Part shown: piece by piece, positions 1-64,000 of the stretch | Position numbering within the stretch: position 1 is the first letter of the stretch | How the letters are laid out: each line of letters begins with the position of its first letter | NCBI RefSeq assembly: GCF_025999095.1 | Contig: NZ_AP024678.1 | Location: 1,891,527 to 1,955,526 of the forward strand | Direction of reading: 5' to 3' | DNA from: Thermosynechococcus sp. | Lineage (GTDB): Bacteria; Cyanobacteriota; Cyanobacteriia; Thermosynechococcales; Thermosynechococcaceae | Length of the DNA stretch: 64,000 nucleotides | Notes under the pieces: generated by a model | Databases searched by the model: none | The model's input: the letters and a program-made list of their open reading frames with translations, nothing else | What the model was told of the DNA's origin: nothing | Translations under genes and position numbers: made by a program

Positions 1-1
1 G

Positions 2-1015
2 GGCTTGCTGGCCAGTTGTGGCCTTGCGGGAACGGTGAGTCAAATTGATGTCTATGGCCCACCGACCTTGGATCGCTACATTGCCAGTTGTTTGCGCTGG
101 TCAGTGATGCGGCTTCCCTACAAGTTGCAAGTGCATACAGTGGAGCCCGGGGAAGTCTTTAGCGATGGCGAGTTTACGGTGACCTGTCGGCTGCTGCATC
201 ACCGTGTTCCCGCCTTTGGCTACCGGGTGACTGAGGGCGATCGCCCCGGTCGGTTTCATGTGGAAAAAGCCCAAGCCCTGGGGATTCCCTTTGGCCCGCT
301 GTATGGTCAACTCAAGCAGGGAAAAACCATCACTTTAGAGGATGGCCGCACCTTTGATGGTCGCGACTTCTGCGATCCACCGCAGCGAGGACGCAGTATG
401 GTCTATTGCACCGATACCGTCTTTTGTGATAGTGCCGTCGAGTTGTCCCAGCAGGCGGATGTCCTCATTCACGAAGCCACCTTTTCCCATCAGGAAGCGA
501 ATCTGGCCTTTGCCCGCCTCCACTCCACCTCCACCATGGCGGCGCAGGTAGCAGCGTTTGCCCAAGTGAAATTGCTCTTTCTCACCCACTTTAGCGCCCG
601 CTACGCCCCCGGCAACCCTGTGCAGGTGGAGGATCTGTTGGCAGAAGCCCAAGCCATTTTCCCTAATACCCGCTTGGCGCGGGATTTTCTCCACTACGCG
701 ATTCCCCGCGCTGGCCAAATCCGTGAGGACATGCCCCCTAGCCATCAGGACAGTCCTGCTGTGGCTCATACAGACACTTTGGATGCAACCCTAGAGCCAC
801 TTGCGGCGCAAACCGTTGCTCCCGATCCAAAAAATGGGCCGGCGATCGCCATCAACCGTGCTACTCGCCACCAGATGCAACAAAAGCTAGGAATTGACGC
901 CACCACAGCCAACGCGATTTTAGAGCGACGGCGGCGGCAAAAGTTTACCTGCCTTGAGGAATTGGAACGCCTCTACCCCCAGGTGGCCTGGGCGACTCTC
1001 AATGTGCAGTTCTAA
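2..1015 (+). CDS. rnz: Ribonuclease Z, 5'-truncated by the window edge, with C-terminal HhH extension
   Basis: tRNA 3'-processing endonuclease of the metallo-beta-lactamase fold. The reading frame is open from base 2, so the N-terminus and the main HxHxDH metal motif lie outside the window. The visible part begins at the LLASCGL segment that directly follows that motif in cyanobacterial RNase Z. Also visible are the LLHHRVPAFGYR substrate-arm region, YCTDT, LIHEATF, the HSTSTMAAQ segment and LTHFSARYAP, which carry later metal ligands. The usual protein ends soon after the IPRAGQ region. Here about 95 residues follow: a Pro/Asp-rich linker and then a segment (INRATRHQMQQ to CLEELERL) that reads like a ComEA-type helix-hairpin-helix. 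Identity as RNase Z is secure; the role of the tail is unknown. Confidence 0.93.
   Translation, partial: GLLASCGLAGTVSQIDVYGPPTLDRYIASCLRWSVMRLPYKLQVHTVEPGEVFSDGEFTVTCRLLHHRVPAFGYRVTEGDRPGRFHVEKAQALGIPFGPLYGQLKQGKTITLEDGRTFDGRDFCDPPQRGRSMVYCTDTVFCDSAVELSQQADVLIHEATFSHQEANLAFARLHSTSTMAAQVAAFAQVKLLFLTHFSARYAPGNPVQVEDLLAEAQAIFPNTRLARDFLHYAIPRAGQIREDMPPSHQDSPAVAHTDTLDATLEPLAAQTVAPDPKNGPAIAINRATRHQMQQKLGIDATTANAILERRRRQKFTCLEELERLYPQVAWATLNVQF
842..849. repeat. HIP1 octamer (example of a window-wide repeat)
   Basis: GCGATCGC, the highly iterated palindrome typical of many cyanobacterial genomes. It occurs throughout the window, within genes and gaps; other exact sites I checked are 1292-1299, 3661-3668, 14450-14457, 36144-36151 and 57198-57205. 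I have not counted them all. The palindrome reads the same on both strands. Confidence 0.9.
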
Positions 1016-1165
1016 AGACTGGGCCCCTTCCTCTACCAGCCTGTTGCCCCCTATTTCCCAAATGCAGCAGCTCAGCAGCACAAAGGCCCTACACCGCATC
1101 ATTGGCTACAATAGCTCTAGGGAGTTCACCATTTTGCCGTTGATTCTTGGGAGCGGCGCCTGCCC

Positions 1166-2335
1166 ATGCAACTGTATTTTGACTATGGAGCGACAACCCC
1201 CTGTCGGCCTGAGGCGATAGCGGCGATGGTGGCCGCCTATGAGCAGCAGTGGGGCAACCCCGCCAGTATTCATGAGTGGGGGCAGCGATCAGCGATCGCC
1301 CTGGAACAGGCACGGATGCAGGTGGCGGCGCTGATTCATGCCCAAGCCGATGAGATCATCTTTACCTCTGGGGGCACAGAAGCCGATAACCTTGCCCTGT
1401 GGGGAGTGTGCCAGCGCTACCGCCAACCTCAGCATTTAATTATTTCAGCGGTTGAGCATGCGGCGGTGGCTAAACCGGCTGCTGCCCTTGAAGCCCAAGG
1501 CTGGCAGGTGACGCGCTTGCCGGTGAATCACTGGGGACAGGTGGAACCTGCTCAACTGCGGCAGGCACTTCAACCGAATACGGTTTTGGTCTCCATTATC
1601 TACGGCCAAAGTGAGGTGGGCACCCTCCAACCCATTGCCGAGCTGGCAGCCATTTGCCAAGAGGTAGGGGTGCTTTTCCATACAGATGCGGTGCAAGTGG
1701 CGGGGCGAGTTCCCTTGGATGTGCGACGCTTGGGGGTGGATTTACTCTCGCTGTCTAGTCATAAAATTTATGGCCCTCAGGGGGCGGGGGCGCTCTATGT
1801 GCGATCGGGGGTGGCCTTAGAACCGCTCTTGCGCGGTGGTGGACAAGAACTTGGCCTGAGGGCAGGAACGCAGGCAGTGCCGACCCTCGTGGGTTTTGGG
1901 GTGGCGGCGGCGTGGGCAGCCACTGAACTCGCAGTAGAACCAATGCGCCTTGCCCAATTGCGCGATCGCCTGTGGCAGCAGTTACAGGATCATCCCCAAG
2001 TGGCACAAACGGGACATCCCTGGCAGCGACTGCCCCATCATCTGAGTTTGATTGTGCGCGATCGCCACGGCCAGCCCTTGAATGGCAAAACCTTTGTCCG
2101 GCAACTCAACCTTGCGGGCATTGGCATTAGTGCCGGATCCGCCTGTCAAAGTGGCCAAACCCAACCGAGCCCAACCCTCTTGGCCATGGGCTACGATCCT
2201 GAAACCGCCAAAGCAGGGATTCGTATTACCTTGGGGCGAGAGACCACCGCTGCCGATGTGGATTGGTTAGCCATGGTGCTACGGCAGTATCTTGCAGAGG
2301 CGATCGCTCCCCCCTTAACGGTATCCATTTCCTAG
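1166..2335 (+). CDS. Cysteine desulfurase, IscS/NifS family
   Basis: PLP enzyme that takes sulfur from L-cysteine as an enzyme persulfide for Fe-S clusters and other thio-cofactors; cytoplasmic. The 389-residue protein has the family length and motifs: FTSGGTEADN (residues 67-76), the VEH histidine H97, the PLP lysine K200 in SSHKIYGPQG, and the catalytic loop SAGSACQSG with C327. The ATG start gives the standard YFDYGATTP N-terminus. Cyanobacteria usually carry several desulfurases (SufS, IscS1, IscS2), and I cannot say which one this is. It stands alone rather than in a suf or isc operon; the next gene starts 8 bases downstream. Confidence 0.93.
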   Translation: MQLYFDYGATTPCRPEAIAAMVAAYEQQWGNPASIHEWGQRSAIALEQARMQVAALIHAQADEIIFTSGGTEADNLALWGVCQRYRQPQHLIISAVEHAAVAKPAAALEAQGWQVTRLPVNHWGQVEPAQLRQALQPNTVLVSIIYGQSEVGTLQPIAELAAICQEVGVLFHTDAVQVAGRVPLDVRRLGVDLLSLSSHKIYGPQGAGALYVRSGVALEPLLRGGGQELGLRAGTQAVPTLVGFGVAAAWAATELAVEPMRLAQLRDRLWQQLQDHPQVAQTGHPWQRLPHHLSLIVRDRHGQPLNGKTFVRQLNLAGIGISAGSACQSGQTQPSPTLLAMGYDPETAKAGIRITLGRETTAADVDWLAMVLRQYLAEAIAPPLTVSIS

Positions 2336-2343
2336 GATGCATC

Positions 2344-2793
2344 ATGGTGTGGGCAGCATTATCTGCACAGGGGACTTGGGTACTGGCTAGCTACGGCGCA
2401 GTGGCGACGTTAATTCTGCTGTGGACGATTCTGCGATCGCTACGGCACCCATCCCAAAACGCCACCCTTGAGGCCGAATTGGCACGGCTAGAAAATTACT
2501 GCACTCAACTCCAGCAGCAACTTCAGGCAATAACTGCGGAAAATCAACAATTACGAGCAGAGCGCGATTACTGGCAACAGCAGCATCAAAGCCTCAATGA
2601 TCAACTCACCACCCTAGAAGCCACCTATCAGCAACTGGAGATGAACCTTCAACGCCTCGAACAGGAGCGCGATCGCCTGCAACAGGCCCTGGCACAGCCC
2701 GCCGACTGGTGGCAGGAAATCACCAAAAATTATCAAAGTTGGTGGGAAAGCCTCCCCTTTCTTCCCCATGAGGATACCAGCAGCACATCCTAA
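2344..2793 (+). CDS. Membrane-anchored coiled-coil protein
   Basis: I recognise no named family. The 149-residue protein has one N-terminal membrane segment (about residues 11-28, WVLASYGAVATLILLWTIL) followed by a long Gln/Glu/Leu-rich coiled coil (about residues 38-125) and a short Trp-rich tail. An in-frame upstream start at 2263 would overlap the cysteine desulfurase gene by about 70 bases, so ATG 2344, 8 bases after that gene, is preferred. The 3' end shares four bases with the stop of the convergent gene on the other strand. A structural or scaffolding role would be a guess. Confidence 0.7.
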   Translation: MVWAALSAQGTWVLASYGAVATLILLWTILRSLRHPSQNATLEAELARLENYCTQLQQQLQAITAENQQLRAERDYWQQQHQSLNDQLTTLEATYQQLEMNLQRLEQERDRLQQALAQPADWWQEITKNYQSWWESLPFLPHEDTSSTS

Positions 2794-5700
2794 GGCAGGC
2801 GATCAATGGGCAATGGCGGATAGAAGAAGTACCCTTGGCCATACAGACAGCCGAGATCCATTAATTGGGCGGCTTGAACCGCCGTTTCCACGCCTTCGGC
2901 AACCACATCTAAACGTAGACTCTTGCCTAGGGCAATCACGGCACCAATAATTTCCTGTGCCGCTCGGCTTTCCTCTAAGCTCTGGACAAAGGAGCGATCA
3001 ATTTTCAGGGCGTGGATGGGTAACTGATGCAACCGACTCAGGGAGGAATAACCCGTGCCAAAATCATCAATGTTGAGGGCAACCCCCAGCTGTTGCAGTT
3101 CCTCGGCCACCTGCAATGTGGCTTCAAGGTTGCGGATCATTGTCGTTTCAGTAATCTCCAGATGGAGGAGATGGGGGGGCAATTGGGCACTGCGCAGCAC
3201 TGCCAAAATATCACTGACAAAGTTGGCATCCACCAGTTGTTGAGGCGAGATATTAATGGCCAAGTTCATGGCCTGGCGATGGCTGTCCTGTTGCCGCCAC
3301 TGGCTGAATTGCTGGATGGCGCGTTCAAGGACCTGCCGGCCAAGGCTAACGATGAGACCTGCCTGCTCCGCCAGGGTGATAAATTCACTGGGCGGAATTC
3401 CACCTTTTGCGGGGTCAAACCAGCGGCTGAGGGCCTCAAGTCCTACAATTGCCCCCGTATTCATCTCAACAATGGGCTGGAAATACACCTGTAACTCACT
3501 GTTGGCGATCGCCTGATGCAGTTGGCTCTCAAGGGTAAAGCAACTTTGGGCCTGGGTGTGCATTTGCGGGTCAAAGATGCGACACTGCCCCAGTCCCTGT
3601 TTTTTTGCTTGGTACATGGCAATGTCCGCATCCCGCAGGAGGGTAGCGGCAGAGGCGGCGGCGCGATCGCTAAAGGCCACGCCAATACTGGCACTCAAGC
3701 TTAACAAGTGACCATCAATGATCAGGGGTTCCTGAATTACCCGCTCTAGGTCAGCAACCCGCGCTTGCACTTGTGCCACCATCTGTTCGGGATCAAGGTC
3801 TTCACAGAGGACCACAAATTCATCCCCACTCAGGTGAGCTAAGGTATCCCCCTCACGCACCACACTCTGCATTCGCTGGGCAAGGGTCATGAGTACTTGG
3901 TCACCGGCTTGGTGTCCCAAGCTATCGTTAACCCGCTTGAAGCGATCAATATCAATGAAAACAACAGCAAAGGGGCGATCGCCATGGCGTTGATATCGTC
4001 GCCAACAATGCTGCAATCGCTCCTGGAGGAGGGTACGATTGGGAAGTCCCGTCAGGGGATCGTGGAGAGCATCGTGAATAAGCTGCTCCTCCATTTGTTT
4101 GCGGCGGGTAATATCACGCCCCACACATTGATACTCCACACAGCGCCCATGGTGATCAAAAAAGGCACGTGTTGTCCATTCAAACCAGGCAAGCTGTCCT
4201 GTATTTAATGTCACAGCGCATTCAATGGTGCTGATGGGCTGCGCTGGGCTGAGGGTTTGCAGATGCTGTTGAAAGCGTTGCTGGGTCACAGGATCAAAGG
4301 GATGTTGGAGGACCTCTCCCAGATCACAACTCACGCCCACCTCAGCCAGATAGCGAAAGAAGGCGGGATTGCCAAAGGTCAGATGTCCCTCAGGCGTGCA
4401 GCGATAGAGCAGTTCTGTCTGCGCCTCGAGAACCCGCCGATAGCGCTCTTTTTCCTGATGTAGGGCACTCACTAATTCAGCGCGGTGAATACCAAAGCCC
4501 AGTTGTTCCCCCAGTTGGCGGATCAGTTCCACCTCGTCATTGGCCCAAGGCCGCGCAGAAGAGCAGTGGTGGCACAGAAATAATCCCCAGAGGCGTTCCT
4601 CCTCAATAATCGGTACTGTTAATAGGGCACGCACCTGCAATTGGCTGAGAAAATCGCGGTGACACTGAGCGATTGTGGCGGTGTTAATATCCGCAAGCGC
4701 CAGCACTCGCCCTTGCAGGTAGGCTTCGGCAGCCTCGCGTTGAAAACAAGGGTCGCAAAATGTACGGTTGAGGAGGGAAAACTGCGGTGCTGCAACGGAC
4801 TCGGCCACCACTTCCCCTCTGCCGTCAGCGTAGAACTGGAAAATGAGGGTGCGATCTACATTCAAGAGTTGGCGGATTTCTTCAAGGGCGGTTTTGAGAA
4901 CGGTTTCTACATCTAATGAGCGGCGGATTTTGATGGTCAGACGATGCAGGAGTTCGGCTTGAGTTTGCCGCCGCTGCAACAAGGTACTGGAGTCCACCTG
5001 CAGTGTAATGGCCAAACCACGGCTGGTGGGAAATACCCGTACGGCGAACCACTGGTTGAGCCCCTCATAAAAGGCGTCAAATTGGACGGGAGTCTGCTGT
5101 GTCATTGCCCGCCGACATTGCTCCTCAAAAATCGAGTTGCGGGCATCGGGGAAGAACTCCCAGAGGTTTTTTCCTAGCATTTGTGAGGCGGGTTTGCCCA
5201 CCAAGCGGCAGAGATTGCCATTGACATAAATAACCGTAAAATCATGATCGACCTCAAAGAAGTGATCGGACAGGCTCTCTAAAATGTCACTCACTTGGCT
5301 GTAGGCCGCTTGCAGGCGATCGCCAGATGGCTGCTGCTCAGTCACATCCCGCGCCGCGGCGTAAATTCGACCCTGGCTCAGCAGTCCTTGCCATTCATAC
5401 CAGCGGTAGTCTCCCCCCTGGGTGCGCAGGCGAATCGTGTGGTTTGTGATTTGCTCGCCGGCAAGGAGACGTTGCTGCATTTCTCGATGGCGGGAGCGAT
5501 CGCCCGGATGCAGAAATTCCTCAAACTTTGCCCCCATCACCTGATTTAGGTCATAGCCTAGGCAGGTTTGCCAATATTGATTCACCCGCCGCAGCCGTCC
5601 CTCAGTATCGGCGATCATAAATAGCGCGAGGGAAGAGCCAAAGAAATACTCTAGTTCGGCGGTCTTTTGGACAATTTCTGCTTGCAGACGGATGCGATCG

Positions 5701-6497
5701 CTAATGTCCCGCTGCACGCCAAAGTGGCCAATAATTTCCCGATTTTCGTTGTACAGACAAACGTAATTCCCTTCTATCCAAAAAGAGCTACCGTCGTGGC
5801 GGTGCAGCTCAAGTTCAGTGTGAAAGTGGCCCAAATCAAAGAGGGCTCGCCACAAGCGTTTAGCCAGTTCCAAATCCTCCTTAAAGCACAGGCGCGGTGT
5901 CAGGCCAATCAACGCTTGGGGGGGCAATTGATACTGCTGGGCAAAGGCATTGTTGACACGGGTAAGCCGCTGATGATCAAAGACATACTCCAATACGTCC
6001 TCTTTATTGACCGTGTCATCCCAGCGAATAGGCTGATCCAACATCATGAAAAAGCAGGCCTCAAGGGACTGCTGAAAAAAGGTTTCTAAGAGTTTCTGAT
6101 TCGCTTTGAGTTCTAGTTCCAGTTGACAGCGATGCGTAATATCCCGCGATGTTGTCACTAAAAATAAAACATTTCCCGCTTCATCACAAATGGGTTGAAT
6201 GCAGGTTTCTAACCAAACATAGCCACCACTTTTTTTCCGCATGCGATAGGTTTCTGTCAAATTGGCGCTGCCCTTTAGGGCGAGGGCGTGGGCGCCACTG
6301 CGAATTCGCTCAGCATCCTCAGGGTGAAACAGGGTATAGGGATTTTTACCAATCAGTTCTTCAGGAGAATAGCCCAAAAGGGTTTGACTGGAGGGAGTCA
6401 CGTATAGGTAGTTGCCATCAGTTGCGTGCAAGCAAATCAGATCATCGGTGTAGTTCACCAATAATTCGGTAAAGTGCTCAAATTCGTCAATGATCAT
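2790..6497 (-). CDS. sesC: Multi-PAS / cyanobacteriochrome GAF / GGDEF / EAL protein, SesC-like
   Basis: Predicted soluble light-responsive enzyme that makes and degrades cyclic di-GMP. Order over 1235 residues: PAS about 8-122, PAS about 135-268, PAS about 280-388, PAS about 400-505, GAF about 525-675, PAS about 690-800, GGDEF about 805-975, EAL about 985-1235. The GAF has the DXCF motif (DPCF, 582-585, C584) and the bilin-attachment pair C612-H613, followed by QVRALLTVPI, so it looks like a DXCF cyanobacteriochrome. The cyclase site reads SGDEF (890-894), with a RxxD inhibitory site REGD (881-884) five residues upstream. EAL (1021-1023), LEITET, DDFGTGYSSL and VAEGVET are all kept, so both activities look intact. 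Domain order and neighbourhood fit SesC (Tlr0911) of Thermosynechococcus; that orthology is from memory. Confidence 0.88.
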   Translation of the reverse strand: MIIDEFEHFTELLVNYTDDLICLHATDGNYLYVTPSSQTLLGYSPEELIGKNPYTLFHPEDAERIRSGAHALALKGSANLTETYRMRKKSGGYVWLETCIQPICDEAGNVLFLVTTSRDITHRCQLELELKANQKLLETFFQQSLEACFFMMLDQPIRWDDTVNKEDVLEYVFDHQRLTRVNNAFAQQYQLPPQALIGLTPRLCFKEDLELAKRLWRALFDLGHFHTELELHRHDGSSFWIEGNYVCLYNENREIIGHFGVQRDISDRIRLQAEIVQKTAELEYFFGSSLALFMIADTEGRLRRVNQYWQTCLGYDLNQVMGAKFEEFLHPGDRSRHREMQQRLLAGEQITNHTIRLRTQGGDYRWYEWQGLLSQGRIYAAARDVTEQQPSGDRLQAAYSQVSDILESLSDHFFEVDHDFTVIYVNGNLCRLVGKPASQMLGKNLWEFFPDARNSIFEEQCRRAMTQQTPVQFDAFYEGLNQWFAVRVFPTSRGLAITLQVDSSTLLQRRQTQAELLHRLTIKIRRSLDVETVLKTALEEIRQLLNVDRTLIFQFYADGRGEVVAESVAAPQFSLLNRTFCDPCFQREAAEAYLQGRVLALADINTATIAQCHRDFLSQLQVRALLTVPIIEEERLWGLFLCHHCSSARPWANDEVELIRQLGEQLGFGIHRAELVSALHQEKERYRRVLEAQTELLYRCTPEGHLTFGNPAFFRYLAEVGVSCDLGEVLQHPFDPVTQQRFQQHLQTLSPAQPISTIECAVTLNTGQLAWFEWTTRAFFDHHGRCVEYQCVGRDITRRKQMEEQLIHDALHDPLTGLPNRTLLQERLQHCWRRYQRHGDRPFAVVFIDIDRFKRVNDSLGHQAGDQVLMTLAQRMQSVVREGDTLAHLSGDEFVVLCEDLDPEQMVAQVQARVADLERVIQEPLIIDGHLLSLSASIGVAFSDRAAASAATLLRDADIAMYQAKKQGLGQCRIFDPQMHTQAQSCFTLESQLHQAIANSELQVYFQPIVEMNTGAIVGLEALSRWFDPAKGGIPPSEFITLAEQAGLIVSLGRQVLERAIQQFSQWRQQDSHRQAMNLAINISPQQLVDANFVSDILAVLRSAQLPPHLLHLEITETTMIRNLEATLQVAEELQQLGVALNIDDFGTGYSSLSRLHQLPIHALKIDRSFVQSLEESRAAQEIIGAVIALGKSLRLDVVAEGVETAVQAAQLMDLGCLYGQGYFFYPPLPIDRLP

Positions 6498-6629
6498 GCT
6501 TGAAAACTTCTCCCTGCCAGCACCAAAGGTGCCAAAACTTATTTTAATTCATGATCGCAGTTGAATGTTACTAATTATTAATTTATTAATTATTTGTCGA
6601 GGAGACTGCCCACCAGTTGGCACTTCCCC

Positions 6630-7031
6630 TCAGGGATAACGGCGCATATTTAAGCGAGCCGTGGTTCCCGCCTGTGGACACCGCAGGTACGGAGCATAGG
6701 TGCCACCAATGCGCCAGACGGAAATATAGCGATCGGTACGCACCCATTGAATGGTCACTTCACCACTACAGCCAAAATTACCCCCTCGATCGCGATCGCT
6801 AAAAAAGCCCCGCAGGAAGCCGTTGCCGATGGCTGTTACGGTAATTGTACCCTCATAAACTCGCCCACCCACCTCTGTGGTGTAGGGGAGAACATCCCCT
6901 GGGGTGTGGCTAAATTGATAGTCGTAGATGCGGGTCAGACCACTATCGGAAATTAGCGTTTCAGCGGCAGCTGGCAAGGCAGAGGCCACACCCAAAACTA
7001 GAGTACTCAGCAGGCCCTGTAACACCTTCAT
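6630..7031 (-). CDS. Small exported protein of unknown function
   Basis: The 133-residue protein starts MKVLQGLLSTLVLGVASALPAAAE, a good signal peptide with cleavage near ASALPAAA-E. The in-frame start 18 bases upstream would place charged residues before it, so ATG 7031 is preferred. The mature part is about 110 residues, rich in Gly, Arg and Tyr, with two cysteines (FGCSG and LRCPQ) that could form a disulfide in the periplasm. I recognise no domain. It lies between leuC and the cyanobacteriochrome gene on the same strand. The 130-base gap before the cyanobacteriochrome start is very AT-rich. Confidence 0.65.
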   Translation of the reverse strand: MKVLQGLLSTLVLGVASALPAAAETLISDSGLTRIYDYQFSHTPGDVLPYTTEVGGRVYEGTITVTAIGNGFLRGFFSDRDRGGNFGCSGEVTIQWVRTDRYISVWRIGGTYAPYLRCPQAGTTARLNMRRYP

Positions 7032-7168
7032 AGGAATGCCCCCTCTCACAACATCCCTATGATGATCCTAGACGAGACTAGAGTTTATATTTTCCCTGTC
7101 TCTCATCTCTGAAGAACTGCCTTGCCAAGACAGTGGGCGTAAAGGGGCTGATCGGGATCAACAGGCGT

Positions 7169-8572
7169 CTAAAGGAACGCTCGTACATCGGTCACTTCAC
7201 CGGCAATTGCCGCTGCTGCCACCATCGCCGGGCTCATGAGGAGAGTGCGCCCACTGGGAGAGCCCTGGCGCCCCTTGAAGTTGCGATTGGAGGAGGAGGC
7301 GCTGATTTGCCGCCCCTGCAACTTGTCGGGGTTCATGGCAAGGCACATTGAACAGCCGGGGTGGCGCCATTCAAAGCCGGCGGCTTTGAAAATGACATCT
7401 AGGCCTTCAGCTTCCGCTTGCGCTTTCACTCGTTCTGAGCCGGGCACCACAAAGGCTTTGACGCCGGGTTTGACTTTGCGCCCTTCGACAACTTTGGCCG
7501 CCTGCCGCAGGTCACTGATGCGACCATTGGTGCAACTGCCGATAAAGCAGACATCAATCTTGGTTCCTTGAATGGGCTGCCCTGGTTGCAAATCCATATA
7601 AGCATAGGCTTCGGCGGCGATCGCCCGTTCTGCTGCGGGCAAGCTCTCTAGGGTGGGCAAGGTTTCATCCACTGCAATGCTCTGGCCAGGGGTAATGCCC
7701 CAGGTCACCGTCGGTGCAATATCAGCCGCCGCAAATGTGACAACATCATCGTATTCAGCATCGGCATCACTGGCGAGCGATCGCCACCATGCCACCGCTT
7801 CGTCCCAGACTTTTCCTTGGGGGGCAAAAGGGCGTCCCCTGAGGTAGGCAAAGGTGGTTTCATCGGGGTTGACATAGCCGCAGCGGGCACCTCCCTCAAT
7901 GGCCATATTGCAGACGGTCATGCGTTCCTCCATTGAAAGTTGGCCAAAGGTGGTACCCGCAAACTCATAGGCATAGCCAACCCCACCCTTGACACCCAGG
8001 TGGCGAATAACGTGTAGGATGACATCTTTGGCATAGACCCCACTCGCAAGGGAGCCATTGACTTCCACTTTGCGCACCTTCAGCTTATTGAGGGCAAGGG
8101 TTTGGGTGGCCAAGACATCCCGCACTTGACTGGTGCCAATGCCGAAGGCGATCGCCCCAAAAGCACCGTGGGTAGAGGTGTGGCTATCGCCGCAGGCAAT
8201 TGTCATGCCCGGTTGCGTTAACCCCTGCTCCGGGGCAATGACATGGACAATGCCCTGACGACCGGAGCCAATTCCAAAAAAGGGAATATTGTGGGCACGG
8301 CAATTCGCCTCAAGGGCTTGTAGCATCTCTTCGGCCAGGGGATCCTGCAGGGGGCGCGTCACGGTATCCGTAGGGACAATGTGATCAACCGTGGCCACCG
8401 TCCGCTGCGGATACAACACCGGCAACCCGCGTTCCCGCAGCATGGCAAAGGCTTGGGGACTCGTCACTTCATGGATCAGGTGCAGGCCAATAAACAGTTG
8501 AGTTTGCCCAGAGGGCAGTGTAGCCACTGTGTGCTGCTCCCAAACCTTGTCGAAGAGTGTACCGCGACTCAT
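7169..8572 (-). CDS. leuC: 3-isopropylmalate dehydratase large subunit
   Basis: Aconitase-family subunit that converts 2-isopropylmalate to 3-isopropylmalate in leucine synthesis, working with LeuD (not in this window). The 467-residue protein has the normal length. The [4Fe-4S] ligands are C347 (FIGSCTNGR) and C407/C410 ([13 protein letters not shown]). [12 protein letters not shown] near residue 128 and RNFKGRQG near the C-terminus are substrate-side motifs. ATG 8572 gives the standard [11 protein letters not shown]-terminus. It follows gshB by 67 bases on the same strand. citramalate synthase (minus strand, 61989-63599) and acetolactate synthase small subunit (36509-37027) are other branched-chain genes in the window but are far away. 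Confidence 0.96.
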
Positions 8573-8639
8573 AGACTCGTCAAAAAATCCAATTCATTAA
8601 TTATAGGCAAAAGCAAGAAAGTCACATCTCCTGAGTGGT

Positions 8640-9608
8640 TTAGGTTGAATGTGAGCCAAGGAGCCAAGCCATCACCTGTTGACCGAGGCAAGTCCCATTG
8701 AGGCGATCAATTTCGCGAACACCAGTGGGGCTAGTCACATTCACTTCTGTTAAGTAGCCGCCGATAACATCAATGCCAACAAAATAGAGGCCATCACGTT
8801 GGAGGGCCGGAGCAAGGGTTTGACAAATCTGGCGATCGCGCTCCGTAATCTCTGCGGCTGCCACGCGCCCACCTGTGGCCATATTGCCCCGAAATTCGTC
8901 CCCTGTGGGAATCCGGTTAACGGCACCGATCGGTTCGCCGTTGAGGAGAATAATCCGTTTGTCCCCATCCTTGGCCGCGGGTAGGTACTCCTGCAGCATC
9001 ACAGGCAGTTGTCCCCGTTGGGTACTGATTTCAATCATGGAGTTGAGGTTGCGATCGCCCGCCTGCAAAAAGAGAATGCCTTCGCCCCCTTTGCCCCCCA
9101 AGGGTTTGAGCACTGCCATGCCCTGCTGCTGCACAAATTCACGAATGCGCTGCTTGTCTGCAGTGACAATGGTCTTGGGAATGACACTGGTAAATTGCAG
9201 GGCATACATCTTTTCATTGGCCTGGCGTAGTCCTGCTGGCGAGTTGAGGACAAGGGTGGTTTGGGGATCGACTAAATCAAGACAGTAGGTGGCATAGAGG
9301 TAGGCGGTGGTGACGGGCGGATCCTTGCGCATCCACACCGCTCGGAAGGTATTGAGGGGGCGCCATTGGACTGCACCCGGCTGAAACCAGGGTTGGGGAA
9401 TCTGCCACTGGCCGTCCACCAGTTGCACTGGCGCTAACTGGATCGGGGTAAGCGCCGCCCATACCTGACCTTCTTGGACCAGGAGTTGGGACATCTCCGT
9501 TACCCACACCCGTGCCCCTGCCGCTTGCGCCGCCTCCATCAAGGCCACACTGGTATCGTGGCCGGGGTCAAGGCTGGCGATGGGGTCAATAATAAAGGCA
9601 ATATCCAC
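8640..9608 (-). CDS. gshB: Glutathione synthetase
   Basis: ATP-grasp enzyme joining gamma-glutamylcysteine and glycine to make glutathione in the cytoplasm. The 322-residue protein has the prokaryotic GshB layout: N-terminal MDIAFIIDPIASLDPGHDTS, VWMRKDPP near residue 92, the ATP-binding loop PLGGKGGEGI, and C-terminal GIDVIGGYLTEVNVTSPTG with metal and ATP ligands. It starts with GTG, whose first base is the last base of the glutaredoxin TAG stop, so the two genes overlap by one base and are probably translationally coupled. A glutathione-dependent reductase next to glutathione synthesis is a sensible pairing. Confidence 0.95.
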   Translation of the reverse strand: MDIAFIIDPIASLDPGHDTSVALMEAAQAAGARVWVTEMSQLLVQEGQVWAALTPIQLAPVQLVDGQWQIPQPWFQPGAVQWRPLNTFRAVWMRKDPPVTTAYLYATYCLDLVDPQTTLVLNSPAGLRQANEKMYALQFTSVIPKTIVTADKQRIREFVQQQGMAVLKPLGGKGGEGILFLQAGDRNLNSMIEISTQRGQLPVMLQEYLPAAKDGDKRIILLNGEPIGAVNRIPTGDEFRGNMATGGRVAAAEITERDRQICQTLAPALQRDGLYFVGIDVIGGYLTEVNVTSPTGVREIDRLNGTCLGQQVMAWLLGSHST

Positions 9609-9871
9609 TAAGCTACCCCTTGCAGCAGGGCATCCAATTTTCCTTGAGCCTCCAGGGCATAGAGATCGTCACAGCCGCCAATGTGTTCATTGTCAATAAA
9701 AATCTGCGGTACCGATCGCCGGCCATGGGCACGTTGAGCCATGGCATCACGGGCAGCTTCATCGCCATCAATGACGTACTCGGTAAACTTCACTCCTTTG
9801 CGCGTCAGCAATTGCTTTGCCCGAATACAAAAAGGACAACGCGACCACGTATAGATTTCGACCTTAGCCAC
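9608..9871 (-). CDS. grxC: Dithiol glutaredoxin (Grx3 type)
   Basis: Small thiol-disulfide oxidoreductase reduced by glutathione. The 87-residue protein keeps the CPFC active site (C12, C15), the cis-proline motif SVPQIF and the GGCDDL glutathione-binding segment. It is directly upstream of gshB and overlaps its start by one base. It is clearly different from the monothiol CGFS glutaredoxin at 43.3 kb. The gap upstream, toward cupA, holds a good intrinsic terminator for the cupA operon, so grxC-gshB probably has its own promoter. Confidence 0.94.
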   Translation of the reverse strand: MAKVEIYTWSRCPFCIRAKQLLTRKGVKFTEYVIDGDEAARDAMAQRAHGRRSVPQIFIDNEHIGGCDDLYALEAQGKLDALLQGVA

Positions 9872-9917
9872 AGCAGTGACACCTCGTTACAAAAATTCAC
9901 TTTGCTTCCAGCCTAGC

Positions 9918-9946
9918 AAAAAGGGAGAAGAGACACACCCCTCTCC
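9918..9946 (-). terminator. Rho-independent terminator downstream of cupA
   Basis: Read on the minus strand there is a six-base-pair stem, GGGAGA with TCTCCC, partly extended by further pairs, followed at once by TTTTT. It begins about 20 bases after the cupA stop. This fits the end of the ndhF3-ndhD3-cupA transcript and separates it from grxC-gshB. Confidence 0.65.
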
Positions 9947-9967
9947 CTCCTCCTGCCCTAGAACTCC

Positions 9968-11281
9968 CTACAGATAATTGGGGTCTTGAACATTGCGGAT
10001 TTTGCAGGCTTCGGCAATGCCGTACTGGGGTCGCAAAAAGCGATCCATCTGCGCCACAAAGAAGCGCCGATTGGCCATTAGATGCTCTGGATTGGGGTCA
10101 TCCAAAGGATAGTAGAAGGCGGCACGGGTGGCTTGCAAAACGGCAGAGGTCACAGTGTACATAGAGTGCTGGAAGGCAATCCCCAACTGCACCAAAATAT
10201 CATCCTCACCGCGACAGTGCTGGTGGAAATAATCCCTGAGGTACTGGGGAAGGAAGTGATACATATCTTGGTGAAGCAGCGTTGGTGGAATCCCCGCCGT
10301 CCCCACAGGGAATTTATCGGCAAAGAGAATGCCGTAGTGGAAGTCCACTTGATCGGTGGGGACTTGATTGGCTTGGGCATTGTAGGACTTAGTGCCACGG
10401 AAAGGAGAGGTGCGGTAAAAAACCGCTTCCACATAGGGGAAGGCTGCCTCGTAGAGCCACATGAAGCCCTTCTCTTTGGGCACAAGGACATAAACCTCGT
10501 CATCAATATAGACATGGTGGTAAATGGGGCGACCGGCAGCGGCAAAAATCCCATTCACCAGAAAGTTCATAGCATCCTTGACACTGGTAATGCTGCCCTC
10601 ATCGTAGCGATCGCTAATCTCAAAGAAGACGGGTGCCATCACTTCCCAAAACAGCCCCAGCACATTCATGTACGTGGCTTGGCGAGCCTGCTCTAAAAAG
10701 AGGTCGGGAAAGAGTTTGTACAGCCCAAGCATCAATGGGTTGCGCTTGAAGTAGGCACGAATCGCCTTATCCGCTGCCGCTTTGTACTCCTCGGAGTCAA
10801 GGTAAATATCCAACTGACCCCCCATGCGGTGCCACATCATTGCCCGCGCCAAATCTTCAGAAAACTCCATGTTGATGCGGTCATGCCAGAGGTGGTGGAG
10901 CAGACGGGGCATTTTGCCGGTCTCTCCCTTCTCAATAAATGCCATCAGTTCCGGGTGAGCATGGGCAGGGCCGCGCCAAATCCGCAGATCCGCGGTATCA
11001 CCGGCGTAGTGATTCGGCAACTCAAAGTATTCCTTGGTCGGAAAATACTTAAAGAAGGGAAAGGGATTGATAAACACCCGCTCACCGAGATAGAGCAAGT
11101 CCCGCCAGTAGAAATCCATTGGAATTGAGTAAGCCTTGTACATCCCGATAATTTTCATCAGGTTCACTGGCGTATCGGGAATCAGGGCACCTCCTGCCTC
11201 AAGGCGGTAAATAATGTCGGCGAGGGGGTGATCTAGGGGTGGCAGCTTGGCAGAACTGGGGCGCTCCATTGCTTGAACCAT
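9968..11281 (-). CDS. cupA: CO2 hydration protein CupA (ChpY)
   Basis: Subunit of the low-CO2-inducible NDH-1MS complex on the thylakoid membrane, which converts CO2 to bicarbonate using reducing power. The family is found almost only in cyanobacteria. The 437-residue protein matches the CupA/CupB family in length and composition: PLADIIYRLEAGGALIPDTP near the N-terminus, many aromatic and histidine residues, and the ending KIRNVQDPNYL. It is third in the operon, 11 bases after ndhD3, with a strong AGGAGG before ATG 11281. Pairing with ndhD3/ndhF3 indicates CupA rather than CupB, which goes with ndhD4/ndhF4. No cupS follows it. Confidence 0.93.
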   Translation of the reverse strand: MVQAMERPSSAKLPPLDHPLADIIYRLEAGGALIPDTPVNLMKIIGMYKAYSIPMDFYWRDLLYLGERVFINPFPFFKYFPTKEYFELPNHYAGDTADLRIWRGPAHAHPELMAFIEKGETGKMPRLLHHLWHDRINMEFSEDLARAMMWHRMGGQLDIYLDSEEYKAAADKAIRAYFKRNPLMLGLYKLFPDLFLEQARQATYMNVLGLFWEVMAPVFFEISDRYDEGSITSVKDAMNFLVNGIFAAAGRPIYHHVYIDDEVYVLVPKEKGFMWLYEAAFPYVEAVFYRTSPFRGTKSYNAQANQVPTDQVDFHYGILFADKFPVGTAGIPPTLLHQDMYHFLPQYLRDYFHQHCRGEDDILVQLGIAFQHSMYTVTSAVLQATRAAFYYPLDDPNPEHLMANRRFFVAQMDRFLRPQYGIAEACKIRNVQDPNYL

Positions 11282-11292
11282 GGGAAATCCTC

Positions 11293-12771
11293 CTAACTAT
11301 TGGCTAAACTGGCAACAATTTCAGTGGCCTCGGGGATGGCGGCAACGATCTGAGCACTAGTGGTTTCACTCCAGCGCACCAGCCAGGTGGGTTGAACCCC
11401 CAAAAACAGAATCAACAGGGTCAGGACCAGGGCTGGCATTGTCTCCCACCAAAGCACGCGCGGGTAGTAGGCAGTGGCATTGTCCAGGCGACCAAAGCAG
11501 GTGCGGTTAATCATAATCACGAAATAAACAGCTGTGAGGCCAGTGCCCACCACGGCAATCAGGGTTGGCAGGGGGAAAATCCTGTAGCTGCCTTGGAAGA
11601 TTAAAAATTCCGCCACAAACCCCATGAGTCCTGGAATACCCGCGCTGGCCATCCCCCCTAAAATTAAGAGCGCACTGGTGGTCGGTAACCCCCGCAGGGG
11701 ATTGAGCAAGCCATTGAGCACATCCAGTTCACGGGTGCCGACTTTCGTTTCAATCACACCCACCAGATAGAACAGGAGTGCCAAGATCAGGCCGTGGCTA
11801 ATCATTTGGGCGATCGCCCCCACCATGCTGAGGTGGGTATGGGCGGCTGCCGCTAGGAGAACGTAACTCATGTGACCCACCGAACTGTAGGCCACCATTC
11901 GTTTAATGTCCTTTTGGGCGATCGCCGCCAGCGCACCATAGGCAATGCCAATGGCTGCAACAAGTGCTAGGAGGCCAGAAAACTGCCCCCAGGCCTGCGG
12001 AAAACAGCCCAGGGCAAAACGCACCAGCCCATAGGTGCCCAACTTAGCCAGTACGCCGCCAAGGAGGATGGCTGTCGGGGTTGAGGCTTCCACATAGGCA
12101 TCGGGCAACCAACTGTGGAGGGGCACCAAGGGCATTTTGATGCCAAACCCTAGGACTAACAGCAGCAGGAGAAGGGCTTGGGTGGTGGGCGCCAAGCCAG
12201 CAGTGCGTATATCTTGATACTCAAAGCTAGGAGCGTGGGTGAGCCAGCCCATTGCCAAAAAAGCAGCTAGGACGAGAATTCCTGAGACAGCCGTATAGAG
12301 AAGAAACTTGACAGCCGCCTGCTCGCGACGCTGCCCCCCCCAGATCAAGATCAAGAGGTAAAAGGGTGCTAACTCAACTTCGTAAAAGAGAATAAACAGC
12401 AGCAGATTTTGCGCTGCCAAAGCACCGCTAATTCCTGCGCTGGCCAAAAGGACAAGGGCATAGAATAGCCGGTGGGCACTTTTTTCACCCGTGAACACAA
12501 CCACCAGGGTCAAGAACGTCCCCAAAACAATGAGGGGCAGCGATAGGCCATCTACGCCCAAAGAATAGTTCAAACCCAGGGGCGGCAGCCAGGGCACAAA
12601 TTCCCTAAACTGTAGCACCGGCTGCTGCACATCAAACCGTGTCAACATCCAAAGGGACAGAACAAAGGTGAGGCCTGAGGTGATCAGGGCAAGGGGACGT
12701 GAGGCTCGCTCTGGCAGCAGCGGCATCAGGAGGGCACCGATCACTGGCAAAACAATTAACAGTGTCAGCAT
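11293..12771 (-). CDS. ndhD3: NDH-1MS proton-pumping subunit NdhD3
   Basis: NuoM-type antiporter-like membrane subunit of the inducible CO2-uptake NDH-1 complex. The 492-residue protein is almost wholly hydrophobic, with about 14 predicted membrane helices. Family motifs include FYEVELAPFYLLILIWG with the key Glu, GFGIKMPLVPLHSWLPDAY with the key Lys, and AAIAQKDIKRMVAYSSVGHM. It lies between ndhF3 and cupA with short gaps (27 and 11 bases), so the three are almost surely one operon. Expression of this operon is normally repressed by the LysR-type NdhR/CcmR at high CO2. I did not find a convincing operator by eye. Confidence 0.93.
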   Translation of the reverse strand: MLTLLIVLPVIGALLMPLLPERASRPLALITSGLTFVLSLWMLTRFDVQQPVLQFREFVPWLPPLGLNYSLGVDGLSLPLIVLGTFLTLVVVFTGEKSAHRLFYALVLLASAGISGALAAQNLLLFILFYEVELAPFYLLILIWGGQRREQAAVKFLLYTAVSGILVLAAFLAMGWLTHAPSFEYQDIRTAGLAPTTQALLLLLLVLGFGIKMPLVPLHSWLPDAYVEASTPTAILLGGVLAKLGTYGLVRFALGCFPQAWGQFSGLLALVAAIGIAYGALAAIAQKDIKRMVAYSSVGHMSYVLLAAAAHTHLSMVGAIAQMISHGLILALLFYLVGVIETKVGTRELDVLNGLLNPLRGLPTTSALLILGGMASAGIPGLMGFVAEFLIFQGSYRIFPLPTLIAVVGTGLTAVYFVIMINRTCFGRLDNATAYYPRVLWWETMPALVLTLLILFLGVQPTWLVRWSETTSAQIVAAIPEATEIVASLANS

Positions 12772-12798
12772 AGGGCAAAAACCTCAAAGAATGGAGCA

Positions 12799-14634
12799 CT
12801 AAGCCAGCAGGGGCCAACAAATGGCAATGACAAGAATGGCAACCCCCACCAAGATAGTGAGGATATAGGCTTGGGATTGACCGGTGGTGCTGTACTTCAG
12901 GCGATCGCCCCCCAAGAGGGTCACCAGGCCAAAGGTATTGCCCGTGCCATCCACAAACGTGCGATCGAACCAAGCGGTAATGCGGGAAATGATATCCACC
13001 ACTCCCACCACCGTTGCCCTGTAGAGCTTCGGCGTATAGAAATCGTAGGCCAGCAGCTCCTGTACCGACGGTAGGGGAAACTGCACGGGTTTGGGAATTG
13101 CGTTGCCGAGATAGACCCATGCAGCTGCTCCCCAACCCACAAGAGCCGTTACAGTCAGTGCAGTGGCGGTGGCCAGCGTAGGCTGGGTCCAAATCACCCA
13201 ATCAAAGCGCCCCATGAGAATGGGCAAGTGTAGCACCAGCCCCAGGTCAACGGTCATCGGTAAAATCATCGGCCAAAAGACCTCGGGCGATCGCGCCGTC
13301 ATGGGCTTGACTTCACCACCCCAAATCAAACAGAACGTGCGACCGAGGCTAAAGGCAGCAAAAGCATTCATCAACAGGAGCACCCCCCCCACCCAGGGCA
13401 CTTGGGCAAAGGCCGTATCCAGCAATTCTGCCTGGGGAAAAAAACTGCCCAAAGGAGGAACCGCCAGCAGCCCTGCGGAACCCACCAGAAATGAAATCCC
13501 AGAAATGGGGCGCCGTGACCACAGCCCGCCCAGGAGGCGCAAATCTTGGGTAATGCTATTCCAAATGATGCCGCCAATACTCATCATCAGCAGTGCCATA
13601 GCCAGACCATAGGCGAGGATAAAGACAAGAGCCAAGCCTGGCTCCCTAAGACCGACGGCAATAAACACCCACCCCATATAAGCACTCACCAAATAGGAGA
13701 GGGCACGTTTAATGTCCACTTGGGCAATAGCAATGAGGCTGCCTCCCAAAGCCGTGACACTACCAATAACCAATAGGGCGGTGAGTGCTAGAGGCGAAAG
13801 GCTGAGCACTGGCGTCAGTTTCACCAGCACCCATGCCCCTGTGGCCACAACCACTGCATTCCGCAGAATGGAGGCCGGAATTGGTCCTTCCATGGCTTCG
13901 TCTAACCAGAGGTGCAGCGGAAATTGGGCACATTTGCCCATTGGCCCTGCAATCAGCGCCAAGCAAATCAGGGTAATGAGGGTGGGGTTCACTTGAGCCG
14001 TTGCTGCCCAAGCCGCTAAATCGTCGTAGTTCCAAGAACCAGCGAGGGGATAAATGGCCAACACCCCCATCAGTAGCACCAAATCCCCTACGCGTTTCGT
14101 TAAAAAGGCATCGCGGGCACCGGTGACCACCAAGGGCTGGTTAAACCACAGTCCAATCAGCAAGTAAGTGGCAAGGGTCAGAATTTCCAAAACCACATAG
14201 CTGAAAAAGAGAGAATCGAGGAGTACCAGCGCCCCCATGCCCCCTTCAAAAAGAGCAAGCAGCGCAAAAAAGCGGGCCCAGCCCCAATCCATCTCCATGT
14301 AGCCCACTGCAAAAACCTGGGCCATCAGGTTTAAGCCGGTGATCAGCATCAGGGCGGTAGTCGTCAAAATCGAAATTTCAACGGGAATGTCAAAGTGCAG
14401 ACCCGCCACATCCAACCACGTCCAATGCAAATACCGCGGCGGTTGGTTGGCGATCGCCACCGTTGCCAGCAGGGCATGCACAAAGGAGAAAAACGTGAGC
14501 AAGATGTTTAAATAGCCGGCCGGACGCGGGCCTGTTTTGCGGGTAATTCCTGGTGACCAAATCAATGACAGCACCATTCCTAGCAGCGAGTAAAAGGGAA
14601 TGAGCCATACTGTGTCCGCAAATGATTGCAACAT
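12799..14634 (-). CDS. ndhF3: NDH-1MS proton-pumping subunit NdhF3
   Basis: NuoL-type membrane subunit, first gene of the inducible CO2-uptake operon. The 611-residue protein is shorter than respiratory NdhF1, as is usual for NdhF3. It has about 15 membrane helices and the family signatures FSYVVLEILTLATYLLIGLW, AGPMGKCAQFPLHLWLDEAMEGPIP and IAQVDIKRALSYLVSAYMGW. ATG 14634 is preceded by about 160 bases without a gene, which should hold the operon promoter and CO2-responsive control sites. The complex works in the thylakoid membrane with CupA on its cytoplasmic side. Confidence 0.92.
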   Translation of the reverse strand: MLQSFADTVWLIPFYSLLGMVLSLIWSPGITRKTGPRPAGYLNILLTFFSFVHALLATVAIANQPPRYLHWTWLDVAGLHFDIPVEISILTTTALMLITGLNLMAQVFAVGYMEMDWGWARFFALLALFEGGMGALVLLDSLFFSYVVLEILTLATYLLIGLWFNQPLVVTGARDAFLTKRVGDLVLLMGVLAIYPLAGSWNYDDLAAWAATAQVNPTLITLICLALIAGPMGKCAQFPLHLWLDEAMEGPIPASILRNAVVVATGAWVLVKLTPVLSLSPLALTALLVIGSVTALGGSLIAIAQVDIKRALSYLVSAYMGWVFIAVGLREPGLALVFILAYGLAMALLMMSIGGIIWNSITQDLRLLGGLWSRRPISGISFLVGSAGLLAVPPLGSFFPQAELLDTAFAQVPWVGGVLLLMNAFAAFSLGRTFCLIWGGEVKPMTARSPEVFWPMILPMTVDLGLVLHLPILMGRFDWVIWTQPTLATATALTVTALVGWGAAAWVYLGNAIPKPVQFPLPSVQELLAYDFYTPKLYRATVVGVVDIISRITAWFDRTFVDGTGNTFGLVTLLGGDRLKYSTTGQSQAYILTILVGVAILVIAICWPLLA

Positions 14635-14796
14635 AAACTTAGCTTATGCCTATGGACCAAACTAGTTAAATTTAATCTTATCTATGAATAGCGCCAGACC
14701 CGAGGGAGTTCAGGGCCGAATTGCATCAATATCCCTTATCCCCCAGATAAAAGGCGACTATGGGGGGTTGAGGGCCTTTGGGGTAGAGATAAAAGC

Positions 14797-16101
14797 CTAG
14801 GGTCTAATTTGAAAGGTTACCCGTGCTGTGTAACCCACGTAGCAAAAGTTATCCTCACCCCAATCTTTGTCAGAATCTAGCTCCACACGCACCTGACTTT
14901 GACGCGGATAGTTTTCGGGAATTGGAATGACCTGATCATCGCCGGGGTTGAGGCGACCCAAGCCAGAGCGAATGTTAGCGACTTTACCCCAAAGGATTTT
15001 CCCTTGACTGCCATAGAGTTGAATTTTTGCCCGCGTGCCCGGATGAATCAGCCCCAGCGATTGTTCATCCACAAAGACATCAATCCAACGGCGGCCACAA
15101 TCCAACAGCTGCAAAATTTGATCCCCTTTACCGAGAAACATCCCCAGCCGCGCATCCACCCGCCAGACATAACCGGCAATGGGAGCAGTCACCTTCACCA
15201 CTTTGCGCTGAGCAACCTCCCGCTGGGCTTGGGCCACCTGTCCTTGTTGGGCAGCGATTTCCCGTTGAATCCCTCGGACGATCGCCTGCTGTTCGCCAAT
15301 CTGAATTTGTAACTCTTGCAGTCGTAAGCGGGGGTCATAGTTACTGCGAGTGTTGCGCAGTGTCAGCCCCAATGCAGCAGCACGGGCATCGGCCTTCAGA
15401 GCCTCAACGGTGCGAGCCGCAGCTTCCACATCCCGTTGACGAGCAGTCACTTGGGCTTGGCTTTGCTGCAACTCCGTTAGAGCGGCATCCGCTTGGGCTT
15501 GGGGTACCGCTCCCTGCCGTGCTAACTGGCTAAAGCGCTGGTAGTTAATTTGTGCCAGTTGATAGCGTGCCTTAGCATCCGCAAGCTTGGCCTTAGCCGC
15601 CGCGAGTTCTGCTTGAGCAGCAGCCACTTGGCGATTGGTTTGCTCTACCTCTAGTCTGTGCTGATTACGTTCATCCCTTTGGGCAGAGGCAAGGAGTTTT
15701 TGCAATTCAGCCAACTTTGCCTGAGCAGCTGCTAATTCTCCCCGTCGCCGCTGTAGCCATTTTTCAACCTCCTTGAGGTTGCCTTGACTGACATAGTCAT
15801 TTTCTATGAGGGCTAAGGGTGCAGCCGTGGGTTCGACAAAGTCCCCTACCTGCGCCTGGAGTTTCACCAGTGTTCCTTCTTCTGGAGCACGCACATTCAC
15901 AATCACGCCATTAATAACTGCATCACGACTACGCACCGTTGTTAAATGGCGGTAGAGAAACAGGCCTGCAAAGGCAAGGATGCCACACCCGGCTGCGAAA
16001 ACTAACAGATTAGCAAGGAGCGATCGCCGTAGCTTGAGTTGCTGAGCCGGTACAACCTGATTTTTAACCTCCGTCAAAGAAGTTGAGGCCTGCTTGTTCA
16101 T
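14797..16101 (-). CDS. HlyD-family periplasmic adaptor of a secretion system
   Basis: Membrane-fusion protein linking an inner-membrane exporter or synthase to an outer-membrane TolC-type channel. Over 434 residues it shows one N-terminal membrane segment (about residues 30-50), a first half-lipoyl part near 65-105 (GVIVNVRAPEEGTLVKL), a long coiled-coil hairpin (about 110-300, Ala/Gln/Arg-rich), the second half-lipoyl part (KVTAPIAGYVWRVDARLGMFL) and a beta-barrel domain. There is no transporter or TolC gene beside it. In Thermosynechococcus an HlyD-like adaptor called XcsB is needed for cellulose secretion, and I recall it lying close to the ndhF3 operon, so this may be that gene. The assignment is inference. 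Confidence 0.85.
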   Translation of the reverse strand: MNKQASTSLTEVKNQVVPAQQLKLRRSLLANLLVFAAGCGILAFAGLFLYRHLTTVRSRDAVINGVIVNVRAPEEGTLVKLQAQVGDFVEPTAAPLALIENDYVSQGNLKEVEKWLQRRRGELAAAQAKLAELQKLLASAQRDERNQHRLEVEQTNRQVAAAQAELAAAKAKLADAKARYQLAQINYQRFSQLARQGAVPQAQADAALTELQQSQAQVTARQRDVEAAARTVEALKADARAAALGLTLRNTRSNYDPRLRLQELQIQIGEQQAIVRGIQREIAAQQGQVAQAQREVAQRKVVKVTAPIAGYVWRVDARLGMFLGKGDQILQLLDCGRRWIDVFVDEQSLGLIHPGTRAKIQLYGSQGKILWGKVANIRSGLGRLNPGDDQVIPIPENYPRQSQVRVELDSDKDWGEDNFCYVGYTARVTFQIRP

Positions 16102-16418
16102 AGGAACCTGATAACCAGTTAGTTAAAGCCAATAAAATTACCTAGCTATTTTGTCTCGTTTATGTATGTATCTAATTGATATGTATGTATCTAATTAATA
16201 CGTGAGGGCCTTGCTCCAAAAACTTTTTTAATTAAAATATTTTTCCCTAGTCCCATCTAAACACATTCCCTAACTTTTTGTTATCCGTAAAAATACTGAA
16301 GTTGACATCTGCAGATCAAAAGCATCCAATCTCGGATTTCTATAGATTTTCAGAATCTTAGCCATCTCCAAAAGTACCGAGGGAGTACGTATGATAAAAG
16401 TATCCGTGGTCAACCCTC
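16102..16418. other. AT-rich divergent intergenic region between the HlyD adaptor and the FHA gene
   Basis: About 317 bases with no gene that I can see. It holds a 19-base tandem repeat (16161-16198), a perfect -35-like TTGACA at 16302-16307 without a good -10 at the right spacing, a -10-like TATGAT at 16390-16395 shortly before the FHA start, and a small inverted repeat AGATT/AATCT at 16344-16358. It must hold the promoters for both divergent genes. None of these elements is certain. Confidence 0.4.
16161..16198. repeat. Tandem 19-base direct repeat
   Basis: Two adjacent 19-base units (16161-16179 and 16180-16198), TATGTATGTATCTAATTRA, differ at one position only. They lie 60-97 bases upstream of the HlyD adaptor start, where transcription signals would be expected. 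They could be a pair of regulator-binding sites, or slippage-derived sequence with no function. Confidence 0.75.
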
Positions 16419-16793
16419 ATGACGCGCTTCCCAGACGTTGACAAACAAGCATGGCTGATTGTGCGCTCCCAAGGCATGGTGGTGGGCAAGTATCACCTCA
16501 CAGGAAAAGCGTGCTGGAAAATTGGCCGCGGCAGCGACTGTGACATTATTATTCATGATCCCTATATTTCCCGACATCAGGCAACCATTGAACTGCGGCC
16601 TCGGGGCAGTGCAGTGGTGTACCTCATCCGTGACAACAATAGTCGCAATGGTACACTGGTGAACGGCACTCCTCTATCGGATGAGCGGGTATTACACCAT
16701 GGGGACATTATCATGATGGGGGACACAGATCTCACATTTCGCTATACGAGTCCGACGCCGTCAGTCACGTCGAATGTGTTGCAGCGCTCTTGA
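16419..16793 (+). CDS. FHA-domain protein
   Basis: Phosphothreonine-recognition protein of 124 residues made almost wholly of one forkhead-associated domain. Key positions are visible: IGRGSDCDIIIHDPYISRHQ (the GR and SxxH motifs, about residues 36-55) and RDNNSRNGTLVNG (about residues 71-83). Such proteins act as partners of Ser/Thr kinases, but no kinase lies nearby. Its TGA stop overlaps the TTG start of the next gene, so the two are probably translated together although their functions look unrelated. Confidence 0.85.
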   Translation: MTRFPDVDKQAWLIVRSQGMVVGKYHLTGKACWKIGRGSDCDIIIHDPYISRHQATIELRPRGSAVVYLIRDNNSRNGTLVNGTPLSDERVLHHGDIIMMGDTDLTFRYTSPTPSVTSNVLQRS

Positions 16794-17410
16794 GAAACGA
16801 CTTGTCACCCCTTGATGAATTTTTGTGGGCGATTTTAGGCCTTCTCCTAACCGTTGCCGGAACGTTCATGGAAGCCGCGATCGCCCTCCCCAACTTCTTT
16901 AACGCGGAGGGGCGATTTGCTTTACCCACCTCCTGGGCAGCGGTGCCAGTGCACCCGTTACCGGTCTCCTACCAGGTGGCCGCTGTGCTCTTTGTCGGCT
17001 GTATGGGGGGACGGCAAGCCGCCGCTCTCTCACAGGTGGCCTATTTGATTCTGGGGCTGAGTGGGTTTCAGGTTTTTTCTCAAGGGGGCGGCCTAGACTA
17101 TTGGCGTGAACCGACCTTCGGGTACCTCTTGGGTTTTGTGCCGGGGGCCTGGGTCTGTGGTTGGCTGGCCTTTCGCCCCCAAAAACGGGTCAGTTTAGAA
17201 TGGCTTGCCTTGAGCAGCCTAGGGGGACTGGTGCTCATTCATGTCTGCGGTGCCCTCTACCTCAGTGCTCTGGCTCTTGCAGGGCAGTTGAGTCACCCCT
17301 TGGTGGAGCTACTAGAGCAGTATTCGCTTTTTGCCTTGCCGGGGCAGTTGGTGATTGTCTGCTTGGTGGCGGCAGTCGCGCGGGTGCTGCGCTTGATTTT
17401 GCTGTACTAG
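16790..17410 (+). CDS. bioY: BioY-family biotin transporter (S component)
   Basis: Integral membrane protein predicted to bind biotin and to work alone or with an ECF energy-coupling module. The 206-residue protein has about six membrane helices. BioY hallmarks are present: AYLILGLSGFQVFSQGGG and the TFGYLLGFVPGAWVCGW-type segment. The start is TTG within TTGA shared with the FHA stop; the first methionine after it lies inside a helix. No ATPase or transmembrane ECF gene is in the window. The stop is shared with the stop of cobN on the other strand. Confidence 0.85.
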   Translation: MRNDLSPLDEFLWAILGLLLTVAGTFMEAAIALPNFFNAEGRFALPTSWAAVPVHPLPVSYQVAAVLFVGCMGGRQAAALSQVAYLILGLSGFQVFSQGGGLDYWREPTFGYLLGFVPGAWVCGWLAFRPQKRVSLEWLALSSLGGLVLIHVCGALYLSALALAGQLSHPLVELLEQYSLFALPGQLVIVCLVAAVARVLRLILLY

Positions 17411-20400
17411 GGGGCGCTGTTGCCCTCAATTAACCCTTCGGCCTCGAGGGCGAGCGATCGCAGGCGGTCTAACATCTGCGGATCAGGTGCCTCCCAAATT
17501 TGGCGTTGGGCAGCTTCCAGGAGTCGCTCAGCCATGTCCCGCAGTGCCCAAGGATTATGGTGTGCCACAAAGGCTTGCATTTCGCTATCCAGCAAATAGG
17601 TCTGGGCAATGCCTGTAAACACATAATCGGGTACACAGCGAGCCGTCGCGGCATAGCCAAAGAGATAATCTACCGTGGCCGCCATTTCGAAGGCGCCTTT
17701 GTAGCCATGGCGCTTGATGCCTGCTAGCCATTTGGGATTAATGACACGGGAGCGATAGACCCGCAGCAGTTCCTCTTGCAGCGTGCGAATTTTTGGCTGC
17801 TCTGGCCGTGAGTGATCGCCAAAGTAAACCGTGGGCTGCTGCCCGGATCGCGATCGCACCGCAACGGTCAAGCCCCCTTGAAACTGGTAATAATCATCGG
17901 AATCCAACAGATCGTGCTCGCGGTTATCTTGGTTTTGCAGCACCACTTGCAGTTGACTGAGTCGCTGCTCTAGGGCTTCCGCGGCATTGTGGCTGTGGGC
18001 TTCCCCAGTGTAGGCATAGCTACTCCAGTGGATGTAGGCGCGGGCAAGATCCTCATCCCCCTGCCAGTTTTGGGCTTCGATGAGTCCCTGGAGTCCGGCA
18101 CCATAGGCACCAGGTTTGGAACCAAAGATGCGAAAGCGTGCCCGTTCCCGAGCTTGATCCAAGGAGAGTCCCTGCCGTTGCCAATAGGCCGTTTCTTTGG
18201 CCACTTGGGCCGCTAGGGGATTTTGATCGGGGGGTTCTGGCAATTGGCTCACCCGCCGCACCGCCTCATCAAAAAGGGCAATCAAGTTGGGAAAAGCATC
18301 GCGGAAAAAGCCAGAAATGCGCAGCATAACATCCACACGCGGTCGTCCCAACAGCGACAGGGGAATCACCTCCAAATCCACCACCCGCCGTGAGGCCCCT
18401 TCCCAGACCGGTCGCACTCCCAAGAGGGCAAGGGCTTGGGCAATATCGTCGCCCCCGGTGCGCATTGTTGCTGTGCCCCACACCGAGAGGCCAAGGGTAC
18501 GGGGAAACTCCCCCTGCTCTTGACAATAGCGTTCGATCAGTGCTGCTGCCGAGCGTTCCGCCAACGCCCAGGCAGCCTCTGTCGGTACTGCCCGCAGATC
18601 TACCGCATAGAAATTCCGTCCGGTGGGTAAGACATCGGGGCGACCGCGAGTGGGGGCACCGGCCGCTCCACTGGGAACATAGCCACCATTTAAACCATGG
18701 AGAAAGTGGTCAATTTCCTGGCGAGTCTGCTGGAGTGCCGGGTAGAGCACTGTGCGTATCCACTGCAATACCTGCCGGGTTGCAGCACCACAGGGGAGAT
18801 CGGCACCACCCCGCAATAAGCCCTCCACCAGTGTTGCGGCGGTTACCTCAAGGGCATTTTGCCACTCGCCCACGGAACGATACCCCGGCACAGGACTGGG
18901 ATCGGTGGGATTAGCAGTCAGGGGGTCTAGATCAACCCCTTGATCTTTGGCTAGGGCACGGGTGAGACCCCTGTGCTGGCCACTGGGACTGCGGGCAATG
19001 GCAATCACCAAATCCCGCAACTGCTGTCCTTGGGGGCATTGGCCAAGAATATGCAGGCCATCGCGGATTTGGGCATCCCGCAGCTCACAGAGGTAGCCAT
19101 CGGTGCGTGCCAGCCATTCTAACCATGTTTCCTGCGGTCGGGGGGGTGGAATCTCCTGATCTAGATCCAGTTCTTTAACTAGGGTTTCAATTTGCTGCCG
19201 TAGAACGCCTAAGCGGGGGCGATCGAACTGCTCAGCGGCGTAGTATTCCTCAATGTAGTGACTGAGGGTTTCTAGACCACCGTATAACTCGGCACGGGTC
19301 AAGGGTGGCGTGAGGTGATCCAAAATCACCGCTTGGGCGCGGCGTTTGGCCTGGGCGCCTTCACCAGGGTCGTTGACGATAAAGGGGTAAAAGTGGGGCA
19401 CAGGGCCAAGGGCAATTTCGGGAAAACAGGCCTCACTGAGGGCAGTCCCTTTGCCCGGGAGCCATTCGAGATTGCCGTGCTTGCCGACATGGACAATGGC
19501 ATCCGCCCCAAAGACATGGCGCAACCAAAAGTAAAAGGCGAGATATTCTGGGGTAGGTTCCAAATCGGGGGCATGGTAATTCAAACTGGGGTCGCGATCG
19601 TAGCCCCGACTGGGTTGGACGCCGACAAAAATGTTTCCCCAACAGTCACCCGCAATGGGGAGATCGGTGGTGGGTGCCGGCCAGCGTTGGTTAATGGCCG
19701 CCTGTACTGCCCTTGGTAGGTTCCGAAAATAGTGCTGGTAGGTGTCAAGGGAGAGGGTATAGCGGGGCAGCCGCCAGTGATTGCCTTCAGGGTCGTTGGT
19801 GCGGTAGCGGCTGAGGTGTTGGATTAGGGCATCGCCATCCTTGGGCAGAGGGTCAGTACCCAGATCATAGCCAGCGGCCTGAAGTGCTTTGAGCAGTTCC
19901 ACGGTACTGTTGGGGGTGTCAAGGCCGACGCCATTGGCAAGACGACTATCACGGCAGGGGTAGTTGGCTAAAATCAGGGCAATGCGGCGCTCATGGGGGG
20001 CTTTGCGGCGGAGCTCGAGCCAGTTGGCCGCCAAATCACTGACCCAGTCTAGGCGATCGCCCACTGGGGCATAGGTGGCCACGGTGGTTTCCACCTCTGG
20101 TTGAATTTGTGAGACCGCCTTAAAGGAGACGGCACGGGTAATGATGCGGCCATCCACTTCCGGCAAAACCACGTGCATTGCCAGGTCACGGGGCGTCAGT
20201 CCTTGGGGATGTTGTTGCCAAGTCTCGTAGGTGCTACTGCTGAGAATGACCTGTAACACCGGCACATCCAATTGCTGCCACAGATTGACCTCGTTGGGTC
20301 GGGCGATCGCAAACCCCGTCGTATTGAGAATCAGCTCTACCTTGCCCTGCCATGCCGCCCGCAGTTCCCCTTGAATTTCCGCATCTTGAAGGGAGGAGAC

Positions 20401-21090
20401 AAACACGGCAACAGGCGCCAATTGCCGCTGCATCAAGGCCTGAGCAAGGGCCTCAATCACAGCGGTGTTGCCCGCCAAGTAATGGGCACGGTAAAAGAGA
20501 ATCCCCACCTGCGGCCAGTCCTTGGCGATCTGCCCTGAAATCGGATAGGTGCCCCAGCGGGGAATCCTTTGGGGGGGGCGGGGAGGAGCACCCCAACCGC
20601 AGCCGTAGTGACCAATAAACTCTAGGGCACAGTGAATATTTTCCTGTCCTCCCTCGCGAAAGTATTGCCAGAGGCGATCAACTTGCGCCAGTGGCCAACT
20701 GGAAAGGCTCATCAGTTCTAGATCAGGGCGATCGTCCCCCGGCAGCAAAATCAACTGCCCCCCCCGATCGCTGACCATTTGCTGTGCCACCTCAAGGCCA
20801 TAGCTCCAATAGCCCCGTCCACCCAAGAGGCGAATCACCACCACATCGGCCTTGGCCAGAACGCGATCGCCATAGTCATCAATGACTGCCGGCGCCTGTA
20901 AATGCAGCAAGTTTGCCAATCGCAGATCTGGAAAGTCCTCTGGCAGTTGATGGTAGGCTTGGGCCAGCAGGGCAATATCCGTATCCGCGCCCGTTAAAAT
21001 AACAATGGGAGCACTACTTTGCTGTAGAAATGCAACATTGCTGTTATCTGTAGCAACGGTTAGATCATTCAATGTAAGAGTTCGATGCAT
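17407..21090 (-). CDS. cobN: Cobaltochelatase subunit CobN
   Basis: Large subunit of the ATP-dependent chelatase that inserts cobalt into hydrogenobyrinate diamide for B12, related to the ChlH subunit of magnesium chelatase. At 1227 residues from ATG 21090 it fits CobN. The N-terminus MHRTLTLNDL is CobN-like rather than ChlH-like, and GKHGNLEWLPGKGTALS and HFYPFIVNDPGEGAQAKRRA are CobN motifs. The reading frame is open for 46 more codons upstream, but that part is not conserved in character and is rejected. ChlH is the main alternative and is less likely. The gene is divergent from cikA, with about 170 bases between; I see no cobalamin riboswitch there. Confidence 0.88.
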   Translation of the reverse strand: MHRTLTLNDLTVATDNSNVAFLQQSSAPIVILTGADTDIALLAQAYHQLPEDFPDLRLANLLHLQAPAVIDDYGDRVLAKADVVVIRLLGGRGYWSYGLEVAQQMVSDRGGQLILLPGDDRPDLELMSLSSWPLAQVDRLWQYFREGGQENIHCALEFIGHYGCGWGAPPRPPQRIPRWGTYPISGQIAKDWPQVGILFYRAHYLAGNTAVIEALAQALMQRQLAPVAVFVSSLQDAEIQGELRAAWQGKVELILNTTGFAIARPNEVNLWQQLDVPVLQVILSSSTYETWQQHPQGLTPRDLAMHVVLPEVDGRIITRAVSFKAVSQIQPEVETTVATYAPVGDRLDWVSDLAANWLELRRKAPHERRIALILANYPCRDSRLANGVGLDTPNSTVELLKALQAAGYDLGTDPLPKDGDALIQHLSRYRTNDPEGNHWRLPRYTLSLDTYQHYFRNLPRAVQAAINQRWPAPTTDLPIAGDCWGNIFVGVQPSRGYDRDPSLNYHAPDLEPTPEYLAFYFWLRHVFGADAIVHVGKHGNLEWLPGKGTALSEACFPEIALGPVPHFYPFIVNDPGEGAQAKRRAQAVILDHLTPPLTRAELYGGLETLSHYIEEYYAAEQFDRPRLGVLRQQIETLVKELDLDQEIPPPRPQETWLEWLARTDGYLCELRDAQIRDGLHILGQCPQGQQLRDLVIAIARSPSGQHRGLTRALAKDQGVDLDPLTANPTDPSPVPGYRSVGEWQNALEVTAATLVEGLLRGGADLPCGAATRQVLQWIRTVLYPALQQTRQEIDHFLHGLNGGYVPSGAAGAPTRGRPDVLPTGRNFYAVDLRAVPTEAAWALAERSAAALIERYCQEQGEFPRTLGLSVWGTATMRTGGDDIAQALALLGVRPVWEGASRRVVDLEVIPLSLLGRPRVDVMLRISGFFRDAFPNLIALFDEAVRRVSQLPEPPDQNPLAAQVAKETAYWQRQGLSLDQARERARFRIFGSKPGAYGAGLQGLIEAQNWQGDEDLARAYIHWSSYAYTGEAHSHNAAEALEQRLSQLQVVLQNQDNREHDLLDSDDYYQFQGGLTVAVRSRSGQQPTVYFGDHSRPEQPKIRTLQEELLRVYRSRVINPKWLAGIKRHGYKGAFEMAATVDYLFGYAATARCVPDYVFTGIAQTYLLDSEMQAFVAHHNPWALRDMAERLLEAAQRQIWEAPDPQMLDRLRSLALEAEGLIEGNSAP

Positions 21091-21260
21091 ACGTTGACAA
21101 CAATCATTAAAAAAACTGGTGGGCTTTCCCCCTTTTGTCCCTTGCGTCGCTACAACAGAAATTAATGGAAAAAGCCGATAGCGATCGCACCCCCCTGGCG
21201 ATGCCAGCTTCTGCGCTGAACCGATCAAGGATTGAGATCAAGAATTGAATTTAAGAAACT

Positions 21261-23453
21261 ATGCGCCTGCCCGTCTTTGATCGAATTTTACCAGCATTTT
21301 TCTATGAGCGAATTGCCACAGTCTTGCTTGCGGAAGCGAGCCAGCGCGGGGCCACTGTCCTCACCCATGAAGAGCTAATTGCCTCTGCCGCTGCCCCCTT
21401 TCTTGTCGTCGTGGCTGAGACCTTTGCACTGCTACTGCAGGCAGAGCCCACGCCCCAAAGGAGTACCTATCGGGTAGCAATTCTCACTGACCCCAGGGCG
21501 ATCGCCCGCTTTTTGCGCAAAATCCGTAGCCAAGCCCCTCTGAACCGCCGTCCCCTGATCCGCACTGTCTTGCAGCAACTGACCCCCTTAAATGCCAAGG
21601 AACAGATGTTGCCCGCTGATCTGGCGATCGCCCTCATGGCCGTCCTCGGCGAAGAAATCACTGCCCAGTGCCAAAGTTGCCAACCCCTAGTGACGGCTGC
21701 CCTCAATGAACGGCAAGTCCAAGAACAACTGCTGCATCAGGTAACAACCCAAATTTGCCAGAGTCTTGAGCTACCTGAACTCCTGAAAACAGCCGTGGAT
21801 CGCATTCGCGAGTTTCTGGATGTGGATCGGCTGCTGGTGGGGCAATTTGCTCAGACCCCAGGGGAGCTGCACGGCCAAATCACCTACGAATCCTGCCGCA
21901 ATAGCGAAATTCCCTCGGTTTTGGGAATATGGGATGAATGTTGGCAGTGGTCAGCATTACCGAGCAGTAGCTACCAGCGCCTGAGTCAGGGTGAGGCGAT
22001 TGTGGTGAGTGACATTCAACAGTTCTATGCTGAGGTGCCCTGCCTCCAGTCCTTTGCCGCTCACTGGCAGATCAAATCATGGCTAATTGTGCCGATTATT
22101 GTTCAAGATAGGCTCTGGGGCGTGCTCATTGCCCACCAGTGCGATCGCCCCCGCCAGTGGCAACCCCAGGAGGTTGAATTCCTGACGCACCTCAGTCAAC
22201 ACGTAAGCATTGCCATTTACCAAGCGCAACTCTACAGCGAACTACAACAGCAAAAGGCCACCCTCGAACAGCGCGTGAATGAACGCACCCAAGCGCTGCG
22301 GGAAGCCCTAAGTGCTATGGAAGCCGCCCACCGGATTAAAAACGACTTTTTGGCGACCATGAGTCATGAACTGCGCACGCCCCTCACCTGTGTCATTGGG
22401 GTTTCTGCCACCCTACTGCGCTGGCCGCTTGGCCCATTGACAGCAAAACAGCGGGAATATCTGGAAATTATCCATGAGAGTGGTACCCACCTGCTGGAGT
22501 TAATCAACAGCATTCTCGATCTCTCGGAGGCAGAATTGGGGCGATCGCACCTCCATCGCAGCGCCTTTTCGATTCAGCAACTGTGTACGGACTGCATTGA
22601 AGTCGCCAAACCCCAAGCCCACCGCCATCAGGTGAACCTGCGCCATCAACTGATGATTCCCCCTAGTCGCGATCGCTTTTGGGGAGACTATCGCCGCATC
22701 CAGCAAATTCTCATCAACCTGCTTAGCAATGCTATCAAGTTCACGCCGGCCATGGGGGAAGTGATTCTACGGGCATGGTGGAAAGAGGATGAACTCATTT
22801 TTCAAGTGCAGGATAATGGCATTGGCATCCCTGCGCACCTACAACCCTTGCTGTTTCAAAAATTTCAACAATTGGATAGCTCCTTTGGCCGCGCCTATAC
22901 CGGCGTAGGTTTGGGGTTAGCCCTCACCAAGCAGTGGGTAGATCTGCACCATGGCTGGATTGATGTGGAGTCCACCGAAGGCAAAGGCAGTACCTTCACG
23001 GTGGGGCTGCCGGCAATTCCTGCAGACCCGCCACTAGACCCCCCTAAACTCAAGCTGGATGTCCCGCCTCTGGCAACAACCGATGTGCTAGTCGAACCTG
23101 AAGGGAGAATTGTTCTTGTGAGTGAGGACGAAGCCACGGCCACACTCATTTGCTCGATTTTGACTACCGCAGGCTATCAAGTGATTTGGCTGGTGGATGG
23201 TGAAGTGGAACGCTTGCTGGCACTGACCCCGATTGCAGTTATTTTGGCAGAACCCTTTAGCTATGGCGATGTGCAGGAGTTAGTGGATCAGTTGCGGCAA
23301 CGCTGCACCCCTGAGCAACTCAAGATTTTCATTTTGGGGTCAAAGGGCACTTGCCAAGGGGTTGATCGCTACATTCCCTTGCCCATCAATCCAGAAAGTT
23401 TCCTACAACAGGTGACAATGGGGCTAACTTCCCTTGCCATTTCTGGCCAGTAG
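21261..23453 (+). CDS. cikA: Circadian input histidine kinase CikA
   Basis: Resets the KaiABC clock and acts with SasA on RpaA; it binds the fold-switched form of KaiB through its C-terminal pseudo-receiver. Over 730 residues: N-terminal domain about 1-150, GAF about 160-320, coiled linker, HisKA with H369 in MSHELRTP, HATPase with N490 (NLLSNAIKF), DNGIGIP (518-524) and GVGLGL, then a pseudo-receiver about 615-730. The pseudo-receiver lacks the phosphoacceptor Asp: the strand ends AVILAEPFS. This order and length match Thermosynechococcus CikA. The GAF has cysteines at C227 (DECW) and C261, the positions used by cyanobacteriochromes. The 3' end overlaps coaE by 30 bases on the opposite strand. 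Confidence 0.9.
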   Translation: MRLPVFDRILPAFFYERIATVLLAEASQRGATVLTHEELIASAAAPFLVVVAETFALLLQAEPTPQRSTYRVAILTDPRAIARFLRKIRSQAPLNRRPLIRTVLQQLTPLNAKEQMLPADLAIALMAVLGEEITAQCQSCQPLVTAALNERQVQEQLLHQVTTQICQSLELPELLKTAVDRIREFLDVDRLLVGQFAQTPGELHGQITYESCRNSEIPSVLGIWDECWQWSALPSSSYQRLSQGEAIVVSDIQQFYAEVPCLQSFAAHWQIKSWLIVPIIVQDRLWGVLIAHQCDRPRQWQPQEVEFLTHLSQHVSIAIYQAQLYSELQQQKATLEQRVNERTQALREALSAMEAAHRIKNDFLATMSHELRTPLTCVIGVSATLLRWPLGPLTAKQREYLEIIHESGTHLLELINSILDLSEAELGRSHLHRSAFSIQQLCTDCIEVAKPQAHRHQVNLRHQLMIPPSRDRFWGDYRRIQQILINLLSNAIKFTPAMGEVILRAWWKEDELIFQVQDNGIGIPAHLQPLLFQKFQQLDSSFGRAYTGVGLGLALTKQWVDLHHGWIDVESTEGKGSTFTVGLPAIPADPPLDPPKLKLDVPPLATTDVLVEPEGRIVLVSEDEATATLICSILTTAGYQVIWLVDGEVERLLALTPIAVILAEPFSYGDVQELVDQLRQRCTPEQLKIFILGSKGTCQGVDRYIPLPINPESFLQQVTMGLTSLAISGQ

Positions 23454-24035
23454 GGAAAAGGCCTGATCCACCTGACGGTAAAGTTCCTCCAGAGAACCTG
23501 TATTCCAGAGCACTGTATCTGCGCGCCGGATTTTTTCCTCTAGGGGCAGTTGACTGGCGAGGCGTTGGGCAGCTGCCTGCCCAGAGAGGCGATCGCGCCG
23601 CTGCAGACGGGCTAACTGTTGCTCAGGGGTAGCGGCCACTACCCAAATGTGATCCACTAACCCTTCAAGATGCACCTCAAACAGTAGGGGAATGACCAAG
23701 GCCATCAGGGGTTGATCACAGGTATCAATCGCTTGCGCCATCTCGGCAATCACCCAAGGGTGAATTTGCGCCTCTAGCCATTGGCGCTCCTGCGGCTGAG
23801 CAAAGACAATTTCCCCTAAACGGGCGCGATCCAAAGAGCCGTCGCTGCGGCAAATACTGGGACCATAGCGATTAACAATTGCCTGATAAATGGGGGTCCC
23901 GATCGCAACCGCTTGCCGCGCTAACTGGTCGGCATCGACAACCGGAAGGCCGTACTGCTGCTGCAAATAGGTTGCCACCGCAGACTTACCGCAGGCAATC
24001 CCCCCGGTGATACCGAGACGAAAGGGACTAGACAC
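23424..24035 (-). CDS. coaE: Dephospho-CoA kinase
   Basis: Last step of coenzyme A synthesis: ATP-dependent phosphorylation of the ribose 3'-OH of dephospho-CoA. The 203-residue protein has the P-loop GITGGIACGKSA (8-19), DADQLAR, and the lid segment RLQRRDRLSGQAA. It begins with GTG and overlaps the stop of the upstream exported-protein gene by 8 bases, so the two are likely one transcript. Its 3' end overlaps cikA tail to tail by 30 bases. Confidence 0.95.
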   Translation of the reverse strand: MSSPFRLGITGGIACGKSAVATYLQQQYGLPVVDADQLARQAVAIGTPIYQAIVNRYGPSICRSDGSLDRARLGEIVFAQPQERQWLEAQIHPWVIAEMAQAIDTCDQPLMALVIPLLFEVHLEGLVDHIWVVAATPEQQLARLQRRDRLSGQAAAQRLASQLPLEEKIRRADTVLWNTGSLEELYRQVDQAFSLLARNGKGS

Positions 24036-24591
24036 CCCCCTGAAGTATTACCGGCGGCTGGATTAACCGTACCTGGGCGCCACTATCTGCCGGCACGGTA
24101 GGCAGCATTTGCTGAAATGTCACCGTCTGCCCCGGAGCGATTGTGGCGGGTTCAGGGGTAGCGGCACCAGTTTGGAGAATTTCACCATTGGCAGCCACAA
24201 TTTCATAGTTAATGGATTGGATGGTCACGGGTTGGCGGTTATTGTTTGTGACTGTGCCTTTCACCACTGAAGAGCCCGGTAACCTAATGACCGGCTCCAA
24301 CTGGGGTTGACTGACGCGAATATTGCGTAGGAGCTGTTGTTCTAGAACTTTGGGATCAACTTCCTGGGAAGCCCCTGGTGTTGTGGGTGCAGAAGCGGCG
24401 GCGGCTGCTCCAGAAAGGTTGAGCAAGTGGTTCCAGTAGCGCTGGTTACGCCCCCACTCAGAAGGGGAGTTGCCAATAATCACAATGTCACCCGCAACCC
24501 GTTGTGCCAAGGCCGGCAGCGGCGCGATCGCTCCAAGGAGCACAATACCGGTTAACCAAAGGGGGAATGGCAATGGATGTCTTTTTAGCAT
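24028..24591 (-). CDS. Exported protein with a C-terminal FxLYD-like beta domain
   Basis: The 187-residue protein has a signal peptide (LWLTGIVLLGAIAPLPALA, cut near residue 29), an Ala/Thr/Pro-rich middle (about 62-77) and a C-terminal part (about 105-185) of alternating beta-strand character: SSVVKGTVTNNNRQPV and NGEILQTGAATPEPATIAPGQT. That pattern resembles FxLYD-type domains of cell-surface proteins. I cannot name a function. It is directly upstream of coaE, overlapping it by 8 bases. Confidence 0.65.
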   Translation of the reverse strand: MLKRHPLPFPLWLTGIVLLGAIAPLPALAQRVAGDIVIIGNSPSEWGRNQRYWNHLLNLSGAAAAASAPTTPGASQEVDPKVLEQQLLRNIRVSQPQLEPVIRLPGSSVVKGTVTNNNRQPVTIQSINYEIVAANGEILQTGAATPEPATIAPGQTVTFQQMLPTVPADSGAQVRLIQPPVILQGGV

Positions 24592-24689
24592 GGCGCACGC
24601 TCCTATAATGCAGCCTACCTTCTATCCTAGGGCAACTTGATGTGGGGGTTGCCCTCAGCCAGCCGCCCTCAATATCGCCACAGGGAGAT

Positions 24690-25610
24690 CTATCGCAACA
24701 ACGGCATATTGGCAATTTGGGGCTCAATACCCGCGCTCTTGAGCAGATCCTGCCACTGCTGTTTGATCGTGGGGTCATTAGGACGCCGTTGCTGCAACTC
24801 CACAAGGGTGGCCAAGGTATCGTTCCAGAGTTGACTGGTGGCCAAAAGGGGCAGGCGATCCGCCGGTGCCATGGTGGCAATCACTCGAGCAAGGTTCCTG
24901 TCTAGCTCAGCCCGCTCAATCCAGCCCGTCACAAAGGGATTGGCATCCGGTTCATTGGGCTTACAGGTGAGGGAGAAGATCCACTGGTATTTTTGCCCTG
25001 GTTGAAGCTTCACCTTACTGGCATCAACAGTTACGGGCAAAATTCCAGCTTTGCCATGCAGGGGGATTTGTTGGGTGAGTAGCAGCTCGCCAGCTTCTGA
25101 AAGGAGCATCAGTTCCGCAGATTTGGCCGTGCTTTGGGGGACAAAGAAAAAGAGACTGGGATTGTCTACAGCCGTCATACCCAAGTTGTTATCGGGAACA
25201 ATCGCAACAATCCTTGTCAGAGAGCCTGGGGTACATTCACCAAAGCGGGTCGCACCGGCAATGCGTTGCCCCGGCATGCCGCGATTTGTGGGCACAAATG
25301 TGAGGCGATTCCTTTGGGTGGCGTAGCGATCGCGAGCAATATAGGCCTCCACATTACTAATGGCCATGAGGGCATAGAGGTTACCGGGACGCAAACTGAG
25401 GGCACGGCGGAAACTCACCAAGGCTGACTGATAGTCGCGCTTGGCGGTGAGTTGATAGCCGCGCTGCATGTAGCGATCAAACTCACTGGCTGGGTTAGAG
25501 GAATTTTGGGCAACAGCAGGTAACGATGGCAAAATGACTGGCAGGTCACCCATCCCCATTGCCAAGGTACCGAGGAGTAGCCACGCAAGGCCAAAACGGT
25601 GGGCAGACAT
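24690..25610 (-). CDS. Exported TPR / DUF928-like protein
   Basis: The 306-residue protein begins with a signal-type hydrophobic segment (about residues 8-33), then has one clear tetratricopeptide unit (about 42-80, YQLTAKRDYQSALVSFRRAL), then a cyanobacterial DUF928-like domain. The latter is recognised by PGQRIAGATRFGECT, TRIVAIVPDNNLGMTAVDNPSLFFFVP and KYQWIFSLTCKPN. DUF928 proteins are often linked to TPR and CHAT proteins; their function is unknown. It is divergent from queE; the start codons are about 85 bases apart. Confidence 0.75.
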   Translation of the reverse strand: MSAHRFGLAWLLLGTLAMGMGDLPVILPSLPAVAQNSSNPASEFDRYMQRGYQLTAKRDYQSALVSFRRALSLRPGNLYALMAISNVEAYIARDRYATQRNRLTFVPTNRGMPGQRIAGATRFGECTPGSLTRIVAIVPDNNLGMTAVDNPSLFFFVPQSTAKSAELMLLSEAGELLLTQQIPLHGKAGILPVTVDASKVKLQPGQKYQWIFSLTCKPNEPDANPFVTGWIERAELDRNLARVIATMAPADRLPLLATSQLWNDTLATLVELQQRRPNDPTIKQQWQDLLKSAGIEPQIANMPLLR

Positions 25611-25694
25611 AGCATTTACCTACTGAACACGCTAACTATCTTTAAGGTACTATCGGGAAGAGGGCGCCGTTGTGATCAAGCTTGCCTACCCCCT

Positions 25695-26504
25695 GTGATT
25701 TCTGTAAAAGAGCAGCAAATTAAGGATCATTCCTCCCTTGAGCAGATTGCGCTTCCCTTGGTGGAGATCTTTTCAGCCATTCAAGGGGAGGGCGCCAATG
25801 TGGGGTGTCGGCAGATATTTATTCGCTTGGCAGGCTGTGATCTACGCTGCACCTATTGTGACAGTGCTCATACATGGTTTGTTCCCTCCCATGCCCTGAT
25901 TGAAAAGCAGGCGGGCGATCGCGCCTTTGAAACCCTATCCAACCCAGTCACGGCCGCCCAGATTCTCGAAGCCGTACAGCAGCTCAATACTCCGCCAATC
26001 CATGACAGTATTAGCCTCACCGGCGGCGAACCCCTGCTCCATGCTGCAGCGCTGGCACCATTTTTGCCCCTCCTCAAGACCCATAGCTCCCTGCCCCTCT
26101 ACCTGGAAACGGGCGGGCATCATCCAGAGGCGCTTCAACTCATTCTTCCCTATCTCGATAGCGTGGGTATGGACATCAAGCTCCCCAGCGTTAGTGGTGA
26201 GTGCCATTGGTCAGCCCATGAAGCCTTTTTGCGCCTGTGCGATCGCGCCCCTGTCGAGGTTTTTTGCAAAGTGATTATTTCCCAAACCACTGATCCTGCC
26301 GATCTTGATCGGCTCAGTACCCTTGTGGCCAGCGTAAACCCCCATATCCCCGTCTTTCTCCAACCGGTGACGCCCGTAGGTACCGGTCGCTGTACCCCCC
26401 CGCCCACCCCTGACCAAGTCCTCAAGTGGCAGGGGCAACTCAAGGCACGGCTGACCTACGTGCGCGTCATTCCCCAAACCCATAAATTTCTCGGCCAGCG
26501 CTAG
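25695..26504 (+). CDS. queE: 7-carboxy-7-deazaguanine synthase (radical SAM)
   Basis: Radical SAM enzyme that contracts 6-carboxytetrahydropterin to 7-carboxy-7-deazaguanine in the queuosine/preQ0 pathway. It shows EIFSAIQGEG, the CX3CX2C cluster CDLRCTYC, SLTGGEPLL, LETGG and VGMDIKLPS. The frame is open back to 25599, but the first 32 codons are uncharged-poor and not family-like and would overlap the divergent gene. GTG 25695 gives 269 residues, normal for cyanobacterial QueE, though no strong ribosome-binding site is present and a start further in is possible. Confidence 0.9.
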   Translation: MISVKEQQIKDHSSLEQIALPLVEIFSAIQGEGANVGCRQIFIRLAGCDLRCTYCDSAHTWFVPSHALIEKQAGDRAFETLSNPVTAAQILEAVQQLNTPPIHDSISLTGGEPLLHAAALAPFLPLLKTHSSLPLYLETGGHHPEALQLILPYLDSVGMDIKLPSVSGECHWSAHEAFLRLCDRAPVEVFCKVIISQTTDPADLDRLSTLVASVNPHIPVFLQPVTPVGTGRCTPPPTPDQVLKWQGQLKARLTYVRVIPQTHKFLGQR

Positions 26505-26506
26505 GC

Positions 26507-27691
26507 TTATTTCTTAATCAGGATATAGGCACGGACGTAATGGGGTAGGCGACGAGCAGCCGCTTGATAGCTGGCACGGTCAGGAAAAATTCCCGCCAAA
26601 AAGTCCAACTGATAGAGATTGGGCATAAAAGCTCCCCCCGTATCGGCAATCACGCCAAGGCGCAGTTTAGGCCAACCGCCCTGAGTATCTTCAACTACAA
26701 CGATTCGGCCAAGACCGATATTCCAGACATCACCGGCAAACGTCACCTCAGGTTCAATATTAATTTTATTCTCAACGGTGTTGCCGTAGCCCTTAATGGC
26801 AGCTACTTGGCGAAAATACCAGTAGCGTCGCTGCTCATAGGGATCAACCCCCTTGGCAAAGGGAATACCATTATGGCGATCCACATTGAAAAATTCTTCA
26901 GTGCCATCGGTAAATTGCACCAAAATCGTTCCCTGCATCAGGGCATCCTCAAGCCCCCTCCTCGTCAGGTAGGCCAAAGGCTTCACCCGTCCATAGAGGG
27001 AGCCACCCGGTTCAAAAATCCCTGCGAGTATCTGTTGCTTTGTGAGCTGCTTATAAAATAAATCCTCTGGTTGAGCGGGAACATGGGGCAGCAGAGCATA
27101 AAGCGCTGCATTGTAGGTCTCCGTGCGGCTGCGGGAGCCGCGATGGGTAAATACCGCGTAGTTAGTGAGGCGCAATTCCTCAGTTTGGTTTGGATTGCGG
27201 GGATTGTAGGGCAGCCATTGCATGACACGAAAGTGCTGATTAATAAATGCGGGGTCCTGCAAACGAATCGGCCGCTTGCGGCTAATATCTGCCGTGAGCG
27301 TCGCAATCATGAAATCTAGCGTATCGAGGACTTGGGGCAGCGTAACCCCCTTAATCGCCAGAATGCCTTCCCGTTGGGTAATCGGGTCGGTTTCACTAAA
27401 GTCTTGAAAATACTGGCGAGTGCTGCGCAACACTTGCAGTAGCTTCATGGGGGCGGTACGAATGCGGTGCGGTGGCAGGGGGCGATCGCGAAACAGTTGC
27501 CGCCCATCCACTTGAAACTGAGGCTGGCCAAACTCATCCAGTACAGTGTAGAGGGAAGATACAGCGACAGGGGATGGTGTAACTGTTGCAGATACCGCTG
27601 CTGGTGCTGAGGGCACCGTTGCCGCCTGACACCCCACTGCCAAGAACATCATACTCAGAGGCCCTGCCGCCCTTAGCCAATAGAATCGCAT
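26507..27691 (-). CDS. mltA: Lytic murein transglycosylase A (MltA, 3D domain)
   Basis: Peptidoglycan-cutting enzyme that forms 1,6-anhydromuramyl ends. The 394-residue precursor has a lipobox-like LAVGC (C21), so it is probably a lipoprotein. The MltA domain covers about 95-290, with EPGGSLYGRVKPLAYLTR and DGTEEFFNVDRHNGIPFAKG. The C-terminal 3D domain carries VIADTGGAF, with catalytic-type aspartates. It ends 2 bases from the stop of the convergent queE gene. Identity is good; localisation is inferred from the lipobox. Confidence 0.88.
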   Translation of the reverse strand: MRFYWLRAAGPLSMMFLAVGCQAATVPSAPAAVSATVTPSPVAVSSLYTVLDEFGQPQFQVDGRQLFRDRPLPPHRIRTAPMKLLQVLRSTRQYFQDFSETDPITQREGILAIKGVTLPQVLDTLDFMIATLTADISRKRPIRLQDPAFINQHFRVMQWLPYNPRNPNQTEELRLTNYAVFTHRGSRSRTETYNAALYALLPHVPAQPEDLFYKQLTKQQILAGIFEPGGSLYGRVKPLAYLTRRGLEDALMQGTILVQFTDGTEEFFNVDRHNGIPFAKGVDPYEQRRYWYFRQVAAIKGYGNTVENKINIEPEVTFAGDVWNIGLGRIVVVEDTQGGWPKLRLGVIADTGGAFMPNLYQLDFLAGIFPDRASYQAAARRLPHYVRAYILIKK

Positions 27692-27791
27692 AGGTACACA
27701 TTGAAATTCTCCAAATTATTCTATTCCCTAACCGGTTCTTGCCATCAAAGGAACATGAAGAAGAAAAAATGTTGAAGTTCCAGTAGGATAG

Positions 27792-27806
27792 CGCCGCTCA
27801 GCGGCG
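27792..27806. repeat. GC-rich palindrome upstream of the AhpD-like gene
   Basis: A six-base-pair perfect stem, CGCCGC and GCGGCG, around the loop TCA. It lies about 36 bases before the next start codon in an otherwise AT-rich gap of about 150 bases. It could be a regulator site or a 5' leader hairpin. There is no T-run on either side, so it is not a terminator. Confidence 0.45.
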
Positions 27807-27841
27807 ATGATAGACATAACAGGAAATGTTTGAGACCAGCA

Positions 27842-28186
27842 ATGTACGCCGAACAAATTAACCACATCAAATCCCAGACGGCAAAGCTCACGGCAGCGAT
27901 GCCCGATGCCATGAAAGCCTTTTATAGCTTGAGTCGGGCCTCTTCAACCCCTGGTGCCCTTGACACTAAAACCAAAGAGCTGATTGCCCTAGCCATTGGT
28001 GTGGCCAAGCATTGTGATGGCTGCATTGCCTTCCATACCCGTGCCGCCTTGCATGCGGGCGCAACCGCTGAGGAAATCATGGAGACCCTAATGGTGACTG
28101 TGGCCATGGACGGCGGTCCTGCCTTGATGTATGCCACCCACGTCATGGAAGCCCTAGAGGAATTTAGCCAAAAACAGGGTCCCTAG
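27842..28186 (+). CDS. AhpD-like / carboxymuconolactone decarboxylase family protein
   Basis: The 114-residue protein belongs to the alkylhydroperoxidase AhpD core family. It has the redox motif CDGC inside KHCDGCIAFHTRAAL, which includes the downstream histidine of the AhpD active site. Such proteins are small peroxidase-type thiol enzymes; the natural substrate here is unknown. ATG 27842 is preferred over a TTG four codons earlier. It is separated by 7 bases from the stop of the convergent ABC gene. Confidence 0.88.
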   Translation: MYAEQINHIKSQTAKLTAAMPDAMKAFYSLSRASSTPGALDTKTKELIALAIGVAKHCDGCIAFHTRAALHAGATAEEIMETLMVTVAMDGGPALMYATHVMEALEEFSQKQGP

Positions 28187-28193
28187 GCGGTTG

Positions 28194-29546
28194 TCAAACG
28201 GCAGTCGTTTCAAGGGGCAGTGGCTCTTCAGGTTCACTGACTTCCAGGAAAATTTCCTTAGACGGTTCGTCATAGCCAAAGAGTTCGGCATAGCGTCCCC
28301 AGTCAATGGCGGTATTGAGCTGGCGCTCGGCCTCCTGCGGCGTAAAGTGTCGCTCTAGAATATCCAGCACCAAACTTTCAGGAATGCGGTGGTTTTGCTT
28401 GGCCATCAGGAAAGTATGGATTTGCTGCACCAGACGGATATGCTTGAGGAGCTGCTGACGAATAATCAGCTTGCGCTGGTCAATGTCCCCCTGAATAAAG
28501 GCATTGCCAATAGGGGTCACACTGATATCCCCCTCCTTCAGTTCTACCAGTTCCATCATCTGGGCGCCTTCGACGATGGGCAGAATATCATCTAGCTCCA
28601 ATTGCAACTCCTGGGCAATGCGGTAGAGGTCCTCTTTGCGGTGTTCTAGGAGTTCCAATAGACCGGCGATCGAGCCAATGCGCACATGGGGAAGCAGCGG
28701 ATAACGCGGTTCCTGACGGCTGGCAATGGTAGTCGGCCTGGGTTCCAGTTCCTCCAATTCATCCACATTGGGGTTAGTGAGAATTTTATAGATGCGATCC
28801 ACCGTGGCTTGAAACTCGGGGTTCTTGCGATCGCGATAGTGGGGCAAGGTGACGGGGAAATCAGCGCGGACGCGACCGGGGTTGCTCCCCAAAACAATAA
28901 TGCGATCGGCGAGAATGACCGCCTCTTCAATGTGGTGGGTGACAATCAAGATGCTCTGGGTAGGAATTTTTTGCTCTAGCCACAGATCGAGGAGTTCAAA
29001 ACGCAGGTTCTCGGCAGTCAGCACATCCAAGGCCGAAAAGGGCTCATCCATACACAGGAGTTCCGGCTCCACTGCCAAGGCACGGGCAAATCCCACCCGC
29101 TGCCGCATCCCCCCCGACAGTTCCTTGGGGTAGGCATTTTCAAACCCGTCTAAGCCAATAATGTCAATCATCCGCAGTGCCTTGCGCCGGCGCGATCGCG
29201 GGCCTTCCCCCAAGGCCTTTAACCCCAACTCCACATTTTCCAAAACCGTTAGCCACGGATAGAGCGCCGAACTTTGAAACACAATGGCAGCCCCCGGATT
29301 TAAGCCCTGCATGGGCTGCTCGCGGTACAAGACCTGCCCAGATGTAGGCGCAATCAAACCTGTAATAATGCGCATCAGGGTTGACTTACCAGAACCCGAG
29401 GGCCCTAAGAGGGCAACAATTTCCCCCGTGCGTAACTCAAGGTCAATGTTTTCCATAATGCTAATGACCTGACCGTTGGGCTGACGGTAGGCCTTCCCAA
29501 CATTCAGTAAGCGGACGAGCGATTCCCCTTTGGTTTTGGCTTGCAT
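28194..29546 (-). CDS. ABC transporter ATPase with C-terminal AAA-associated domain (nitrate/sulfonate/taurine type)
   Basis: The 450-residue protein has an N-terminal ABC ATPase (about 8-245): Walker A GPSGSGKST, Q-loop FQSSALYPWLTV, signature LSGGMRQR, Walker B LLCMDEP, and H-loop VTHH. The C-terminal AAA-associated domain (about 285-425) is seen in a subset of nitrate/sulfonate/taurine-type importers. A permease and a binding protein normally sit beside it; none is found on either side here. The substrate cannot be read from the ATPase alone. Confidence 0.85.
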   Translation of the reverse strand: MQAKTKGESLVRLLNVGKAYRQPNGQVISIMENIDLELRTGEIVALLGPSGSGKSTLMRIITGLIAPTSGQVLYREQPMQGLNPGAAIVFQSSALYPWLTVLENVELGLKALGEGPRSRRRKALRMIDIIGLDGFENAYPKELSGGMRQRVGFARALAVEPELLCMDEPFSALDVLTAENLRFELLDLWLEQKIPTQSILIVTHHIEEAVILADRIIVLGSNPGRVRADFPVTLPHYRDRKNPEFQATVDRIYKILTNPNVDELEELEPRPTTIASRQEPRYPLLPHVRIGSIAGLLELLEHRKEDLYRIAQELQLELDDILPIVEGAQMMELVELKEGDISVTPIGNAFIQGDIDQRKLIIRQQLLKHIRLVQQIHTFLMAKQNHRIPESLVLDILERHFTPQEAERQLNTAIDWGRYAELFGYDEPSKEIFLEVSEPEEPLPLETTAV

Positions 29547-29732
29547 GGTCCTGCATCCTGTGGCATTTCCACCGTTAAGCTACCATGAGGATTTAGACTT
29601 AGAAAACCTAAGGGACAAAAACTACCCCCGGGATTAGCGATCGCCACTCAGTTGTGGAATTTCTGATAGCCCCCCCTTAGGCTTTTATTGTAAACTGATC
29701 AGCGGTTTTTCACAAAAGGTAACAATTCCGCT

Positions 29733-30086
29733 ATGGGACTCTTTGATGGCCTTTTCCGTCGACGCAAGCAAGCTGAGCCCCGACCCAGCAAAGACTTTTT
29801 TCTTGATCCCGATGAAGCCAAAACCTACGGCAACATTGAGTATATGCGTACCCCCAGGGTCGTGAAAAAAACGTTCCCTGCGACTGGCGGTGCCAAAGAA
29901 GAAGTAGAAGTGGTGGAGTTGGTCTCCTCCATCGAAAAGGTGAATCCAGAAGCGGAAAACAAAGGTAAACCCGAACCGAGTGTCAGTGATATCAGGACGC
30001 CTCCAGCAGAAGAACAGGAACGCCGTCGCAGCGATCCTAACTTGGACTTCTTCCGTTCTATGGCCAAAGATCTACGCCGTGGCTAA
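29733..30086 (+). CDS. Conserved small hydrophilic protein of unknown function
   Basis: The 117-residue protein begins MGLFDGLFRRRKQAEPRPSK, a short amphipathic/basic start, followed by FFLDPDEAKTYGNIEYMR, a Glu/Lys-rich disordered middle and the ending DPNLDFFRSMAKDLRRG. I know no function and see no catalytic motif. The short ends look like protein or membrane interaction motifs around a flexible linker. The start is unambiguous. It is the first gene on the plus strand after the orphan ABC gene. Confidence 0.65.
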   Translation: MGLFDGLFRRRKQAEPRPSKDFFLDPDEAKTYGNIEYMRTPRVVKKTFPATGGAKEEVEVVELVSSIEKVNPEAENKGKPEPSVSDIRTPPAEEQERRRSDPNLDFFRSMAKDLRRG

Positions 30087-30191
30087 AACCTAAAAACTTC
30101 TGGGGGTTGGTACTTGCGCATCCCAAGGCTGCCCCCTAGGATCAATACAGCCCTTTTCGCAAAGTCTCTCAGTCGCCACGGAACACTTTGG

Positions 30192-30668
30192 ATGAACGAC
30201 CTTTGGAGCAGTGCCGCGATCGCCTACCTACACTACCTCAGCTTCATGGTGGCTTTTGCTGCCCTTGTAGTGGAGCACCTCACCCTGCGCAAAGACTTAG
30301 ACCTCAAACAGGCTTGGCGATTGGTGATTACCGATGCCCTCTATGGTATTGCTGCGGTGACCGTTCTTGGGACCGGGATTTTGCGGGTTCTCTATTTTGG
30401 CAAGGGCACTGAATATTATTTAGGCAACCCTGTCTTTCACCTCAAAGTCGGCTTATTCATTTTGGTGGGGTTATTGTCCCTTTATCCCACCATTTCCTTT
30501 CTGCTTTGGATTAAACCGCTGCGGGAAGAGAAAGTACCCACCCTCGAGTTGCCGACTGTGCAGCGTTTGACTTGGGTAATTCGGGCTGAATTGGCCTTTC
30601 TCAGCGCTATTCCCTTTTTGGCAGCGATGATGGCGCGGGGGATTGGTTTGGATTGGATTCAACGGTAA
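30192..30668 (+). CDS. DUF2214-family membrane protein
   Basis: The 158-residue protein has four membrane segments (about 8-28, 45-68, 84-106 and 133-152). It matches the DUF2214 pattern: LHYLSFMVAFAALVVEH, a conserved histidine and Glu in helix 1, GTGILRVLYFGKGTEYYLGNPVFHLKV, and LRAELAFL-like near the end. The function is unknown. The frame extends 26 codons upstream, but ATG 30192 starts just before helix 1 and gives the family length. Confidence 0.8.
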   Translation: MNDLWSSAAIAYLHYLSFMVAFAALVVEHLTLRKDLDLKQAWRLVITDALYGIAAVTVLGTGILRVLYFGKGTEYYLGNPVFHLKVGLFILVGLLSLYPTISFLLWIKPLREEKVPTLELPTVQRLTWVIRAELAFLSAIPFLAAMMARGIGLDWIQR

Positions 30669-30728
30669 CACTCTTCAGCAGGGGAGCGATCGCCCCTATG
30701 ATAGATCCTGCTGCCACGGATAAAACGG

Positions 30729-32699
30729 ATGAGTCATCCCACGATTGAGTCGATTCTTCAGGAAAATCGCCTTTTTTATCCCCCCGCTGATTTTGTGGCC
30801 AAAGCGCGGATCAATTCCCTTGAGGCCTATAATGCCCTCTACGAAAAGGCCAAAGCTGATCCCGCTGCCTTTTGGGGCGAATTGGCACAGCAGGAACTAG
30901 AGTGGTTTCAACCTTGGGATCAGGTACTGGATTGGCAGCCCCCCAATGCCAAGTGGTTTGTCAACGGCAAAATCAACATCACCTACAACTGTTTGGATCG
31001 TCACCTCAAGACTTGGCGCAAAAATAAAGCGGCGTTGATCTGGGAAGGCGAACCCGGTGATAGCCGCACCCTGACCTATGCCCAACTGCACCGTGAGGTG
31101 TGCCAGTTTGCCAATGTCCTCAAACAACTAGGGGTGAAAAAGGGCGATCGCGTCGGTATTTATATGCCGATGATTCCAGAGGCAGCCATTGCTATGTTGG
31201 CCTGTGCCCGGATTGGCGCGCCCCACTCAGTGGTATTTGGAGGCTTTAGTGCCGAAGCCTTGCGCGATCGCCTCATTGATGCCCAAGCTAAACTGGTTGT
31301 TACGGCTGACGGTGGCTGGCGCAAAGATGCCATTGTGCCCCTCAAGGATCAAGTGGATAAAGCGCTAGCCCATCAAGCGGTTCCCACCGTTGAAAATGTC
31401 CTAGTGGTGCAGCGCACCCAGCAGCCAGTCACCATGGTGCCCGGTCGCGATCACTGGTGGCACGCTCTGCAAAAGGGGGTCAGTGCCGACTGTCCTGCCG
31501 AACCTATGGACAGCGAGGATTTACTCTTTATCCTTTACACCTCCGGCTCCACCGGCAAACCCAAGGGCGTTGTTCACACCACCGCAGGTTACAACCTCTA
31601 CACCCACATCACTACCCAGTGGGTCTTTGACCTCCAAGATACCGATGTCTATTGGTGTACCGCCGATGTTGGCTGGATTACGGGTCACAGCTATATTGTC
31701 TATGGGCCACTGTCCAATGGGGCAACCACCCTCATGTATGAAGGGGCACCCCGCGCCTCTAATCCCGGTTGCTTCTGGGATGTGATTGAGAAGTATGGGG
31801 TCACCACTTTCTACACGGCGCCGACGGCAATCCGGGCTTTTATCAAAATGGGCGAACACTTGCCCCGGGCACGCAACCTTTCCTCCTTACGCCTGTTGGG
31901 AACCGTGGGTGAACCCATCAACCCTGAGGCATGGATGTGGTACTACCGTGTCATTGGCGGTGAGCGCTGCCCGATTGTGGATACATGGTGGCAAACGGAA
32001 ACTGGCGGCCACATGATCACCTCACTGCCGGGGGCAATTCCGATGAAACCCGGCTCTGCTACCAAGCCCTTGCCGGGGATTCTCGCTGATGTCGTGGACC
32101 TTGAGGGCAACCCTGTCGGTGTCAATGAGGGTGGCTATCTGGTCATTCGTCACCCTTGGCCAGGGATGATGCGCACTGTGTATGGCGATCCCGATCGCTT
32201 CCGCCGCACCTATTGGGAGCACATTCCACCTCGCAATGGTCAGTATTTTTACTTTGCCGGCGATGGTGCCCGCAAGGATGAGGATGGCTACTTTTGGGTA
32301 ATGGGACGGGTTGACGATGTAATCAATGTCTCTGGCCACCGCTTGGGCACTATGGAAATTGAATCGGCATTGGTCTCCCACCCTGCCGTTGCTGAAGCCG
32401 CCGTTGTCGGTAAACCCGACGAGGTCAAAGGGGAAGAGATCGTTGCTTTTGTGATTCTTGAAGGATCGGCGACCCCCAGTGATGCCCTCCAACAGGAATT
32501 AAAGCAACACGTTGTCAAGGAAATTGGTGCCTTGGCACGGCCGGCGGAGATTCGCTTTACGGACGCTCTGCCCAAAACGCGATCAGGTAAAATCATGCGG
32601 CGGCTCCTGCGTTCTCTAGCCGCAGGTCAAGAGGTGGTTGGGGATACTTCAACATTGGAGGATCGCTCAGTGCTCGATAGGCTGCGCCGAGGGGCTTGA
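30729..32699 (+). CDS. acs: Acetyl-CoA synthetase
   Basis: AMP-forming acetate-CoA ligase: acetate + ATP + CoA to acetyl-CoA + AMP + PPi. The 656-residue protein has the standard length. Motifs: [13 protein letters not shown] (the P-loop-like adenylation site), [43 protein letters not shown], and the C-terminal lysine in [10 protein letters not shown] (near residue 621), the target of acetyl regulation in other bacteria. No acetylase or deacetylase gene is nearby. It is monocistronic by position, with 37 bases before the next gene. Confidence 0.97.
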
Positions 32700-32736
32700 G
32701 AGTCTCCCCTATCAATGGCCTTATAATTGGTAGGTA

Positions 32737-33306
32737 ATGGCAAGTGGCATCCGCACAAAAACGCTCGTTCTTTTAACAACGGCAGCCATTTTAGGCGGCG
32801 GTCTCTTGCTTTTTGAGCCACAACTGCCCAGGCCCAACAGCAGGGATACGCAAACCCACCAGCGCCTCTTTAACTTTCAAGAGGCGGATGTTGTGGCATT
32901 GAAAATTGTTGCCCCTGATTACAGCTTGAACTTGAAAAAGTTGGCGACAGGCAACTGGGTGATTGATCGGGAAAAGCAAACCCCCGCAGAAGAGGGCACA
33001 GTCGTCTTCTTACTAAACTTATTGGCCACAGGTCAGCGCGATCGCTCCCTCGACGTACCTACTGAACGTGCCAGAGATTATGGCCTTGCTCCCCCTCTGG
33101 CCACTGTGGATATCACCCTCAAAGACGGCCAGCAGCACCGTTTACACTTGGGGGACACCACCTTTGACGGCCTCAAGCTCTACGCGGAAATTGACCCTCC
33201 CTCAGAACCCCGCGAAAAAATGACAGTGACCCTCGTTCCCCTTGATCTCAAAAATGCCCTCCAGCGCCCTTTGAGGGAATGGGAGCGTCAGCAAGCAGCA
33301 AACTAA
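32737..33306 (+). CDS. DUF4340-family exported or membrane-anchored protein
   Basis: The 189-residue protein has one N-terminal hydrophobic segment (about residues 9-26) and then a DUF4340-like region: EADVVALKIVAPDYSLNLKKLATGNWVI, ERARDYGLAPPLATVDITLKDGQQHRLHLGDTT. This family often accompanies gliding or export-type ABC systems, but no such genes are present here. The function is unknown. It lies 37 bases after acs on the same strand. Confidence 0.7.
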   Translation: MASGIRTKTLVLLTTAAILGGGLLLFEPQLPRPNSRDTQTHQRLFNFQEADVVALKIVAPDYSLNLKKLATGNWVIDREKQTPAEEGTVVFLLNLLATGQRDRSLDVPTERARDYGLAPPLATVDITLKDGQQHRLHLGDTTFDGLKLYAEIDPPSEPREKMTVTLVPLDLKNALQRPLREWERQQAAN

Positions 33307-33394
33307 AGCTTGAGACGTCAGTCAATCCTAGCACGACTCACCAAAAGCTCGTCAGAATATAAAAGCGTAGTGAACTATCGAGGGGACATCAATC

Positions 33395-34054
33395 ATGGGA
33401 TTCTTTGGCTTTAAAAAGTTGACAATGCCTAGCCCCAATACTGCATTACCCGGCCGAGCGGAACCAATGCCTGTGCCAAAGGCTCACTTGGTTAATGGTC
33501 ATCCCCTCACCCCTCCCTATCCCGAAGGCATGGAGTTAGCGATGTTTGGCATGGGCTGCTTTTGGGGGGCTGAGCGCAAGTTTTGGCAGGTGCCGGGGGT
33601 CTATGTTACCGCTGTGGGCTATGCGGGCGGCTATACCCCCAATCCCACCTATGAGGAGGTGTGCACGGGCATGACAGGTCACAATGAGGTGGTGCGGGTG
33701 GTCTTTGACCCCCAGAAGGTGACCTATGAAGAATTGCTCAAGGTCTTTTGGGAAAACCATGACCCGACCCAGGGCATGCGCCAAGGCAATGATGTGGGGA
33801 CGCAGTATCGCTCCGGTATTTACTACTATTCCCCTGAGCAAAAAGCCCTGGCCGAGGCGAGTCGCGATCGCTACCAAGCAGCCCTAAAAGCTGCAGGTTA
33901 CGGTACAATCACCACTGAAATTCTGCCAGCACCTGAATTTTACTTTGCCGAACCTTACCACCAGCAATACCTCCACCGCAATGTAAATGGCTATTGCGGC
34001 CTTGGGGGCACCAAGGTTCCCTACGAACTCATGAGTGCCACCCCCCGCATTTAG
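33395..34054 (+). CDS. msrA: Peptide methionine sulfoxide reductase A
   Basis: Repairs oxidised methionine (S-epimer) in proteins. The 219-residue protein carries the catalytic GMGCFWGAE (C55) and [35 protein letters not shown] and the C-terminal resolving-cysteine region NGYCGLGG. About 35 residues precede the domain and may be a flexible N-terminus. The TAG stop shares bases with the TAA stop of the convergent pentapeptide gene. Confidence 0.95.
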
Positions 34055-34599
34055 GGGAGATTGAGACGATAGGGCATACGGGGACGGTAAGCATCGCTAA
34101 AGTTGGTCTGATCGACAGTGGCATTGTTTAACCGTGCCCACTGCATATTGGCTTGCTCAAAGGTAGCACCGTTGAGATTGGCGCGGCGCAAATCCCCATA
34201 GCGGACATCGGCTCCCGTTAAGTTGCTATTGCTGAAATTGGCACGGCGAGCACGACTATGGCGCAAAACTGCACGGCTCAGGTTAGCACCCCTAAGATTG
34301 ACCTCTTCTAGGTTGGCTCGTTCTAAATAGGCGGCGGTGAGGTTGGCATTACTCAGATTTGCCCCTGCCAAATTGGCCACCATAAGGTTGGCATCCTGGA
34401 GGTTGGCGCCCTCAAGATTGGCACCGCGCAAATTTGCCCCCGCCAAGTTATAGCCGCGCAAATCAACAGTCCGTAGGTCACAGCCGGGACAAGCATTGGT
34501 TTGCACAAGTTGTTGCATGGGGGAAGGCATGGCAAAGGCGGTATAGCTAGCGATCGCCCCACTAATCATTGCTGTTGCCATCAATACCTGTCGCTTCAC
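34051..34599 (-). CDS. Exported pentapeptide-repeat protein
   Basis: The 182-residue protein has a signal-type N-terminus (about residues 1-24, [14 protein letters not shown]) then C38 and C41 (NACPGCDL), and about 20 pentapeptide units A(N/D)LxX from about residue 46 to 165. These fold into a square beta-helix. The location is likely periplasm or thylakoid lumen. A GGAGG precedes ATG 34599. The function of such short repeat proteins in cyanobacteria is mostly unknown. Confidence 0.8.
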
Positions 34600-34642
34600 A
34601 TTCCCATCCTCCTGCCACGCTAGAGAGACTTTAGCACAGGTC

Positions 34643-35200
34643 CTAAGAATTTAACCTGCGGCGACTGGAGTACCGATGTCGTTGCTGCCAATCCTTAGCA
34701 CTGCGAACAGCCAACCACAACAGGAGTAAGGCAATCAACCCACCCTGCTTGGGTGCCCTCAGGGCAAATAAAATTAACAGCACACACAGGATATCCTGCC
34801 CGACAATGACCCAACGGGGTAGCTTCCCTACCCGATAAAACCAGCCCACCTGCACCAATTGCAACACCAAGGCAAAAAGACCACTAAAGGTACCAATGAG
34901 CCACTGGGGTGTATCTGTTGCTGTTGCCACGGTCATGCCAAGGAGGGCACCCACAAGGGGGCTAAAGCACAGTTGCACAAGGATAATGAAGCGGTAGCCC
35001 CAGAGGTTCCCAGAAAGAAAGATCTCAAGGAACGACCAAGCAGCCAGCACACCAACTACCCAATAGGGGGAACAATGGCGCAACAAAGGTACCTGTGACC
35101 AGAGTTGTTCCCCCTGCAATAGACCTATCAACAGTAGGGGAAGTGCCAGGCGTAGTCCCCCTGCTGCTGCCGCTGAAAGAATGGCCAAAACCTCTAGCAT
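34643..35200 (-). CDS. DUF4126-family membrane protein
   Basis: The 185-residue protein has about five hydrophobic segments and begins MLEVLAILSAAAAGGLRLALPLLLIGLL, which fits the DUF4126 family. An in-frame start 17 codons upstream would overlap aroK by 58 bases, so ATG 35200, with 7 bases of overlap, is preferred. It follows aroK on the same strand and is probably cotranscribed. The function is unknown. Confidence 0.75.
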   Translation of the reverse strand: MLEVLAILSAAAAGGLRLALPLLLIGLLQGEQLWSQVPLLRHCSPYWVVGVLAAWSFLEIFLSGNLWGYRFIILVQLCFSPLVGALLGMTVATATDTPQWLIGTFSGLFALVLQLVQVGWFYRVGKLPRWVIVGQDILCVLLILFALRAPKQGGLIALLLLWLAVRSAKDWQQRHRYSSRRRLNS

Positions 35201-35745
35201 GGTTCCATTGGTTTCAAGATACAGGGTAGGGTTGCCAACAGGCGATCGCACACCGTTTCCGGGGTATCTTCCACCGTAATCCTTAGCTCTAAGTCTGCCT
35301 GAGCATAGAGGTATTGACGCGCCTGCAGCAGTTCACGCAAGCGTTCCTCAAGAGGCTGTTCCTGCAACAGGGGACGTTCCCGATCTTGGCCCAGACGTTG
35401 ACAGAGCACCGCAAGGGGGACATGAAGCCAGACCACAATACCGTGATGCAGATAACTCCAGTTCATCGGGTTAAGGACAATGCCGCCGCCTGTGGCCACC
35501 ACCAAGTGGTGGTAACTGGAGACTTGTGCTAGGACCTGTTGTTCCAACTGCCGAAAGGCAGGCTCCCCCTCTTGGGCAAAGATCTCGCGAATCGGTCGTT
35601 GGCGAAACTCCGTAATCACAGCATCGGTATCCACAAAACCGTAGCCCAAGCGTTGGGCCAGGATGCGACCCGTGGTGGTTTTACCGGCACCCATCATGCC
35701 CACAAGATAGATATTGGCTCCCCCAAGGCGTTCTTGCAGTTCCAT
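35194..35745 (-). CDS. aroK: Shikimate kinase
   Basis: Phosphorylates shikimate at the 3-OH in aromatic amino acid synthesis. The 183-residue protein has the P-loop GMMGAGKTTTGR (16-27), FVDTDAVI, the shikimate-binding ATGGGIVLN, and the lid region with RERPLL. The length and order are typical. It is followed by the DUF4126 gene with a 7-base overlap. Confidence 0.95.
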   Translation of the reverse strand: MELQERLGGANIYLVGMMGAGKTTTGRILAQRLGYGFVDTDAVITEFRQRPIREIFAQEGEPAFRQLEQQVLAQVSSYHHLVVATGGGIVLNPMNWSYLHHGIVVWLHVPLAVLCQRLGQDRERPLLQEQPLEERLRELLQARQYLYAQADLELRITVEDTPETVCDRLLATLPCILKPMEPC

Positions 35746-35814
35746 AGATAACCATTTCTCGACACCGCCAAATCAGCACTTTAACCTAAATATAGAGGTC
35801 TGCCCAGAATTTCC

Positions 35815-36459
35815 ATGCCCCAGCCCAATCCCTACGTGACCCTACAGGTGGCAGTAACGGCCACCCAAGCCGAGATTAAGGCCGCCTATCGGCGCTTAGT
35901 CAAGCAGTATCACCCCGACTACCACCCCAGCGATCGCTCCAGCCATGAGCGAATGGCGGCCATTAACGCCGCCTATGAAATCCTGGGGGATGAGCAGTCT
36001 CGGCAAGCCTATGATGCCCAGCACCGCGTCCACCCCAAAAACGCTAGGCTCGATGTTCAGGGTTTCCAAGCTGCCGATCGCGAGCTAAGACAATGGCTGG
36101 CACTCACCTACAAGCCCGTGAGTCAGATCATTGAAGCAGTCTTGCGATCGCTCCCCCAGCAGATGGATGTCCTTGCTGCCGATCCCTTTGATGATGACCT
36201 CATGGATCAGTTCCTCACCTACTTGCAGGACTGTCGCCGCGCCCTTACCCGTGCCCGCTATACATTCCAAGCCCAACCCAACCCCGCCGCTGTAGCCAAG
36301 GTGGCAGCCCACCTCTATTACTGTTTGAATCAACTGGTGGATGGTCTCGACGAGCTAGAGCAATTTAGCCACAGTTACGACGATCGCCATCTGCATACGG
36401 GGCAGGAACTCTTTCGCATTGCCCATCGCCTCTTCGCAGAGTGTCGGCTTGTCCGCTAA
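35815..36459 (+). CDS. J-domain protein
   Basis: DnaK co-chaperone of the DnaJ family. The J-domain covers residues 4-72, with the HPD motif at 33-35 ([11 protein letters not shown]). The remaining 140 residues have no Gly/Phe linker, zinc fingers or client-binding domain of classical DnaJ, and read as a helical C-terminal domain ending in [16 protein letters not shown]. It is therefore a type III (specialised) J protein of unknown target. The start lies about 70 bases from aroK on the other strand. Confidence 0.85.
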
Positions 36460-36508
36460 ACTAAAGAGAATCAGCATCCCAGCACGGCAGCAAGATTCAA
36501 TCCCCGTT

Positions 36509-37027
36509 ATGAAACATACCCTATCGGTTTTGGTGGAAGATGAGGCGGGTGTCCTCACTCGTATTGCCGGTCTATTTGCGCGGCGTGGCTTTAACATCGA
36601 GAGCTTGGCGGTAGGACCTGCGGAGCAAATTGGCGTCTCTCGTATTACGATGGTGGTGCCGGGAGATGATGCTGTCATTGAGCAGTTGACCAAGCAACTC
36701 TACAAGCTGATCAATGTCCTCAAGGTGCAGGATATTACCACAATTCCCTGTGTAGAACGGGAATTGATGCTCCTGAAGGTGAATGCCACCGCCAGCACCC
36801 GCTCTGAAATTTTGGAACTGGTGCAAATTTTCCGCGCTAAGGTGGTGGATGTGTCCGACGATTCGCTAATCATCGAGGTCTCCGGTGACCCTGGCAAAAT
36901 GGTCGCCCTCGTGCAAATGCTGAATAAATTTGGGATTCGCGAAATTGCCCGCACCGGTAAAATTGCCCTTGTGCGCGAGTCTGGGGTGAATACAGAATAC
37001 CTGAAGTCCTTGGAAGCACGGGTCTAA
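36509..37027 (+). CDS. ilvH: Acetolactate synthase small (regulatory) subunit
   Basis: Regulates acetohydroxyacid synthase and gives valine feedback. From ATG 36509 it is 172 residues, the standard length. The N-terminal ACT domain is clear: [37 protein letters not shown], followed by the second ACT-like domain ending in GVNTEYLKS. The frame is open 30 codons upstream, but those residues overlap the J-domain gene and are not family-like. The catalytic subunit is not in the window. The binding-protein gene follows immediately. Confidence 0.95.
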
Positions 37028-37033
37028 TTGGCG

Positions 37034-38233
37034 GTGAAGTATCCCTGGTTAATGCTGGCACTGGGGGCGATCGCCCTCAGTAGTTGTACGGCAACCGAGG
37101 CTCCCTCAGCAAACAACAATACATTGCCCCTTGGGGTTGCCCTCGCCCAAACCGGTAATGCGGCTCTCTACGGCCAAGAGCAACTACAGGGGGTGCGAGT
37201 CGCCGAGGAGTTTTTTAATCAATCAGGCCAGATCAAGAAGCGAACCCTGCGGCTGGTGATTCAGGATACCGGCAGTGATGAGGCGGGGGCAGTCAATGTC
37301 TTTCAGACCTTGATTAATCGCGATCGCGTGATTGGTATTGTCGGCCCCACCCTCTCGCAACAGGCCTTTAGTGCCGATCCCATTGCCGAGCAAGCGGGTG
37401 TACCGGTTGTCGCCCCCTCCAATACAGCGCGTGGCATTCCTGAAATTGGTGCCTTCATTAGTCGCATCTCTGCAGGGGTGGAGGTAGTAGCGCCCACCGC
37501 GATTCAAGCGGCCCTTGAGATTAACCCCACCATTCGCCGAGTGGCTGTCTTCTTTGCCCAAGATGATGCCTTTAGTCGCTCAGAAACCGAGATTTTTCAA
37601 AAAGCCATTCGTGAGCATCCCAAGCTTGAACTGGTGAGTGTCCAGCAAACCCAAACCACTGATACAAATTTCCAAGCCCAAATCAATGCCACCCTCAGTG
37701 TCAAACCGGACTTAATTGTCATCTCTGGCCTAGCGGCGGACGGCGGTAACCTCATTCGTCAACTGCGGGAACTGGGCTACCAAGGGTTAATTTTGGGAGG
37801 GAATGGCATCAATACCGTCAACATCTTCCCTGTCTGTCGTCGTCTCTGTAATGGGGTCCTGGTGGCGCAGGCCTATAATTCCGAAAACCCCGCTCCGATG
37901 AACGTCAAGTTCCGCGACGCCTTTGCAGCCAAATATGGCCAACTCCCCTCTCAGTTTAGTGCCCAAGCCTTTACGGCGGTTCAGGTCTTTGCGGACTCCT
38001 TAGCGCGACTCTCTCAAGAAAAGAACTTGTCGGAATTGCCCCTTGCAGATTTGCGTCAGGCCTTGAACCAAGAGATTCTCAAGGGAGTCTATGAAACCCC
38101 CCTTGGAGAAATTCGCTTTACACCTCAGGGAGAGGTGCTGCAACGTTTCTTTTACGTCGGTCAGATTGAGATGAGTGAGGAGGGCCAAAGCGGAAAATTT
38201 AGCTTGGTGAAAAAAGTTGAACGACGCCCCTAG
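37034..38233 (+). CDS. Branched-chain/neutral amino-acid-type ABC substrate-binding lipoprotein
   Basis: Periplasmic-binding-fold type I protein (LivJ/NatB-like). GTG 37034 gives [18 protein letters not shown], a lipoprotein signal with C18; TTG 37028 is equally open. The two lobes are visible: [67 protein letters not shown], and the second lobe from about 170. It begins within 10 bases of the ilvH stop, so may be cotranscribed. No permease or ATPase is beside it. The ligand is not determined. Its stop is shared with der. Confidence 0.85.
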
Positions 38234-39579
38234 CGGGCAACCACCTCAGCAGCTTCACGAGGTTTCTTGCTCCGCCAAAGGAGGCGAATTGGGGTACCCC
38301 GAAATCCTAGCTGCTGCCGAATTTGGCTCTCAATGTAGCGGCGATAGTTATCCTTGAAGAGTTTGGCATTGTTAACAAAAATCGCAAATGTTGGCGGTTG
38401 GGTGGCAACTTGGGTGGCGTAGTAGATTTTGCCTTGGCGGCCTTGGCGAGTGGCGGGTGGGGTATGCCAGCGTAGGGCTTCTTGAATTGCTTCATTCACC
38501 ACTGCTGTACTGACTCGGCGACGATGTTGTTCAACCGCCGCATCCACCACTGCAAAAATTTTGTCAAGGCGTTGACCCGTATGGGCACTGACAAAGAGGG
38601 CATCTGCCCACTCCAGAAAATGCAACCGCTGATATAGGCGATCGCGATAGGCGTTAATGGTATAGGTATCTTTGTCGGGGACGGCATCCCACTTGTTCAC
38701 AATCAGCACACAGGCACGCCCCTGATCGGCAATGTGCCCTGCCAAGCGCTGATCCTGTTCGGTAATGTCTTCAAGGGCATCCAACACCAACAGCACCACA
38801 TCGGAGCGGTGAATGGCCTTAAAGGCACGATGGACACTAAACATCTCGGGCCCATAGGCCACATGAGTCCGTTTCCGAATACCAGCGGTATCAATGAAGC
38901 GGTACTGGGTGCCCTCGTGTTCAATCACTGTGTCAATGGCGTCGCGGGTGGTACCTGAAATCGGACTGACAATGGCGCGATCGCTCCCAATTAGGGCATT
39001 GAGCAAGCTGGATTTACCCACATTGGGACGCCCCGCAATGGCCACCTGAATCTCCGGCGCCTCGGGAAGGGTTTCTGCTGCTGGCAGGTAGCTAATCAAC
39101 TGATCCAGCAACTCGCCAGTGCCACTGCCGTGGATGCTAGAAATTGGGTAGGGTTGGCCCAGCCCAAGGGACCAGAACTCTGCCGCCTGCACCTGACCCA
39201 TTTGGCGCGACTCGCATTTATTCACCGCCACTAAAACGGGTACGGGAAGCTGGCGCAACCAGGCAGCAATCTCATAGTCGAGTGCCGTAGGCCCGGCTTG
39301 ACCATCTACTACAAAAATCGCGGCCGTGGCCTCCTGAAGGGCAAGCTCTGCCTGCTGACGAATCAGGGGCAAAAAGTCACTGTCATCATCAAACACTAAG
39401 CCCCCGGTATCCACGACCAGAAATTCCCGATCTTGCCAAAATGCAGGCCGGTAGGTGCGATCGCGAGTTACTCCTGGTTCATCGTGGACAATGGCATCCC
39501 GTTCACCGGCCAGGCGGTTCACAAAGGTTGATTTGCCCACATTGGGGCGGCCAACGACAGCAACAATCGGCAAAGCCAT
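38230..39579 (-). CDS. der: Ribosome assembly GTPase Der (EngA)
   Basis: Double-GTPase factor for 50S ribosomal subunit maturation. From ATG 39579 it is 449 residues with two G domains, each with GRPNVGKS: near residue 9 and near residue 180. DTGGLVF and DTAGIRKR are the two switch motifs, and NKCE and NKWD the base-recognition motifs. The C-terminal KH-like domain ends the protein. A start seven codons upstream is possible but less usual. It follows petG by 41 bases. Confidence 0.96.
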
Positions 39580-39620
39580 AGTCAGGAGTGGTCTTCGCAA
39601 ATCATGGTTTGGGCAATGCC

Positions 39621-39734
39621 CTAGAGTTCAAGCTGGCTGCCCCGCTTGTATTGTTGGTACGCAGCAAAGAATAACCCTGCCAAGGTCACTGGAATCAGCC
39701 CTAAAACAATCCCACACAGTAAAGGCTCAATCAT
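39621..39734 (-). CDS. petG: Cytochrome b6f complex subunit PetG
   Basis: A 37-residue single-helix thylakoid membrane subunit of the cytochrome b6f complex, read by hand from the minus strand: it begins [15 protein letters not shown], continues [17 protein letters not shown] and ends in QLEL before TAG. The ExLLxGIVLGLxxVTLAGLFxAAYxQYxR pattern is the PetG signature. It is too short for ordinary ORF cut-offs. Normal PetG has Ser or Phe at the position of the Cys (residue 7). It lies just upstream of der on the same strand and is divergent from the hybrid kinase. Confidence 0.93.
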
Positions 39735-39843
39735 CGCTCGATCCGAACTCAACGATCACTTCATTCCCCACGATACACTATTTGATAAGTGTTGCATCGG
39801 CAGTTCCCTTCTGCAAGGGTTTTCCTCCCCGGCCAGAATCTCT

Positions 39844-42800
39844 ATGTTTCGCCTTCCTCTGCTCTCCTTTATCCAGCTTTTTTTGCCGACAACTGCAGTC
39901 ATTGCTGCTCTTTTGGTACCCCCTTACCTTAGCGAACGGCAGGCGCTTCTCAAGCAGCTTCGAGTAGACCAGGAAAGTAAATTAGAGCAGATTGACTTCA
40001 CGCTAGCGAATACCCTCGCCAATGCTGTGAATGCTCCCAAAGGTTTGGCCAGCCTTCACCTTTGGCACGCGCTAATTGATGGCACCGCCAGGGAGGAGGA
40101 GATAGATCAAGAAGCGCGAGAAGTAGTGCAGGAATGGCACCGCTTTAAGGGGGATTACGATCTGCTTTATGTGCTCGATACCAGTGGCAGAATCCGTTTT
40201 CAGTGGAGTGCAACGCCCCAAATTAAGCCGCCTGCTCCGCTGAAGGCCATTCACCCCTACTGGCCTATCCTCCGGCAATTAACGCCTAATCAGGTGTTTG
40301 TCTCCCCGATGGAGGTTATAGAGACCCAAAGCCAGCGTTTTCCGTTGCCCGTGCTGTATGTTGGCGTCCCCCTATACCACCAGTCCACACCCAGGGGCGT
40401 GCTCGTTGTCCGTTACCAGGTTAACTCCCTTTTCCAAGCGCTACTGCGGACGTGTAGTGCCCAAAGAGGCTGGTGCCTGCTCGCAGACAATCGGGGCTAT
40501 TGGCTTCTTGGGGAAGATATTCGCGAGCAGTGGGGATTTCATTTTCCTGACCGACAGCAGTTCACTGTCCGCCACCAGTACCCCCTCCTGTGGCAGCAAA
40601 TGCAACGTCAGCCTAGGGGCAGCCTATTTAGCCCCGATGGTTTATTCGTCTATCAAAGTTTTTCTCCCTGGCAAGAGGACGAGACCCCTGCTGAGGGAGT
40701 AGTTTACTTATCTGGCTCCCAACCTAGCATTCGTTGGTGGTTGATTGCATTCCTACCCAACAGCTCTATAGAATTAGACCTTGACCGCTTAAATCGAAAC
40801 TTCTTGATCTTTTTTGCTGCCCTGTGTATTCCAGCAGCCGTGGTTGTTTTACTCATTAGCCGCGATCGCCAACGCAAGCGCACTTTACAGAAACTCTTGG
40901 AAACCAGTGACGCCCGTTTTCGCAGTGTCAGTGAAATGGCACCTGTGGGAATTTTTACCCTGGATGCCCAAGGACAACCCACATTCCTTAACCGGCGGCT
41001 CCTGCAATTGTTGCAGGTTCCCACGGCCGAGGAAGCACAAGGACAATGGATAGAACGTCTTCACCCTGAGGATCGCGATCGCGTCTTGAAGGCGTGGACA
41101 GCATGCCAGCAGCAAAGGGTACCTTTTCATGAGAAATTTCGGATTGTCCATCACGATAACAGCAGTCACTGGATTAACGCCCGGATTATTCCCCTCCCGG
41201 AAAGCAGCGCCACAGATAGTTTCGTCGGCACTTGGGAAGATATCTCCCAAATGATGGAGCAGCAAAAACTCCTAGAGGCAGCGCGTCAAGCTGCTGAGGA
41301 AGCCAGCCGCGCCAAGAGTGAGTTTTTGGCCACCATGAGCCATGAAATTCGCACCCCCATGAACGCCATCATTGGGCTGACGGGACTACTGCTCGATACC
41401 CCCCTCAATCCCCAACAACAGGAGTTTGTCAATACCATTCGCGTCAGTGGGGATGCTCTGCTGGCGGTAATCAACGATATTCTTGATTTCTCAAAAATTG
41501 AGTCGGGTAAGTTGGAGCTGGAGAGCTATCCCTTTAATCTGCGCACTTGCGTTGAAGAAGTGCTCGATCTACTGGCAAGTCGTGCCGCCGAACGTGAGGT
41601 AGAACTTGCTGCCCACATTGACGCCGGGGTGCCTTGCGCCGTCATTGGCGATATGGGACGGCTGCGACAGGTGCTTGTCAATCTCATCGGCAATGCCATC
41701 AAGTTTACCCAAAAAGGCAATGTCACACTCTACGTGAAGGCAACGCCAACACCGATGAGTCAGTATGAGTTTATGCCCTCATATTACTCCTACTTGTTTG
41801 CCATTCAGGATACGGGCATCGGTATTTCTCCAGCCGGGATGAATCGCCTTTTCAAGCCCTTTAGCCAAGTGGATGCCTCAACTACTCGTCAGTATGGCGG
41901 CACTGGACTGGGTTTAGTCATCTGCCAACGCCTTGTGGAGCGGATGGGGGGACAAATTTGGGTAGAAAGCAAAAAGGCGGGAGAACCCCTCATCGTAGCC
42001 GGAACACCCCTGGCGGCCTATGAGTCAATTCCAATACCCGAGAGCGGCTCAGTTTTTTACTTTACAACGCGGTTTTTGCTCAATCCGAAGCCGGCACCAG
42101 AGCCAATGGATGATACTTGCTACCTTGAAAATCGCCGCGTTCTTATTGTCGACGATAATGCGACCAACCGCCAAATTTTAGCGCTACAAACCAAAAAATG
42201 GAACATGCAGGCCTTGGTGGCAGAGAGTGGGGCCAGTGCCCTTACTCTTCTCCAACAACAAGGGGTACCGGATGTGGCCATTCTAGACCTCCAGATGCCT
42301 GAGATGGATGGGGTTACCCTTGCTCGCCAAATCCGCACAGCCTACGGTCAATTGCCCCTGATTCTCCTGACTTCCCTAGGAAACACCCTGACAGAGTCAG
42401 AAAAGGCCCTATTCTGTACTCTAATCAGCAAGCCTGTGAAACAATCGACACTATACAATGCCCTGAATAATTTATTTTGCGAAAAGCAGAAAACAGCATT
42501 CCCCAAACCAGCGACAGCGCTATCCTTTGAAGACCTAAAAGCAGAACTACCGCCCCTGCGCATTCTCGTAGCCGAAGATAACAAGGTCAACCAGATGGTG
42601 GCGTTGCGGATTTTGGAGAAGTTGGGCTATCGCGGTGACATTGCCGCCAACGGTTTGGAGGTCCTGGATGCGGTGCAGCGGCAGCCCTATGATGTAATCC
42701 TAATGGATATGCAAATGCCGGAAATGGATGGCATTACGGCTACCCGAGAAGTAACTCAACTGTTTCAAGGGCTCAAGAAACCCCGTCCGCGAATTATTGC

Positions 42801-42942
42801 CATGACCGCCAATGCCATGGAGAGCGATCGCCAGCTTTGTCTCGATGCCGGCATGGACGATTATGTGAGCAAGCCTATTCACCTTGAGGAATTGGTGCGT
42901 GCCCTTCGCCAGTGTCAGCCCCTCCAGACCCCAACAACTTAA
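39844..42942 (+). CDS. Membrane-bound PAS hybrid histidine kinase with two receiver domains
   Basis: 1032 residues from ATG 39844. An upstream frame to 39646 would overlap petG on the other strand and has no signal character. Order: membrane helix 1 about 9-29, periplasmic sensor about 30-318 (dCache-like), helix 2 about 319-339, PAS about 355-470, HisKA with H500 (TMSHEIRTP), HATPase ([21 protein letters not shown]), receiver 1 with [11 protein letters not shown], receiver 2 with [11 protein letters not shown] and the lysine in YVSKP. Both receivers keep the phospho-Asp. The ligand of the periplasmic domain is unknown. It is not next to a response regulator gene. Confidence 0.9.
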
Positions 42943-43010
42943 CATCTAGCGATACACTAAAAAAATAGACTCAGTGGGTTATCGATTCCAGCAAAAATAA
43001 ATAATGATCT

Positions 43011-43262
43011 ATGGTTACTCCTGAACAACTGACCACCTTAATTCAATCCAGCTTGCCCGATGCCTTGGTTCAAGTGCAAGATTTGACAGGAGGTGGCGAT
43101 CATTACGAAGCGGTAGTCGTCTCCGCTGCCTTTGAGGGCAAGGGACTAGTGCAGCAGCACCAATTGGTCTATGGCAGCCTCAAGGAGCTCATGGCCAGCA
43201 ATGAACTCCACGCCCTTGCCCTGAAGACCTATACTCCCCAACAATGGGCACAACGTCAGTGA
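43011..43262 (+). CDS. BolA-family protein
   Basis: The 83-residue protein is the BolA fold alone: [45 protein letters not shown] and [10 protein letters not shown] with the histidine that takes part in [2Fe-2S] sharing. In other organisms BolA proteins bind a [2Fe-2S] cluster together with monothiol CGFS glutaredoxins. The next gene is exactly such a glutaredoxin, 48 bases downstream on the same strand, so the pair is likely a functional unit in Fe-S and iron homeostasis. Confidence 0.92.
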
Positions 43263-43310
43263 TTTAGAATGCAATTTTGTAACTTGTCAACTCAAGAGGG
43301 AAAGGGAACG

Positions 43311-43634
43311 ATGACACCCGAACTGCACGCCAAAATTGAGAACCTCGTCAAGAGCAACAAGATCATTGTTTTCATGAAAGGGAGCAAGCTCATGCCCCAA
43401 TGCGGTTTTTCTAACAATGCGGTGCAAATTTTGAATGCCCTCGGCGTCCCCTATGAAACAGTGGATGTCCTTGAGGATTTTGAGATTCGTCAAGGAATTA
43501 AGGAGTATTCCAACTGGCCAACAATTCCCCAAGTGTTTATCAACGGCGAGTTCATTGGTGGCTCCGATATTCTCATTGAGCTATACCAAAGTGGGGAATT
43601 GCAACAACTGGTTGAGGTGGCTTTAGCTTCATAA
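43311..43634 (+). CDS. grxD: Monothiol CGFS glutaredoxin (Grx4 type)
   Basis: Binds and passes on a [2Fe-2S] cluster with glutathione. The 107-residue protein has the CGFS motif (PQCGFSNNAVQIL), the FMKG start strand, WPTIPQVFINGEFIGG and the cis-Pro TVxQ-like segment. ATG 43311 is preferred over a start 14 codons earlier because it has an AGGGA-type site and family length. It is downstream of bolA and likely cotranscribed. Confidence 0.95.
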   Translation: MTPELHAKIENLVKSNKIIVFMKGSKLMPQCGFSNNAVQILNALGVPYETVDVLEDFEIRQGIKEYSNWPTIPQVFINGEFIGGSDILIELYQSGELQQLVEVALAS

Positions 43635-43659
43635 TTTTTTCTCCCATTCACTGACGCTC

Positions 43660-43686
43660 AAAAAAAATCCCCCAGCAATGGGGGAT
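43660..43686 (-). terminator. Rho-independent terminator of hspA
   Basis: A seven-base-pair stem, ATCCCCC and GGGGGAT, with a six-base loop at 43667-43686. On the minus strand it is followed directly by eight T. It lies 50 bases after the hspA stop and is oriented to end hspA transcription. It lies between convergent grxD and hspA but has no T-run on the grxD side. Confidence 0.85.
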
Positions 43687-43735
43687 CCTCATCATTTGTT
43701 CAAGAACCTTGACTGTTCGGCCTAAAAGTGGCGGA

Positions 43736-44173
43736 TTAGGCAAGGCTCACTTTGACGACGCGGTTTTTCTCTTCTTCCGCTTTCGGCAGGGTCAGGTGCA
43801 GGATGCCATCTTTGTATTCGGCTTTGACATCGGTGTTTTGAATCCGAACTGGCAGAGGAATGACCCGTTGGAATTTGCCATAGCGGAATTCTGTGCGTTT
43901 CATGCCCTCTGTTTCAGTTTTGGTTTCAGATTTGCGTTCGCCACTAATGGAAACCGCTTCAGCTGTAACTTGAACGTCAATGTCTTTGGGATCCATCCCC
44001 GGAAGCTCTACTTTCAAGAGAAGGGCTTCAGGGGTTTCTTCCAGTTCTGCGGCCGGCAGAAAACTAAGATCACTGCGCCGCTCCGTCAAGGGAATCAATT
44101 CATCGAATAAACGGTTCATTTGGCGTTGAATTGCATCGATTTCGCGGAACGGTTCCCAACGAACGAGTGCCAT
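43736..44173 (-). CDS. hspA: Small heat-shock protein HspA (alpha-crystallin family)
   Basis: ATP-independent holdase that also protects thylakoid membranes. The 145-residue protein has the N-terminal amphipathic arm (MALVRWEPFREIDAIQRQMNRLFDEL), the alpha-crystallin domain (about 40-135) with LLKVELPGMDPKDIDVQVT and EFRYGKFQRVIPLPVRI and EYKDGILHLTLPKAEE, and ends with a short tail. A strong AGGAGGA ends 7 bases before ATG. A promoter and about 125 bases of leader precede it (see separate entries). It is the first gene of its transcript and has its own terminator. Confidence 0.95.
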   Translation of the reverse strand: MALVRWEPFREIDAIQRQMNRLFDELIPLTERRSDLSFLPAAELEETPEALLLKVELPGMDPKDIDVQVTAEAVSISGERKSETKTETEGMKRTEFRYGKFQRVIPLPVRIQNTDVKAEYKDGILHLTLPKAEEEKNRVVKVSLA

Positions 44174-44180
44174 ACGCTTA

Positions 44181-44234
44181 TCCTCCTGTACTCCTTAAGG
44201 TTTTAGATTGCCCACGGGATGGTTTACAGAGAGA
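44181..44234 (-). promoter_or_regulatory. Candidate 5' RNA thermometer of hspA
   Basis: In the transcript the region ACAGGAGGA, which holds the ribosome-binding site, can pair with an upstream UCUCUCUGU (44226-44234): eight pairs of nine, two of them G-U and one C-A mismatch. An imperfect helix over the ribosome-binding site, with a long loop of about 36 bases, is the design of ROSE/fourU-type RNA thermometers. An RNA thermometer is known in the leader of Synechocystis hsp17. Pairing was done by eye, no folding was run. Confidence 0.45.
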
Positions 44235-44306
44235 ACAACACCAACAACTAAATTTGGTTGTACTGCTTTTGCTGGTGACTTGGGCTGATTCCCTCTGTCT
44301 ACCTTC

Positions 44307-44334
44307 ACTATAGAGGATAGAACTCTTGATACAA
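44307..44334 (-). promoter_or_regulatory. Putative sigma-70-type promoter of hspA
   Basis: Minus strand -35 TTGTAT (44329-44334), a 16-base spacer, and -10 TATAGT (44307-44312), which puts the transcript start near 44300 and leaves about 125 bases of leader. I see no complete CIRCE element (TTAGCACTC-N9-GAGTGCTAA) in this region, so HrcA control is not supported. Confidence 0.55.
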
Positions 44335-44416
44335 GTGGGGTTTAACGATCTCGCCAAGTTCCTATTTCCGAACCCGTGGTGCTGAAAATTACTCTGGAGG
44401 GGAAATTAAGAAAACA

Positions 44417-45076
44417 TTAAAATTTGTTAGAGAGAAGGTTATCAACTGAGAGTCCTTGCAGGACGGCTTGGGCGTTGGCGATCGCCACCCTCCCCCGTAG
44501 AAAGCCAATATTTGCCCCCGGACACAGATAACTCAAGGACTTCTGCCGACAGAAGGCTTTTAGTGTCTCCACGCTGCGCAGTTGCCGAGGCCAGTGGAAG
44601 GTGGTCGCTGTTTTAATCGGTGCGAGTTCTCCCGTCGGCGTAGGGAGTAGGTGACGACCTGTAAAGAGAACGCCCCCTTGGCCAGACCAATACACACAGG
44701 CGCTGCCGGGGGAGTGACCGGGGGTCCAGAGAATTTCGAGGGTTTCACCGATGGCTAGATGATGGTTAAAGGGGGTTACCGTCACTTGGGGCAGCAGATA
44801 CGCCTCCTGATGCTGGACAATCACTTGGCAGTTAAAGGTGTGCTGAATCTCCCTGATGCGGGCGATCGCCCCCCGGTGGGTAAGGATGAGGCGCTGAACG
44901 CCCCCCTGTGCCCTGAGCCAATCCTGAGTTGTGTCTGTCCAAAAGGGCACATCAATAAGGGTATTGCCATCATTTTCTACAATGAGATAAGCAGTACCTC
45001 CCATTGTCTCGCGGTTGGGTGGAAACCCATAGACCCTCGGTAATACAAGGCGGGGCGGTTTCTGTTGTTGAGCCAC
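44417..45076 (-). CDS. Metallo-beta-lactamase-fold protein with a degenerate metal site
   Basis: The 219-residue protein has the fold outline: GTAYLIVENDGNTLIDVPF, the LTHRGAIARI segment at the place of THxHxDHxxG, WTPGHSPGSACVYW with H121, and a FTGRHLL segment in place of the usual GD motif. Thus H67 and H121 remain, but the second and third His and both Asp ligands are replaced, and a normal di-metal hydrolase is unlikely. It could be a structural, regulatory or redox derivative. The start is GTG 45076; it is divergent from the M50 protease, 18 bases away. Confidence 0.75.
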   Translation of the reverse strand: MAQQQKPPRLVLPRVYGFPPNRETMGGTAYLIVENDGNTLIDVPFWTDTTQDWLRAQGGVQRLILTHRGAIARIREIQHTFNCQVIVQHQEAYLLPQVTVTPFNHHLAIGETLEILWTPGHSPGSACVYWSGQGGVLFTGRHLLPTPTGELAPIKTATTFHWPRQLRSVETLKAFCRQKSLSYLCPGANIGFLRGRVAIANAQAVLQGLSVDNLLSNKF

Positions 45077-45094
45077 AGGTAGCGAATCGAAATT

Positions 45095-46552
45095 ATGACA
45101 TGGATTTCCCTTATTGTATTGGGTTTAATCTTGGTCTTTATCGTCCGCCAGAGTGCTGCCCGTGTCAGTCAAACCCCTTGGTGGCTCCTGTGGCTAGTGC
45201 TGATGTTGCCGGCCTTTTTTATTGCCGGTTGGCTGCTGCTGTGGGGGAATACACCTGTACCTTCCGGATGGCTGATCTTAATCTTTGTCACCAGTTCGGT
45301 GCTCTACCTTGTGCTCTTGCGCCGAGGCCAGCCCTCCTTACCGGCTGTGCCACCCACACCCCCGCCACCCACACTGACGGAGAATGGCAAGCTCCTCAAT
45401 CAGGAGGAAGAAACGCAATTGCAGAGCTGTTTCCCTTGGGGAATGTACTATCTGCAGCAAATTGAGTATCGTCCACAGGCGGTGATCTGCCGCGGGCAAA
45501 TGCGCGGTGATGCCAGCCAAGTCTACCAAACAGTGGAGCGCAATATTGCCCAACGCTTTGGCGATCGCTTTCTGGTCATGTTTCAAATGGGGTTGAGTAA
45601 TAAGCCTTTTTTTGCCCTGATTCCCCGCGATCGCCTGCCCCAGCCCCAACAGCTTTTTCGTCCCGGTCTTAGCCTTGGCCTTCTGGCCTTAACCTTTCTC
45701 ACCACCACCGTTGCTGGCTTGGCAGTTGTGGCGCCTGATCTGACAGCGGCGGAGCTGCGGCTCAATCCCAGTTTGCTCTGGCAGGGGTTGCCCTACAGCC
45801 TCAGTCTGCTGTTAATTTTGGGCATCCATGAACTGGGACACTTTGCCACTGCATGGTATTACGGTGTGAAGGCGACGCTGCCCTACTTTATTCCCCTGCC
45901 CTTTGCCATGGGCACACTGGGGGCCTTTATCCAGATGAGATCACCCGTTCCCCATCGCCGTGCCCTCTTTGACATTAGTATTGCGGGTCCTATTGCTGGG
46001 TTGATCGTGACGCTACCAATTCTAGTTTGGGGGTTACAGCAGTCCGAGGTGGTGCAACTGCCTGCCAACGCCTCGGAGCAGCCCCTGAATCCCCAAGTGT
46101 TTAGTCCACGTATTTCAATTCTCTTTACCCTGATTGCTAAAGCCATTTTTGGCGCCGCCCTCAAGAGTAACAGTGCGCTACACCTCCATCCGATGGCAGT
46201 GGCAGGGGTGCTGGGCTTAGTAGTGACGGCTTTGAACCTGATGCCTGTGGGTCAACTGGATGGTGGTCACATTGTTCATGCAATGTACGGCCATCGGATG
46301 GGGGCAGTGATTGGCCAAGTGAGCCGCTTATTGGTGCTGATTCTGTCGTTTATTCAACCGTGGCTCTTTGTTTGGGCACTGATCCTGTTCTTGATGCCCG
46401 CTTTTGATGAACCTGCCCTCAATGATGTCAGTGAATTGGATAACTGGCGTGATGCCCTTGGCCTAATGGCACTGGTGTTGCTATTGCTAATTATTTTCCC
46501 AGTGCCAGCGCCCCTTGCAGCGCTGCTACTGCCGACACACCCAATGCCATAG
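45095..46552 (+). CDS. Site-2-protease-type M50 membrane metalloprotease (EGY-like)
   Basis: Intramembrane zinc protease of 485 residues. The N-terminus has two to three membrane helices, a cytosolic domain about 95-185 with a Pro-rich linker at 84-92, and then the protease core. The zinc motif HELGH (245-249) lies in a helix (LLLILGIHELGHF), and the second motif is NLMPVGQLDGGH. This is the same architecture as plant chloroplast EGY1 and its cyanobacterial relatives, not the PDZ-bearing RseP. Substrates are unknown. It overlaps the next gene tail to tail by 27 bases. Confidence 0.9.
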   Translation: MTWISLIVLGLILVFIVRQSAARVSQTPWWLLWLVLMLPAFFIAGWLLLWGNTPVPSGWLILIFVTSSVLYLVLLRRGQPSLPAVPPTPPPPTLTENGKLLNQEEETQLQSCFPWGMYYLQQIEYRPQAVICRGQMRGDASQVYQTVERNIAQRFGDRFLVMFQMGLSNKPFFALIPRDRLPQPQQLFRPGLSLGLLALTFLTTTVAGLAVVAPDLTAAELRLNPSLLWQGLPYSLSLLLILGIHELGHFATAWYYGVKATLPYFIPLPFAMGTLGAFIQMRSPVPHRRALFDISIAGPIAGLIVTLPILVWGLQQSEVVQLPANASEQPLNPQVFSPRISILFTLIAKAIFGAALKSNSALHLHPMAVAGVLGLVVTALNLMPVGQLDGGHIVHAMYGHRMGAVIGQVSRLLVLILSFIQPWLFVWALILFLMPAFDEPALNDVSELDNWRDALGLMALVLLLLIIFPVPAPLAALLLPTHPMP

Positions 46553-46930
46553 GGGATGACGTTGCCCCTGCTGACGAATGCGCAGGACTTGTCTTTCTAG
46601 ACGTTGCTGCCACCGCGGCGATCTGCCCCAGACAATGTTGCGGGTCTGCCAGTACAAAACGCTCAGGGTCATGGCAATACACAACGCCAAACCGATCGCC
46701 GGCAGCCGATTGAAAAGAATGCCATAGCGCAGGGCTGCCCACGTAAAATGCTCACGCATGAGGCTAATTTCATAACGGAAGCTCCAAAGGCTCCATGTGC
46801 CGACAGTCAGCCAAAGCAAGAGCACCACACCCCAGCGCATGACAACGGTAAAGCGATGCAGGCGATCCACCTGCTGCCGAAATTCTGACTCAAGGCCTTG
46901 GGGCATTCGCGATCGCTCCCTGTGGGGCAT
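46526..46930 (-). CDS. Small two-helix membrane protein
   Basis: The 134-residue protein has two hydrophobic segments (about 30-50 and 74-92) between basic, Gln- and Arg-rich ends. No family is recognised. A good GGAG site lies before ATG 46930. Its last 27 bases overlap the end of the M50 protease gene on the other strand, so its C-terminus is constrained by that gene. Confidence 0.6.
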   Translation of the reverse strand: MPHRERSRMPQGLESEFRQQVDRLHRFTVVMRWGVVLLLWLTVGTWSLWSFRYEISLMREHFTWAALRYGILFNRLPAIGLALCIAMTLSVLYWQTRNIVWGRSPRWQQRLERQVLRIRQQGQRHPLWHWVCRQ

Positions 46931-47074
46931 CTATTCTCCTTATCGTATTTTTTGGCTATTTTTTCATTTTCGCCTGTGGATTGAGGTGGGTCAGGGGGGT
47001 GGCTACAGGATGTCTCTCTATGATGCTTTGTGGCACACTGTGGGGAAAGACTGCCAAGCCATGAGGAACCTCTA

Positions 47075-48037
47075 ATGCCAAGTGTGAGCCTACTGCGAGC
47101 AACCTCCTATGATCTTGACCATCTCAGTGCCTCCCTTGAGGCACTCCTAGCACCCCTGGGGGGAATAGCGGCAATTGTTAAACCGGGCGATCGCGTGCTC
47201 CTCAAGCCCAATTTACTCACAGGGGCGCGGCCAAAGCAGGAATGTGTTACCCGTCCTGAACTGGTCTATTGCGTCGCCAAAATGGTGCAAGCCGCCGGTG
47301 GCAAGCCTTTTCTAGGGGATGGACCCGCCTTTGGCTCCGCATTGGGGGTCGCCCGCAGCAATGGCTACCTGCCCTATATTCAGGAGTTAAATTTGCCCGT
47401 TGTTGAATTCCATGGCGATCGCTACGCCACCGACAATCCCGAATTTGCCCACCTGCGCCTGAGTAAAGAAGCGATGGCCGCCGATGTCGTCATTAACCTC
47501 CCCAAGGTCAAATCCCACGTGCAACTGACCCTCACCCTCGGGGTGAAGAATCTCTTTGGCTGTGTCCCCGGCAAAATGAAGGCATGGTGGCACATGGAAG
47601 CGGGTAAGGATGCCGATCGCTTTGGCCGTATGCTCGTGGAAACGGCGCGGGCGATCGCCCCCGACCTCACAATTATGGATGGCATTATTGGCCATGAAGG
47701 CAATGGCCCCAGTGGTGGAACGCCACGACCGCTGCATGTTTTGGGCGCCAGTCGCGATGTTTTTGCCCTCGATCGCGCCTTTGTGGCTATCCTGAATGTT
47801 GACCCTGCATACATTCCCACCCAACGCGCTGCCACTGCCCTCGGCTACAACTATGAGCTTAGTGAGATTGAGTTTCCCTTGGCACAGCCCCATGAATTAA
47901 CAATTCGCGACTGGCAACTGCCGCAGCAAATGATGCCCATTGACTTTGGCGCTCCCCGCGTCCTCAAATCCACATTCAAACATCTCTATATTCGCTGGAT
48001 CAAAGAACCCCTAACTGCCTATAGTCAAAAGGCCTAA
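47075..48037 (+). CDS. DUF362-family protein
   Basis: 320 residues from ATG 47075. Motifs: [77 protein letters not shown], and [23 protein letters not shown]. These are typical of DUF362, whose members are predicted cytoplasmic iron-sulfur or metal-related proteins; several carry a ferredoxin domain, but this one lacks one. The function is unknown. It is followed by the lipoamide dehydrogenase gene after about 58 bases. Confidence 0.8.
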
Positions 48038-48095
48038 GTTCTCAGGAGGGACGCCCTTTGATAAGCTAAGGGAATGCAGTTGGGGAGAAGCGTCC

Positions 48096-49532
48096 TTGAG
48101 CTTTGACTACGATCTCGTCATTATTGGTGCTGGTGTCGGGGGGCATGGGGCTGCTCTCCATGCCGTCAGTGTTGGCCTAAAAACAGCGATAGTGGAAGCG
48201 GCAGACATGGGGGGCACCTGCGTCAATCGCGGCTGCATTCCCTCAAAGGCACTCCTGGCGGCAGCTGGACGGGTACGGGAACTACGCCAAGCCAGCCACT
48301 GGCAAGCCTTGGGGATTCAACTGGGGCAGGTGAATGTGGATCGCGCCGGCATCGCTGCCCATGCCGCCAACTTAGTTCAAAAGATCCGCAGTGATCTCAC
48401 CAACAGTCTCAAGCGTCTCGGTGTGGATACGCTCATTGGCCGCGGGAAAGTAGCGGGTTCCCAAAAAGTGAGCATCACCACCCCCACAGGGGAAAAAATC
48501 GTAACCGCCAAGGACATTATCATTGCTACGGGGTCAGTGCCTTGGGTGCCCCCTGGTGTTGAAGTAGATAGCAAGACGGTTTATACCAGTGATGAGGCCA
48601 TTAAGCTGGATTGGTTGCCGCCGTGGGTGGCCATTATTGGCAGCGGCTATATTGGTCTAGAATTTGCCGATATTTACACGGCCCTCGGCAGCGAAGTGAC
48701 AATGATTGAGGCCCTGGATCAACTGATGCCCACCTTTGATCCCGATATTGCCAAACAGGCACAGCGGATTTTGATTGCTGCGCGCGATATTGAAACCTAC
48801 AGCGGCACCCTAGCCAAGCGCGTCATCCCCGGTAGCCCGGTGGTCATTGAACTGGCAGATGCGAAAACCCAAGAAGTCGTTGATGTCCTCGAAGTGGATG
48901 CCTGCCTTGTGGCCACCGGTCGCATTCCCGCCACCCAAGACATTGGCCTAGAGAGTGTGGGTGTGAGCACCGATAAGCGTGGCTTTATCCCCGTCAATGA
49001 GTATTTAGCAGTCACGAAAAAAGGAAAACCCGTTCCCCATTTGTGGGCGATCGGTGATGCCACGGGGAAAATGATGCTTGCCCACGCCGCGGCGGCACAG
49101 GGGATTGCCGTTGTTGAAACCATTGTCGGACGGCCTCGCCAAGTGGACTATCGCAGTATTCCGGCGGCGGCCTTTACCCACCCAGAAATGAGCTTTGTCG
49201 GCTTGACGGAACCCCAGGCCCGTGAGCTAGGGGAAAAAGAAGGTTTTGAGGTGCAGGTGGCGCGCACCTACTTCAAGGGCAACTCCAAGGCACTGGCGGA
49301 AACCGAAACCGATGGCCTAGCCAAGGTGATCTTCCGCGCTGATACCGGCGAGCTACTGGGGGCGCATATCTTTGGTCTCCATGCCTCGGACTTAATTCAA
49401 GAGGCGGCTAATGCCATTCGCGATCGCCAGACGGTGAGCCACTTGGCCTTCAATGTCCACACGCATCCCACCCTCTCGGAGGTACTTGACGAAGCCTTTA
49501 AGCGGGCCCACGAGATGGTGACCCACCGCTGA
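48096..49532 (+). CDS. lpdA: Dihydrolipoamide dehydrogenase
   Basis: FAD enzyme (E3) that reoxidises dihydrolipoamide in the pyruvate dehydrogenase and glycine cleavage complexes. The 478-residue protein has [18 protein letters not shown] (FAD), the redox disulfide [17 protein letters not shown] (C42, C47), the NAD site [17 protein letters not shown] and the C-terminal [15 protein letters not shown] with the catalytic His-Glu pair. The start is TTG 48096; the family N-terminus begins a few residues in. Other subunits of the complex are not in this window. Confidence 0.95.
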
Positions 49533-49572
49533 ACTTGCTACGATAAAGTTTGGAGTCTTTTAGGAGTGGGTG

Positions 49573-49926
49573 ATGACACAGGCGACACAACCCGCCAAGG
49601 GAATCATGATGACCGAAGCTGCCCTCAAGCATGTACTCGAGCTCCGCGATAAGCACGGTAAAGACCTGTGTTTGCGGGTGGGCGTCAAGGGGGGTGGCTG
49701 CTCAGGGATGTCCTACACGATGGACTTTGAAGACCCCGCCAATATTCGTCCCGATGATGAAGTCTTTGACTATGATGGCTTTAAGGTGGTCTCCGATCCC
49801 AAGAGTATGCTCTACATCTATGGCTTGGTTTTGGACTACAGCAACGCCCTTATTGGTGGTGGCTTTAAGTTTATGAATCCCAATGCCACCCAAACCTGTG
49901 GCTGTGGTACCTCATTTTCTGCCTAA
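49573..49926 (+). CDS. A-type Fe-S carrier (IscA/SufA family)
   Basis: Carrier that delivers iron-sulfur clusters to apo-proteins. The 117-residue protein has the family fold and the three conserved cysteines GGCSGMSY and QTCGCGTSF, with the standard distance between them. ATG 49573 is one codon after an open GTG, and the GGAG site is about 8 bases upstream. Which of the cyanobacterial A-type proteins this is (SufA or IscA) cannot be read here. The TPR gene starts 12 bases after its stop. Confidence 0.93.
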   Translation: MTQATQPAKGIMMTEAALKHVLELRDKHGKDLCLRVGVKGGGCSGMSYTMDFEDPANIRPDDEVFDYDGFKVVSDPKSMLYIYGLVLDYSNALIGGGFKFMNPNATQTCGCGTSFSA

Positions 49927-49938
49927 GGAGTCCTGCCC

Positions 49939-50376
49939 TTGCCCCCATCTCAGTCTGTGAGTGACGTTGAACGTCAATTTGAGGCGGCGATCGCCCGCTA
50001 CAAAGAAGGAGCGCCTGCCTCAGAGTTAATTCCTACTTTCAAAGAGATTTGCCAGCGTGCTCAAAAAAGTAGCGCCGCTTGGACGTGCTTGGCGTGGCTC
50101 TACCTTCTGGATGAGAAGCCCCAATCTGCCCTAAAGGCTGCCCAAAAAGCAGTCAAGCTCAACCCCGAAGACCCCCAAGCGCGCATTAACCTTGCGGTGG
50201 CAATGCTAGAAACCGGACAAAAGGGCGTTCGTCCCCACATTGAATTGGCGCAAACCGTTATTGCTGCGGTGGCTGAGCTGCGCCAAGAGGTCCTCGATAA
50301 CTTTGCCGACGGCCTGAGGCGTAAACCCGATTGGGAGAGCCTTGCCCGCGTCAAACAATGGGTACTGGGGGGGTAA
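49939..50376 (+). CDS. TPR-containing protein
   Basis: The 145-residue protein has about two tetratricopeptide units (about 44-78, with AWLYLLDEKPQSALKAAQKAVKLNP, and 79-100). A conserved-looking C-terminus ends in LARVKQWVLGG. The start is TTG 49939. It is part of the close-packed lpd-iscA-TPR-membrane protein series on the plus strand; the next gene starts 2 bases after its stop. Confidence 0.75.
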   Translation: MPPSQSVSDVERQFEAAIARYKEGAPASELIPTFKEICQRAQKSSAAWTCLAWLYLLDEKPQSALKAAQKAVKLNPEDPQARINLAVAMLETGQKGVRPHIELAQTVIAAVAELRQEVLDNFADGLRRKPDWESLARVKQWVLGG

Positions 50377-50378
50377 TC

Positions 50379-50648
50379 ATGGCACGGCTGCGGGAAGTGA
50401 TCAATTGGCTCTTGGTAGCAGATAGCTTTTTTGTCCTTGCCAGTTTTGGCTGGTTTGTGGTTGCCCTTGTTGGGCGCTCCTTGGCTGTACCCCTTGGCTT
50501 TGATCTCTGGATCCGGCTCTGGGAACCCCTCTTTATGCCTGCTATTGGTCTTTTGATGGCGGCCACACTGATTAGCGGTGTCCTCAGCTATGTGCAAAAC
50601 CGCTGGCTGCTGCGCTCTGTCGGCAGTGATTTGCGATCGCGGGATTAA
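50379..50648 (+). CDS. Small membrane protein, two hydrophobic segments
   Basis: The 89-residue protein has hydrophobic helices at about 10-30 and 48-68 and a basic tail. The start ATG 50379 is 2 bases after the TPR gene stop; the frame is open 16 codons further upstream but overlaps that gene. No family is recognised. Its end is close to the convergent DUF1232 gene. Confidence 0.65.
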   Translation: MARLREVINWLLVADSFFVLASFGWFVVALVGRSLAVPLGFDLWIRLWEPLFMPAIGLLMAATLISGVLSYVQNRWLLRSVGSDLRSRD

Positions 50649-50651
50649 TCC

Positions 50652-50912
50652 TTAAACTTGTTCTGCTTCCACATCTACGGTCGTGGTGATGTGGGGCGAT
50701 CGCCGGCTTTTAATGCGCTCCACCAGCAATTGCGTTAACTCACTGGCAAGGATGACCACAACTGTGACATCATCGAGCTGGCCAACAATCGGCACCAGAT
50801 CTGGGGAAATATCCAAAGGACTGAGCAAATAGATCAAGCTGGCAGCAATAATTAGCCAGCGATACTTAGGATGCCGCAACAAGTTCCGATACCAGTTGTA
50901 GAAGCCGCTCAT
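50652..50912 (-). CDS. DUF1232 (YkvA-like) membrane protein
   Basis: The 86-residue protein has a single core of YkvA/DUF1232 type: RHPKYRWLIIAASLIYLLSPLDISPDLVPIVGQLDDVTVV. The SPLDxSPDLxPxxGxLDD motif is the family signature. Function is unknown. The frame opens 28 codons upstream, but that part overlaps the next gene and does not look like the family; ATG 50912 is preferred. Confidence 0.85.
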   Translation of the reverse strand: MSGFYNWYRNLLRHPKYRWLIIAASLIYLLSPLDISPDLVPIVGQLDDVTVVVILASELTQLLVERIKSRRSPHITTTVDVEAEQV

Positions 50913-50988
50913 AGAGTGCCAACCTTCAATCCTGCCCCTATTCTGGCAGAGGAACTCAATTGCCCGAGGTGGGGAAAACCGTCCTCGG

Positions 50989-51507
50989 CTAATCAAAGTA
51001 AAAGAGCGTAACTACCTTGTGCTGCTCTTCCGCAAGTTCACAGGCTTCCAGAAGGGTGTGGCTATCGTGGAAAGCAAAGCAAATCAGTTGCTGGCAGCGG
51101 GAAATAATCTCCTGATTGCAGAGGGAGCTGGCTTCTGCAAGGGGGAGGTGATCATTTTCAGGTTTCTCCACCAAGTGCATCACCTTATCCAGCTGTTGGC
51201 GAGACTCCCGCGGCTGGCGTTCTAGACTCTGGGGCAAGATCACCGTCAACAAATTGGGGTCTGCCCGCATTGCCCCCCGAATCGCCGCCGCATTGGTTCC
51301 AACCGCACCTGAGGTCATCAGGCGGTTCCCAGCCAGCACAAGGGCATAGCTCATCATTTCAATAAGGTGCTGATGGGTAATGGGGACATGACGCGAGCCA
51401 AGGAGCGCAATCCGTTTAGGGCCAGAGTCTTGGATTGTCGCTAATTCCTGCAAAAACTCATCAATTTGGGGGGAATCAATGCCCGGAAGATTTGTCGCCT
51501 GCGTCAA
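50989..51507 (-). CDS. DprA/LOG-like Rossmann-fold protein
   Basis: The 172-residue protein resembles a short, cyanobacterial branch of the DNA-processing protein A (DprA/Smf) fold: RIALLGSRHVPITHQHLIEMMSYALVLAGNRLMTSGAVGTNAAAIRGAM, and ISRCQQLICFAFHDSHTLLEACELAE. Full-length DprA has an extra N- and C-terminal domain, both missing here. It may act in recombination or nucleotide-binding, but this is inference. The start is TTG 51507. Confidence 0.7.
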   Translation of the reverse strand: MTQATNLPGIDSPQIDEFLQELATIQDSGPKRIALLGSRHVPITHQHLIEMMSYALVLAGNRLMTSGAVGTNAAAIRGAMRADPNLLTVILPQSLERQPRESRQQLDKVMHLVEKPENDHLPLAEASSLCNQEIISRCQQLICFAFHDSHTLLEACELAEEQHKVVTLFYFD

Positions 51508-51581
51508 GAGTGTCTCTCACGTGTTACGGAACGACGTTATTTTAGCATTTTGGCCTTCAATTCTAATAGAGATCAATCAGT

Positions 51582-52328
51582 TTACCAGCTGCCCGAGGCA
51601 CCGCCGCCACAGGAGTCCCCTCTATCATCGCTACTACTAGAGAAACTATCACTATTGCTTAGAGTAGAGAAACTGTCACTATCGCTGGTGTAAGTGTGGT
51701 AGCGATCATCATCACTACTAGAGGAGGAGCCCGAGCGATACCCTGATTGCGGACGGTTTGAAAGGCGTTGGGACCAAAAACGCACGGAGAAGGCAATGCT
51801 TGCACAAATCCAACAAATGAAGAGGAGAGGAATCAAAAGAAACTTACCAACACTCAAGAATTCCGACAGGGCCTCCCGAAAACTCGTCTTGTTCGTCGAG
51901 GGGACAGCACCAGCTTGGCTTGTTAACTGATCAGTTTTCAGTGTATTGAGTAAGGCGCGTATACCGTTGATGATGCCCTGCCCCAATTGGCCACGACGAA
52001 AATCTGGCAGCATGTGGTTATCAATCACAGCTTGCATAGCGGGACTCCAACCGCTGCCATAAGCGCTGCCCAATTGAATGCGCACCTTGCGATCGCCTGG
52101 GGCCACCAGCATCATCACACCATCGTTGCGCCAACGGCTACCCACCCCTCGATGATTAAACAAATCCATCGCAAAGGCCTCAAAATTAGTGTGCTCGTTG
52201 CTGTACTCCCGATAGGAGCCAATCGTTACTAGAAGTACCTGTTGAAAAGAAGGGGCTTTTGCCGGTGTAGAGTTCTCATCTTTTTGAGAGGAATGCTTCT
52301 TGGCTAAGAGTGTAACTTTTCTCCTCAA
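51582..52328 (-). CDS. TPM-domain membrane protein, 5' end eroded or start uncertain
   Basis: The reading frame holds most of a TPM domain (about residues 25-128, with RWRNDGVMMLVAPGDRKVRIQLGSAYG and MLPDFRRGQLGQGIINGI), a membrane segment (about 160-184), a Ser/Asp-rich stretch (about 195-240) and the typical tail GGGASGSW. TPM proteins normally begin with a signal peptide and about 25 more domain residues, which are missing. The only start is TTG 52328, and upstream in frame there is no ATG before a stop. It may be a truncated gene or may use a start I do not see. Confidence 0.6.
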   Translation of the reverse strand: MRRKVTLLAKKHSSQKDENSTPAKAPSFQQVLLVTIGSYREYSNEHTNFEAFAMDLFNHRGVGSRWRNDGVMMLVAPGDRKVRIQLGSAYGSGWSPAMQAVIDNHMLPDFRRGQLGQGIINGIRALLNTLKTDQLTSQAGAVPSTNKTSFREALSEFLSVGKFLLIPLLFICWICASIAFSVRFWSQRLSNRPQSGYRSGSSSSSDDDRYHTYTSDSDSFSTLSNSDSFSSSSDDRGDSCGGGASGSW

Positions 52329-52378
52329 GAAATATTCACAGAAATTGCCAAAATGAGTATATTGATAAGTAAATTAAT

Positions 52379-52408
52379 AATTAACTTTAGTTTAAGAATA
52401 AGTTAATT
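52379..52408. repeat. AT-rich inverted repeat between aat and the TPM gene
   Basis: Perfect nine-base arms, AATTAACTT (52379-52387) and AAGTTAATT (52400-52408), with a 12-base loop. On the plus strand the second arm is followed by GTTTTT. It could be a weak terminator or a binding site. Both neighbouring genes are on the minus strand, so it sits in a transcript leader or just after aat. Confidence 0.5.
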
Positions 52409-52450
52409 GTTTTTGTATAGATACCTAAGGCAGGCACTTGTCCTAAAACA

Positions 52451-53077
52451 TTAGAGAAATTGACAGGGTTTACGAATGGCCTGGGCCAATAACTGGCGAT
52501 ACTCAGGATCGCTGACAACATAGGCCCCAAAGCGTTGCAGATGGGGATTTTGCAGTTGGGCATCAAACAGTAAAAAGCCCCGCCGCCGCAGGTGCTCCAC
52601 CAACTGGACCATTGCCACTTTCGAACCGTTGGGGATGCGATAGAACATGGACTCGCCAATGAAGGCCCCGCCAATCACAATGCCGAGAATACCCCCTGCG
52701 AGTTCATCCCCCTGCCACGTTTCAAAACTCACCGCCCAACCCGTGGCGTAAAGCAGATGGTACACGTCCTTGAGACGGGGCGTAATCCATGTATTGGGTC
52801 GATTGGCGCACCCTTCAACAACAGCAGCAAAATCGCGGTTAATCGCCACTTGAAAGCGATGTTGATTGAGCACCCGCTGCAAAGATTTCGGGTAGTGAAA
52901 CCGCTCATCCAGGGGAATCAGGGCTCGCTGACGGCTGGTGTACCACCCTAGGCAATCGCCTTCGCCCATGAGGAAGTATCCTTGGGCGTAGCCCCCCGCA
53001 ATAATCGTTTCGCGGACCCACGCTGCCTCAGGGATCGGCATACTGCTACTCTGGACAATAGAAGCTTGATGTGTCAT
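52451..53077 (-). CDS. aat: Leucyl/phenylalanyl-tRNA-protein transferase
   Basis: Adds Leu or Phe from tRNA to N-terminal Lys/Arg of proteins and so marks them for ClpS/ClpAP. The 208-residue protein has family motifs: [50 protein letters not shown], and [48 protein letters not shown] 53077 is the natural start. It is divergent from the exported pentapeptide gene, and the DUF/ORF in the same region on the other strand is not used. Confidence 0.92.
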
Positions 53078-53119
53078 TTAATGTTGCCTATGCTACTCCC
53101 ATTTTCCACTGTGACGACA

Positions 53120-53617
53120 ATGATGAGCCGTTACTGGCGCTGGTGTGTAGCACTGCTATTGGCCATCCTGTGGATGTTGCTCACACCAACAGGGGCGATC
53201 GCCGAGGATTATACTAAAGAGGCACTCATCAATATGGACTTTTCTGGGCGAGATCTGCGGGGGTCCGAATTTACCAAGGCCAATCTTTTCCACAGTAACC
53301 TGAGCCACAGCAATCTTCAGGGGGTGAGCTTCTTTGGCGCCAATATGGAAACGGCCAACCTCGAAGGTGCGGATCTGCGCTACGCCACACTGGACACTGC
53401 GCGGCTGACCAAGGCCAACCTCACCAATGCCATTCTTGAGGGCGCCTTTGCCTTTAATACCAACTTTGACGACGCCATTATCACCGGTGCTGACTTTACC
53501 GATGTGGAACTGCGGGAAGACGCCCAACGCAAACTCTGCCAGGTTGCCAGTGGCACCAATCCCGTAACAGGGCGCAAAACATGGGAAACGCTCCACTGTG
53601 AAGACTTTGCCCCTTAA
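53120..53617 (+). CDS. Lumen- or periplasm-targeted pentapeptide-repeat protein
   Basis: From ATG 53120 the protein has 165 residues: basic start SRYWRW, hydrophobic segment VALLLAILWMLLTPTGAIA with a likely cut after AIA, then about 17 pentapeptide units (FSGRDLRGSEFTKANLFHSNL onwards), and a C-terminal domain with two cysteines (LCQVASG and LHCEDFAP) that may form a disulfide. It resembles the thylakoid-lumen pentapeptide proteins of cyanobacteria and chloroplasts. The frame is open to 52982 but there it overlaps aat. ATG 53123 or GTG 53111 are also possible. Confidence 0.85.
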   Translation: MMSRYWRWCVALLLAILWMLLTPTGAIAEDYTKEALINMDFSGRDLRGSEFTKANLFHSNLSHSNLQGVSFFGANMETANLEGADLRYATLDTARLTKANLTNAILEGAFAFNTNFDDAIITGADFTDVELREDAQRKLCQVASGTNPVTGRKTWETLHCEDFAP

Positions 53618-53722
53618 TCCCTCTTCATTTGCTTAAGGGAGAATGATCCCCAAGGGCGATCGCCTCTGTCGGGAATTCTGATAAAGTATTACAAAAGTTA
53701 AGATTTATGACTAGAGTTTTTC

Positions 53723-54715
53723 ATGAACGTTTTTATTGTTGGCGGTACCGGTACCCTAGGGCGGCAAATTGTGCGCCGTGCCTTAGATGAAGGACATCAC
53801 GTCTACTGTTTTGTTCGCAGTCCAGCCAAAGCAACGTTTCTGCGGGAGTGGGGCGCCACGATTCTTCAGGGAAACCTCTGTGCTGCCGACAGTATTCTCG
53901 AGGCACTGAAGTATGCCAAAGCCTCGGTGGTTATTGATGCCTCGGCTACGCGTCCCACCGATACGCTAACTATCGCAGCAGTGGACTGGCAAGGCAAAGT
54001 CAACCTGATTCAGGCTGCCCAAGCCGCTGATATTGAACACTTGATCTTTTTCTCAATTATGAGGGCGCAGGATTATCCCCAGGTGCCGCTGATGCAAATC
54101 AAACACTGTACCGAAGACTTCTTGCGCGAATCGGGGCTAAACTACACGATTCTGCGTCCCTGCGGCTTCTTTCAGGGCTTAATTGGCCAATATGCGATCC
54201 CGATTCTGGAAAATCAATCCATTTGGGTTTTGGGAGAGTCCACCGCCATTGCCTACATGGATACTCAGGACGTGGCCAAATTTGCCGTGCGGGCCATTGA
54301 TCGACCAGCCACCTACGGCAAAGTCTTTGACTTGGCGGGCACCCGCCCTTGGACAGCGGATGAAATTATTAAGCTGTGTGAAAACCTCTCAGGACAGCAG
54401 GCAAAAATTACCCGCTTGCCCATTGGCGTCTTACGGACAGCACGGCAGGTCACCCAGTGGTTTCAGTGGACCTGGAACATTAGCGATCGCCTAGCCTTTA
54501 CAGAAGTGATTGCCAGTGGTCAAATTTTCAATGCCCCGATGGAGGACGTCTATCGCACCTTTGACCTCGATCCCAACGAAACCCTGACCCTTGAGGCCTA
54601 TTTGCAGGACTATTTCACCCGAATCCTGCGTAAACTCAAAGAATTGGATTACGAAAAAGCCAAACAGAAAAAATCGGGACGCAAAAAACGCAGTCCCTTT
54701 AAGTCCACCCCCTAG
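53723..54715 (+). CDS. ycf39: Ycf39-like NAD(P)-binding photosystem II assembly factor
   Basis: Atypical short-chain dehydrogenase fold that in Synechocystis works with HliD/HliC in chlorophyll insertion into PSII core proteins. The 330-residue protein has the dinucleotide motif [39 protein letters not shown], and the C-terminus ([20 protein letters not shown]) with a lysine-rich tail. The fold and sequence match Ycf39. It is followed by nadK after 8 bases and ligA, so the three may form an operon. Confidence 0.9.
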
Positions 54716-54723
54716 GAGTTGCT

Positions 54724-57722
<2,999 letters not shown>

Positions 57723-57833
57723 ACAAAAAATCAGTGGGAGTACGGAGTCACGATTCTGAAAAATCTTTTAGCCTAAAAATGTGGCTGCTTAGTACCTAAC
57801 GTTGAAGGACAATAGGGGGCAATTCGCTGATCT

Positions 57834-58565
57834 ATGGTTTCTGTCACGCCGTCTCGAGCTGCTGGAAGTGCCAATGCTATGATGACTGGTCAGGGCTATC
57901 AGCATCAGTTACACCAAATCCATCCAAGCCGCACCAATCACTATAGTCTGCGGGACTATCTCCAATTTGATAGCCAACGGGGCAGCATTACCGACTGGTA
58001 TGATCAGCGGATTACCTTAGTGACAGAAGACTTCGTTATTGGTCTAGTGGAAGGTCTCGAAGAGGAAGTTGGACCTGCCTCTACCCTCGTCATGTACAGA
58101 ATTGGCGAAGAATGGGGTAAGCGCGATGCAGCTGTTTTTAAGCAACACTTTGAGCAGGAGTACCAGCGGGAACTACGGAAGTCTAGTTTAACATTTATTC
58201 TAGAGGCTTGGTGGTGGCCCTTTACAACCCTAGGCTGGGGGAACTGGGAAGTGGATCTCACGGAGCAAAAGAATGGTTTTATGTTCATCAATATCTTTGA
58301 CTCCGTGGTAGCACGCACCCTGGGGGATGTGGGCAAACCGGTCTGCTATATCTATGCTGGTCTATTTGCCGGCTTCTTTTCGGGATTGATTCAAAAGCCC
58401 CTGGGTTGCATTGAGTTGCAGTGCTACGCCATGGGGGAAACCTACTGTAAGTTCCTTGTCGGTAAACAGGATCGCATTGATGCTGCTGCCTTCTGGCAAA
58501 ACGAAGGAGCTACGGCACGGGATATTGAAAAACGCCTGCGCCAAGGGGAGCTGGTGAAACGATAA
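57834..58565 (+). CDS. V4R-domain protein
   Basis: 243 residues. The C-terminal part (about 130-215) is a V4R (4-vinyl-reductase-like) small-molecule-binding domain: ILEAWWWPFTTLGWGNWEVD, YAGLFAGFFSGLIQKPLGCIELQCYAMGETYCKFLVG with three cysteines typical of V4R. The N-terminal part (about 30-125) is a helical domain with DFVIGLVEGLEEEVGPASTLVMYRIGEEWGKRDA. The two next genes are phycobiliprotein-like. A similar association exists in the Synechocystis slr0144-slr0152 operon, implicated in photosystem II assembly; I am recalling this and cannot check it. Confidence 0.85.
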   Translation: MVSVTPSRAAGSANAMMTGQGYQHQLHQIHPSRTNHYSLRDYLQFDSQRGSITDWYDQRITLVTEDFVIGLVEGLEEEVGPASTLVMYRIGEEWGKRDAAVFKQHFEQEYQRELRKSSLTFILEAWWWPFTTLGWGNWEVDLTEQKNGFMFINIFDSVVARTLGDVGKPVCYIYAGLFAGFFSGLIQKPLGCIELQCYAMGETYCKFLVGKQDRIDAAAFWQNEGATARDIEKRLRQGELVKR

Positions 58566-58623
58566 GCGATAGGAGAGTGTGTTCATTTATTTTCTAGCGA
58601 TATTTTCTAGCGAGGGTTGCCCT

Positions 58624-59097
58624 ATGTTCCGTCAATTGAATCACCTAACCATTGCTGCCGATGGTCGCTATGCCCGTCCTGAGGAGTTAAACTTTCTGCG
58701 GGATTATCTGGCCTCGGTGGAGACTCGCATCAGTGCCTACGAAAAAATCCGTGCTGAGGCGGAGATGATGGCGGATAAAATTCAATCTATGCAAAAGGCA
58801 GAAAATCCCCGCTGTTTCCATTTCGTCAATGGCGATCGCTCAGAAATCTGCCGTCGTGACTTGGTGGATACAATTCGCCTGTGCGCTGTGGCAATGCTCT
58901 TTTCCGAGTTGGATTTGCTACGGGATAACTTCCTGCTCTGGTACCGCACCATTGTCAAATCCTTTAACTACGAACAGAGCGCCTCCTCCACCTACGGCAA
59001 GTACTTGCCAAATTTGATGAAACAACTACTCACGCCGCAAGAACAACAGGTCATGGAGCCTGTCCTTGCTCTCAGCAGTTCGATTTTGGCAGAATAA
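58624..59097 (+). CDS. Phycobiliprotein-fold protein (first tandem copy)
   Basis: 157 residues of phycobilisome-domain character: DGRYARPEELNFLRDYLASVETRISAYEKIR, then SEICRRDLVDTIRLCAVAMLF and a C-terminal helix region. The motif C76-x-R78-D79 aligns with the bilin-attachment cysteine, Arg and Asp of allophycocyanin/phycocyanin (CxRD), and LRDNFLLWYRTIVKSF resembles the next helix pair. It lacks the length and N-terminal pair of true alpha/beta antenna subunits. It is likely an accessory phycobiliprotein-like protein. The in-frame start 15 codons upstream is rejected. Paralogue of the next gene. Confidence 0.8.
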   Translation: MFRQLNHLTIAADGRYARPEELNFLRDYLASVETRISAYEKIRAEAEMMADKIQSMQKAENPRCFHFVNGDRSEICRRDLVDTIRLCAVAMLFSELDLLRDNFLLWYRTIVKSFNYEQSASSTYGKYLPNLMKQLLTPQEQQVMEPVLALSSSILAE

Positions 59098-59132
59098 TTA
59101 GCAATATTAAATTTAGAACTGGGTGCCCAAAC

Positions 59133-59603
59133 ATGCTGCGTCAACTGGAAAGGCTTAGCCTTGAGACGGATGGTCGCTATGCCAGTGCCCAGGAGCTGGA
59201 GTTTCTGAAAAATTATCTAGCGACAGCAGAGCAGCGCATTAGTGCCTATGAAAAAATCCGGGATGCTGAGGAGAAAATCCTTGATGAAGTGGAGCGGCAA
59301 CTGCGAGCTAGAAATCCCTACATTTTCCGTAAGGGCAATCAAGACTATTCAGCCGTGTGTCGGCGCGATCGCCGGCATGTACTTCGCCTAGGGGCAGCCG
59401 CGATGTTATTTGCGGATTTGAATGCCCTGCGGGAGGGTTTTTTGCTGTGGTACCGCACGATTATTAAAGCCTTCAGGGATGAGAAGGCAGCGCAGCTAAC
59501 GTACCAAGTCCTGCCTGAGGTGGTCAATCAAGCTCTCTCTAGTGAGGAAGCACCTTTAATGCAACCGGTGATGAGCCTGACCCAGTCTATTCTTGGGGAA
59601 TAG
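59133..59603 (+). CDS. Phycobiliprotein-fold protein (second tandem copy)
   Basis: 156 residues, clearly a paralogue of the preceding protein over the whole length (shared DGRYA, ATAEQRISAYEKIR, CRRD, MLFADLN, LLWYRTI and the ILxE end). It keeps C76, R78 and D79 at the same positions. It starts 35 bases after the first copy stop. The two copies could form a heterodimer, as phycobiliprotein subunits do; this is inference. Neither carries the linker or antenna-specific features that would make it a phycobilisome subunit. Confidence 0.8.
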   Translation: MLRQLERLSLETDGRYASAQELEFLKNYLATAEQRISAYEKIRDAEEKILDEVERQLRARNPYIFRKGNQDYSAVCRRDRRHVLRLGAAAMLFADLNALREGFLLWYRTIIKAFRDEKAAQLTYQVLPEVVNQALSSEEAPLMQPVMSLTQSILGE

Positions 59604-59751
59604 GCTAGCTCAACTGAGCCGTGGGGCAAAAATGCGCTAGCCTAGAAGCACCGATTGTACTGGGGAACTTATTACTCCTGCAATCGCCTTTGGCGTACCA
59701 TTGGTATTCACCGCTATAGTATTACTAAGATTCATTGGGATACACAAAGGC

Positions 59752-60636
59752 ATGACCATATCGGCGCAGTTGCTGCAACGGGCAGATTTGATCGGTACAC
59801 AGGTAATTACCCGTGATACTGGTCGGAAGTTAGGCGTCATTAATCAAGTTTGGGTCGATATTGACCAGCGGCAAGTGGTGGCCTTGGGGGTACGCAATAC
59901 CCTCTTTACCGGGGAGCAACGCTACATCCTTCTCGACAGTATTCGCCAAATCGGTGATGTCATTCTCGTTGAGCACGATGATGATGTCACGGAGGCTCTT
60001 AATACCTACAACTACAGCACACTGATTGATAGTGAGATTGTGACGGAAACCGGCGAAGTGCTGGGTAAGGTACGGGGCTTTAAGTTTGATCCAGAAACGG
60101 GTGACATTACGGATTTGATTTTGGCTTCCATTGGCTTCCCTTGGATTCCGGCCCAACTGATCAGCACCTACGAGTTGCCCATTGAGGAAATTGTCAGCAC
60201 TGGGCCTGATCGCATTATTGTCTTTGAAGGGGCAGAAACCCGCCTGCGGCAATTGACCGTGGGACTCTTAGAACGGGTTGGCTTGGGGGCACCCCCTTGG
60301 GAAAGCGACGAGGACGAGTACTATCAACCTGTGACGCCGAGCAGTAATCAATTGCCTTCAGGGGCGCGATCGCCCGTCTATCCCCCCCAACGCAGCCGCA
60401 GCGATTACGACGAAGTCGATTGGGAAACCGCTCGCCGGCGGCGCCGTCGCGAACCCGAGTATGTGGAGTACGAGGAGGAGTATGAGTACGAAGAGCGCCC
60501 TCGGCAAGTCAAGCCGCCTGCTAAGGCCATGCCGGTAGAACTGCCGGAATCGGAACCCACTGTCGATCCTTGGGAAGAACAGCAACCGATTCGCCTTGAG
60601 CAGCGGCAAAAGCAAGAGGAATACGATCACGAATAG
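59752..60636 (+). CDS. PRC-barrel protein with a charged, Tyr/Glu-rich tail
   Basis: From ATG 59752 the protein has 294 residues. Two PRC-barrel units are seen (about 1-78 and 80-165), with DRTGRKLGVINQVWVDI-like and SEIVTETGEVLGKVRGFKFDPETGDI. The tail (about 190-294) is disordered, with Arg-rich (TARRRRRREPEY) and Tyr/Glu-rich (EYVEYEEEYEYEERP) stretches and a Pro/Glu end. PRC barrels in cyanobacteria are linked to photosynthetic membrane and RNA-processing proteins. A TATAGT lies about 35 bases before the start. The role is unknown. Confidence 0.82.
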   Translation: MTISAQLLQRADLIGTQVITRDTGRKLGVINQVWVDIDQRQVVALGVRNTLFTGEQRYILLDSIRQIGDVILVEHDDDVTEALNTYNYSTLIDSEIVTETGEVLGKVRGFKFDPETGDITDLILASIGFPWIPAQLISTYELPIEEIVSTGPDRIIVFEGAETRLRQLTVGLLERVGLGAPPWESDEDEYYQPVTPSSNQLPSGARSPVYPPQRSRSDYDEVDWETARRRRRREPEYVEYEEEYEYEERPRQVKPPAKAMPVELPESEPTVDPWEEQQPIRLEQRQKQEEYDHE

Positions 60637-60652
60637 TCGGGAATAGTCCGCA

Positions 60653-61171
60653 ATGGCCTATACCCTACTAGCCACAGTACTTCAGCAATGGCAGCAGGCT
60701 CCTGAATGGCAGCAGCCACACCATTTCTTGCGTATCTTGGAGCATTGGCCAGAGCTTGTGGGGGCGATTGTGGCTGAGCACACTGTACCGCTGGAACTCA
60801 CCGCTGAAGGGGTTTTGTTCGTGGCAGTTGCCAGTAGTACTTGGGCCCATCATTTGACGTTCTCGCGATCGCCCCTGAGGGCTAAAATTCAGCAGACCCT
60901 AGGCATTAGCCTCAGCGATATTCGCTTCTCTCATCGAGACTGGCACCCCCCACGCCCGGCGATCGCCCGCCCTGAGGCCTTGCCGCAAGTAGGGAATCTT
61001 CCCAAGGTGGCACCGGCGGCCACTCCCCAAGAGGCCTTTCAACGGTGGCAAGCCCAACTGCGCCAGCGATCGCAAAACTATCCTTTGTGCCCCCGCTGTC
61101 ACTGCCCTACACCACTCAACGAACTACAGCGCTGGGGAGTCTGTGGGCCGTGTTATGTACGGTTAGCCTAA
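60653..61171 (+). CDS. DUF721 protein with C-terminal zinc ribbon (DciA-like)
   Basis: 172 residues. The N-terminal part (about 20-100) is a DUF721 domain: FLRILEHWPELVGAIVAEHTVPLELTAEGVLFVAVASSTWAHHLTFSRS. DUF721 includes DciA, the helicase operator used by bacteria that lack DnaC, so this may help load DnaB. The C-terminal part has CPRCHC and CGPC (a four-cysteine zinc ribbon), which is not in classical DciA. The TAA stop shares bases with the cysE stop. The replicative role is inference. Confidence 0.8.
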   Translation: MAYTLLATVLQQWQQAPEWQQPHHFLRILEHWPELVGAIVAEHTVPLELTAEGVLFVAVASSTWAHHLTFSRSPLRAKIQQTLGISLSDIRFSHRDWHPPRPAIARPEALPQVGNLPKVAPAATPQEAFQRWQAQLRQRSQNYPLCPRCHCPTPLNELQRWGVCGPCYVRLA

Positions 61172-61908
61172 ATACCAGCGCCGTTGAGAAACTCTTCAAT
61201 GGGGCGATCGCTGAGGCGACAGGCTTGCCCTTGGGATGCTTGCAAATGTCCTTGAGCAAGGACAGGCACCTTTTTCTGCTGTTGCAGGGCCTGCACCTGT
61301 TGCTCCAGAAGTTCAATGCGATCCAACAGATAGCGAATCGCTTCGGCTTCGGAATCGGGAAGCTGGCCATGTTCCAAAGGAGCAACTTTGGCACCGGCAC
61401 GATAGACAATCCGCCCAGGAATGCCCACCACCGTACAATCCGAGGGCACATCCCGCAGTACCACAGACCCTGCGCCAATGCGCACATTGTCCCCAATTGT
61501 GAGGTTGCCCAACACTTTTGCCCCAGCACCAACAACCACATTTTCACCGAGGGTGGGGTGCCGCTTGCCTGTTTCTTTACCCGTTCCCCCCAGGGTGACC
61601 CCCTGATAAATCAAGCAATAGTCACCTACAACCGCTGTCTCACCAATGACCACCCCCATGCCATGATCAATGAAAACGCCCTTGCCAATCGTGGCGCCCG
61701 GGTGAATTTCAATCCCCGTGAGGGAGCGGGCAATGTGGGAAATAAACCGCGGGATAAAGGGAATACCCCGCCGCCAAAGCCAGTGGCTCAACCGATGGAG
61801 AACAATGGCCTGAAGTCCGGGATAGCAAAAAACGACCTCTAACCAATTGCGGGCCGCAGGATCCCGCTCAAAGATAATTTGAAAATCTGCTTTGAGGGTG
61901 CTGAGCAC
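61168..61908 (-). CDS. cysE: Serine O-acetyltransferase
   Basis: Transfers acetyl from acetyl-CoA to serine, the first step of cysteine synthesis. The 246-residue protein has FERDPAARNWLEVVFCYPGLQAIVLHRLSHWL and the left-handed beta-helix hexapeptide part: IEIHPGATIGKGVFIDHGMGVVIGETAVVGD, LGGTGKETGKRHPTLGENVVVGAGAKVLGN. The C-terminus (about 190-246) has an extra coiled-coil region (EAEAIRYLLDRIELLEQQVQAL). Length is a little over that of typical short CysE, but the core is intact. Confidence 0.95.
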   Translation of the reverse strand: MLSTLKADFQIIFERDPAARNWLEVVFCYPGLQAIVLHRLSHWLWRRGIPFIPRFISHIARSLTGIEIHPGATIGKGVFIDHGMGVVIGETAVVGDYCLIYQGVTLGGTGKETGKRHPTLGENVVVGAGAKVLGNLTIGDNVRIGAGSVVLRDVPSDCTVVGIPGRIVYRAGAKVAPLEHGQLPDSEAEAIRYLLDRIELLEQQVQALQQQKKVPVLAQGHLQASQGQACRLSDRPIEEFLNGAGI

Positions 61909-61988
61909 ACGGGGCTCCTTGGCAGTGATGCAACCTAAACACCAGTTTTGATTTTAGCGGATTTTGCCAAGCTAAGCTCTAGAAGGCT

Positions 61989-63599
61989 TTAGGAGGGCAC
62001 TAAAGGGCAAGGTTGCGATCGCCGAGTGCGCTGTAGGCCATATTCGAGGGCTTCGGCAACCGCTTGGTAAGAGGCTTCAATGATGTTGGCAGAGACCCCC
62101 ACCGTAGCCCAGCGATCGCGCCCATTACTGGATTCCACCAATACCCGAGTTTTGGCCGCCGTGCCCGCATGACCATCTAAAATCCGCACCTTGTAGTCCG
62201 TTAGGTGAAACTCAGCAATCTCTGGATAAAAGGACATCAAGGCTTTGCGCAGGGCCTGATCCAATGCCGAGACAGGACCATTGCCCTCCGCCGCCGTGAG
62301 CATCTCCTCACCATTGACTTCAACTTTAACCGTGGCCAACGACTGGCTGCGAATCGTGGCCTCCAGTTGGCGTGCATCAGTGCGGCAAAAGACATCAAAG
62401 CCCTTAAGGGTAAAGGGTCGCTGGCGTTGCCCTAGTACCTCCTGAATCAGAAGTTCAAAGCTAGCCTCCGCCGCTTCAAATTGATAGCCTTCGCTTTCTA
62501 GGTGCTTAATGCGCTCCAAAATCGTCCGACTCAGGGGATGCTGCCGATCCAACTCAAAGCCGAGTTCACTGGTTTTCGCCAAAATATTGCTGATGCCTGC
62601 CTGCTCAGAAATAATAATGCGCCGTTGATTGCCCACCAAATGCGGCTCAATATGCTCGTAGGTGCGGGGGTTGCGCTGCACAGCACTGACATGGACTCCC
62701 CCCTTGTGGGCAAAGGCCGACAGCCCCACATAGGGCGCATGATCATCGGGGGCAAGGTTGACAATTTCACTCACATGGCGGCTTACTTCCGTCAGCGTTG
62801 CCAACTGCTCTGGGGTGACACAGTCATAGCCGAGTTTCAGTTGCAAATTGGGAATCAAGGTACACAGATTGGCATTGCCACAGCGTTCGCCATAGCCGTT
62901 GAGGGTTCCCTGCACCATCCGCACACCGCTTTGTACTGCCGCCAGAGCATTGGCCACTGCCGTCCCCGCATCATTGTGGGTATGAATCCCCAGACAATCA
63001 ACACCACCCAAGTGCGCCCTCACCTCTGCCACCACCGCCTGAATTTGATGGGGGAGGCAACCACCATTGGTATCGCACAAAACAAGCCACTCTGCCCCGG
63101 CGGCCAAAGCAGTTTCTAGGGTTTGGAGAGCATAGTCAGGATTGGCAAGATAGCCATCAAACCAATGCTCGGCATCATAAATCACCCGTCGTCCCTGGGA
63201 TCTGAGGAACTGGATTGAATCGGCAATCATGGCGCAGTTTTCCGCCAATGTGGTCTTGAGGCCGTCGGTGACATGGAGATCCCAAGACTTGCCAAAGAGG
63301 GTCACCCAGCGGGTACCGGCGGCTAGGATTGGCTCAAACATTGGCTCTTCTGCCGCCTTGCGGCCGGGGCGACGAGTGGCACAAAAAGCAACAATTTCTG
63401 CCTGTTGTAGGGGGGTTTCCTGCAACTGCCAAAAAAACTGTACGTCCTTGGGATTGGCTCCCGGCCATCCCCCCTCAATAAAGGGAATCCCAAGGCGATC
63501 CAGTTGGCGGGCAATCCGCAGTTTATCTTCCAGAGAGAGGGAGAGACCTTCCCGCTGGGCGCCATCGCGCAGGGTGGTATCGTACAGCCAAATTTTCAC
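61989..63599 (-). CDS. cimA: (R)-citramalate synthase
   Basis: Condenses pyruvate and acetyl-CoA to citramalate, giving a threonine-independent route to isoleucine. The 536-residue protein has DTTLRDGAQREGLSLSLEDKLRIARQLDRLG, the HTHND metal motif (GIHTHNDAGTAVANAL), NGYGERCGNANL, and a C-terminal regulatory domain (about 380-520). It is of the citramalate-synthase branch rather than LeuA, judged by EGGWPGANPKD and WDLHVTDGLKTT. The GTG start overlaps the ComFB stop as GTGA. Feedback is expected through the regulatory domain. Confidence 0.93.
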   Translation of the reverse strand: MKIWLYDTTLRDGAQREGLSLSLEDKLRIARQLDRLGIPFIEGGWPGANPKDVQFFWQLQETPLQQAEIVAFCATRRPGRKAAEEPMFEPILAAGTRWVTLFGKSWDLHVTDGLKTTLAENCAMIADSIQFLRSQGRRVIYDAEHWFDGYLANPDYALQTLETALAAGAEWLVLCDTNGGCLPHQIQAVVAEVRAHLGGVDCLGIHTHNDAGTAVANALAAVQSGVRMVQGTLNGYGERCGNANLCTLIPNLQLKLGYDCVTPEQLATLTEVSRHVSEIVNLAPDDHAPYVGLSAFAHKGGVHVSAVQRNPRTYEHIEPHLVGNQRRIIISEQAGISNILAKTSELGFELDRQHPLSRTILERIKHLESEGYQFEAAEASFELLIQEVLGQRQRPFTLKGFDVFCRTDARQLEATIRSQSLATVKVEVNGEEMLTAAEGNGPVSALDQALRKALMSFYPEIAEFHLTDYKVRILDGHAGTAAKTRVLVESSNGRDRWATVGVSANIIEASYQAVAEALEYGLQRTRRSQPCPLVPS

Positions 63600-63991
63600 T
63601 GTGCCGCCTCTCCCTTGGGATGCTCATAGTCATTGGCGTAGGCCTGTAGCAGCGAACTGACTTGGCTAAAGACCTCTTTACCGGAGGTTTTGCCAAGGGC
63701 CGATCGCTCCGGATGAAATTGGGGCCGCGCCATGTTGTGGTTAATGGCCTCCTGAACTTGGGTGCGAATTAAGTCCATCAGTTCTTCTTGGGCCCGCTGG
63801 CGCTGGTACTGCGCTCCCTCTTCGGTGGTGGCATAAAGGGGCGGCAGACGGTTGAGGGCATAGGCGGCAATATCCCCCAAATCAAGGGCGCACTTTTGCT
63901 CTGCTTCAATGGCGGCGATGCGGGTCATGGCCTCCGTGAGCACCAGTTCTTCCATGACATTGATAAATTGCTTGCGGGGGACAGCAACCAC
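63596..63991 (-). CDS. ComFB-domain protein (5' end possibly outside the window)
   Basis: 131 residues are visible from GTG 63991. The ComFB signature is clear: NVMEELVLTEAMTRIA, ALDLGDIAAYALNRLPPLYATTEEGAQYQR. The frame is open to the window edge, so an earlier start cannot be ruled out; the family usually begins about 10 residues before NVME, so GTG 63991 fits. The C-terminal part (about 90-131) is less conserved. ComFB-like proteins have recently been reported to bind cyclic di-nucleotides. It overlaps cimA by four bases (GTGA) and is probably cotranscribed. Confidence 0.85.
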   Translation of the reverse strand: MVAVPRKQFINVMEELVLTEAMTRIAAIEAEQKCALDLGDIAAYALNRLPPLYATTEEGAQYQRQRAQEELMDLIRTQVQEAINHNMARPQFHPERSALGKTSGKEVFSQVSSLLQAYANDYEHPKGEAAQ

Positions 63992-64000
63992 TTGACCCGT

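Follow-up and report, generated by a model that had tools for sequence, protein, structure and literature searches.

The slr0144-slr0152 ("pap") operon has been tied to photosystem II assembly (PMC4853703, PMC9145668; these and the other papers are cited from the part of their text that was accessible), and affinity purification with GFP-tagged Slr0149 is said to validate interactions among Slr0144-Slr0149 (PMC9880817). Trees of V4R genes are available (PMC13326532), as is further literature on function (PMC4862242, PMC7189237), and slr0149 homologues labeled "apcA" have been concluded not to be antenna proteins (PMC6002478). Bilin biosynthesis-associated globins (BBAGs) are the subject of PMC10151467. 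Heterotroph BBAGs take up bilins without lyases; the uptake was seen in E. coli for heterotroph BBAGs of pre-PcyA clusters, one of which was poorly loaded, and fluorescence was low where measured. The bilin tests in the accessible text of that paper concern heterotroph BBAGs only, and the functions of BBAGs are stated there as not yet known. It also reports that many genomes have lost the cyanobacterial clusters and others have duplicated them, and it cautions that photosystem functions may belong to the neighboring slr0150-slr0152 genes. These suspected bearers of photosystem functions are not in the gene trio described below. PMC10151467 was the only paper found to bring V4R, phycobili-, and Thermosynechococcus together; the accessible main text does not mention a tandem globin pair beside one V4R gene, and Thermosynechococcus appears in it once, in the reference list. 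The literature searched, with most subscription papers and supplements lying outside it, held no description of the detached trio.

The window (the whole 64,000-nucleotide stretch of DNA that was analyzed) contains a V4R gene followed by two tandem genes for phycobiliprotein-fold proteins, here G1 and G2. An earlier note on this DNA had described the same arrangement; the open reading frames lie where it had put them, and Pfam agrees. The features are as follows.

57834..58565, + strand: V4R protein, 243 aa, a paralogue of the Slr0144 type (V4R clade A, V4R-A); PF02830, E = 3.7e-22; placed by the V4R tree; second V4R-A copy of the same genome at L015:3737-4486
58344..58448, + strand: C171-x22-E194-x2-C197-x7-C205 of the V4R protein, a zinc-ligand-like pattern, aligned to MopR (5kbe) and PoxR (5fru)
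58624..59097, + strand: G1, Slr0149-type phycobiliprotein-fold globin (BBAG), 157 aa, with C76-R77-R78-D79; PF00502, E = 1.5e-10; placed by trees
58849..58860, + strand: CRRD codons of G1, read from the sequence
59133..59603, + strand: G2, Slr0149-type phycobiliprotein-fold globin (BBAG), 156 aa, with C76-R77-R78-D79; PF00502, E = 1.7e-18; model pLDDT 94.3; best solved matches allophycocyanins
59358..59369, + strand: CRRD codons of G2, read from the sequence
59752..60636, + strand: PRC-barrel protein, a mere neighbor; PF05239; located elsewhere in genomes G010, G012, G016, and G019

All of these genes lie on one strand, with gaps of 58 bases between V4R and G1, 35 between G1 and G2, and 148 between G2 and the PRC-barrel gene. 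The search against the Phycobilisome and V4R families that the earlier note had proposed put PF00502 above its cut-off in both globins and PF02830 at 78.6 bits, against a cut-off of 31, in the V4R protein; the gene 3′ of G2 matched PF05239 (E = 2.6e-23). For G1 we prefer the ATG at 58624 to the listed GTG at 58579 because homologues begin there, and for the PRC-barrel gene we prefer the ATG at 59752 because homologues align from residue 1. A PHROGs search with the three trio proteins gave no match at an E value of 0.01. A scan of the sequence gave 3 promoter-like and 4 terminator-like sites (shuffle means, 3.5 and 2.8). To our knowledge, there is no biochemistry on these trio proteins.

G1 and G2 are identical at 77 of 157 aligned columns. 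In a 101-row tree, both fell inside a Slr0149-type clade (support, 96) that was separate from the core Slr0146-type globins (99), and both lay outside six antenna proteins of the same genome (98); 20 of 52 Slr0146-type rows were used, 14 of the 20 drawn at random. For a more careful tree of 76 rows, including 6 of the Slr0146 type, we removed L094, L079, L061, L081, and L045, mostly long branches in the 101-row tree. All 26 G1/G2 rows then formed one clade (99/94), within which the G1 rows were one clade (100/99) and the G2 rows another, weaker one (86/78); the Slr0149-type clade was separated from the Slr0146-type rows at 100/100. The label "Slr0149-type" denotes gene position, the Synechocystis Slr0149 sequence itself not being among the compared rows; the globin most like G1 or G2 lies between the 2Fe-2S and TPR genes, the place of Slr0149, in 31 of 51 loci. 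Since G1 and G2 are one clade within the Slr0149 type, their most plausible origin is an slr0149-type gene that was duplicated in tandem. We conclude that, judged by their sequences, G1 and G2 are members of the cyanobacterial BBAG (Slr0149-type) clade and not antenna subunits.

The window's genome is one contig of 2.498 Mb with three V4R matches and eleven Phycobilisome matches, two of the eleven in one frame. Some 1.5 Mb from the trio along this contig, at 442.7-445.2 kb, is a group made up of two of the V4R genes and one globin gene. The gene order at this second locus (L015) is V4R-A, a repeat protein (0145-like, with no Pfam match), a globin without C-x-R-D, V4R-B, 2Fe-2S, TPR, and protein kinase. 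Apart from the missing second globin, the slr0144-slr0152 cluster has the same order, the slr names resting on gene order and the descriptions in papers and the Synechocystis sequences not being among those compared. No slr0149-type gene was found in this core cluster. Because the rest of the cluster lies at L015 and has no slr0149-type gene, we read the window trio as a detached, partly duplicated piece of the cluster. The earlier note was unaware that the gene family had been described and that the same genome has another locus of it.

The second V4R-A locus was read in the window's own genome and in G003, G010, G012, and G019, and each time it was a core cluster without an slr0149-type gene. 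In genome G016, a single V4R-A adjoins a single globin, and the core cluster, lacking both, is on a different contig. In the V4R tree, the window V4R clade and the core V4R-A clade of the same genomes were sisters (support of the fork, 81), and the G016 copy lay at the base of these two clades (94). This tree had 123 rows, 118 of them different, and excluded duplicate loci, L063, L095, L104, frames of <200 aa, and those with ≤60 bits. The V4R proteins of named Thermosynechococcus contigs are 88-94% identical to that of the window. V4R-A and the globin would have left the cluster together, the globin would have doubled, and V4R-A would have been duplicated; this course is likely, and we infer the order of its steps. 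It is very highly probable that the trio consists of an Slr0144-type V4R protein and two Slr0149-type globins and is an offshoot of the known cluster.

The trio, that is, a V4R gene beside two globin genes, was present in 13 of 29 genomes of the family: all 11 of the genus, G012, and G019. The genus is, by inference, Thermosynechococcus, and G012 and G019 are one genome each of two related genera. All 13 trio genomes have a second V4R-A elsewhere, and their only two Slr0149-type matches (E value, 1e-12) are those of the trio. An even sampling of the phylum gave 146 genomes, of which 28 had V4R-A (E ≤ 1e-60) and 28 had a Slr0149-type globin (E ≤ 1e-18). Both were present in 27 genomes, each was present alone in 1, and neither was present in 117 (Fisher P value, 4e-27, with genomes counted without correction for kinship). 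V4R-A was alone in G066, and the Slr0149-type globin was alone in G061. G066 has a weaker globin match near its V4R gene, and neither of its two weaker globin frames has C-x-R-D. Two matches of each kind were found only in the two genomes of the window's genus among the 146. The globin gene directly adjoins V4R-A in G064 and is far from it in G052 and G170. We conclude that the trio is a real, well-conserved, new arrangement of known parts.

Among solved structures, the sensor domains of MopR and PoxR come closest to the window V4R protein in both sequence and fold; its predicted model is moderate (pLDDT, 67.6). The spacing of C171, E194, C197, and C205 aligns with that in MopR (5kbe) and PoxR (5fru). 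In MopR/DmpR-type sensors, zinc is held by three Cys residues and one Glu (PMC10715001, PMC7264223). The accessible text of PMC7264223 prints Glu172 for DmpR, two residues off the position expected from the spacing in the window protein. The Cys-Glu-Cys-Cys pattern, sought anywhere in the frame and not column by column, was present in 66 of 66 V4R-A rows and in 0 of 57 V4R-B rows. We predict a metal (zinc) role for the window V4R protein. An identity as BchJ (bacteriochlorophyll 4-vinyl reductase) was rejected, since the NCBIfam equivalog scored 16.4 bits against a cut-off of 74.3.

Residue 76 is Cys in both globins, encoded by TGC at 58849 in G1 and by TGT at 59358 in G2, and both have C-R-R-D, which bears out the earlier reading of C76-x-R78-D79 at the same positions in each. 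In HMMER alignments, C76 of G2 stands on the Cys of allophycocyanin C-L-R-D, which we take to be the bilin Cys. The C-x-R-D common to G1 and G2 is homology, not chance. R85, nine residues after the Cys, is present in 26 of 26 trio globins and also in 5 of 5 antenna rows, and an acid is present at column 11 in 13 of 13 G2 but 2 of 13 G1 rows; these are presumably columns that pair across the α and β subunits of phycobiliproteins. The predicted model, which covers G2 and not G1, matches allophycocyanins over its full length, with TM scores to G2 mostly about 0.8. A fold search with this model gave Z scores of 16 to 19 in 50 listed entries, most of them phycobiliproteins, and the best among the entries listed was 19.0, to 8ddy_A. 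As placed by alignment, C76 would be a retained bilin-attachment site of the phycobilisome type in both G1 and G2.

We propose that the products of the three genes would form a V4R-globin complex in which each globin would hold a bilin at C76, most likely phycocyanobilin. At the thylakoid, this pigment-bearing complex would not be an antenna; it would help in the assembly or repair of photosystem II as an accessory factor or as a sensor. The identity of the trio is well supported, and work as a bilin-bearing V4R-globin complex in photosystem II assembly or repair would be its most likely function. We put the probability of the whole explanation, a detached, partly duplicated cluster piece with such a complex, at roughly 0.6. 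As to its parts, the odds that at least one of the two globins bears a bilin are slightly better than even, and those for a photosystem II role of the trio are about even. The earlier note had suggested a module for photosystem or phycobilisome assembly. A photosystem link is likely through the Slr0144-Slr0149 family, as far as the accessible papers go; the phycobilisome role was dropped, the globins being outside the antenna proteins in the tree.

G1 and G2 might instead be minor, allophycocyanin-like antenna subunits of the phycobilisome, given that allophycocyanin is the closest solved fold and that apcB is the best NCBIfam match of each globin. However, these matches score 17.2 bits (G1) and 35.1 bits (G2) against an apcB cut-off of 228.15, the tree separates both from the antenna proteins of the same genome, and both stand beside V4R in all 13 trio genomes; the accessible text of PMC6002478 argues likewise for homologues of slr0149 that carry the name "apcA." About 100 kb separate the trio from the nearest PF00502 match of antenna type. 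Positions 82, 83, and 89 are Tyr in 4, 4, and 5 of 5 antenna rows of the window's genome (the L004 row being left out) and are not Tyr in the trio, an absence that is in line with a non-antenna role. On NCBIfam scores and tree position we rejected a phycobilisome subunit, and we regard the antenna reading as extremely improbable. The PRC-barrel gene, which the earlier note had made part of the module, could form one functional operon with the trio: it is on the same strand and adjoins the trio in 10 of 11 genus genomes, the exception being G010 (L026). It lies away from the trio or V4R-globin pair, however, in four genomes that still have V4R beside a globin (G010, from the genus itself, and G012, G016, and G019), and the gap before it is longer than those within the trio. 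On this separate location we rejected the PRC-barrel protein as a module member, and a shared operon is very unlikely.

The globins could also keep the fold and the Cys but carry no bilin in the cell, serving as structural docks for a V4R protein whose ligand is a chlorophyll precursor or some other small, hydrophobic molecule. C-x-R-D is missing from the core globin of the same genome and from 52 of 52 Slr0146-type rows, and it is present in 30 of the 48 Slr0149-type rows outside the trio. The Cys itself is absent from 13 of those 48, through at least four changes on a tree of 70 rows. Of seven further clear Slr0149-type frames from the phylum sample (loci L110-L119, fetched for odd gene orders and counted apart from the main motif counts), six lack C-x-R-D and one has it; none of the seven belongs to the window's clade, and what they show concerns the family rather than the trio. 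Thus, C-x-R-D is absent from many relatives outside the window's clade, and since it is lost so often there, covalent bilin cannot be required family-wide. The lack of antenna-type Tyr at the three positions above also favors globins without bilin. Against this, none of the 26 trio globins has lost C-x-R-D, even though G1 and G2 agree at only 77 of 157 columns; with its frequent absence elsewhere, the motif is therefore unusually steady in the window's clade. D79 is retained in 13 of the 13 Cys-less rows, as if the pocket were still in use, and heterotroph BBAGs take up bilins (PMC10151467, in its accessible text). We consider globins without bilin doubtful and favor the bilin-bearing complex. 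Motif and column counts exclude duplicate loci (L001-L003, L010, L012, L013, L016, L025-L029, L036, L040, L046-L049, and L063), the split gene in L057, rows of <100 aa, and rows with ≤30 bits.

A bilin-bearing complex could take a more specific form, which we hold to be rather unlikely: an obligate G1-G2 heterodimer that resembles the phycobiliprotein α-β unit and arose independently of it, from one Slr0149-type globin, with a bilin self-attached on each subunit and the duplicated, zinc-holding V4R protein as a dedicated partner. If so, this clade would have two pigment-sensing factors for photosystem II, the second one controlled separately. Should G1 and G2 pair, they would give a second example of one bilin globin having become a unit of two subunits. 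The TPR and kinase neighbors confuse work on the pap operon, and the detached trio is free of them; because it lies apart from the larger cluster, it could be deleted or expressed without disturbing those genes.

Among known systems, the aromatic-sensor V4R domains of MopR, PoxR, and DmpR resemble the window V4R protein as its closest solved fold, its closest sequences, and in the Cys-Glu-Cys-Cys zinc pattern, but V4R is the only domain over its Pfam cut-off in the window protein, with no AAA+ or DNA-binding domain. Allophycocyanin subunits share the whole-length fold of G2 and a Cys in the same alignment column; they differ in sequence, the listed fold matches being about 15-26% identical, and the window globins are in a separate clade. 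The pre-PcyA clusters described in the accessible text of PMC10151467 are resembled by L094, a Methylococcaceae contig on which heme oxygenase (opposite strand), 2Fe-2S, V4R-A, a repeat protein, and a C-T-R-D globin lie in one stretch that continues with a V4R-B-like protein (assigned by phmmer, with no Pfam match), a kinase, and a ferredoxin-dependent bilin reductase. With the cyanobacterial BBAGs of PMC10151467, G1 and G2 share the phycobiliprotein fold with C-x-R-D, the company of a V4R gene, and a clade apart from antenna proteins, but the window has two in tandem beside one V4R gene. The pap operon of Synechocystis sp. PCC 6803 has both V4R-A and a Slr0149-type globin as members, and most of its other members are found at L015. 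Its contiguous order (V4R-A, 0145, globin, V4R-B, Fe-S, globin, TPR, kinase) does not occur in the window, where the trio, in contrast, is detached, has its own V4R-A copy, replaces the single globin by a tandem pair, and is without the 0145, Slr0146-type, V4R-B, Fe-S, TPR, and kinase genes.

The cluster divides in more than one way, because certain genomes have their 2Fe-2S gene paired with the Slr0149-type gene at a distance from the Slr0144-type V4R gene (V4R-A): locus L105 of genome G046 and loci L117/L118 of G170. A cyanobacterial cluster also lies on a contig assigned to a metagenome-assembled genome of Candidatus Gracilibacteria, probably through a binning error.

L095:8917-16000, cyanobacterial V4R/globin/Fe-S/TPR/kinase cluster

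A C-L-R-D string occurs in the frames of two core-cluster (Slr0146-type) globins; alignment places both strings outside the bilin-Cys column.

L068:6897, Slr0146-type globin frame with C-L-R-D
L108:4834, Slr0146-type globin frame with C-L-R-D

We compared the Methylococcaceae bilin cluster (L094) with the core cyanobacterial cluster, represented for the repeat protein by that of the window's genome (L015).

L094:11945-13669, protein kinase gene, Methylococcaceae bilin cluster
L094:9657-10643, repeat-protein gene, Methylococcaceae bilin cluster, in the same gene position as the 0145-like gene
L015:4263-5036, 0145-like gene, core cluster

The L094 kinase is 35% identical to the core-cluster kinase over 247 columns, and the association of a kinase with the cluster may therefore predate the cyanobacteria; since protein kinases are common proteins, this likeness is only a lead. 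BLASTP between the two repeat proteins gave only short, weak matches. Both products repeat a short motif near F-F-x-x-L-N/P-W, with five copies of this loose pattern in the L015 protein and six in its L094 counterpart. The repeat may be a docking motif common to the cyanobacterial and Methylococcaceae cluster types.
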